In this document: piece by piece, positions 1 to 27,693 of the stretch
Layout of the letters: every line of letters starts with the position of its first letter
How positions within the stretch are numbered: position 1 is the first letter of the stretch
DNA from: a virus
DNA: 27,693 nt
IMG/VR virus record: IMGVR_UViG_3300042898_001886
Span: 1-27,693 of that record
Direction: 5' to 3' (one strand)
Program-made: the position numbers and the translations under genes
The notes under the pieces: generated by a model
What the model was told of the DNA's origin: nothing
Seen by the model: the letters and a program-made list of their open reading frames with translations, nothing else
Database searches by the model: none

Positions 1-127
1 TACTGTGCCAGGCACGGCTACTGCGCCAGCCGAAATCGTCACTGACCCTACGGCTGCGCGCACTGGAAGCGCTGGTACTGCCACGCGCCTGCTCGCGCAC
101 AATCTTTCCGTGACCCTAGACCACGAT
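1..127. repeat. Left copy of 127-bp terminal direct repeat
   Basis: These bases are identical to the last 127 bases of the window. The repeat lies inside a gene that is open at both ends and becomes continuous when the ends are joined. 127 is a common maximum k-mer length in short-read assemblers, so this is best read as the assembly overlap of a circular or circularly permuted genome, not a biological terminal repeat. Confidence 0.95.
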
Positions 128-688
128 GCCATTGTGAAGGGTATTTTTGTGCAGGCAGCAGACTCACGAGCTGACCGCGATGGCAATGCAAGACCTATTA
201 CCAATCAGCCATACTTTCGCACCTATAACGGCGGCACGCCATTTATCGGCTCTGGGCTTACTGCGCGCACTGGCCCGCTCCCGCAAGAGGTGTTTAGCGC
301 GCCAAAGGTGGGCGGCTTTGGGCTGAGCGCTCGCTCCAATAAGGTGCAGCGCCTCACGCGAGGCACAATGCAGGTGCGCTCAAAGCCGGTGCGCACCGTT
401 TCCTTTAATATTTCTGGTGCTAACCTTGCACAGACAGCAAACCCAAATTGGCAATATGGGCTGGTGCAGGGCTACTCATCAGCAGGCTCTCTGGTGTCTG
501 CTTGGCTGCCAGGCCAATTTGTGAAGGTGACCGCTTTAGAGCTTGACCTTAATGAAATTCTGCGCATTGCAAGCGTCACCTACTCTTTTGAATCTGGCGG
601 CTCTTATCAGCTGCGCGTAGGTGTTGAAGCAGAATACACAAAGCGCAGCGCGGTTGCTGCGCTGCTTGCAAAGTTTGGAGGTAGATAA
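1..688 (+). CDS. Minor tail protein, C-terminal part (joins 26848-27566)
   Basis: This is the 3' part of the gene that starts at 26848. The GTG at position 5 is an internal valine codon: across the join the frame reads Ile-Thr-Val without a break. The complete protein is 468 aa. The C-terminal part is rich in beta-prone Gly/Ser/Thr segments and has no catalytic motif that I recognise. It sits between the tape measure and the S74 fibre, the place of distal-tail or baseplate-hub proteins in siphoviruses. TAA at 686-688 overlaps the next ATG (TAATG), and GGAGGT at 677-682 inside this gene serves the fibre. The role as tail-tip or adsorption-platform protein rests on position and composition, not on a recognised domain. 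Confidence 0.8.
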   Translation, partial: TVPGTATAPAEIVTDPTAARTGSAGTATRLLAHNLSVTLDHDAIVKGIFVQAADSRADRDGNARPITNQPYFRTYNGGTPFIGSGLTARTGPLPQEVFSAPKVGGFGLSARSNKVQRLTRGTMQVRSKPVRTVSFNISGANLAQTANPNWQYGLVQGYSSAGSLVSAWLPGQFVKVTALELDLNEILRIASVTYSFESGGSYQLRVGVEAEYTKRSAVAALLAKFGGR

Positions 689-2574
689 TGGCAGAGCGAT
701 ACGGCACAGACCTAACGGCGCTTGGAGGCTACGAGGGCGGCGTAAACAGCGAGCAGGGTGCAGCGCTCGTCAGCACGAGCAGCGCTGGTGAAACAGCCCT
801 GCTATTCGGGCCAGCCGCGCTGCGCGAGATTCAAGCCGGTGTTGCCAATGGTGACTTTGCCATTGCGCCTGATGACTCAACTGGAACTATCACCGCTGAG
901 AATCCGCTGCCCTACTGGACATTCACCGATGTAAACAGCGCTGGCGCAATCACCTGCGCCATCGTGCCAGACACTGGCGTTGGCTCAGGCAATCTGCTCA
1001 AGTTTAGTGTTGCCAGCGGCACTCTGACTGGCAAGAGCGCAACGCTCACACGCTACATTCCTGTTGCATCGTCAGCCTCTCGCTCATTCTCTTACTACCT
1101 TGAGGCTTCATTCCTAAACGGCTCAGCCGCGCCTGAGGGTACTGAGGCAACGGTGCAAGTATCTGGTCAGTTTTACGAGCAAGACCAGACCACAACAACC
1201 GGCTCAGCATTTGTTGGAGCCGCTGAAACATTTAGTTTTTTCGCCTCGCCATCCGCAAGCGGCATTGTCGCACCAGATTTCTACGCGGCAACGCCTGACC
1301 TTGACAACACCACAGTGCCAGCGGCGGCGGCATTCCTGAAAGTCACGGTCACTATTGCAACGGTTGCGACGCAGACCGCAACCAACGAAATCAGTCTGAC
1401 TGAGGTGCGAGCAACGAACGGACTCCCTGAACTGCTGCTCACGGATAGGACTCAGCCAGACATTCACGGCCCAGCACTTATCACCGCTGACTTTGGCGAG
1501 TTGGGACTTAGGTCAGGCAGTGGCGATGGAACCATTGACCTTGGCGCTGACACCAACATTTTTGGCGCAGACAGCGTGAACATCAACACCAGCGGCGATG
1601 TGTCAATAAACGCAGAAACTGGCGTTTTCATCACGCAGAGTAGTGGAACCGTTGCTGGGCGCATCAACTCAGGCAGTCTGCGCCTATCTGACACCACCGA
1701 TGCAAGCCTGAGCAGCACAGGTCACGCATTTCAGATTGGCGCGAGCAGCGGCGCGAATCTTCGGATGGACGGCAACGAGATTATGGCAATCAGCAACGGC
1801 GGAACAGCAACGCTGCTACTACAAAACGACGGCGGCCTCACGCGCGCAGGCGGCGGTTTTGCGGTCACAGGAAACATTGACGCTACAGGGTCAATCGCCT
1901 CGGAAGATTTGATTCAGGCTCTCGGTGTGTTCCGCACCATTCAAGCCTCAACGGGCGACAACGCATTCACGGCACGAGTAACTGGAGAAGGAACCCCACG
2001 GTTTGCGATTTTCTGTAACGGAGCGATAGAGTGGGGCGCAGGCGGCGCACGCGACCTTAACCTGTACCGCTCCGCCGCAGGCGTCCTGAGAACTGACTTT
2101 GACTTGGATGTCGGAGGGTATCTCACTTGCGACGATGGCGCGACCTTTAACGCACTCATTCAAGGAACAAACATCAGTCTAGACGGCACGCAAGGATTGA
2201 GGCACAACACACCTGCAACCACCACACAAACATCTAGCGCAGCAATCTGGGTGGTTGTGTCCAGCACGAACTATCAACTTCGCCGCAACACATCCTCAGC
2301 GCGCTACAAGACAAACATCGTTGATGCGGACGAGGTGGTGCTTGACGCAGCGCGTAAAGTCAAGCCGCGCCACTATGAATCCACGATTGAGGATGAGGCG
2401 GGCGCGACGCGCTTGGGCTTCATTGCAGAGGAGATTCACGAGGCTGGGCTGACGCACGCTGTAGGGTATGATGCTGACGGCAAGCCAGAAACGCTTGACC
2501 CTGTAGCACTGATTGCGGCGCTCTGGCACCGCGTGAATGACCTTGAAAGCAGACTGAGGGAGTTAGAGAAATGA
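688..2574 (+). CDS. Tail fibre/spike with C-terminal S74 chaperone domain
   Basis: This 628-aa protein most likely forms the receptor-binding fibre. Residues 1 to about 530 are rich in Ser, Thr, Gly, Ala and Asn, with repeated short beta-prone segments like a trimeric beta-helical shaft. From about residue 534 the sequence matches the peptidase S74 intramolecular chaperone: a Ser-Ser-Ala-Arg-Tyr-Lys motif (536-541) carries the expected Ser/Lys pair, then comes a conserved LGFIAEEI segment (about 573-580) and a terminal coiled coil (about 612-628). In this family the chaperone folds the trimer and then cuts itself off at the serine. The start is fixed by GGAGGT at 677-682. The gene lies between the minor tail protein and the lysis genes. 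The receptor cannot be told. Confidence 0.88.
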   Translation: MAERYGTDLTALGGYEGGVNSEQGAALVSTSSAGETALLFGPAALREIQAGVANGDFAIAPDDSTGTITAENPLPYWTFTDVNSAGAITCAIVPDTGVGSGNLLKFSVASGTLTGKSATLTRYIPVASSASRSFSYYLEASFLNGSAAPEGTEATVQVSGQFYEQDQTTTTGSAFVGAAETFSFFASPSASGIVAPDFYAATPDLDNTTVPAAAAFLKVTVTIATVATQTATNEISLTEVRATNGLPELLLTDRTQPDIHGPALITADFGELGLRSGSGDGTIDLGADTNIFGADSVNINTSGDVSINAETGVFITQSSGTVAGRINSGSLRLSDTTDASLSSTGHAFQIGASSGANLRMDGNEIMAISNGGTATLLLQNDGGLTRAGGGFAVTGNIDATGSIASEDLIQALGVFRTIQASTGDNAFTARVTGEGTPRFAIFCNGAIEWGAGGARDLNLYRSAAGVLRTDFDLDVGGYLTCDDGATFNALIQGTNISLDGTQGLRHNTPATTTQTSSAAIWVVVSSTNYQLRRNTSSARYKTNIVDADEVVLDAARKVKPRHYESTIEDEAGATRLGFIAEEIHEAGLTHAVGYDADGKPETLDPVALIAALWHRVNDLESRLRELEK

Positions 2575-2756
2575 CCGCAAGCCAAAGCACAGAGATTCTG
2601 AAGCGGCTAGACCGCATTGAGCGTGACCTTACCGAAATCAAGGTAGACCTTGCAGAAAGCAGGGGCGCGTTGAAGCTCGCTAAGGGCATTATTTTCCTAT
2701 TGGGGATGACCGGCTTAGGCGGCTTGCTTACTTGGATGCAGGGGCAGGGCAAATGA
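2571..2756 (+). CDS. Small XhlA-like coiled-coil/membrane protein
   Basis: This 61-aa protein has a charged amphipathic N-terminal half (about residues 8-35, a likely coiled coil of the ILKRLDRIERDLTEIKVDL type) and one hydrophobic span at about 38-55. The layout matches hemolysin XhlA-type proteins, which sit beside holins and lysins of Gram-positive phages and help permeabilise the membrane. It overlaps the fibre gene by 4 nt (ATGA) and the next gene by 4 nt, so it begins the lysis cassette. A structural membrane-anchor role cannot be excluded. Confidence 0.7.
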   Translation: MTASQSTEILKRLDRIERDLTEIKVDLAESRGALKLAKGIIFLLGMTGLGGLLTWMQGQGK

Positions 2757-3328
2757 TTCTAAAAGTACGCTCCCAGCTTGGCTTGGCAGAGCGCCTTGGC
2801 GTAAAGGCTATGGATGATTGCGGCCCTGCAAGCCTTGCAACCGCAGCTACCGCCCTTGGCATTGATACAAACACCAAGGCAGCGCACAAGGCGTGCGCGC
2901 AGGCTGGGCGTGTAGATACGCCTACCGGCGCAGAGGGCACCAGCGCAAAGCAGGTGCGCGATGCCGCAAAGATTCTGGGGCTGAAGGCACGCATTGTTTA
3001 TGACTGGAGCGAGGCGAGCAATCAGGTAAAGGCTGGCAGCATCCTCATTCTGAATATCCAAGCCAGCCAAAAGGTAGTGCCAGACCGCCTACGCTCAAAG
3101 TGGCAGCGCGATTACTGGCGCAAGCAGCCGCTGGCAACCTACGGGCACTGGGTGGTGCTGGCATATAGCAATTCAACTTGGGAGTATGCGTGCCCTACAA
3201 TGAAAGAGGGCGTTGCGGGGCGCTGGGCTACACCTGATGAGGTGAAGGTGCTGCGCGATAGCAAGGGCAATGCTGGGTTTCCAACACCGCCCGCAATGGT
3301 GTTGATTAGCAAGAGGGGAGCCGCGTAA
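2753..3328 (+). CDS. Putative endolysin, C39-like cysteine peptidase
   Basis: This 191-aa protein has a papain-like/C39-family fold signature. Asp-Asp-Cys-Gly-Pro-Ala-Ser at 21-27 carries the probable nucleophile Cys23, and Gly-His-Trp-Val-Val-Leu at 131-136 carries the probable base His132; the Asn/Asp partner probably follows in the next strand. The family cleaves peptide bonds and, in phage lysis cassettes, would cut peptidoglycan cross-links. There is no signal peptide, and a holin follows immediately, as expected for a holin-dependent lysin. I chose the ATG at 2753, which overlaps the preceding stop and follows a GGGGCAGGG stretch, over the TTG seven codons upstream. No separate wall-binding domain is visible. 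An internal-virion or tail-associated peptidase is the main alternative. Confidence 0.72.
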   Translation: MILKVRSQLGLAERLGVKAMDDCGPASLATAATALGIDTNTKAAHKACAQAGRVDTPTGAEGTSAKQVRDAAKILGLKARIVYDWSEASNQVKAGSILILNIQASQKVVPDRLRSKWQRDYWRKQPLATYGHWVVLAYSNSTWEYACPTMKEGVAGRWATPDEVKVLRDSKGNAGFPTPPAMVLISKRGAA

Positions 3329-3657
3329 TGAATCCGATTATTAGTGACCTATTGAATGCGCTGATTGTGGGCTTGGTGCCTGTAGCAATTGGTGCGCTTG
3401 GCTATCTGGGCAAGCAGGTGATTGACTTTTTGCAGGCGCGTATGAGTGCTGAGCAGTTTGGAATGGTTGAGGCGATTGCCCGCACGGCGGTGCGCTCCAT
3501 TGAGCAGACACTTGGCACAGAGGAAGGCGAAGCCAAAAAGGCAGCCGCCCTTGCGCTGGTGAAGTCTGAGTGCCTAAAGCGTGGCTACAAGCTGGACGAT
3601 GAAGCCATTGGGGCGGCCATTGAGGCTGCCGTATACCAAGAGCGCCTGAAGCGCTAA
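3328..3657 (+). CDS. Holin, Holin_LLH type
   Basis: This 109-aa protein has a hydrophobic N-terminal segment (about residues 4-35) followed by a charged helical tail. The tail contains QFGMVEAIARTAVRSIEQ, then an alternating Lys/Ala helix and an acidic C-terminal stretch. This is the layout of the superfamily 6 (LLH) holins of Gram-positive phages, which open the cytoplasmic membrane to release the lysin. Its TAATG overlap with the lysin gene makes the two translationally coupled. Timing control is not visible beyond the XhlA-like partner upstream. Confidence 0.82.
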   Translation: MNPIISDLLNALIVGLVPVAIGALGYLGKQVIDFLQARMSAEQFGMVEAIARTAVRSIEQTLGTEEGEAKKAAALALVKSECLKRGYKLDDEAIGAAIEAAVYQERLKR

Positions 3658-3663
3658 CCGGCA

Positions 3664-3858
3664 ATGCCACTGGCACCACAAAAAACACCACCGCCCTGGG
3701 GGCGCTGTGAGGTGTGTGGATTGACCCAGCGGGTATGGAAAGCCAATGAGCGTATCGTTGCGCTAGGCGCTGGGTACGGGGTGGTTGAGGGCGAGGGCTA
3801 CTGCCGCGATTGCATTGCGCTGGCTGTTGAGCTGGCAGGCTCAGAGGATATTGACTAA
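3664..3858 (+). CDS. Small zinc-ribbon protein of unknown function
   Basis: The 64-aa product has two CxxC knuckles (Cys15/Cys18 and Cys47/Cys50) about 30 residues apart, a typical zinc-ribbon spacing. It is the last gene before the double-hairpin terminator and starts 6 nt after the holin stop with a weak ribosome site. I recognise no family. Its place in the late transcript is certain from the layout; a role in lysis is not. Confidence 0.65.
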   Translation: MPLAPQKTPPPWGRCEVCGLTQRVWKANERIVALGAGYGVVEGEGYCRDCIALAVELAGSEDID

Positions 3859-3911
3859 GCAGCCCTGAGAGGCTGCTTGACCCCCGCCCGTACCCTCCTC
3901 ACGGGCGGGGG
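3859..3911 (+). terminator. Tandem-hairpin terminator after lysis operon
   Basis: There are two consecutive stems. GCAGCC (3859-3864) pairs with GGCTGC (3871-3876) over a 6-nt loop. CCCCCGCCCGT (3881-3891) pairs perfectly with ACGGGCGGGGG (3901-3911) over a 9-nt loop. No T-tract follows, as in many high-GC Gram-positive terminators. It separates the late operon from the promoter at 3977. Confidence 0.85.
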
Positions 3912-3964
3912 CTACCCTCCGATTGTTACTATTCAGCCTGCATAAAAAATAGCCACGCAACAGC

Positions 3965-4005
3965 CGTTGCAAACGCTTGACAAGCGTTGCAGGGGGGTAT
4001 ACCTT
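3965..4005 (+). promoter_or_regulatory. Early promoter P1 with palindromic operator
   Basis: TTGACA (3977-3982) is followed after 17 nt by TACCTT (4000-4005), a TANNNT-type -10; TATACC at 3998-4003 is an alternative with a 15-nt spacer. The -35 lies within the inverted repeat AACGCTTG-A-CAAGCGTT (3972-3988), flanked by two direct CGTTGCA words at 3965-3971 and 3985-3991. The downstream leader (4006-4058) has a small CCACC/GGTGG hairpin (4026-4039) and a GAGGAG ribosome site. It probably drives the early operon and may be under operator control. Confidence 0.75.
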
Positions 4006-4058
4006 AGGGGAGTCAGGGAGTGAATCCACCAAACGGTGGGCCTGATAGAGGAGTGAAA

Positions 4059-4259
4059 ATGAAAAAGCTTGGACGGTTTACAACACTTAAGCCGGTGCGC
4101 AATAAGGTTGGCGTTTACATCCCAAAGGGCGCATTGGTTGAGGTGGTGCGCGATATGCAAACCGGCGCGCACATTGCAATTCAGGATGGTTACCACCACC
4201 CAATTTGGGCGCGCGATGTGCAGCTATATATGACACCTGAGATTAAGGTGGTTGGCTGA
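4059..4259 (+). CDS. Small early protein, unknown
   Basis: This 66-aa basic protein is the first gene after promoter P1. The start is the ATG at 4059, set by GAGGAG a few bases upstream; a GTG 13 codons earlier lacks a site. The sequence alternates short hydrophobic and charged stretches (for example GVYIPKGALVEVV) and looks like a small SH3-like beta-barrel. First early genes of phages often encode host-takeover or DNA-binding proteins, but nothing here proves it. Confidence 0.65.
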   Translation: MKKLGRFTTLKPVRNKVGVYIPKGALVEVVRDMQTGAHIAIQDGYHHPIWARDVQLYMTPEIKVVG

Positions 4260-4345
4260 TGCGTACCTTCATTGCTGAGGCGCTGAGTGTGGCGCTGTTT
4301 ATGTTTGCAATGGTGCTGCTACTAGCAGCGGGAGGGATGCAGTGA
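4259..4345 (+). CDS. 28-aa single-span membrane peptide
   Basis: ATG at 4259 overlaps the preceding TGA (TGATG). The 28-aa frame encodes a short polar start, then an almost continuous hydrophobic run (about residues 8-24, with ALFMFAMVLLLAAGG), and stops at TGA 4343-4345, which overlaps the next GTG. Coupling on both sides and the clear membrane helix make it credible despite its size. Function unknown. Confidence 0.5.
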   Translation: MRTFIAEALSVALFMFAMVLLLAAGGMQ

Positions 4346-4506
4346 AACTGAACAGGGCTAACGAGCCGGTGGTGCTCACTGATATGCGCCCGCTCAGTGT
4401 GCCGCGCCTAGTGCGCGGCGAGCAGCGTGCAGACAGGTTGCGCTTTGTGGCGCAGCTACTCTTTGCGCTTGCTGGCTGGGTGTTTATCTATGCGTGGTTG
4501 AGTTAG
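4342..4506 (+). CDS. 54-aa tail-anchored membrane protein, unknown
   Basis: The GTG start at 4342 overlaps the preceding stop and follows GGGAGGG. The product has a soluble, arginine-rich N-terminal 36 residues and one C-terminal membrane helix (about 36-53, LLFALAGWVFIYAWL). The topology suggests a cytoplasmic head tethered to the inner membrane. It lies between another membrane peptide and an FmdB-like zinc ribbon in the early operon. No family recognised. Confidence 0.55.
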   Translation: MKLNRANEPVVLTDMRPLSVPRLVRGEQRADRLRFVAQLLFALAGWVFIYAWLS

Positions 4507-4694
4507 TGCCGCTCTATGTGTATCAGTGCCCCGTATGCAAAGCGCTTGATGAGCGCCTGCAAACGATTGATGCGCCACTTACTCCGCGCTGTGAAAGGTG
4601 CGGGTGCTTTATGCCCCGCGTAATCAATGCACCAGCAGTGCAATACAAAGGCACAGGCTGGGCAAAGCAGGATAGAAAAAAGGAGGGGAAATAA
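4506..4694 (+). CDS. FmdB-family zinc ribbon protein
   Basis: This 62-aa protein begins MPLYVYQCPVC if translated from the GTG at 4506, which shares its G with the preceding TAG; this matches the typical MPxYxYxC start of the FmdB putative regulatory zinc-ribbon family. Cys8/Cys11 and Cys29/Cys32 (plus Cys34) form the metal site. The segment PAVQYKGTGWAKQD matches the family's characteristic C-terminal motif. The family is widespread in bacteria and phages and is often annotated as regulatory, without a proven function. The reading frame extends upstream to a GTG at 4494, but the family start favours 4506. Confidence 0.72.
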   Translation: MPLYVYQCPVCKALDERLQTIDAPLTPRCERCGCFMPRVINAPAVQYKGTGWAKQDRKKEGK

Positions 4695-5708
4695 ATGGCA
4701 GCACCCGCAAAGGTGAAGCCAACGGTTGCGCCTAACCCTGATGATGTTGCGCTACTTATTTCCAAGCTTCGTGGGCGGGGCTTCCCGCACTACGGGCTTT
4801 CTGACGATGAGCGGCAAAGGGATTTCTCAACCTTCCTTGCATATGACCGCTCAGCACTTATTACTGATGGCGTAGTTTGGCAAACGCTTCACGCAATGGG
4901 GTTGCTGTGGTCATATTTCCCGCACCATTGGGCGATTAAGTGCGGCAAGATGCTGACCCCGCTTGATATCTGGGAGGATGAGGCGCTTTTTCGTAGGGCA
5001 ATCCTTTCACGCATTAAGTGGGGCGGCTATGACATTGCTGGCGATGGCACACCGGATATGACACCTGCACAGGTGCGCAAGGCTATCCGCACCGCGTCAG
5101 GTACCCAGCGTGTTTCAAACTTCAGACCCACAGCAGCGGCTGCTATCTATGACCGGTTTGCACAGGGGGTGGTATGGGATATGAGCTGTGGGTTTGGGGG
5201 CAGACTGCTTGGGGCGATTGCGTCAGAGCGTGTGACTGGGTATATCGGCACTGACCCTTCAGCTAAAACTATGGTTGGGTTGCGCCAGATTGCAGAGGAT
5301 TTTGGCGGGAATAAGGCGATTGAGCTGCACCAAATTGGGTCAGAGGAGTTTACGCCAACCGCCGGCTCGGTATCTCTCTGCTTCACATCCCCGCCATATT
5401 TCAATACAGAGGCGTATGCGAATGAGGAAACGCAAAGCGCGGTGCGGTTTAAGACTGCAAGCGCTTGGCGCGATGGCTTCCTTAGGCAGACACTGCGCAA
5501 CTGCTATGAGGCATTAGAGGAAGGTGGGCATATGGTCATAAACATTGCTGATGTCAAGAGCTACCCAGAGCTGGTGTTTGACACTGAGGCGCTGGCGCTT
5601 CACATTGGATTTCGTCAGCTGGATACGCTCAGGCTGGCGCTCTCAAGTATGAATAAGGGCGGGTTTAAGTTTGAGCCAATTTTGGTATTTGTAAAGGAGG
5701 GAAAGTAA
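4695..5708 (+). CDS. DNA methyltransferase (N4-cytosine/N6-adenine type)
   Basis: This 337-aa protein carries an SAM-binding motif I (WDMSCGFGGRLLGA, about 161-174) and a catalytic motif IV Thr-Ser-Pro-Pro-Tyr-Phe (231-236), which marks amino-methyltransferases acting on adenine N6 or cytosine N4. Motif I precedes motif IV. The N-terminal 140 residues are not part of the core and may recognise the target. No cognate restriction enzyme is next to it, so it is probably an orphan enzyme protecting phage DNA or marking it. AGGAGGGG (4681-4688) is a strong ribosome site. The recognition sequence cannot be read from the gene. Confidence 0.85.
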   Translation: MAAPAKVKPTVAPNPDDVALLISKLRGRGFPHYGLSDDERQRDFSTFLAYDRSALITDGVVWQTLHAMGLLWSYFPHHWAIKCGKMLTPLDIWEDEALFRRAILSRIKWGGYDIAGDGTPDMTPAQVRKAIRTASGTQRVSNFRPTAAAAIYDRFAQGVVWDMSCGFGGRLLGAIASERVTGYIGTDPSAKTMVGLRQIAEDFGGNKAIELHQIGSEEFTPTAGSVSLCFTSPPYFNTEAYANEETQSAVRFKTASAWRDGFLRQTLRNCYEALEEGGHMVINIADVKSYPELVFDTEALALHIGFRQLDTLRLALSSMNKGGFKFEPILVFVKEGK

Positions 5709-6644
5709 ATGGCAAGAGTGTTTGAATTCGTGAAGGCCGCGCAGCGCTCACCTGAATGGTTTGAGTTGCGCAAGGATGGAATCACAGCAACTGATGCGGT
5801 GGTGATTGCAGGGCTGTCACCCTACAAAACCCGCTACGAGCTGTGGGCACAAAAGAGCGGGCTGATTGGCGAGCAACCAGCAGGTGAGGCTGCCACCCGC
5901 GGCATCCTGCTTGAGCAGGCTGTGGCTGATTGGTACACGCTAGAAACCGGCAGGAAGTTGAAGCGCAGCAATGGCATTGTGCGGCGCATTGATATCCCGT
6001 GGGCAATGGCAAGCCTTGACCGCACGGTGGTTGGTGAGCCTGGTTTGGTGGAGGTGAAAACCAGCACTAGCAGCCGCTGGCAGCTGTACCCCGTGCCGCC
6101 TGAGTATGTGGCACAGGTGCAGTGGCAGGCATTCTGCACAGGCGCACCGTGGGTTGATGTGGTGGCGCTGCTAGGCGGCTTGAAGTTTAGGTGTGAGCGC
6201 GTAATGGCTGACCCTGAATATCAGCAAGAGCTGTACCGCAAGGCAGTTGAGTTTCGTGAGTTGATTGCCAGCGGCAAGCCGCCAGAGGTAATTGGCACAG
6301 ACTCAGACACGCTGGCAAAGGTGGTGCCGCAAGCCAGCGATGAATGGGCACACGCTGATGACGGCATTGAGCGCGTGGCTGAGCAGTATGCTGACGCGCT
6401 CTATGAGAGCAAGCTGGCTGATGAGCACCTACAGAATCTGGCAGTGGTGATTAAGGAAGCCATTGGGGATAAGGTGGGAATCACCGGCAGGGGCTGGTAC
6501 GCCAGCTGGAAACAGAATAAACCCAGCCGCAAAGTAGATTTCAAAGCGGCGCTGGAGGCGGCAAAGGTGCCTCAGGAAATCATTGAAGGCGCAACTCAGG
6601 AAGTACCTGGGGCGCGAGTGTTTAAGTTTAAGAGGGGGGAATGA
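5709..6644 (+). CDS. YqaJ-like viral recombinase/exonuclease
   Basis: This 311-aa protein matches the YqaJ/lambda-Exo-like nuclease family. It opens with SPEWFELRKDGITATDA (14-30), then has Glu69 in GILLE, Asp104 in ASLDR, the catalytic Glu-Val-Lys triad element at 115-117 (VEVKTS) and the Gln-rich QVQWQ motif at 136-140. Such enzymes resect double-strand ends 5' to 3' to leave single strands for an annealing protein, and the Rad52-like gene follows directly with a 4-nt overlap. The pair is a two-component recombination system acting on replicating DNA. Residues beyond about 200 form a helical C-terminal region common in the family. The AGGAGGG-type site just before the start fixes the ATG. 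Confidence 0.9.
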   Translation: MARVFEFVKAAQRSPEWFELRKDGITATDAVVIAGLSPYKTRYELWAQKSGLIGEQPAGEAATRGILLEQAVADWYTLETGRKLKRSNGIVRRIDIPWAMASLDRTVVGEPGLVEVKTSTSSRWQLYPVPPEYVAQVQWQAFCTGAPWVDVVALLGGLKFRCERVMADPEYQQELYRKAVEFRELIASGKPPEVIGTDSDTLAKVVPQASDEWAHADDGIERVAEQYADALYESKLADEHLQNLAVVIKEAIGDKVGITGRGWYASWKQNKPSRKVDFKAALEAAKVPQEIIEGATQEVPGARVFKFKRGE

Positions 6645-7378
6645 TGAGCAAGGAAATTGCAGCGGCGCTTAGCGCGCCATTTGAGGCTAAGGATTTGAAG
6701 CAGCGCCCAGGCAGGGCTGGTTTAGTGTTCACATACGCTGACGCTCGTGCCGTGGCACAGCGGCTTGATGATGTGCTGGGAATCGCTGGCTGGCAGTTTG
6801 AGGTCAAGGTGGCTGACCCTGCTAGGTGCGTGGTGCACGGCAGCTTGGCGCTGGTGATTGATGGCAGCACCACAATCCGCCAAGATTATGGCTATCCCAA
6901 TGGGCCACAGGATGATGAGCCGCTTAAGTCAGCGGTGAGCGATGCGCTCCGCCGGTGCGCGGCACAGGTGGGCGTTGGCAGGAGCCTTTACAGCCCCGAT
7001 AAGAGCGCTGGGGCTATCAAGCCCCAGCCTACGGCTGCACCAGCCGTTAGCGTTGCGGAAAAGGGCAAATACGGCGATTTTAGCGAGGGGGTCACAGCCC
7101 CTTCAAATGATGACCTGCTGGCAGTGAAGGCTGCAATGATTTTTGCAGAGTCAACCACTGACGGCACCTGCAGCCACGGGCAGGCTTGGAGCCTGAAGCC
7201 AGGTGGCGTGAGCAAAGCTACGGGCAAGCCCTATAACCCATTCTGGGCGGCGAGCCACAAGGCACCTGATGGCTCGTGGTGCAAGGATAAGCCAAGCAAT
7301 CAGTGGGTAGCAGCCCACAGCAAGCCAGCGGCACCGGCACTGGTGCCTGAGGATACGCTTGAGGAGTTGCCTTTTTAG
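6641..7378 (+). CDS. Rad52-family single-strand annealing protein
   Basis: This 245-aa protein has a Rad52/Sak-like core at about residues 15-118: a TYADARAVAQRLDDVLG helix, the GWQFEVK strand, and the DEPLKSAVSDALRRCAAQVGVG motif typical of the family. It would anneal complementary strands made by the YqaJ exonuclease encoded just upstream. After a linker, residues 177-214 form a Cys/His module (Cys177, His179, His206, Cys214) that may bind zinc or DNA. The protein ends in an acidic -DTLEELPF tip resembling the C-terminal tail of bacterial SSB. Two start codons in tandem (6641 and 6644) are both usable. Confidence 0.83.
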   Translation: MMSKEIAAALSAPFEAKDLKQRPGRAGLVFTYADARAVAQRLDDVLGIAGWQFEVKVADPARCVVHGSLALVIDGSTTIRQDYGYPNGPQDDEPLKSAVSDALRRCAAQVGVGRSLYSPDKSAGAIKPQPTAAPAVSVAEKGKYGDFSEGVTAPSNDDLLAVKAAMIFAESTTDGTCSHGQAWSLKPGGVSKATGKPYNPFWAASHKAPDGSWCKDKPSNQWVAAHSKPAAPALVPEDTLEELPF

Positions 7379-7389
7379 GCATCAGCAAC

Positions 7390-7419
7390 GGGTGGTGGCG
7401 GCGGGTTACGCCACCACCC
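7390..7419 (+). terminator. Hairpin between annealing protein and initiator
   Basis: GGGTGGTGGCG (7390-7400) pairs perfectly with CGCCACCACCC (7409-7419) over an 8-nt loop in the 61-nt gap between genes. No T-run follows. It may be an intrinsic terminator or attenuator that lowers expression of the initiator, since no clear promoter follows it. Confidence 0.65.
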
Positions 7420-7439
7420 ACAAAACAGGGAGGGAATAA

Positions 7440-7880
7440 ATGGCACAAGGCGCGTGGATTAAGTTGAGCGTGGGATGGGATGAGGATGAGCGGATTGCGG
7501 TGCTACCACCGCTGGCGCAGCTCACCTATCTCAAGGTGCTGACGCGGGCGAAGCGGCAGCGCCCTCAGGGGAGCTTTGGCAGCATTGAGCATTTGCGCAC
7601 TTTGGTGCCTGCTAACCTGCACAAGCACTTACCAACATTGGTGAAGGTTGGGCTACTTTTTGAGTCAAATAAAAGAATTTGCGTAGACAACTTTTCTAAA
7701 TATCAAGTAGACCCTAGCGCAACAGAGCGCTCAAACAGGTTCAGAATGGCGCAACGCAACGGTTTTGCAACGCAAATGCAACGCACTGAGAGAGAGAAAG
7801 AGAAAGAGAGAGAGAAAGAGAAAGACACTCTTACTAAACAGCCAATGCAAGTAGGCAAGATTTTGAGAGGCGGTATCTGA
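7440..7880 (+). CDS. Replication initiator/replisome organizer-like protein
   Basis: This 146-aa protein has an N-terminal winged-helix-like domain (about residues 6-88, from WIKLSVGWDEDERI through QLTYLKVLTRAKR to VDNFSKYQV), resembling phage replisome organizers. A basic RSNRFRMAQRN segment follows, then a Glu/Lys/Arg low-complexity linker (116-128). Only 18 residues come after the linker, whereas organizers usually continue into a second domain, so the gene is either a minimal form or has lost its C-terminus. It is the only replication-initiation candidate in the genome. The DNA for residues 104-128 contains iteron-like repeats and a purine tract. GGGAGGG just upstream sets the start. Confidence 0.65.
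   Translation: MAQGAWIKLSVGWDEDERIAVLPPLAQLTYLKVLTRAKRQRPQGSFGSIEHLRTLVPANLHKHLPTLVKVGLLFESNKRICVDNFSKYQVDPSATERSNRFRMAQRNGFATQMQRTEREKEKEREKEKDTLTKQPMQVGKILRGGI
7751..7784 (+). repeat. GCAACG(C/G) iteron cluster in initiator gene
   Basis: The heptamer GCAACGC or GCAACGG occurs at 7751, 7756, 7767 and 7778. The last three are exactly 11 bp apart, close to one helical turn. The cluster lies inside the initiator gene and ends 3 nt before the purine tract. The layout resembles lambdoid origins, in which initiator-binding repeats lie within the initiator gene; the origin role is inference. Confidence 0.5.
7788..7825 (+). other. 38-nt homopurine tract, candidate unwinding element
   Basis: Bases 7788-7825 are all A or G on the + strand (GAGAGAGAGAAAGAG-like) and encode the Glu/Lys linker of the initiator. 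In lambda a purine/pyrimidine-asymmetric easily melted segment lies next to the iterons; the same order is seen here. It could equally be just a coding low-complexity stretch. Confidence 0.45.
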
Positions 7881-8248
7881 TGATGCGCAATGAGGGAGCA
7901 ACCCACATTGACACCACGGGCATTGAGGGGATAGTTCCAGCAAACCCAAAGTGGGGTTTCTCAAACATTGACCTTATCGGTGAGCGCAAGGGTAGGTTTC
8001 TGGTACAAGAATGGAAGCGCCCTAATGAGCAGTTGAGCACAGGGCAGAGGATTCTTTTAGAGCAGTTGGCGAAGCAGCCAGCCTTCACCGTGCTCGTGGT
8101 TACAGGGCACACCGCCGGTACGGCAATGACGGTGCACGCGGTGCACGAGATTATCGGCGGCAAGGCGCAACTCATTGCCACCACCACGGAGGCATTTAGG
8201 GAGTGCATCAGTGTCTGGTACGGCAAGGTTGAGCGTGGTGAGCTATGA
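7880..8248 (+). CDS. VRR-NUC-like PD-(D/E)XK nuclease
   Basis: This 122-aa protein shows the small-nuclease pattern Asn-Ile-Asp31, then Gln-Glu44-Trp-Lys46 (QEWKRP), then the helix LSTGQRILLEQLA with Gln56. This is the D...ExK...Q order of VRR-NUC-type and related phage endonucleases, which act on branched or flapped DNA. TGATG overlap with the initiator gene suggests a shared role in replication or recombination. The N-terminal 20 residues are unremarkable. A structure-specific or Holliday-junction activity is inferred from the fold. Confidence 0.65.
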   Translation: MMRNEGATHIDTTGIEGIVPANPKWGFSNIDLIGERKGRFLVQEWKRPNEQLSTGQRILLEQLAKQPAFTVLVVTGHTAGTAMTVHAVHEIIGGKAQLIATTTEAFRECISVWYGKVERGEL

Positions 8249-8820
8249 AGCGCACGGTTGCCCTAATCGGGCCACAAGGCGCGGGTAAAACTACCTTGGC
8301 TGAGTTGCTGGTTGAGCACCGCGGCTACAGGCGGCACGGCATTGCTGATGGCATCAGGCGCGTGCTGCAAATGGCATACCGCGAGGGTGTCAGCAAGGGC
8401 GAAACCATTGACCTTCAACGCTTCAGCGGCAAGGTGACCCTCACAGGGCGCGAGCTGATGCAGGAAGTAGGGATGGCACTCCGCGATGTTGACCTTCATT
8501 TTTGGCTGCGCGTGTGGTCAGAGGGGTATAGCCAACTTTGGCAGAATGGCGTGCCCGTAGTGGTTGACGATGTAAGGCTGCCTAGTGAGGTGCAAATGCT
8601 GCGCGTGATTGAGCCAAGCATTGCCATTGTGCGGGTGCACGCTGATGCTGAGGTGCGCAGGGAGCGTAGGGCTGGTGAATACACCGGCAATGGGGATATT
8701 ACTGAAACAGGGTGGGAGGGGGCAGCGTTTGATGCCACGATTGACACCACCGCTTGCACGGTGCAAGAGGCATATGCAGCCCTGGTGGCTGCGATTGATG
8801 GAGGGAGTGAGAATGTTTGA
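8245..8820 (+). CDS. Deoxynucleoside monophosphate kinase
   Basis: This 191-aa P-loop kinase has GPQGAGKTT at residues 9-17 (Walker A), a VPVVVDDVRLPSE segment (about 104-116) and an Arg-rich lid near VRRERRAGEY. This resembles the T4 gp1-like dNMP kinase family, which phosphorylates deoxynucleotides to feed DNA synthesis in the cytoplasm. The gene overlaps the nuclease upstream by 4 nt (ATGA) and the next small gene by 8 nt. Without a phage polymerase, this enzyme is the main visible contribution to precursor supply. Substrate preference cannot be told. Confidence 0.82.
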   Translation: MKRTVALIGPQGAGKTTLAELLVEHRGYRRHGIADGIRRVLQMAYREGVSKGETIDLQRFSGKVTLTGRELMQEVGMALRDVDLHFWLRVWSEGYSQLWQNGVPVVVDDVRLPSEVQMLRVIEPSIAIVRVHADAEVRRERRAGEYTGNGDITETGWEGAAFDATIDTTACTVQEAYAALVAAIDGGSENV

Positions 8821-9013
8821 GCAGTTGAACACGCTATGCGCAATGGTGGGGTATCAGTTTGATGCCCTGCTGGCGGTTCCAAGCGGCGGCTTTGTCTGCG
8901 TGCTCGTGGATAGGCTTGATGGCGAGCTGGAGTTTAAGGGCGAAACCCCACAGGCAGCCGTGCAGGCCGCCATTGACCGGCTTGAGGTAGTGAGTGGGAG
9001 TATCACCCATTGA
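8813..9013 (+). CDS. Small acidic protein, unknown
   Basis: This 66-aa product starts at ATG 8813, preceded by GGAGGGAG; a longer frame upstream is only a shadow inside the kinase gene. It alternates beta-prone hydrophobic strands (FDALLAVPSGGFVCVLV) with an Ala-rich C-terminal helix (TPQAAVQAAIDRLEVV), suggesting a compact alpha/beta domain. It is coupled to genes on both sides in the early operon. No family recognised. Confidence 0.6.
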   Translation: MFEQLNTLCAMVGYQFDALLAVPSGGFVCVLVDRLDGELEFKGETPQAAVQAAIDRLEVVSGSITH

Positions 9014-9192
9014 ATACCTTTAACGCTCTAGGGGTAACGCTGGCGGTGCTCCAGCTCACAATGGCAATACTGGTTGCGCTTTCTATCCCCACTGCAAGCA
9101 AGCGCGGCAGCGGTTGGCTGGCGATGCTCTACGCGGTAGTGGGGTTTGCTACCGTGGTGTGGATGATTAGGGCGGCAATATGGCAGGCGTAA
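9010..9192 (+). CDS. Small protein with two membrane spans
   Basis: This 60-aa protein would start at TTG 9010, overlapping the preceding TGA. It has hydrophobic spans at about residues 8-28 and 36-58 separated by a short basic loop (ASKRGSG), which places both termini on the same face. Such peptides in early operons can alter the host membrane or exclude other phages; nothing specific is visible. An internal ATG at residue 18 would remove the first span, so the TTG start is preferred. Confidence 0.55.
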   Translation: MNTFNALGVTLAVLQLTMAILVALSIPTASKRGSGWLAMLYAVVGFATVVWMIRAAIWQA

Positions 9193-9359
9193 AGACTTCA
9201 CGGGGCGGCGCAAGCAAGGCACCCGTGTTTACGCCTACCCCGTGCGCTGAGTGCGGGCAGACCATTGACACAGGCAAGGAAGCCAGCCGCGTGCTGCGAA
9301 TCGGCTACGAGCCTAAGCAGCGCAAGCTGGAGTGGATGCACAAGGCGCACATAAAATGA
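9180..9359 (+). CDS. 59-aa CxxC-HxxH zinc-finger-like protein
   Basis: ATG at 9180 lies 13 nt inside the previous gene. The product has Cys22-Ala-Glu-Cys25 and, about 30 residues later, His54-Lys-Ala-His57, a plausible four-ligand zinc site, with a basic N-terminus. TGA 9357-9359 overlaps the next ATG. Small Cys/His proteins of this form are frequent in phages and usually lack known function. Confidence 0.55.
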   Translation: MAGVKTSRGGASKAPVFTPTPCAECGQTIDTGKEASRVLRIGYEPKQRKLEWMHKAHIK

Positions 9360-9649
9360 CCCGCATTGAGCGAGCTGCACCATTCCTTGATGACCGTGTG
9401 ATTGCGGTGCAAGAGGGCGCTGACGCGTGGTGCTATGAGCCTGGAGTTGGCGGCAGGGCGTGGTGCATTCTCAGCCAGCGCTTTGCTGATGCGGTAGCGC
9501 CTGAAGGCTGGTTTTTTCTGTACGAGGGAATTGGAAACCGAAAAACAAACCTAGACCTTGTGAAGCACGGGCTAATGGAATTGGAGCAGAGCCGGTTCAC
9601 CTTGAGCGATGGCGGCACCGCGCAGCTCGCAAGACTTTTGAGGGATTAG
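9356..9649 (+). CDS. Hypothetical 97-aa protein
   Basis: ATG 9356 overlaps the previous stop (ATGA) and is preferred over an in-frame codon 8 residues upstream. The sequence begins with a basic stretch, has aromatic-rich segments (DAWCYEPGVGGRAWC, PEGWFFLYEGIG) and ends in a helix with TAQLARLLRD. It is the last gene of the run that begins at promoter P1. I do not recognise a family and see no membrane span or metal site. Confidence 0.6.
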   Translation: MTRIERAAPFLDDRVIAVQEGADAWCYEPGVGGRAWCILSQRFADAVAPEGWFFLYEGIGNRKTNLDLVKHGLMELEQSRFTLSDGGTAQLARLLRD

Positions 9650-9720
9650 AAAAATGCCCGTGCCATTTATTTTTTACGCACGAAAGCAAAATGTGTTGAG
9701 CGTGAAAGTTAGTGAAACGG

Positions 9721-9749
9721 AAAAACAGCGTTGCACCATATGGTATAAT
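9721..9749 (+). promoter_or_regulatory. Promoter P2 with consensus -10 and weak -35
   Basis: TATAAT (9744-9749) is a perfect -10. Seventeen nt upstream the hexamer is AAAAAC (9721-9726), a poor -35. The spacer begins AGCGTTGCA (9727-9735), the same word at the same place as in P1. CACCAT (9735-9740) and ATGGTG (9748-9753) form an inverted repeat around the -10. A good -10 with a bad -35 suggests activator dependence. Confidence 0.65.
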
Positions 9750-9806
9750 GGTGTTAGCAGTGAGGAAGCAAACCAAAAGGTTTGCACTGCAAAAGGAGTG
9801 AGAGAA

Positions 9807-9983
9807 ATGCAAAAGAAAAACTGCATTGGTGTAAAGCGTAGAGCTGGCGATGACGGCAAGTGCAACAAGCCTAGACTTCATAGCTGGAAATACAACGGCA
9901 AAAAACTATATTGCACTGATTGCTTTACTTACAAAATCAATGAGATGAAGCTGCGAGATACCAGGGTTCGGTTTGGAATCTGA
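9807..9983 (+). CDS. 58-aa Cys/His-containing basic protein
   Basis: The start is ATG 9807, set by AAGGAG at 9793-9798; the frame is open further upstream through the P2 promoter but without a site. The product is strongly basic, with Cys6, Cys19, His25 and Cys36-Thr-Asp-Cys39, which could form a zinc-binding unit that touches nucleic acid. It is the first gene after promoter P2, and the surrounding DNA (about 9650-9980) is visibly more A/T-rich than its neighbours. It may be a regulator; no family recognised. Confidence 0.6.
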   Translation: MQKKNCIGVKRRAGDDGKCNKPRLHSWKYNGKKLYCTDCFTYKINEMKLRDTRVRFGI

Positions 9984-10366
9984 TGGGGCACTTCAAGGAT
10001 GAGGCGATTAAGCAAGGCATTGACCCAAGCAAGAGCCGCAAAGGTAAAAACAGCCGCCAACGCGGGCACGCGTTTGAAAGATTTGTGGCGGAGAAACTTG
10101 GCGGTAGGCGTGTTGGACACTTTGGCGGAAAAGCAGATGCCACCGGCGGTGAAGGTGAATGGCTGCAGGTGCAATGTAAAGTGGGCGGCAGCTTCAGTGA
10201 GCGCCAATGGGATTGGCTGCAGAGTGTGCCCGTAAAGAGTGACCAGCTGCGTGGCTTGGTGATTGGTGACAGCCCAGGCGTTGGAGGCGGGCGAAGGCGC
10301 GCAGTTATCGTGCTGGATTTGGATGACTTCACAGAGTGGTTTGTAAGCAAGCCAACCGATGAGTAG
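9983..10366 (+). CDS. PD-(D/E)XK resolvase-like nuclease
   Basis: This 127-aa protein has an N-terminal basic segment, then RGHAFERFVAEKLGG (Glu32), FGGKADATGG (Asp52) and LQVQCKVGG (Gln64-x-Lys66). This order of E, D and (Q/E)xK fits small Holliday-junction-resolvase-like phage nucleases; Gln replaces the usual Glu of ExK, a variant seen in some members. A basic GGGRRRAV stretch lies near the C-terminus. It overlaps the next gene by 8 nt. With the VRR-NUC-like protein and endonuclease VII, it is one of three candidate junction-resolving enzymes here. Confidence 0.68.
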   Translation: MGHFKDEAIKQGIDPSKSRKGKNSRQRGHAFERFVAEKLGGRRVGHFGGKADATGGEGEWLQVQCKVGGSFSERQWDWLQSVPVKSDQLRGLVIGDSPGVGGGRRRAVIVLDLDDFTEWFVSKPTDE

Positions 10367-10940
10367 CGCCAACTTTGCGGCGCGCTTTGCACCGCACCTA
10401 GGCGCAACCCGTAGGTGGCAGGCGTTTGTGTTTATCGCTGATGCCCTCGCTGAGCTGCGCAGACCTATCGGCATTGTTGAAACAGGATGCTTGCGCCAGC
10501 CAGATAACTGGGCAGGTGACGGCCAGAGCACCGCGGTGTGGGATTGGCTGCTTAATCAGCACGGCGGCTATGGGCATTCCTATGACATCAGCCCAGACAG
10601 CGTGGCAGCAGCCCGCGCAGCGGTAAGCAAGATGGAGGTGCACCAGCAGGATTCTGTTGAGGCGCTGCGCACATTCCCAAATGCCAGCACCATTGACCTG
10701 CTCTATTTGGATTCCTATGACTGGACGGCTAACAGCGATGCCAGCGCCCTGCACCACCGCGCTGAGCTGGAGGCTATCTATGACCGCCTGCGCCCAGGCT
10801 GCCTCATTGCGGTTGATGACTGTATGGGCAAGGAAAAGGGCAAGCACGCCTTGGTGCTGCCGTGGCTGGCTGAGCGTGGGGTTGAGCCTATTGTTACAGG
10901 GTATGTGTATGTGTGGCGTAAGCCCCCTGCAACGGCTTGA
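10359..10940 (+). CDS. SAM-dependent methyltransferase (Methyltransf_24-like)
   Basis: This 193-aa protein has a class I methyltransferase layout: a motif I region IGIVETGCLRQPDN (38-50), an acidic residue in YGHSYDIS (71-78) ending the second strand, TIDLLYLDSYDW (111-122) and LIAVDDCMG (149-157). The conserved LDxxH-type segment is LDSYDW here. Family members act on small molecules or sugars more often than on DNA, so a role in glycan or metabolite modification is possible, perhaps with the glycosyltransferase at 13715. The stop overlaps the -35 of promoter P3. Confidence 0.7.
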   Translation: MSSANFAARFAPHLGATRRWQAFVFIADALAELRRPIGIVETGCLRQPDNWAGDGQSTAVWDWLLNQHGGYGHSYDISPDSVAAARAAVSKMEVHQQDSVEALRTFPNASTIDLLYLDSYDWTANSDASALHHRAELEAIYDRLRPGCLIAVDDCMGKEKGKHALVLPWLAERGVEPIVTGYVYVWRKPPATA

Positions 10941-10966
10941 CACCGTTGCAACAGGGGTGCTAGGAT
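10928..10966 (+). promoter_or_regulatory. Promoter P3 inside an inverted repeat
   Basis: TTGACA (10937-10942) and TAGGAT (10961-10966) are separated by 18 nt. The arms TGCAACGG (10928-10935) and CCGTTGCA (10943-10950) are perfect complements around the -35. Outer CCCC and GGGG bases could extend the stem, so the same DNA may act as a hairpin at the 3' end of the upstream methyltransferase transcript. It is likely the start point for the 11019-12377 genes. Confidence 0.72.
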
Positions 10967-11018
10967 TGCTCAAGCAGCGAGGAAACCAGCAAGTTGCTGG
11001 GGCTGCAAGAGGTGGAAA

Positions 11019-11408
11019 ATGGCAAAGGTAAGCAAGCGTGAGGTATCAGCAGCCCTGCGAGCTGCTGGCTTCAACGCTGAGGAATTTGCAACCGGCGTTG
11101 GCCTTGTGCCTTGCACAAGCGGCACCTGCATTGATTGGGTATGGAGCGATGGCGTGCAGGTTTCAATTCCTGCAGCGCCACACAAGCACCGTAGGCAGGT
11201 TGCTGAGCGCAAGCACACGGCTGGGTACAAGCTAATGCAATCAAGGAAGGGCGTAATCGTTAGGGGTGTCAACCCAGAAACCGTGCGCTTGGTGCTCACG
11301 CTATTTGGTTTTGATGTTGAGCTTACTGAGCAGTACGCTTGGCGGGCATTCTCACGCACTGTGCGATATGACAGCGCAATAGTAGTAGGAAAGGCTGGGG
11401 TGCGCTAA
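11019..11408 (+). CDS. Hypothetical 129-aa protein
   Basis: This is the first gene after promoter P3, with an AAGAGGTGG stretch just before the ATG. The product has a basic N-terminal helix (KREVSAALRAAGF), a Cys-containing beta segment (VPCTSGTCIDWVW) and a basic middle (PHKHRRQVAERKH). The C-terminal half has predicted strands (ETVRLVLTLFGFDVEL). The basic character fits nucleic-acid binding, but no family is recognised. TAATG links it to the next gene. Confidence 0.65.
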   Translation: MAKVSKREVSAALRAAGFNAEEFATGVGLVPCTSGTCIDWVWSDGVQVSIPAAPHKHRRQVAERKHTAGYKLMQSRKGVIVRGVNPETVRLVLTLFGFDVELTEQYAWRAFSRTVRYDSAIVVGKAGVR

Positions 11409-11584
11409 TGAGGAAGGCAAAGGGCAACGATAGTTTCATTACGGTCATTGGCGCAGATGCCAAAACCAATAAGGCAATTGAGGATGCAGTGCTTGCCAAG
11501 GTGATGGGTGAGCTGGGTATTTTCCTTGCTGATGAAGCCAAGTCAGCAAAGCCCCGCAAGGCTAAAAAGAAAAAGGCTGACTGA
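11408..11584 (+). CDS. 58-aa protein with lysine-rich tail
   Basis: ATG 11408 overlaps the preceding TAA and TGA 11582-11584 overlaps the next ATG. The product has a short strand-helix core (FITVIGADAKTNKAIEDAV) and ends in an Ala/Lys-rich basic tail (about residues 44-57). The tail suggests nucleic-acid or membrane contact. Function unknown. Confidence 0.55.
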   Translation: MRKAKGNDSFITVIGADAKTNKAIEDAVLAKVMGELGIFLADEAKSAKPRKAKKKKAD

Positions 11585-11973
11585 TGACCGCCCTGCTGCT
11601 GGCGTTGAGCTTAGTGCTTAACCCAGCAGCCCCACCCCGCTCTCACGGCGTGGCCTCGTGGTATGACGCGGAGCGCAAGGGGCAAAGCAGCTGGTACAGC
11701 CGCGCAGGCATAATTAATTACGCAGCTGCTGCAGGCTGGCGCTGGGGGCAGAAACCTTATATGCTGCGCGTGTGCAGGCAGGATGACAAAAACAAATGCG
11801 TGGTGGTGACCGTAGTTGACTGGTGTGGCAGGTGTAATAAAGATGCGGGGAGAAAGTGGAAAAAAAACAGCAGGATTCTAGACTTATCACCGGCAGCGTT
11901 TATGAAGCTGGAAAGCCTGGGGCGCGGGCTAGTACGCGTAAGCATTCAGGCAATCCAACCGCGCGGGCGCTAA
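11584..11973 (+). CDS. Secreted RlpA-like double-psi beta-barrel protein
   Basis: This 129-aa protein starts with a short hydrophobic signal-like segment (TALLLALSLVLNPAA, residues 2-16) and then matches the double-psi beta-barrel of RlpA/expansin-type proteins: GVASWYD (22-28), VVVTVVDWCGRC with Asp79, and ILDLSPAAFMKLESLG with Asp100. Four cysteines (64, 72, 81, 84) could form disulfides outside the cell. RlpA-type domains bind or cleave peptidoglycan glycan strands. The gene is far from the lysis cassette, within an early-type unit, so a role in wall remodelling or superinfection control is possible. The next gene's frame appears to start inside it. Confidence 0.72.
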   Translation: MTALLLALSLVLNPAAPPRSHGVASWYDAERKGQSSWYSRAGIINYAAAAGWRWGQKPYMLRVCRQDDKNKCVVVTVVDWCGRCNKDAGRKWKKNSRILDLSPAAFMKLESLGRGLVRVSIQAIQPRGR

Positions 11974-12377
11974 TTGACGATTTCTCGCACGCGGTGCGTA
12001 TATGGGCACACCGCCTGAAGGTAAGCCCAAACAAACTCTTTGGGATGACTGAGCACCACCAGCGCAGCGTGCACTGGATGCGTGAGCGCTACTTTGGTGG
12101 CGTGGTGCCAACACTTGATGAGGTTGAGTGGGTGAAGGCGTATGCCCTAGCGATTACACAAACCCTTGCGGAGCCTACGCAACTGAAGCGCTACCAGCTA
12201 GTGGTTGAGCAAATGTGCCGCACTTGCGTGGGTGCTGAGCAGCGTGACCGCTATCCAAAGTGCTGGGATGCAACCTGTCCACTGCGCCCCATTAGCCCGC
12301 TGCCGTTGGCGGATAGTGCCAAGACCAAGGCACCGCTTGACGCTGACCGCGCCTATGAGCGCCCAGGTGAGGCGTAG
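11856..12377 (+). CDS. Hypothetical protein with C-terminal Cys4 site
   Basis: This 173-aa frame starts at GTG 11856, with GGGGAG just upstream, and so overlaps the RlpA-like gene by 118 nt in another frame. In-frame starts further on (for example GTG near 11992) have no ribosome site. Residues 36-115 look helical (FSHAVRIWAHRLKVSP; EVEWVKAYALAITQTL). Cys121/Cys124 and Cys136/Cys141 form a likely zinc knuckle near the C-terminus. It is the last gene before the second double terminator. The body of the gene after 11973 is secure; the N-terminus is not. Function unknown. Confidence 0.6.
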   Translation: MEKKQQDSRLITGSVYEAGKPGARASTRKHSGNPTARALIDDFSHAVRIWAHRLKVSPNKLFGMTEHHQRSVHWMRERYFGGVVPTLDEVEWVKAYALAITQTLAEPTQLKRYQLVVEQMCRTCVGAEQRDRYPKCWDATCPLRPISPLPLADSAKTKAPLDADRAYERPGEA

Positions 12378-12393
12378 TGTAGGATGCGGCAAC

Positions 12394-12452
12394 GCGTGTG
12401 ATTCACTCCACACGCACCCCGCCCGCTGGTGGTGTCCTCCCACCGGCGGGCG
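12394..12452 (+). terminator. Tandem-hairpin terminator ending the early region
   Basis: GCGTGTG (12394-12400) pairs with CACACGC (12409-12415) over 8 nt. CGCCCGCTGGTGG (12420-12432) then pairs with CCACCGGCGGGCG (12440-12452) over a 7-nt loop with a single G-T wobble. There is no T-tract. The order of weak stem then strong stem is the same as at 3859 and 21660. Confidence 0.82.
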
Positions 12453-12566
12453 CTATTATTAGGCGGGGCGGTGTAGATGCAGCAGCTCATTAAGGCAATG
12501 CCTGAGCGTGCTAAACGCGGGGTGCAACTCCCCGCCCGCTCCATCATCAGAGTTAAGGGGAGGCGT
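12453..12566 (+). other. Leader before late/packaging operon
   Basis: This 114-nt gap holds one more hairpin, GCGGGG (12517-12522) with CCCCGC (12530-12535) over 7 nt, and a GGGGAGG ribosome site just before the ATG at 12567. A possible ATG at 12477 is in frame with the next gene but has no site. I see no convincing -35/-10 pair, so the late promoter, if here, does not resemble P1-P3. Confidence 0.45.
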
Positions 12567-12983
12567 ATGGCAAAGCAATCGGCAGCAGATAAGTGGACAG
12601 TGCTTACCGCCTACCTTGCTGAGCTGCAGGCTGCCTTGCTGCTCTCGCATTGGCGCGTGAGCGTTGCACAAGATGCCAGCGATGTTGATGCCTGGGCTGA
12701 TATCAGCGTGACTAGCCAAGCGGCCTTTACCGCTGAGATGCGCATAAGCCACGATTTCTGGCGGCAAGAGCCTGAGCGCCAGCGTGAGGTAATGATTCAC
12801 GAGCTGCTACACCTGAATGCACACCAGGCTGATTCGGTGGTTGACAATCTTGAAAAGCCGCTGGGTGAGATTGCGTGGGCAGTGTTCAGCCCACAGTACG
12901 AGGATGCCACTGAGCGCACGGTTGACCATATGGCAAAGGTGCTGGCGCAATTCCTACCGCTGCCAGAGTTTCCCAAGGCGTGA
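12567..12983 (+). CDS. HELLH zinc metallopeptidase-like protein
   Basis: This 138-aa protein contains His78-Glu-Leu-Leu-His82 in the context VMIHELLHLN, the zincin signature in which both histidines bind zinc and Glu79 activates water. A downstream YEDATERTVDHMAK helix (111-124) could give the third ligand (Glu112 or Glu116). It is small for a protease and has no signal peptide, so it would act in the cytoplasm. I place the start at ATG 12567 after GGGGAGG. It opens the packaging operon and overlaps HNH by 4 nt (GTGA). The substrate is unknown; a SprT-like or ImmA-like role is possible, but no partner DNA-binding domain is visible. Confidence 0.6.
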   Translation: MAKQSAADKWTVLTAYLAELQAALLLSHWRVSVAQDASDVDAWADISVTSQAAFTAEMRISHDFWRQEPERQREVMIHELLHLNAHQADSVVDNLEKPLGEIAWAVFSPQYEDATERTVDHMAKVLAQFLPLPEFPKA

Positions 12984-13294
12984 GGTTTCAGCGCCCCTGC
13001 CTTGATTGCGGAATACTCACACAGGGCGGAAACCGCTGCGAGGTGCACCGGCGCGTAGCTCAAGCAAAGTGGAAGCAGGGCAGACCCAACCCGTACCTAA
13101 ACCCAGCGTGGCGCAAGCTGAGCGCCCAAGTGCGCGCTAAGCGCCCGTGGTGCGAGGGATGCGGTGCCACAGGGGTGAGGCTGACCGTTGACCATATCCA
13201 GCCCCTGAGTAGCGGCGGGGCGCTTATTGTGCCAGAATCAGCCTTGCGCGTGCTGTGTCTACGATGCCACGGCACGGTGACGCGGCACAAATAG
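12980..13294 (+). CDS. HNH endonuclease
   Basis: This 104-aa protein has the HNH core LTVDHIQPLSSGG (68-80; Asp71-His72) and LRVLCLRCHGT (89-99), with structural Cys58/Cys61 and Cys93/Cys96, and an extra N-terminal CxxC (Cys7/Cys10). HNH proteins encoded near terminase genes are established components of DNA packaging in many HK97-type phages, where they work with the large terminase to cut DNA at cos. Five genes lie in order between here and the large terminase. GTG 12980 overlaps the preceding stop. A homing endonuclease is less likely because it sits neatly in the operon. Confidence 0.85.
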   Translation: MRFQRPCLDCGILTQGGNRCEVHRRVAQAKWKQGRPNPYLNPAWRKLSAQVRAKRPWCEGCGATGVRLTVDHIQPLSSGGALIVPESALRVLCLRCHGTVTRHK

Positions 13295-13307
13295 AGGGAG
13301 GGAAGCA

Positions 13308-13718
13308 ATGCCATTTAAAAACCCAGACCACAAAATTGCGGCACAGAGGCGAAGGCGAGGGGTGCTCAGCAGGCAGCAACTCAACGCTATGAATTTGAAG
13401 CAGCGCGCTTACAGGTATGGCATTACGATTACTGAAATTGAGCAGCACATTGCTCGTGGTTGCTTGGCGAAGCACATTAGTGACTGCAATGGCCCCATTC
13501 AAATTGACCACAGCCATAGTTGCTGCCCAGGCAATAACTCTTGTGGCAATTGCGTCCGCGGGGCATTATGCCGGAGGCATAACATAGCGCTTGGCTATAT
13601 AGAGATTGACCCAGCATTTACTGCGTGGGCAATTGCATCATATGCTCCACTGTTTGATGCTCGCAATGAGATGCCAAGCAAGATTGATTGGGCAAAATTA
13701 TTGAGGGGGGAACAATGA
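13308..13718 (+). CDS. Recombination endonuclease VII-like
   Basis: This 136-aa protein has the His-Me-finger/endonuclease VII signature: IQIDHSHSCCPGNN (64-77), SCGNCVRGALCRRHN (78-92), then ALG and a hydrophobic tail. The T4 enzyme of this family resolves Holliday junctions and debranches DNA before packaging. Its place just upstream of the terminase genes suits that role. The basic N-terminal 35 residues probably bind DNA. GGGAGGG precedes the ATG. The stop overlaps the next gene by 4 nt. Confidence 0.85.
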   Translation: MPFKNPDHKIAAQRRRRGVLSRQQLNAMNLKQRAYRYGITITEIEQHIARGCLAKHISDCNGPIQIDHSHSCCPGNNSCGNCVRGALCRRHNIALGYIEIDPAFTAWAIASYAPLFDARNEMPSKIDWAKLLRGEQ

Positions 13719-14935
13719 GCCGCATTGCTTGGTATTCAAACAGCTGTGCCGTGCCAAGTGGCTATGGGCAGCAATCGGCTCAAGTGGTGCACAGGATGGT
13801 GCAGGACGGGCACGAGGTAGCGATTAGCGCCAACCACGGCGCAAGCGTAATGATGAATTGCGCGAGCGGGCACATCATCCTGCCTGAAGGGTTGATGCGC
13901 TACAGCATTGACGCTGCGCCAGAGAATATGAAAGCGTGGGCTGAGGGCAAGCCAGATTCGTTTGGGGTGGTGCTTTTTGATTTGTGGCCGCTCGTAGGTG
14001 TTGAGGGCTTTAAAGAGTTAAACCTTGCCTGCTGGACACCCGTAGACCATAAACCCCTGCCACCAATGGTGCTGCAGTTTCTGCGTGAGGGAAGCCACCA
14101 CGCCATTGCAATGAGTCAGTTTGGCGAGCAAGAGCTGCTTAGCGCGGGAGTTCCGCGCGCGGAGGTTTCCTATATCCCGCACGCCATTGACCGCACCGTG
14201 TTTAAAGACACAGGCAAGGGTGCGCGTGAGGCTATGGGGATTCCAGCCGATGCTTTCCTTGTGGTGACTAATGCAGCCAACCGTGGGCGCATCCCCGTGC
14301 GCAAGGGCTTTGGTGAAATGGCTGATGCGATGAGCCGCTTGATGGCTGACCGCAAAGATGTTTACTGGATGCTTCACACTGAGCCCAATGGATTCAGTGA
14401 GGGCGTAAACATTCCACGCCTAGTGGCGCACCTTGGGATTGACCAGCAGCGCGTGCGTTACCCGCACCCAATGCATTGGCGTAACGGAATCGCTGACAGT
14501 TCCATTGCCGCAATGTTTTCTGCTGCAGATTGCCAGTTACTCACAAGTATGGGGGAGGGCTTTGGAATCCCTGCCGTGGAGGGGATGGCTACGGGTACAC
14601 CGTGCGTGGTTTCGGATTTCAGCGCGCAGGCTGAGCTCGTTGGCGTGCATAGCCACAAAGTGCCGGTGCAACGCGTGTGGGATGAGTTCCAGCAATCCTT
14701 TTTTGCTATCCCAAATGTTGAGGCTATCTACAAAGCCCTGCAGTCTGTCTATGAGGAAACCAAGGCAGGGAAGGTTGACCGCGCTGCCGTGGCAGCAGAA
14801 ATGGCACGCTATGACGCTGACACCGTTTATGAGGAAAAGTGGAAGCCACTGATTGCGCTGATGAGCGCACGCCAGAAACCAGCGGCACAGCAGCCGCTTA
14901 ACCGCGCAGCGCGCAGAGCGAAGGGGGGAAAGTAA
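13715..14935 (+). CDS. Glycosyltransferase, GT4-like (GT-B fold)
   Basis: This 406-aa protein has a GT-B/GT4 layout: an N-terminal Rossmann half beginning SRIAWYSNSCAVPSGYGQQS (glycine-rich acceptor side), a linker with SYIPHAID (152-159), and a C-terminal donor-binding half with the E-x7-E pair Glu281/Glu289 in EGFGIPAVEGMATGTPCVVSD. Such enzymes move a sugar from a nucleotide donor to an acceptor in the cytoplasm. In phages the acceptor may be modified DNA bases, capsid or tail proteins, or host wall glycans; none is shown here. ATG 13715 follows GGGGGG and overlaps the endonuclease VII stop. A basic C-terminal tail (NRAARRAKGGK) is present. Confidence 0.85.
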   Translation: MSRIAWYSNSCAVPSGYGQQSAQVVHRMVQDGHEVAISANHGASVMMNCASGHIILPEGLMRYSIDAAPENMKAWAEGKPDSFGVVLFDLWPLVGVEGFKELNLACWTPVDHKPLPPMVLQFLREGSHHAIAMSQFGEQELLSAGVPRAEVSYIPHAIDRTVFKDTGKGAREAMGIPADAFLVVTNAANRGRIPVRKGFGEMADAMSRLMADRKDVYWMLHTEPNGFSEGVNIPRLVAHLGIDQQRVRYPHPMHWRNGIADSSIAAMFSAADCQLLTSMGEGFGIPAVEGMATGTPCVVSDFSAQAELVGVHSHKVPVQRVWDEFQQSFFAIPNVEAIYKALQSVYEETKAGKVDRAAVAAEMARYDADTVYEEKWKPLIALMSARQKPAAQQPLNRAARRAKGGK

Positions 14936-15414
14936 TGCACGATTACGAGGCGGCCTTTAAGCAGGGGCATTATTACAATGAGCTCGTGGGCGAGTACCTT
15001 GCGGTGCACGGCATTGCCAACACCGTACCGGCACTAGAGATTGCAAAGGATAAGGCTGACCGCGCACGGTTCACTGCGCTTGAGAAAGATGTGGTGCTAC
15101 TTGATGGGCGGGTGATTGAGGTAAAGGGTGTGAGCCCTGACTTTGACTGGGAGCCATCCAGCTACAAAGCCCGCAACACAATCATTGTGGACACAGAGAG
15201 CGGCTACCACGGCAAGGTAGTCAAGCCCATTGCCTATGTGTTTGTGAGCCGCGTGAGTGAGGCAATGCTGGTGATTAGCACCAAGACCTTTGGGCAGTGG
15301 GAAGTTAAAGAGCTGCCAGACCATAGCCGCGGCATTGACCGTGAGCGCTTTCTGGTGGCGAGCACGAGCCTGCTCCGCCCGATGGATAAACTCATTGAGC
15401 ACCTTGCTGCTTAA
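14935..15414 (+). CDS. PD-(D/E)XK-like nuclease, unknown role
   Basis: This 159-aa protein has a possible restriction-endonuclease-like core: Glu16 in HYYNELVGEYL, Asp52 in EKDVVLLDG and Glu62-Val-Lys64 in VIEVKGVS, followed by a conserved-looking hydrophobic strand (IAYVFVSRVSEAMLVIS). This is the E...D...ExK arrangement with normal spacing. It is coupled to the glycosyltransferase by TAATG and is followed by a 95-nt gap before the small terminase. A sugar-dependent or packaging-related nuclease is possible; the family is not recognised with certainty. Confidence 0.55.
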   Translation: MHDYEAAFKQGHYYNELVGEYLAVHGIANTVPALEIAKDKADRARFTALEKDVVLLDGRVIEVKGVSPDFDWEPSSYKARNTIIVDTESGYHGKVVKPIAYVFVSRVSEAMLVISTKTFGQWEVKELPDHSRGIDRERFLVASTSLLRPMDKLIEHLAA

Positions 15415-15509
15415 TGGGGGGCGGGTTAGAATCTGCGCGCACGCACCCACAGGGAATCCAGCGCCGAGTGCTCCGCACGCATCGTCATTTGCAGGGGGTA
15501 GGGGTTTAG
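15415..15509. other. Gap before terminase, candidate cos/pac region
   Basis: This 95-nt stretch has no gene. It holds the perfect palindrome TGCGCGCA (15434-15441), a GTGC-TCC-GCAC inverted repeat further on, and G-runs (AGGGGGTAGGGG) near the end that may also act as the ribosome site for the TTG start at 15510. A packaging site just upstream of the small terminase is common in HK97-type phages with an HNH protein. No cut site can be shown from the sequence. Confidence 0.3.
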
Positions 15510-15995
15510 TTGCCTAAGGCAGTAGTTCCAAACGAAGTCAAAGCAAAGCGCGGCACGCTCAGACCTGACCGCGTGCCCACAGTTTCGCTAACGAATAGCC
15601 TCACGGGAGCAGCCGAATTGCCACCGCCTGAGGGCTTGGGTGTGGTGGCGCTGGAGGCTTGGCACCGAATCTTGGCGCACGCTGGCGGCTGGATTGCCGC
15701 TAGTGACCGCGAGGCGCTGACGATGCTAGTGCAGGCGATGGAGTTTCACGCGCAGCTGAGCAAGCAGGTTGCAGAGCAGGGGGCAGTGTTACAAACAGAC
15801 AAAGGCTATGCTTATGCGAATCCAGCAGTAGGAATGCGTGCAACCCAAGAGGGGGAAATTAGGAAGTGGATGAATCACTTGGGCTTGACACCGGCAGACC
15901 GCGCCAAGCTAGGGCTGGCAATGGTGGAAAGCGTAAGCAAGGTAGAGCAGTTTCGCCGCAGGATGCAAGGCAAGGATGGCCACCCCGCTGGCTGA
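15510..15995 (+). CDS. terS: Terminase small subunit, P27-like
   Basis: This 161-aa protein resembles the P27 family: a basic N-terminus (PNEVKAKRGTLRP), a LEAWHRILAHAGGWIAASDREALTM segment, a long central helix and a C-terminal LGLTPADRAKLGLAMVES stretch. It recognises the packaging site and loads the large subunit. Start TTG 15510 gives the usual family N-terminus; there is no better codon nearby. Its 3' end overlaps the large-subunit frame by 130 nt. Confidence 0.85.
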   Translation: MPKAVVPNEVKAKRGTLRPDRVPTVSLTNSLTGAAELPPPEGLGVVALEAWHRILAHAGGWIAASDREALTMLVQAMEFHAQLSKQVAEQGAVLQTDKGYAYANPAVGMRATQEGEIRKWMNHLGLTPADRAKLGLAMVESVSKVEQFRRRMQGKDGHPAG

Positions 15996-17488
15996 CCCCG
16001 CTAGACCCCGCTGACCTTGAGCGAAGCCTTGGGGATGTGGTTGCGGATTTCGCTGAGGCGCTGGTGCCCATTGCCAAAGACTCACTGGGCGGGCTCGCAG
16101 GTGAGCCGTTGCAGTTCAGGGAATGGCAGCGCAGCCTACTCCGCCATTTGTTGGCGCGTAAGGCTGACCTATCTTTTACGCACCGTTTTTTTCTGGTAGG
16201 CGTTGCACGCAAGAATGGTAAGACCGCTCTGGCATCCACCCTGCCTATTTTCTTTGGGCTGTATGGCGATAAGGGCGGCGAGATTCTGAGCGCTGCCAAT
16301 GAGCGCGAGCAAGCCAAACTGGTGTTCAGCCACGCCAAGCGAGCAGTGGAGTTAAACCCAGAGCTGGGTGCGCAAATCAAACTGTACCGCGATGCGATGG
16401 AGTTTAAGGGTACGGGCACCGTATACAAAGCCATTAGCGCAGAGGCGTACAGCAAGGAAGGCTTAAACGCTTCGCTGGTGCTCTATGACGAATTGGCGGC
16501 AGCCCCTAATCGTGAGCTGTTTGATGTGCTCAGCCTTTCAATGGGTGCACGGCGCAGCCCGCTCTTTGTGGCAATTACCACGGCTGGCCCTAAGGTTGAC
16601 ACTACAGGCGTTGATTCCATTGCCTACACGCTCTACCAGCTGGCAAAGCGGCGCGTTGCCGGTGAGTCTGATGACACCACACTTGGTATGGCGTGGTGGG
16701 AAGCGGCAGAGGATGCCTACGAGGATGAAAGCCGCTGGCACGAGGCTAACCCTGGGCTGCTTGGCGAGCAGCCAATTCTGAGCCTTGAGGATTTGCGCAG
16801 TGCGCGCAAGCGCACGCCAGAAAGCGAATACCGCACTAAGAGGCTTAACCAATTCACGAATAGCGCCACAGCCTTTCTGCCTACAGGCGCGTGGGATGCG
16901 TGCGGTGACGCAAGCCTTACCCTTGCGCCAAGTGAGCCAATTGTTTTGGCGGTGGACGGCAGCTTTAGCAATGACAGCACGGCAGCCGTTGCGTGCCGCT
17001 TGAGCGATAAGGCGCTATTTGTGCTTGGTCATTGGGAGCGCCCAATTGACGCTGACCTTTCGTGGCGTGTTTCTATGGATGAGGTTGAGGGGCGCATCAT
17101 TGAGATTTGCCAAAACTACAATGTAGTGGAGGTTATCTTTGACCCATTCCGCTGGCAGCGTAGTATGGAGGCGCTGGCACAGCGTGGGCTGCCCGTAGCA
17201 GAAATGCCACAAACACCTTCACGGATGGTGCCAGCAACCAGCGGAATGTATGATGCGGTGGTGAATGGCAAGATTCGGCACACAGGTGACCCCCGGCTTG
17301 CGCGGCACGCAGCCAATGCCACCCCGTACTACAGCAGGAATGGGATGATGGTGCGCAAGCAAGCCGCTCACAGCAATAAAAAGATTGACCTTTTTGTTTC
17401 AGCCATTATGGCGCTGAGCCGTGCTGATACACTAGCAACCACAGTTGCGCCAAAGGCTGCGCCTGCCGTGCAGTTCATTGAGCTATAG
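15866..17488 (+). CDS. terL: Terminase large subunit
   Basis: This 540-aa packaging motor has an N-terminal ATPase with Walker A VARKNGKT (113-120) and Walker B LVLYDE (204-209, Asp208/Glu209), an ITTAG coupling motif (237-241), and a C-terminal RNase-H-like nuclease with Asp364 (AVDGS), Asp426 (VIFDPFRW) and Asp508 (KKIDLF). It cuts and translocates DNA into proheads at the portal. GTG 15866 is the only usual start codon in the frame before the conserved RWLTPLDPADLE segment, giving a 130-nt overlap with the small subunit. Portal follows 11 nt later. Confidence 0.95.
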   Translation: MDESLGLDTGRPRQARAGNGGKRKQGRAVSPQDARQGWPPRWLTPLDPADLERSLGDVVADFAEALVPIAKDSLGGLAGEPLQFREWQRSLLRHLLARKADLSFTHRFFLVGVARKNGKTALASTLPIFFGLYGDKGGEILSAANEREQAKLVFSHAKRAVELNPELGAQIKLYRDAMEFKGTGTVYKAISAEAYSKEGLNASLVLYDELAAAPNRELFDVLSLSMGARRSPLFVAITTAGPKVDTTGVDSIAYTLYQLAKRRVAGESDDTTLGMAWWEAAEDAYEDESRWHEANPGLLGEQPILSLEDLRSARKRTPESEYRTKRLNQFTNSATAFLPTGAWDACGDASLTLAPSEPIVLAVDGSFSNDSTAAVACRLSDKALFVLGHWERPIDADLSWRVSMDEVEGRIIEICQNYNVVEVIFDPFRWQRSMEALAQRGLPVAEMPQTPSRMVPATSGMYDAVVNGKIRHTGDPRLARHAANATPYYSRNGMMVRKQAAHSNKKIDLFVSAIMALSRADTLATTVAPKAAPAVQFIEL

Positions 17489-17499
17489 GGAGAATAAGA

Positions 17500-18687
17500 G
17501 TGGGAATCATTGACCGCATCCTTGGGCGAGAAACAGAAACTGAGCAGCGCGTAGTTGCACCGTGGTGGCCGTCAGACTATCCGCAACGCACCGCCGGTGT
17601 TTCAATCACACAGGAAAATGCCACCGCAATTGGAGCCGTATGGGCCGCGGTGAATCTCTATAGTTCAACAGTTGCCAGCCTGCCGTGGGGCGCATTTATC
17701 CGTGACGCTGGTGTGCGCAGACCCGTTACCCGCCCGCGCTGGATGGATGTGCCAATTCCTAATAACCCTAACTACACGCCATTTGATTTCAAGCACCGCT
17801 TGGTTTCCAGCTTGCTGCTTGACGGCAATGCATTTATTCTGGTGCTCCGCTCGCCTGATGGCGTAGTGGTTGAAACCCGCGTGCTTGACCCGCAAAAGGT
17901 GGAGTGCGTGCGCGGCGAGATGGGCGAGCCGCTTTACAAAATCACTACACAGGAAGGCAGCAGCACGCTGGGTGCTGATAACATTGTGCACATTCCGTTG
18001 TTTGCAACGGGCGAGCATATGCGTGGAATGTCACCAATTGAGCACCACCGCGTAACCCTTGGGCTTGCAAGCGCATCCCAATTGTTTGGCGCGAAGTTCT
18101 ACGAGCAGGGCGCAACGGTTGGCGGTGTGGTGAAGGTGCCTGGTGAGTTGACGGCAGACCAAGCAGAGAATCTGCGCGCAGGATTTGCACGCAGGCACGA
18201 GGGTGTTGACCGCGCTTGGCGCGTTGCAGTGCTCACCGGCGGCGCTGACTATTCACAGATGAGCGTAAAGATTTCTGACCTGCAGCTTGTAGAAACTCTC
18301 CATTGGGGTGTTGAAAGCGTGGGGAGAATTTATGGTGTGCCCCTTCAGTACCTGCAATACCCAGGCGGCAACACCAGCTATAACAGCGCAGAAACGCTTG
18401 GGCAGGCCTGGCTGGTTTTGGGATTAGCGCCAATGCTTGCACGAATTGAAGCGGGCTTGCAGCGCCTTATCGTTGGAGAAACCACCTTTATCAAGTTCAA
18501 CACCGCTGGGCTGTTGCGCGCAACGCAGCGCGAGCGAATGGATTCCTATGCGGTTGCTTTGCAAAACGGAATTCTCACGCTAGATGAAGTGCGCACTTAT
18601 GAGGATTTGCCGCGGCTCGCAGTTGGCGGTGACCAGCATTGGAAGCCACTAAACATTGGCGTAGTAGGGGAGGAGCCGCAGCCTTGA
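17500..18687 (+). CDS. Portal protein, HK97 family
   Basis: This 395-aa protein matches HK97-type portals: AIGAVWAAVNLYSSTVASLP (44-63), a LLLDGNAFILVLR segment, GMSPIEHHRVTLGLA, the KFYEQGATVGGVVK stretch, a SDLQLVETLHWGVESVGRIYGVP stem region and LGQAWLVLGLAPMLARIE. Twelve copies form the ring at the vertex through which DNA enters. Start GTG 17500 follows AGGGAG. The stop is covered by the TTG start of the protease fusion. Confidence 0.95.
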   Translation: MGIIDRILGRETETEQRVVAPWWPSDYPQRTAGVSITQENATAIGAVWAAVNLYSSTVASLPWGAFIRDAGVRRPVTRPRWMDVPIPNNPNYTPFDFKHRLVSSLLLDGNAFILVLRSPDGVVVETRVLDPQKVECVRGEMGEPLYKITTQEGSSTLGADNIVHIPLFATGEHMRGMSPIEHHRVTLGLASASQLFGAKFYEQGATVGGVVKVPGELTADQAENLRAGFARRHEGVDRAWRVAVLTGGADYSQMSVKISDLQLVETLHWGVESVGRIYGVPLQYLQYPGGNTSYNSAETLGQAWLVLGLAPMLARIEAGLQRLIVGETTFIKFNTAGLLRATQRERMDSYAVALQNGILTLDEVRTYEDLPRLAVGGDQHWKPLNIGVVGEEPQP

Positions 18688-20399
18688 GCTACATAATCAC
18701 AGACATTGACGGCACACTTACCACCACAGGCGATACGCCAAACCAGCCCTACATTGACTGGCTTAAGAGTTGGGTGCAGGATACTGGCGATGAGGTGATT
18801 GTGGTAAGCGCCCGCCCTATTTCACGCTTTGCTGAAACTGAACGCTGGCTTGACGAAAACTCAGTGCCCTACACGCAAGTGTTTCTGCAAGACTTCAATG
18901 AGGCTGGCGGCCCTGCTGTCAACGAAGCCTTTAAGGCATATAAGTATTCAAAACTGCAAGAGCAGTACGGTGACGAAATTTTGTTTTTGGTTGACAATGA
19001 CGCGGAGGCGCGTGATGCCGCTGAGGGTATGGGAATTAAAGCCTACACACCTGATGAGGTGCTAAGCGCCCAGCCTGAGCCTGACAGAGCGCTACCAGAT
19101 GCGTACCGCCCAGCCGGTACGGATGGCGCACCAGCAGGGCAGAATTGCGGAAACTGTGCCTTTTACAGTGACGGTTATTGCACAAAGTGGGATGCCAATG
19201 TTAAGAGGAATTATTATTGCGCGGCTTGGAAAGCGGTGGCGCAAACCGCTCCGCAAACCGCACCAGCAGAAAGCCCAAGCTCATACAGCGCAGACAATAC
19301 AGAGCACGATGAGGCACGCGTGGTGATTGATGTGCCTGAGTTTATCCGCGATGCTGCTGCCAAGGGCTTGACATATTACGAGAATGGCTACGCGGGTGAC
19401 GGGCTGCAGGAGCAGACCGTTGAGGAAGCGCGGCAGCTGCGCGCTGGGCAGGTTGAGGATGAAAAAGTTACGCGTATGCGCGCTTGGATTCTCCGCCACC
19501 GTGGCGATTGGGAGGGGGTGCCACAGAATAGTGACGCTGCCAATGATGACTTCCCAGGCCCTGGGGCTGTTGCCGGTTACCTGTGGGGCGTGGAGGTAAC
19601 ACAGGCTGATGGCGCTGACAGAGTTCTACAATGGGCAGACCGCGTGCTAAACACGCTGGCAAATGATGAAAGGTTTGATGTGAAAGAGTTTGAGCGCCGC
19701 GCCCTCCCAATGGGTGAGTTCACAGTTTCCGATACTGAGGATGGGCAAAAGACCTTCAGCGGCTATGCCGCTCTTTTTGATACACCAAGCGCAGGGCTGC
19801 CATTCACTGAGGTGATTGCACCAGGCGCATTCAAGCGCACGCTTTCACGCGCTGCCGCTGGCAGTAAGGTGGTTGCATTCCTGTTTGGGCACGATGAAAC
19901 CCGCGCACTTGCCACCACGGCAAGCGGGCGGCTCTCACTCCAGGAGGATGAGCGCGGGTTGCGCGTTGAGGCGAAGCTTGACCCTGCTGACCCTGACGCT
20001 GCCGGTGTTATTTCTAAGTTGACACACGAGGCCGCTGCAATGGGTATGAGCTTTGGCTTTACTACCCCAAAGGGCGGCGATGAGTGGAGCGGCGATAAGC
20101 GCACCATTCGTGAAGTCAACTTGTTTGAGGTGAGCGTGTTGAGCGCTGGGCAGACACCTGCCTACCCTGCAACGCTTGGCCTCACCGCTGTGCGCAAGCT
20201 CTCCGCCGATAAAATCGGTGTTGAGGCTGAGCGCCTTATGTCTACCCTTGAGGCAATCAAAGCTGCGCAACCGCTCAGCGATGATGACCTTGAGGTTATT
20301 GACCAGGTACGCAGTAAGTTGGCACCGCGCAAGGGGATTGACCCCAGCGTTGCGGCTGCAAAGTTGCTGCTTGAGCGCCTGGCAAACGATACGCTCTAA
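18684..20399 (+). CDS. HAD phosphatase - Cys4 - prohead protease fusion
   Basis: This 571-aa protein has at least three parts. Residues 1-125 are a HAD-type phosphatase like polynucleotide 3'-phosphatases: DIDGT with Asp7/Asp9, Ser42 in VVSARP, lysines at 84-90, and LVDND with Asp104/Asp106. Residues 150-185 hold a cysteine module (Cys155, Cys158, Cys166, Cys179, with CTKWD and YYCAAW). Residues 212-330 hold a helical domain (GLTYYENGYAGDGLQEQTV, RMRAWILRHRGDW). Residues about 335-505 are a U35/HK97 prohead protease with His403 (FGHDE) and Ser456 (GMSFGF). The protease would cut capsid delta-domains; the role of the front parts is unknown. TTG 18684 overlaps the portal stop and follows GGGGAGGAG. 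Confidence 0.85.
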   Translation: MSYIITDIDGTLTTTGDTPNQPYIDWLKSWVQDTGDEVIVVSARPISRFAETERWLDENSVPYTQVFLQDFNEAGGPAVNEAFKAYKYSKLQEQYGDEILFLVDNDAEARDAAEGMGIKAYTPDEVLSAQPEPDRALPDAYRPAGTDGAPAGQNCGNCAFYSDGYCTKWDANVKRNYYCAAWKAVAQTAPQTAPAESPSSYSADNTEHDEARVVIDVPEFIRDAAAKGLTYYENGYAGDGLQEQTVEEARQLRAGQVEDEKVTRMRAWILRHRGDWEGVPQNSDAANDDFPGPGAVAGYLWGVEVTQADGADRVLQWADRVLNTLANDERFDVKEFERRALPMGEFTVSDTEDGQKTFSGYAALFDTPSAGLPFTEVIAPGAFKRTLSRAAAGSKVVAFLFGHDETRALATTASGRLSLQEDERGLRVEAKLDPADPDAAGVISKLTHEAAAMGMSFGFTTPKGGDEWSGDKRTIREVNLFEVSVLSAGQTPAYPATLGLTAVRKLSADKIGVEAERLMSTLEAIKAAQPLSDDDLEVIDQVRSKLAPRKGIDPSVAAAKLLLERLANDTL

Positions 20400-20503
20400 C
20401 AGCCCCGCTACCGCAGCCCCGCCACCTTTGAGTGCGCCCGCTGCAGAGTAAGCCCGCTAGGCGAGCACGATAGTAAAAAAACATAGAGAATAGGAGAATA
20501 GAA
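20400..20503 (+). other. Capsid gene leader
   Basis: A 104-nt gap with a C-rich first half and an A-rich second half ending in TAGGAGAATAGAA before the capsid ATG, a strong ribosome site with little competing structure. I see no clear promoter. The isolated leader, with the hairpins after the gene, fits strong separate expression of the capsid. Confidence 0.45.
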
Positions 20504-21661
20504 ATGTCTGATATTAGGAATCTGCACGAGAAGCGTGCAAGCCTTTTGACTGAAGCGCAGTCAATCGTTACTGACCTTGCTTCAAAGGGCGAAGCCCTTG
20601 AAGGCGAGTCACAGGTTCGTTTTGAGAAGCTTACCGCTGAGGCAGCAACTGTTGCCCAGGCGATTCGCTCCGAAAAGGAAGCCACCGAAGCCCGCACCGC
20701 TGCTGACGCTGCTCGCGCAGAGTTTGCTGCTGTGATTGCTCCGGCTGCTGCAAAGGTTGACGCTGATGAGAATGCAGAGCTCCGCGCTCTTGCTCGCAAC
20801 GGCGGCACACGCACCTTTGAGTACCGCGATGTTACGAAGTCAACGGGTCTGGGCAATCCAGTCACCATTGCTGACCGTGTGAATGTTATCGCAGGGGCCT
20901 ACAACCCCTTCCTAAATCCAGAAATCGTTACGGTTATTCGCGCAAGCACCGGCAACACCTTCAGCATTCCACGCGTCACGGCGCTTGGCACTGCTGGTTC
21001 AGTTGCTGAAGCTGGCACAATTGCTGAGTCTGACGGCACGCTTTCAAAGCTTGACCTCAGCCCGGTAAAGTGGGCCACCCTCATCCAGGTAAGCGATGAG
21101 CTCGCAAACGATGCGGCCTTTGACCTTTCCGCGATGATTGCAGACAAGTGCGGCCAGGAAGTGGCCGTAGCGCACGGCGCGTTTGCTGGCACAGCAATTG
21201 CTGCAGCTGCAACGGTTGGCGCAACGGGCTCAGGCACCGTTTCGGTAAATCCTACATTTACCGATTTGGCGAAGCTCAAGGCCAGCGTTAACCAGGTTTA
21301 CCGACGCTCGCCAAAGGCTGGCTGGTTGATGAATGACACCACGCTTGGTGTTGTAACGGGTTTGGTTGACACTGCTGGGCAGCCAATCTTCCGCCCAGGT
21401 GATGCAAATAACGCTGACCGCCTCCTTGGCGCGCCAGTTTATTCTGCAGCACTCATTGACCTTACAGATGACACCGCGGGTGCGATTCTGTTCGGCGCGC
21501 TTGACCAGATTGTGACCGTCCTCGCGGGCGGCGTGCGAATTGATGTTTCGCGCGAGTACGCATTCAACCTTGGGTTGGTTTCGTACCGCTGCGAAGTTCG
21601 CGGTGCTTCGGGTCTTGTTCAGGCTTCGGCTGTCAAGAGCTACAAGAGCGCGAATGTCTAA
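20504..21661 (+). CDS. Major capsid protein, HK97 fold
   Basis: This 385-aa protein has an N-terminal helical delta-domain (about residues 1-85, with repeated Glu/Ala/Lys coiled-coil segments) that serves as the internal scaffold and is removed by the protease encoded upstream. The mature part begins near residue 100 and shows family segments such as NPVTIADRVNVIAGAYNPFL, SPVKWATLIQVSDELANDAAFD, PKAGWLMNDTTLGVVTGLVD, RLLGAPVYSAALID and EYAFNLGLVSYRCEVRGAS. The protein forms the icosahedral shell. It has its own leader and is followed by a double hairpin, which fits high, separate expression. Confidence 0.95.
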   Translation: MSDIRNLHEKRASLLTEAQSIVTDLASKGEALEGESQVRFEKLTAEAATVAQAIRSEKEATEARTAADAARAEFAAVIAPAAAKVDADENAELRALARNGGTRTFEYRDVTKSTGLGNPVTIADRVNVIAGAYNPFLNPEIVTVIRASTGNTFSIPRVTALGTAGSVAEAGTIAESDGTLSKLDLSPVKWATLIQVSDELANDAAFDLSAMIADKCGQEVAVAHGAFAGTAIAAAATVGATGSGTVSVNPTFTDLAKLKASVNQVYRRSPKAGWLMNDTTLGVVTGLVDTAGQPIFRPGDANNADRLLGAPVYSAALIDLTDDTAGAILFGALDQIVTVLAGGVRIDVSREYAFNLGLVSYRCEVRGASGLVQASAVKSYKSANV

Positions 21662-21714
21662 TCTCTAAGAGTTAGAGATTGATGACGAAAGGGGCTGGGC
21701 GAAAGCCCAGCCCC
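21660..21714 (+). terminator. Tandem-hairpin terminator after capsid gene
   Basis: AATCTCTAA (21660-21668) pairs with TTAGAGATT (21672-21680) over 3 nt and includes the capsid stop codon. GGGGCTGGGC (21691-21700) pairs with GCCCAGCCCC (21705-21714) around a GAAA tetraloop, a very stable hairpin. No T-tract follows. Partial termination would give capsid mRNA in excess over tail mRNA; protection of the capsid mRNA 3' end is another possibility. Confidence 0.85.
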
Positions 21715-21737
21715 TAAGTCTTAGAAAGGAAAACTAA

Positions 21738-21986
21738 ATGCTAGTGCGAATGCTTGAGCGAATCCTTGGCACACGCAACGGGGTTGCCTGGCCGCCACGC
21801 GGCGGGGTGATTGACTTGCCTGACGCAGAGGCTCTAGCACTATTCGCGCACGGATACGCACAGCCCGTACCCCCTGCTAAAACCCCCGCATTTGCCCCTA
21901 CGGAGCCCGTAGAGGCGGCTGTAATCCACGAGGCTAGGGAGAGTGCCACCGTTAAGCGCACCAAGAGGGGGAAAAGCGCCCAATGA
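21738..21986 (+). CDS. Small head-region protein, unknown
   Basis: This 82-aa protein follows the capsid terminator, with AAAGGAAAA before the ATG. The middle GGVIDLPDAEALALFAHGYA resembles a motif in small proteins often encoded next to capsid or connector genes; a Pro/Ala-rich linker and a basic tail (KRTKRGK) follow. It may help head completion. The stop overlaps the next ATG by 4 nt. Confidence 0.6.
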   Translation: MLVRMLERILGTRNGVAWPPRGGVIDLPDAEALALFAHGYAQPVPPAKTPAFAPTEPVEAAVIHEARESATVKRTKRGKSAQ

Positions 21987-22258
21987 TTCAACACCTGAGC
22001 AGCCGGCAAATGAGCGTAGGCACGGCAGCCGCATCAGTCTGTGAGGGCTATGTGGCAGGCACTGAAGTGCACCTGCACGCGCTGGCTAATAACTCCAAGG
22101 ATGTGCTGATTGGCGCAAGCAATCTCACGCTTGCTAATGGGTTTGTGCTGCGCAAGGGTGAGCACATTACAATTAGGCTAATGGAGCGGCAGACCCTGTA
22201 TGCTATCGCAGAGAATAACGGTCAGATTTTGACCGTACTTGAAGTTGGGGGTATTTAA
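21983..22258 (+). CDS. Putative capsid decoration-like protein
   Basis: This 91-aa protein is mostly beta strand by appearance (GTAAASVCEGY, DVLIGASNLTLANGFVLRKGEHITI, QTLYAIAENNGQILTVLEV). Small beta-sandwich proteins at this position in HK97-type phages often decorate the capsid or head vertices. The single cysteine and lack of catalytic motifs agree with a structural role. The identification is by position and secondary-structure pattern only. Confidence 0.5.
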   Translation: MIQHLSSRQMSVGTAAASVCEGYVAGTEVHLHALANNSKDVLIGASNLTLANGFVLRKGEHITIRLMERQTLYAIAENNGQILTVLEVGGI

Positions 22259-22863
22259 TGAGCTACGCAACGCTGGCAGAATTCAAGAGCGCTATTGGGA
22301 TTGGCACCGCTGACACCACTGACGATGGCGCGCTGCAATCTGTGCTTGACGCAACTGATGCGCTGATTGACCTTTACACAGACCGCAAGCAGGGCTTTGG
22401 CACTGCAACTGAAACGCGCTACTACACCGCCGGTGATTGGTCATATGTGTTGACTGATGACATTGTGAGTGTGAGCCAGCTGCAGACTGATGATAACGGT
22501 GACGGCACTTACGAAACCACCTGGACGGCGGCAACGGATTATGTGCTTGCCCCGCGCAATGCTGCGCTTGATGGCTGGGCATACACAGAGATTGACACCA
22601 GCACCGCTGCGCCTAAAGCATTCCCAGTTGCGGTATATCTTGGCGTGAAGGTAACGGGTGTATTTGGATGGCCTGCAGTTCCAAACGCAGTGAAGCAAGC
22701 CGCGATTATTCAGGCTGGTGCTGTGTGGTCATCTAGGACAAGTCCATTCGGCATTATTGGCTCGCAGGAGCTGGGTGGAATTTTGCGCCAGACACGCGCA
22801 CTGCATCCTGAAGCCCAGGTGTTGCTTGATGGATTCCGCAAGCGGGATGGGTTGGCGCGGTGA
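22258..22863 (+). CDS. Head-tail connector (gp6-like adaptor)
   Basis: This 201-aa protein begins with the typical adaptor pattern: YATLAEFKSAIGI, then an acidic helix DDGALQSVLDATDALIDLYTDR, a beta middle (RYYTAGDWSYVLTDDIVSVSQL) and C-terminal helices PNAVKQAAIIQAGAVWSSR. Adaptors of this family form a ring under the portal. The overlap with the next gene (GTGA) and order are normal for HK97-like head completion modules. Confidence 0.82.
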   Translation: MSYATLAEFKSAIGIGTADTTDDGALQSVLDATDALIDLYTDRKQGFGTATETRYYTAGDWSYVLTDDIVSVSQLQTDDNGDGTYETTWTAATDYVLAPRNAALDGWAYTEIDTSTAAPKAFPVAVYLGVKVTGVFGWPAVPNAVKQAAIIQAGAVWSSRTSPFGIIGSQELGGILRQTRALHPEAQVLLDGFRKRDGLAR

Positions 22864-23303
22864 GCTTCAACGATGTCACCATTATCAATGCGCTCGCAGC
22901 GCACCTAACGGCGGCAACACCGCCTACCGGCTACACGCTGCGCACGGTGCACGCATACCCCCCAGATAATCTTGCGGTGGTGCCAGCAGTGGTGATTGTT
23001 CCAGCTGATGACAGCGTGAGTTACGGCGCTGCCAATAGGCAGGTAACGCTTAACCTTGCGCTTACTGTGTACCTACAGCCTCAGGCTGATATGGGGCGTA
23101 AGTATCAAGACCTGATGGCTTGGCGCACCTGGCTGCGTGATTGCCTCATTGACGGGGTAACGCTTAACGGCACTGATGCGGTGGCGCAAGCCAGCGTGAC
23201 GGGCACCAGCATTGGAAATGACCAATGGAATGAGATGGATTACCTAACCGTGACAGCCACCGTAGAGGTGTCAAGCGTGGAGGCGATTAATGCCACCGCG
23301 TAA
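22860..23303 (+). CDS. Tail terminator/completion protein
   Basis: This 147-aa protein lies between the connector and tail tube genes. It has an N-terminal helix (INALAAHLTAA), a proline-rich turn and several strands (VPAVVIVPADDSVSYGA, VTLNLALTVYLQ, DYLTVTATVEV), the usual composition of gpU-like tail terminators that cap the tube and join it to the head. GTG 22860 overlaps the preceding stop. No other function is suggested. Confidence 0.65.
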   Translation: MSFNDVTIINALAAHLTAATPPTGYTLRTVHAYPPDNLAVVPAVVIVPADDSVSYGAANRQVTLNLALTVYLQPQADMGRKYQDLMAWRTWLRDCLIDGVTLNGTDAVAQASVTGTSIGNDQWNEMDYLTVTATVEVSSVEAINATA

Positions 23304-23505
23304 AGTAACTGAAAACTCAGAGCAGATTGAAGTGCAGTATGTTGAAGGCTCGCTCGCTAGTGGAGAGTTTGTAGGCGGGTTACCGCTTGACGGCTCTACA
23401 ATCAGCGTGCCTGCTACTATTGCTCAGGCGTGGATTCAGGCGGGCGTTGCCAAGCCTGTAAATAAGACAGCCGCACCAGCGGCTATTGAAAAGGAGTTTG
23501 AGTAA
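23290..23505 (+). CDS. Small protein next to tail tube, unknown
   Basis: This 71-aa acidic protein overlaps the previous gene by 14 nt and the next by 1 nt (TAATG, with AAAGGAG before it). Part of it (STISVPATIAQAWIQAGVAKPV) resembles the small head-region protein at 21738, which suggests a related fold. It may help head-tail joining. No family is certain. Confidence 0.55.
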   Translation: MPPRKVTENSEQIEVQYVEGSLASGEFVGGLPLDGSTISVPATIAQAWIQAGVAKPVNKTAAPAAIEKEFE

Positions 23506-24512
23506 TGCCAGCAGCCAGCGCCGGTAATGTGATTTTTAGCAAACTGGTGGCCTTCAGTGAAGCCACCCCAGGCACCACGCCAACGCTCACGAGCGGCGGG
23601 CGTAAGCTCTTGGTCAGCCCAACTGGGATGCTCACCACGGGCACCACAATTGAGCTTGGCGCTGAGCGCAGCGTTGCGCTCCGAAATCCACTCATTGCAA
23701 CCACCGGCACAATCGTTAGCGTTGAGCCTACGCTGAGCGCAAGCGTGCCAGCAGTCAGCGTTGGCGAGCTCCCAATTTGGCTATCAATGACAAAGACCGT
23801 AACACCAAGCGGCACGGCTGCGCCATATGCGTGGGATTACTCATATTCAATGACCGCTGCCAATGACCCTAAGAGCTACAGCCTTGTGGCAACTGATGGG
23901 CAGCAGCAGTATGTGGTTGATTACTGCCTTGCGGAGTCAATCACCATTGCGGCAGACCGCAGCGGGCTGACAAACCTAAGCGCCAATCTGTTTGGTCAGG
24001 AAATCACCAAGAGCAGTGCAACGCTTGCTGATGGCACGCCAACTTCACCGTTTATGGCTGGGCGCTTGTGGAATGCCTACCAAAGCGGCACGGCATTCCC
24101 AGGCACCGCATCAGGTACGGCCTACCAGTATCTGCTTGATTTCTCACTTGAGTTCAATGCTGGTATCACTAAGCAGGCATACCTTGCGGGCACCACAGTG
24201 TTTAGCACGCATAGCGAGAGCAACCCATTCACGGGTACGCTCACAATGACGGTGAGCAGCACGGCTTCAGCTGTCAGCGTTTGGTATGACGCATACCAGG
24301 CAGCCACACCTGTTGGCGTGCGCCTGACTTGGACAAACGGAACATACACCGCCCACATCCTTGCTATGGTGGTGCCAACCGAAGTGCAGCCAATGGCTGG
24401 CGCTGAGGATGGGCTAACTACGATGGCGGTAACCGGCACGCTGGTGTATGACGCTACGAGCGCCAAGAGCCTACAGATTATTGTGAATAGCGATTTGAGT
24501 GCCTTGCCATAA
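23505..24512 (+). CDS. Major tail (tube) protein
   Basis: This 335-aa protein is dominated by Ser/Thr/Ala-rich beta strands and lies where siphoviruses encode the tail tube, between the terminator and the chaperone pair. Segments such as FSEATPGTTPTLTSGGRKLLV near the N-terminus, WDYSYSMTAANDPKSYSLV, and a late GTLTMTVSSTASAVSVWYDAY fit tube proteins of the TP901-1/phi13 kind. Hexamer rings would stack around the tape measure. Confidence 0.82.
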   Translation: MPAASAGNVIFSKLVAFSEATPGTTPTLTSGGRKLLVSPTGMLTTGTTIELGAERSVALRNPLIATTGTIVSVEPTLSASVPAVSVGELPIWLSMTKTVTPSGTAAPYAWDYSYSMTAANDPKSYSLVATDGQQQYVVDYCLAESITIAADRSGLTNLSANLFGQEITKSSATLADGTPTSPFMAGRLWNAYQSGTAFPGTASGTAYQYLLDFSLEFNAGITKQAYLAGTTVFSTHSESNPFTGTLTMTVSSTASAVSVWYDAYQAATPVGVRLTWTNGTYTAHILAMVVPTEVQPMAGAEDGLTTMAVTGTLVYDATSAKSLQIIVNSDLSALP

Positions 24513-24538
24513 GGCTAGGCTTATAGGGGAGGGATTGA

Positions 24539-24829
24539 ATGGCACAGAGCAAGCCGCAGTTTCGTACCGTTGATATCGTGCTGCCAGCACCTTTTGAGGG
24601 CTGGACAGCCACGATGAAGGCAGAGGGCGTGAGCGCCCGTGTGCTGATTGAGCTGCAAAGCAATGACAGCGCACGAGCAATGAAGGCGCTGGGCAGCCTT
24701 ATCGTGAAGCACAATTTCCTTGACGATGCTGGGCATCCTGCACCCGATGTGCTTGATGCGCCAATGGATGCCCTCACCGCAACGGTGCAGGCGTGGAGCG
24801 ATGCGGTAGCAGCACTCCCCCCGCGGTAA
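24539..24829 (+). CDS. Tail assembly chaperone, upstream frame (G-like)
   Basis: This 96-aa product begins after GGGGAGGG and ends at TAA 24827-24829. It is the standard first chaperone between tail tube and tape measure genes, and its last codons contain the C CCC CCG slip site. It has a beta start (TVDIVLPAPFEGWTATM) and helices after residue 32. The unshifted form would be abundant and would coat the tape measure during tail assembly. Confidence 0.8.
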   Translation: MAQSKPQFRTVDIVLPAPFEGWTATMKAEGVSARVLIELQSNDSARAMKALGSLIVKHNFLDDAGHPAPDVLDAPMDALTATVQAWSDAVAALPPR

Positions 24830-24873
24830 GGCTGGATGCGCAGCGCTTAGCTGCGGGTAGGAGCATCCAGCCT
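24817..24873 (+). promoter_or_regulatory. -1 ribosomal frameshift signal
   Basis: The heptamer C CCC CCG (24817-24823) is an ideal X XXY YYZ slip site in the zero frame. After a 5-nt spacer, AGGCTGGATGC (24829-24839) pairs perfectly with GCATCCAGCCT (24863-24873), with an inner hairpin GCAGC/GCTGC (24840-24844 with 24850-24854) stacked on it. A -1 slip moves translation from the 24539 frame into the frame that ends at 25017. Confidence 0.9.
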
Positions 24874-25017
24874 CATCCACTAATCGTTGCGCACCTGATT
24901 GGCAAAGAGTTTGGAATACCGCCTCACGAGGTTATGGATTGGGATGCCGGTGATGTGCTGCGCACTTTTATGCTGATGGCAGACCTGCAACCAAAGGAAG
25001 GTATAAAGCGTGGCTGA
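24823..25017 (+). CDS. Tail assembly chaperone, frameshift extension (T-like)
   Basis: This frame has no likely start of its own here; it is reached by -1 slipping at 24817-24823. The fused product (24539-24823 joined to 24823-25017) would be 159 aa, with 64 aa added after Leu-Pro-Pro. The extension contains PHPLIVAHLIGKEFGIPPHEVMDWDAGDVLRTFML in pieces that read as a helical domain. In lambda the longer product links tube protein to tape measure. The next gene overlaps by 8 nt. Confidence 0.85.
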   Translation, partial: AVRLDAQRLAAGRSIQPHPLIVAHLIGKEFGIPPHEVMDWDAGDVLRTFMLMADLQPKEGIKRG

Positions 25018-25579
25018 AGGTGGCATTAACTTTACGCTGAAGGTTGACCCTAAGTTTAAAGCATACGAGCTTGGTTTTTTAGAGGGCTCAAACCCAACTG
25101 CCTATAGGCGGTTGATGTCATTTGCCACAGTCAACGCTGCCCGCACATATTCCAAGCCAATTAAGGATGCCGCTCCACGCGGCAAGACCGGCAACTTGGC
25201 TGCTGGCGTAAAGGCGAAGGCGGGGCGATATGCCAAGCCAAGCGCAGTGGTAGGGCCGCTCTTTGCTGGGCGGGGTTCCAAGAAAAACCCTTGGTACAGG
25301 TGGATAATCGTGAAGGGCACGAAGGGTCAGCGTAAAACTAAAAAGGGCGTGTTTGCTGTCAAGCCAATTACACCTAACCGCTTTGTCAATAAGGTGGTGG
25401 ATAACAGCAGCAATGAGCAGAAGGCTATTGATGCATTCCACAATACCGTGGAAGCCTTTTTCAATAACGATGTGTTCAGGGGTAGAATTCTGCAGTTCAG
25501 GCGCGGCGGGCAGCTCGCAGGTATGGGCACCACCGCAAAAGACTTTTTCGGGATGATTGGAAGGCTGGTTAAATACTAA
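25010..25579 (+). CDS. HK97 gp10-like tail component
   Basis: This 189-aa basic protein has the pattern of gp10-like tail-completion proteins: a helix SFATVNAARTYSKPIKDAAP, PRGKTGNLAAGVKAKAG, a beta region around VVGPLFAGRG, then KPITPNRFVNKVV and helices with FHNTVEAFFNN. Its place between the chaperone pair and the tape measure is unusual; it usually lies before the tube gene. Start GTG 25010. The name is a moderate-confidence family guess. Confidence 0.55.
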   Translation: MAEGGINFTLKVDPKFKAYELGFLEGSNPTAYRRLMSFATVNAARTYSKPIKDAAPRGKTGNLAAGVKAKAGRYAKPSAVVGPLFAGRGSKKNPWYRWIIVKGTKGQRKTKKGVFAVKPITPNRFVNKVVDNSSNEQKAIDAFHNTVEAFFNNDVFRGRILQFRRGGQLAGMGTTAKDFFGMIGRLVKY

Positions 25580-26848
25580 ATGGCAAGCGCAACTAGTTCA
25601 GCAGTATTCGCCATCATTGCCAAGGATGCGGCTAGTGCCGTAATGGGCAGGGTTGGAAAGTCTATGGGTAGGCTGCGCTCTGCCGCAGGCACCGCCTTTA
25701 GGGTGATGGCAGCCGGTGCGGCTGCTGCAGCTGCAGCCATTGGCGCGCTCGCTATCTCTGCAATTAAGAGTGCGGCAGAGGATGAGAAAGCCACCATTCG
25801 GCTCAATGCCGCACTGAAGGCGCGTGGCTTTGAGCTGGACACGCTGAAGCCAAAGATTGATGAGCAGATTAAGGCATTCCAGCGCCTGGGTATGACTGAT
25901 GACGATGTGCGCGCTGGGCTTGAGGTTGGCAGCCGATTCTTTACTAAACAAAACCAGCTGCTCAAGGCTAACGCAATTGCGGCGGATATTGCCGCGGCAA
26001 CAGGAAAGGATGTTAGCACCGTAATGATGGCGCTTGGGCGTGGTGCTCAGGGAAGCACCCGCGGGCTTGCGGCGCTAGGAATTGTGGTAGAGAAGGGCGC
26101 AAGCAAGCAGGATATTTTGCGCGCAGCCAGCGAAAAATATGCAGGCGTTGCAGATGAGATTGCAAACAGCACAGCAGTAAAGTTTGAAGCTGCGCAGATT
26201 CGGTTGAATGAGGCAATGGAGGAAATGGGCGCGAAGCTACTGCCAGCCGTAAATGGTGCGCTTGACTTTCTCACCACCAATGTGCTGCCGATTGCAGAGG
26301 AAGCGCTAAGCGGGCTTGGCGATGTAATTGCCGATACGGTTGCGAATATGACCGCACCAGGTGGGCTCACTGACAGCGTTGGCAAAGTGGTTGGCTCAAT
26401 CATTGATGACTTTAAGCCAGAGCTTGAGGCTGCCGCCGGTGCACTTATCGGGCCTAATGGCTTGCTTACAGCCGTTGGAAAACTCATTGGCGCTCTTTGG
26501 GGTGATGGTGACGGCGCACTGGCTGGTGCATTCAAACTGCTGGGCAAGGCAATTGAGGCAGCTTTTGCCCTTGCCAAGCCATTCTTTGACGCGCTGACTT
26601 GGCTGGTTAACAATATTGCAAGCGTGATTGACGCGCTCAATAAGTCATCAGGAGCGCCAGCGGTTTCAGCACGAACAGCTGCGCAAAACGCAGCCGCGGG
26701 AAGCACCGCATTTGGGCTTGGCGCTTCAACGGGCGGGGGTAGCACTACCGTTATGACAAACATTATGCTTGATAAAAAGGTGGTTGGGCAGGCAGCCGCA
26801 TCCTATCTTGGATTGCTTGACCCTAACCCGCGTCGCACCTATCCATAA
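25580..26848 (+). CDS. Tape measure protein (short)
   Basis: This 422-aa protein has a hydrophobic Ala-rich segment (about residues 43-63, GAAAAAAAIGALAISAI), long amphipathic helices, and further hydrophobic helices (PFFDALTWLVNNIASVIDAL), ending in a Gly/Ser-rich region. This is the usual tape measure composition. Length sets tail length: at about 0.15 nm per residue the tail would be about 60 nm, short for a siphovirus. No lytic domain is visible. ATG 25580 directly follows the preceding TAA. Confidence 0.88.
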   Translation: MASATSSAVFAIIAKDAASAVMGRVGKSMGRLRSAAGTAFRVMAAGAAAAAAAIGALAISAIKSAAEDEKATIRLNAALKARGFELDTLKPKIDEQIKAFQRLGMTDDDVRAGLEVGSRFFTKQNQLLKANAIAADIAAATGKDVSTVMMALGRGAQGSTRGLAALGIVVEKGASKQDILRAASEKYAGVADEIANSTAVKFEAAQIRLNEAMEEMGAKLLPAVNGALDFLTTNVLPIAEEALSGLGDVIADTVANMTAPGGLTDSVGKVVGSIIDDFKPELEAAAGALIGPNGLLTAVGKLIGALWGDGDGALAGAFKLLGKAIEAAFALAKPFFDALTWLVNNIASVIDALNKSSGAPAVSARTAAQNAAAGSTAFGLGASTGGGSTTVMTNIMLDKKVVGQAAASYLGLLDPNPRRTYP

Positions 26849-27693
26849 TGTCAAACCCGTATTCAGTAACAATTGCTGGTGTGGGCGGCGGCACCGCAAA
26901 CCTGCTGACGCTGCCAGCCTCAACCGCTGGCACCACCCCATACATTGAGCTTGGCAGCCTAAGCGCAACTGTTAGCGCTGATGGTGGCGGCAGAATGTCA
27001 TTTGATGTTTTGCAAACTGAAACCCCCATTGCTGGCCCTTGGTGGAAGTCTGGCAACATTCCCGATAATGCGCGTGTTCAATTTCTAGACACACGCTATT
27101 CCTCAGGTACGGCACTTTTTCTTGGGTATATCACCGGCATTGATGCAGAGATGTTGGGCAGCGGGTTTGGCACGAGGGCAAGGGTTAGCGTTGCCGACGC
27201 TGACGGCTGGCTTGCAAAAACATTGGTCAGAAAGTCATACACCGGCACAGACATTTACCAAACAGTGGGTTCATTTAAGCAGAGTGGCAATAGCCTTACT
27301 GACCGTGACCACATTAATGCTCTGCTCGCCAGAATCCACAACCAGGTAAACGATGCAACCACGCGGCAGATTCTAGACACCAGCGTTATCACTGGCAGCA
27401 CTCGTGCCGTCTATTCTGGAACAGCCGTAACGCTTGGCACGCTGGATTTCAAGCCAACTACTCTAACCAGCGCAATTAGCCAGATTTCAGAGGAAGCAAG
27501 TGGGATAACTGGCACCCCATACAATTTCTATGTTGATGGAGCTGCGCGCCTAAACTATGGCCCCATTACTGTGCCAGGCACGGCTACTGCGCCAGCCGAA
27601 ATCGTCACTGACCCTACGGCTGCGCGCACTGGAAGCGCTGGTACTGCCACGCGCCTGCTCGCGCACAATCTTTCCGTGACCCTAGACCACGAT
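26848..27693 (+). CDS. Minor tail protein, N-terminal part (continues at 1-688)
   Basis: ATG 26848 overlaps the tape measure stop (TAATG). The frame runs open through the end of the window and through the 127-bp repeat into position 1, where it continues to the stop at 688. The N-terminal 240 residues include beta-rich stretches (YIELGSLSATVSADGGGRMSFDV, TALFLGYITGIDAEM shown in pieces) resembling distal-tail/hub proteins that follow tape measure genes. The intact product is 468 aa. A hub or adsorption-apparatus role follows from gene order; no enzyme motif is seen. Confidence 0.8.
   Translation, partial: MSNPYSVTIAGVGGGTANLLTLPASTAGTTPYIELGSLSATVSADGGGRMSFDVLQTETPIAGPWWKSGNIPDNARVQFLDTRYSSGTALFLGYITGIDAEMLGSGFGTRARVSVADADGWLAKTLVRKSYTGTDIYQTVGSFKQSGNSLTDRDHINALLARIHNQVNDATTRQILDTSVITGSTRAVYSGTAVTLGTLDFKPTTLTSAISQISEEASGITGTPYNFYVDGAARLNYGPITVPGTATAPAEIVTDPTAARTGSAGTATRLLAHNLSVTLDHD
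27567..27693. repeat. Right copy of 127-bp terminal direct repeat
   Basis: Exact copy of bases 1-127. Position 27567 corresponds to position 1, so the unique genome is 27,566 bp. Confidence 0.95.

Follow-up and report, generated by a model that had tools for sequence, protein, structure and literature searches.

We identified a probable replication origin of the iteron type inside the phage's own initiator gene, in the 27,693-nucleotide viral record IMGVR_UViG_3300042898_001886 (hereafter the window, meaning the whole stretch of DNA analyzed). An initial annotation had placed an origin within this gene, and the proposal gained support from the match of the gene to an initiator family and from repeats that were kept despite amino acid change. 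The features of an in-gene iteron origin that we saw were an initiator-family gene, phased repeats selected as DNA, and an adjacent strand-asymmetric segment of low stability (Table 1). A point against this reading is that the array is short, with three words of 6 bp.

Table 1. Features of the initiator locus in the window
Feature	Position	Strand	Basis or remark
RecE-like exonuclease gene	5709-6644	+	upstream neighbor of the 146-aa ORF; syntenic in relatives
Rad52/Erf-like annealing protein gene	6641-7378	+	upstream neighbor of the 146-aa ORF; syntenic in relatives
Initiator gene, 146 aa	7440-7880	+	N-terminal winged-helix-like domain, repeat-encoded linker, short conserved C-terminal motif
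Predicted winged-helix domain, residues 5-93	7452-7718	+	AF2 model; weak Foldseek matches
A+T-rich stretch	7660-7712	+	adjoins the repeats on their left side; ranks second in the genome for low stability
Extra GCAACG word	7751-7756	+	5 bp out of phase; absent as a conserved word in L010, L011, and L012
Three iteron words, GCAACG	7756-7783	+	at 7756, 7767, and 7778; 11-bp phase, one per reading frame
Purine tract, (GAGANA)n	7788-7825	+	strand-asymmetric candidate opening site; codon bias, low stability
Conserved C-terminal motif, Pxx[VI]GxIL (PMQVGKILRGGI)	7842-7877	+	alignment of relatives

The genome and its replication module

The record carries an identical 127-bp direct repeat at its two ends (window 1-127 and 27567-27693), which indicates a circular or terminally redundant, complete phage genome of ~27.57 kb. 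Downstream of the 146-aa ORF are a VRR-NUC-like gene, recognized by a weak match, and a dNMP kinase gene. The RecE, Rad52, and dNMP kinase genes were present in every clade checked, and the VRR-NUC-like gene was detected in the closer clades only. The window ORFs scanned included no recognizable gene for a polymerase, helicase, or loader, in agreement with the earlier description of a genome encoding neither polymerase nor helicase.

Outside this module, a glycosyltransferase group 1 gene (PF00534, window 13688-14935) is flanked by endonuclease genes and terminase genes. A 586-aa ORF (window 18639-20399) is an unusual fusion, with a prohead serine protease as its C-terminal part (Peptidase_S78, E 4e-30) and, as judged by eye, a DIDGT motif like that of HAD phosphatases and a segment rich in Cys in its N-terminal part.

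The 146-aa protein is a predicted small initiator

The 146-aa ORF matched phrog_3926, annotated as "replication initiation protein," with an E value of 1.8e-6. Residues 3-133 aligned with positions 3-133 of the 312-position profile, whose C-terminal half is absent from the protein, and the relatives in IMG/VR are of similar length (146-151 aa). A profile of the window family also aligned, with an hhalign probability of 96.6%, to the N-terminal region of L074, a 310-aa initiator-like protein from another phage and a member of a set matching mostly replication families, and GCAACG arrays at 11 bp were found inside the L074 gene as well. In the AF2 model of the 146-aa protein the mean pLDDT was 62, with values of about 70-85 over residues 21-80, and this modest model showed a winged-helix pattern, for which Foldseek returned weak matches to winged helices of the GntR/MarR type (best E 0.03). 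The protein is thus predicted to be a winged-helix-type initiator of PHROG 3926 without the C-terminal part of the family. Its conserved C-terminal motif might, as a conjecture, be a docking peptide for a host helicase or loader.

A sequence search of the PDB yielded weak matches, mostly to leucine-rich-repeat proteins, that we judged spurious, and gp83 of Arthrobacter phage Richie (E 0.3) was too weak a match to be taken as a homologue. In Richie, GCGGCAA-type repeats stand in a row directly 3′ of the replication initiation gene gp83 and outside it (L039, 4406-4550). Scans of bacterial genomes found no relatives of the window protein; with the L074 protein they found four loci, in Chloroflexi or unclassified MAGs. 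Within L074 (9669-10598), one initiator-like gene has two 11-bp GCAACG arrays around a AAAACGTTGCAG element, and its linker peptide, RNGTATQMQR, is nearly the same as RNGFATQMQR of the window.

Three phased words are read in three frames

The initial annotation reported four GCAACG words, the last three spaced by 11 bp, with a run of 38 purines 3 nt farther on, and every one of these positions was exact. The words read GCAACGC at 7751, GCAACGG at 7756, and GCAACGC at 7767 and 7778, and the trinucleotide ACT (7785-7787) separates the last of them from the purine run. A step of 11 bp is not a whole number of codons, and the phased words accordingly fall in three frames, encoding ..RNG, ATQ, and QR.., so that no amino acid repeat is possible. 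When the window was scanned for triple arrays of 6-mers at spacings of 7-30, purine-only words excluded, these words formed the sole out-of-frame array in 27.7 kb, the other triple being an in-frame GCTGCT at 18 bp. A search for DnaA boxes (TTWTNCACA) found none.

With synonymous codon resampling of the same protein, 139/20,000 trials (0.7%) gave the triple array again and 3% gave an uninterrupted stretch of 38 or more purines, rates indicating that the amino acids alone force neither feature. The latter rate, together with the alternating E and K/R encoded by the tract, is what speaks for a different explanation, in which selection acts on the amino acids of a charged, low-complexity linker and the repeats arise as a side effect. 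The placement of the three words in different frames argues against it, as do the comparisons that follow.

The words are kept while the peptide changes

We compared the window with IMG/VR sequences picked by protein similarity. In comparisons of the window with L010, L011, or L024 (66-85% protein identity), 18/18 word bases were identical, whereas the spacers between the words were 40-50% identical, the first 300 bases 67-90%, and third codon positions 49-81%. The encoded peptide varied while the words stayed (QRNGFATQMQR, HRNGSATVLQR, and KSNGYATVAQR). In L012, from a more distant clade, GCAACG had become GAAACG in all three copies, with changes of A to E and Q to K; L026, L034, and L053 shared this change, with GAAACA as the third copy. 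Parallel change at one position in all three copies is what co-evolution between binding sites and the protein that reads them would produce, and is unlike coding sequence.

The annotation had named as evidence against an origin that relatives might keep the amino acids and lose the 11-bp repeats; what we found was the reverse, with repeats kept and amino acids altered. Its four-word array held up for the three words at 11 bp and not for the word at 7751, which lacks conservation in relatives and is probably incidental, so that the functional array would comprise three copies. Nor is the array found throughout the family: clade C (L027-L030 and L035) had two direct copies of GAAACG only, AAACG in some, 22 bp apart, and no clear array was seen in clade D (L032 and L033).

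The adjacent purine tract shows DNA-level constraint

No other purine or pyrimidine run of the window comes close to this one in length, and in 17 sequences (the window and its relatives) the tract was close to (GAGANA)n. Codon choice within it was strongly skewed: Arg was AGR in 31/31 codons against 49/274 genome-wide, Ile was ATA in 13/13 against 5/222, Glu was GAG in 94/94 against 208/291, and Lys was AAA in 49/53 against 44/191, counts that are not independent because the 17 sequences are related. Elsewhere in the initiator gene, third positions were only about 40-55% identical between divergent clades.

Comparison of relatives thus shows that, inside an initiator-family gene, conservation of both words and tract acts on the DNA and not on the protein; candidate binding repeats and a reading frame occupy the same bases, and the DNA constraint prevails. 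The charged-linker explanation leaves unaccounted for the persistence of the words through amino acid change, their concerted change in L012, and an Arg that is always AGR and an Ile that is always ATA in the tract. We regard it as largely refuted and as very unlikely.

By stability, the tract ranked within the lowest 0.02-1.4% of its locus in all clades. Its A+T content is only about 61%, which makes its candidate role in melting weaker than that of the corresponding region in lambda. The A+T-rich stretch to the left of the repeats is even less stable in the window; clades C and D no longer have it, and since it is not conserved in these more distant clades, we treat it as a secondary opening candidate.

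Relation to known origins

In lambda, O dimers bind four inexact iterons of ~20 bp, the origin has a 40-bp A+T-rich region, and the P loader is encoded; the window differs in having three direct words of 6 bp, spaced by 11 bp, and a tract of ~61% A+T. GCAACG has no dyad symmetry of the kind seen in lambda-type iterons, and no lambda-type P loader or DnaB-like helicase gene was matched among the ORFs neighboring the initiator gene. In hhalign the window protein gave 0.2% against gp18 of phage L, the lambda O-like protein used for this comparison. The likeness is one of arrangement: in lambda the iterons are part of gene O and adjoin a segment in which one strand carries almost all the purines (PMC5043065), and the window likewise has iterons in an initiator gene and a one-strand purine segment. 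The "lambda-like" label of the initial annotation therefore applies to the layout and fails for repeat length, spacing, dyad symmetry, a P/DnaB partner, and detectable homology to gp18; the candidate origin would work like that of lambda yet is no lambda O system.

A second parallel is Salmonella phage L, for which a candidate origin with 11-bp direct repeats (TGTCCAACGGA) in gene 18 has been published, the repeats being described as six imprecise copies in two clusters (PMC8022706). In the phage L sequence we counted five copies of TGTCCAACG, spaced by 11 bp and grouped in two clusters; after them comes a stretch of 74% A+T. Both phages thus have 11-bp repeats within an initiator gene, with CAACG as a common core, beside a candidate for strand opening; they differ in that the repeats are followed by an A+T-rich stretch in phage L and by a purine stretch in the window, and in that phage L encodes a DnaB-like helicase next door, of which none was found among the window ORFs scanned. 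In phage-inducible chromosomal islands, iterons are likewise tied to the replication initiator of a phage-related element; there they lie just 3′ of rep, as two sets flanking an A+T-rich region (PMC6092414), and in the window they lie inside the gene. The in-gene arrangement is already known from the lambda and phage L precedents in the open-access literature, and earlier 11-bp cases may exist elsewhere. The window is a further case of it, distinguished by the unusually small size of the initiator and by the lack of a recognized helicase or loader gene.

Iteron-type repeats can have other roles, and in plasmids they can also act in copy-number control. The words might accordingly be binding sites, of the initiator or a different regulator, that serve autoregulation, DNA packaging, or some purpose other than origin firing. 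We consider this improbable, given the position within a gene of an initiator family, the adjacent asymmetric tract, and the matching layout of the candidate origin published for phage L.

GC skew is uninformative

Cumulative GC skew had been suggested as a check on the origin. After detrending, the skew had its minimum at 2319 and its maximum at 15979, neither of them at 7.8 kb. The turning points matched boundaries of gene modules (lysis genes and terminase) in a genome whose recognized genes are all co-directional, and we set skew aside as an origin marker, as it neither supports nor refutes the origin. The true origin might instead lie elsewhere, for instance close to the minimum at about 2.3 kb, with the repeats vestigial. 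We give this very little credence, less than any other alternative, because the skew turns coincide with module boundaries and because vestigial repeats would not persist across clades this divergent.

A possible mechanism of initiation

For the in-gene origin we infer a sequence of binding, opening, and helicase recruitment leading to theta replication. The winged-helix domain of the initiator would bind the three GCAACG words, and with the words one helical turn (11 bp) apart, the bound copies would sit on one face of the DNA. Strain from binding could then open the adjacent strand-asymmetric GAGANA tract and, in this phage, perhaps the A+T-rich stretch too. Host helicase, primase, and polymerase would enter the opened DNA, possibly recruited via the short C-terminal motif.

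Out-of-frame phased arrays in other phages

A scan of viral contigs for three GCAACG words at 11 bp returned 101 stretches. Controls gave similar numbers (99 for 10-bp spacing, 88 for a permuted word, and at least 120 for 12-bp spacing), and we rejected raw counts as evidence; the discriminating feature is the genes in which the arrays fall, not their number. The permuted word, CGAAGC, also failed as a null, being itself a repeat word of other initiators and so a second positive. ORFs with 11-bp arrays of either word belonged largely to replication families (primosomal, DnaD-like, O-like, and replication initiation), those with 10-bp arrays to mixed families, and those with in-frame 12-bp arrays to tail and structural families, with replication families accounting for 0 of the top 25. 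By BLAST clustering, a loose single-linkage grouping, 19/32 GCAACG-11, 19/32 CGAAGC-11, and 8/25 GCAACG-10 proteins joined the cluster of the window family, compared with 0/32 of the 12-bp proteins (Fisher p 8e-8 for GCAACG at 11 bp versus 12 bp).

We also analyzed 37 initiators, relatives of the CGAAGC-bearing L381 picked by protein similarity alone. Triple arrays were present at 10 bp in four and at 11 bp in four, where synonymous shuffles gave expected means of 0.11 and 0.06, respectively; none were present at 7-9 or 13-20 bp.

Genes of other phages in PHROGs 3926, 9474, and 2447 and in DnaD-like or primosomal families resemble the window gene in carrying out-of-frame repeats at 10/11 bp. 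The window protein differs from these initiators in its small size and in its missing C-terminal half. We tentatively suggest, with somewhat less than even confidence, that helically phased out-of-frame hexamers at 10-11 bp are a general, word-independent mark of origins in phage initiator genes, and that the 146-aa protein is a minimal form recruiting the host helicase via a C-terminal motif of a dozen residues. If so, DNA constraints write the linker peptides of these initiators, and origins can be read from phage genome sequence alone; the 10/11-bp signature may then be a simple origin finder for many phages without polymerases and helicases. For the uncultivated lineage studied here, the locus provides a testable origin candidate. 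In an unrelated phage, a 194-aa ORF (L112, 11660-12241) contains a long GCAACG array at 11-bp steps, with nine triple matches.

Follow-up and report, generated by a model that had tools for sequence, protein, structure and literature searches.

Prohead proteases of uncultured phages carry a polynucleotide-phosphatase-like domain and a conserved putative internal start

Results and discussion

The window analysed here, the complete 27,693-nucleotide stretch of the IMG/VR virus record IMGVR_UViG_3300042898_001886, contains in its late head operon, flanked by the genes for the portal and the major capsid protein, a frame that probably gives two products. Conserved start sites and codons suggest that it makes a 571-residue fusion of a HAD phosphatase domain, a HiPIP-like module, a helical domain and a prohead protease, and also a normal-sized protease of 239 residues. 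Two products are likely because both starts look selected. Of the two, the longer one is probably an alternative version of the protease that bears a cargo. It is encoded by a single open frame on the plus strand (18684..20399), and its parts and the two Shine-Dalgarno-like sequences described below are on the same strand. The frame is open for 571 codons from TTG 18684 and holds the four parts that the first-pass annotation had named, with the residues singled out there in the phosphatase, the cysteine module and the protease all in place.

The upstream start and the reality of the fusion

The TTG start codon of the long frame overlaps the stop codon of the portal gene (TTGA), and the Shine-Dalgarno-like sequence ggggaggag (18667..18675) is located 8 nt ahead of it. 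Among 86 distinct start regions of relatives, the overlap has the form GTGA in 50, TTGA in 10, and ATGA in 2, and a Shine-Dalgarno core of at least 4 nt is present in 68 of the 86. Therefore, the upstream TTG start is very likely real.

The HAD domain, the helical domain and the protease are kept in frame in 102 distinct IMG/VR frames, in each of which an enzyme domain is thus joined to a head-processing peptidase. The first-pass annotation had pointed to other phages as the place to look for the same fusion, and had warned that a sequencing error could have joined two separate genes. The 102 distinct in-frame examples provide the former and rule out a sequencing fusion or assembly error as the source of the joined frame. 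The IMG/VR frames that contain a HAD domain without a protease are all truncated by a contig end, apart from those in two contigs with a broken frame. These contigs, one represented by L142/L147 and the other by L127, are the sole cases in which the HAD-protease frame is interrupted.

The HAD phosphatase domain

The HAD domain comprises residues 1–128 (18684..19067) and was assigned as PNKP/PseT-like from motifs, AlphaFold2, Foldseek and PHROG. Its predicted catalytic residues Asp7, Asp9, Ser42, Lys84, Asp104 and Asp106 belong, together with Arg44 and Arg110, to eight HAD motif residues that are invariant across 66 relatives. The AlphaFold2 model of the domain (mean pLDDT 93.1) has a HAD fold, which settles the concern, raised with the original proposal, that a structure model might lack one. 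The domain combines the Rossmann-like fold and the motifs DxD, S/T, K and D(x)D of the HAD superfamily. The phosphatase looks catalytically intact, and the substitution pattern indicates that purifying selection acts on it (median pairwise dN/dS 0.29, compared with 0.19 for the helical domain and 0.12 for the protease).

PHROG 415 (phrog_415, polynucleotide kinase) matches the domain at 5e-13 and matches all 18 members tested. The PNKP profile PF25109 also matches 18 of 18 members, at scores under its cut-off (20.3 bits for the window, 27.6 bits needed). A Foldseek search with the HAD model gave lipin/Pah, Nir2, Pnkp1 and T4 Pnkp among its matches, and the highest query TM-score among the 50 matches listed was that of T4 Pnkp (0.79). 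PHROG 415, AlphaFold2 and Foldseek support the HAD assignment that had been made from motifs. As to kinship within the superfamily, PHROG 415 and tblastn point to PNKP, and Foldseek gives lipin/Pah and Nir2 in addition. The HAD domain of the related locus L138 is approximately 30% identical to T4-type polynucleotide kinase/phosphatases over 93–96% of the domain (tblastn), and alignment of the RB49 polynucleotide kinase/phosphatase with the HAD domain puts the motifs in register. The scores of the HAD domain also come near lipin/LNS2 phosphatases, and Arg176 of T4 Pnkp has no conserved counterpart here. We favour the 3′-phosphatase halves of phage polynucleotide kinases as the closest characterised relatives of the domain, and, from this sequence kinship, nucleic-acid 3′-phosphate ends as its candidate substrate. 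Single-sequence Pfam matches of the HAD domain fall under the curated cut-offs. Because such cut-offs are not reached, we claim for PNKP, and likewise for HiPIP, that the domain works like the named family, not that it is a member.

The domain shares the HAD fold and motifs with the phosphatase half of T4 PseT and RB49 polynucleotide kinase/phosphatases, but it has no kinase half and is fused to a prohead protease. A further difference concerns the ligase partner, for which 13 near-full-length genomes were searched without a match to either an RNA ligase (PF09414) or a DNA ligase (PF01068). Any end repair would therefore depend on a host ligase. In BFVD, the HAD model matched several long chains of viral origin that bear the name "Prohead protease" (64% identity for the best one) and a few short free-standing HAD relatives. 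The automatic label "prohead protease" can thus hide an enzyme. A first scan of bacterial and archaeal genomes found no HAD relatives, and a second scan found six weak ones (27–43% identity).

The HiPIP-like module

Residues 135–186 (19086..19241) form a module with four cysteines at positions 155, 158, 166 and 179, all of which are conserved in each of the seven Cys4 variants. PF01355 matches all seven, and HiPIP structures top the PDB profile search. The PF01355 scores are under the Pfam cut-off, with 20.8 bits for the best variant and 14.1 bits for the window compared with the 22 bits required. The likeness to HiPIP consists of the four cysteines with a CxxC motif, the C-terminal YC-x2-W, and the best profile match in both Pfam and PDB. 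The module differs from HiPIP in being shorter and part of a phage head protein. AlphaFold2 modelling of this part was poor. According to the profiles, the module resembles a [4Fe-4S] HiPIP and not a generic Cys4 finger. A zinc-ribbon identity was considered and rejected, since the profile matches HiPIP in Pfam and PDB instead. Of the four-cysteine module in the first-pass annotation, the positions of the cysteines stand, whereas its generic character does not. Judging by its absence from most relatives, the module is dispensable.

The helical domain and the prohead protease

The helical domain (residues ~212–325, 19317..19658) is confidently modelled, with pLDDT values of 93–98 over most of its length, and lies inside the PHROG 80 span. 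It is present in nearly all related frames. A Foldseek search with the model of the Cys4 and helical parts matched no solved structure, and a comparison of the whole long protein with the sequences of solved structures gave nothing useful. In L019:2837-4372, the helical domain contains a short tandem duplication in which GLQPETVEEAR is repeated.

The C-terminal part is certain, from its profile matches, to be an HK97-family prohead protease. The HK97/S78 region spans residues ~335–510, and the Peptidase S78 domain covers residues 349–497 (19728..20174). PF04586 matches at 4e-30 (105.5 bits, cut-off 21) and TIGR01543 at 4e-25 (88.6 bits, cut-off 59). His403 (codon at 19890) and Ser456 (codon at 20049), which had been proposed as residues of a U35-type protease, are both invariant in alignment A2. 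The protease shares its domain, these two active-site residues, and its position after the portal gene and before that of the major capsid protein with the HK97 family (PF04586, TIGR01543, PHROG 80), but here it has approximately 330 additional N-terminal residues and a nested internal start. In L110:3938-5842 and L111, the protease frame continues for approximately 115 additional C-terminal residues.

A conserved, predicted internal start at the protease junction

The Shine-Dalgarno-like sequence gaaagg (19668..19673), the agg of which is the codon of Arg330, is separated by 6 nt from GTG 19680, the codon of residue 333. Initiation there would give the predicted short product, an HK97-type prohead protease of 239 residues (19680..20399). 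Plain prohead proteases of two isolates have 255 and 200 residues, and 239 residues is an ordinary size for the HK97 type.

An in-frame start codon is present at the helical-protease junction in 102 of 102 distinct frames. Shine-Dalgarno pairing of −6 kcal/mol or stronger was found for 77% of native starts, 14% of other in-frame start codons, and 76% of junctions, the last figure being slightly generous because it uses the best codon within a short linker. Residue 333 is valine in 77, methionine in 12 and leucine in 9 of 98 close relatives, and its codon is GTG, ATG or TTG in all 98. It is the sole column with 100% NTG among 32 columns of valine, methionine or leucine. This fixed-site test was confined to the 98 close relatives, as the linker aligns badly across distant lineages. 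Arg330 is encoded by AGG in 71 of 71 sequences, whereas AGG makes up at most 12% in each of the other 24 arginine columns. Synonymous variation at residues 325–333 is reduced to 0.58 of expectation. The counts refer to related sequences, not independent events, and the control columns, taken from the same sequences, contrast strongly. Divergent lineages have other sequences with the same device at the junction, for example AAGGAG followed by ATG. The internal Shine-Dalgarno sequence of the window (gaaagg, −3.8 kcal/mol) is weaker than that of most relatives. The internal ribosome-binding site and start are thus conserved beyond the coding constraint, as expected of a nested gene. The original reading was of a single long protein, but the internal site predicts a separate protease too. 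Synonymous variation is likewise reduced to 0.58 of expectation in another stretch, near the C terminus of the protease (20253-20279, residues 524–532 of the long product).

Architectures of relatives and exchange of N-terminal modules

The usual architecture among the IMG/VR loci is HAD-helical-protease. The HAD-Cys4-helical-protease arrangement occurs in the window and in a few contigs nearly identical to it. Other loci have the architectures NT-HAD-helical-protease, NT-helical-protease, or NT-Cys4-helical-protease, in which NT is a module of approximately 50 residues that starts with MPYFITD. The last arrangement includes the 484-residue prohead protease of Pontimonas phage phiPsal1, which, like the window, joins the Cys4, helical and protease domains within a single frame but has the 50-residue NT module in place of HAD. 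No HAD domain was found anywhere in the phiPsal1 genome.

The identities of HAD and protease to those of the window differ from relative to relative: 54% and 84% in L058, 64% and 46% in L138, and 49% and 30% in L174. In L022 and L057, the proteases are 84–87% identical to that of the window, and other modules occupy the place of HAD. Therefore, on the evidence of the alignments, N-terminal modules are exchanged between phages. In L135:1553-2056, a DUF5824 domain (PF19141, 2e-8) is inserted between HAD and the helical domain. The motif VYRRGxGAYSxSHRP of this DUF5824-bearing frame also occurs in L189.

Proposed mechanism and alternatives

A mechanism based on two nested products can be proposed. 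Ribosomes coupled to the portal stop would produce the long form, and ribosomes entering at the internal site would produce the short protease, to which most processing of the capsid would fall. The long form would enter the prohead by means of the protease domain that both forms share, taking the phosphatase inside. The protease would then probably free the N-terminal part by cleavage, and the freed part may stay in the virion or pass with the DNA into the next host. It could remove phosphates from the 3′ ends of nucleic acids or from related nucleotide substrates. The N-terminal region would thus be an exchangeable cargo slot, into which HAD, the HiPIP-like module, DUF5824 and the small 50-residue module are swapped in relatives. 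Delivery in or with the head is plausible. We infer release by self-cleavage and subsequent injection, which agrees with what has been proposed for Nudix-peptidase fusions and polyvalent proteins. The model as a whole, with its two starts, prohead loading, release, and 3′-end phosphatase, has in our judgement an even chance of being correct. Its extension, in which the prohead protease is an encapsulation tag and the loading of exchangeable cargo for the next host is common to many small uncultured phages, is put forward tentatively.

The phosphatase may instead act in the host cytoplasm late in infection on nucleotides or nucleic-acid ends, either still attached to the protease or released from it, and be fused for co-expression and not as virion cargo. 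Such a role would suit a domain that looks catalytically intact in a genome with genes for a RecE-like exonuclease, Erf, endonuclease VII and a dNMP kinase. However, HAD is encoded in the late head operon, 102 distinct frames keep it joined to the protease, and no free copies were seen in the IMG/VR loci, although short free relatives exist in BFVD. We regard the cytoplasmic role as rather unlikely. The N-terminal part could also regulate assembly by delaying or positioning the protease in the prohead, with enzyme activity secondary or absent. The invariant active site of HAD, which a spacer would not need, makes this improbable, even though the helical domain is nearly always there and the slot can hold N-terminal modules of differing kinds. 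Next, two ordinary genes may merely have no stop between them, so that the joined product is incidental and the protease is perhaps all that matters. The strong conservation of the internal start and the faster evolution of HAD than of the protease would be expected in that case, but the dN/dS of HAD, its invariant active site, the conserved upstream start, and the lack of a stop in 102 distinct frames make it very improbable. Finally, the processing of DNA ends during packaging, suggested in the first-pass annotation, has PNKP kinship and adjoining packaging genes in its favour and is nevertheless extremely unlikely, because HAD is replaced in L022 and L057 and was not found in phiPsal1, no ligase was found in the 13 genomes, and terminase cleavage is understood to leave 3′-OH ends.

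Relation to known systems

The nested arrangement preferred here, with a long and a short product from one frame, resembles C/Nu3 of phage lambda, in which an internal start gives a short C-terminal product in addition to a long protease-containing one. The short product is the scaffold in lambda, whereas here it is predicted to be the protease itself. Packaging and injection have been proposed for Nudix domains that are joined to the serine peptidase that processes the capsid (PMC9503650), and a comparable proposal exists for polyvalent proteins (PMC5512222). These resemble the present frame in linking an enzyme domain to a peptidase of head processing; the differences are the HAD enzyme, the HiPIP-like module, and the conserved internal start from which the protease alone would be made. 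Literature searches, which covered few subscription journals, gave no report of a HAD-prohead-protease fusion, a HiPIP in a phage head, or an internal start of a prohead protease. As far as found, fusions of enzymes to prohead peptidases had already been proposed (Nudix), and the PNKP-type HAD, the HiPIP-like module and the nested protease start are apparently new.

If the proposed mechanism is true, a large group of uncultured phages uses its head protease to carry cargo as well, and the swapped N-terminal slot marks enzymes that these phages may introduce into a new host. The internal start would offer a precise genetic handle to separate capsid maturation from cargo delivery.

Genome context

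The first and last 127 bases of the record are identical (1–127 and 27567–27693). Therefore, it probably represents a circular genome assembled in full, with a length of 27566 bp. A search for tRNA genes in the window found none, and the proteins encoded at 11019-11408 and 14935-15414 have no Pfam or PHROG match. The genes of the RecE-like exonuclease and the Erf-type annealing protein adjoin each other (5709-7378). A methyltransferase (PF13578, 10359-10940) and a GT4-type glycosyltransferase (PF00534, 13688-14935) are encoded upstream of the packaging genes.
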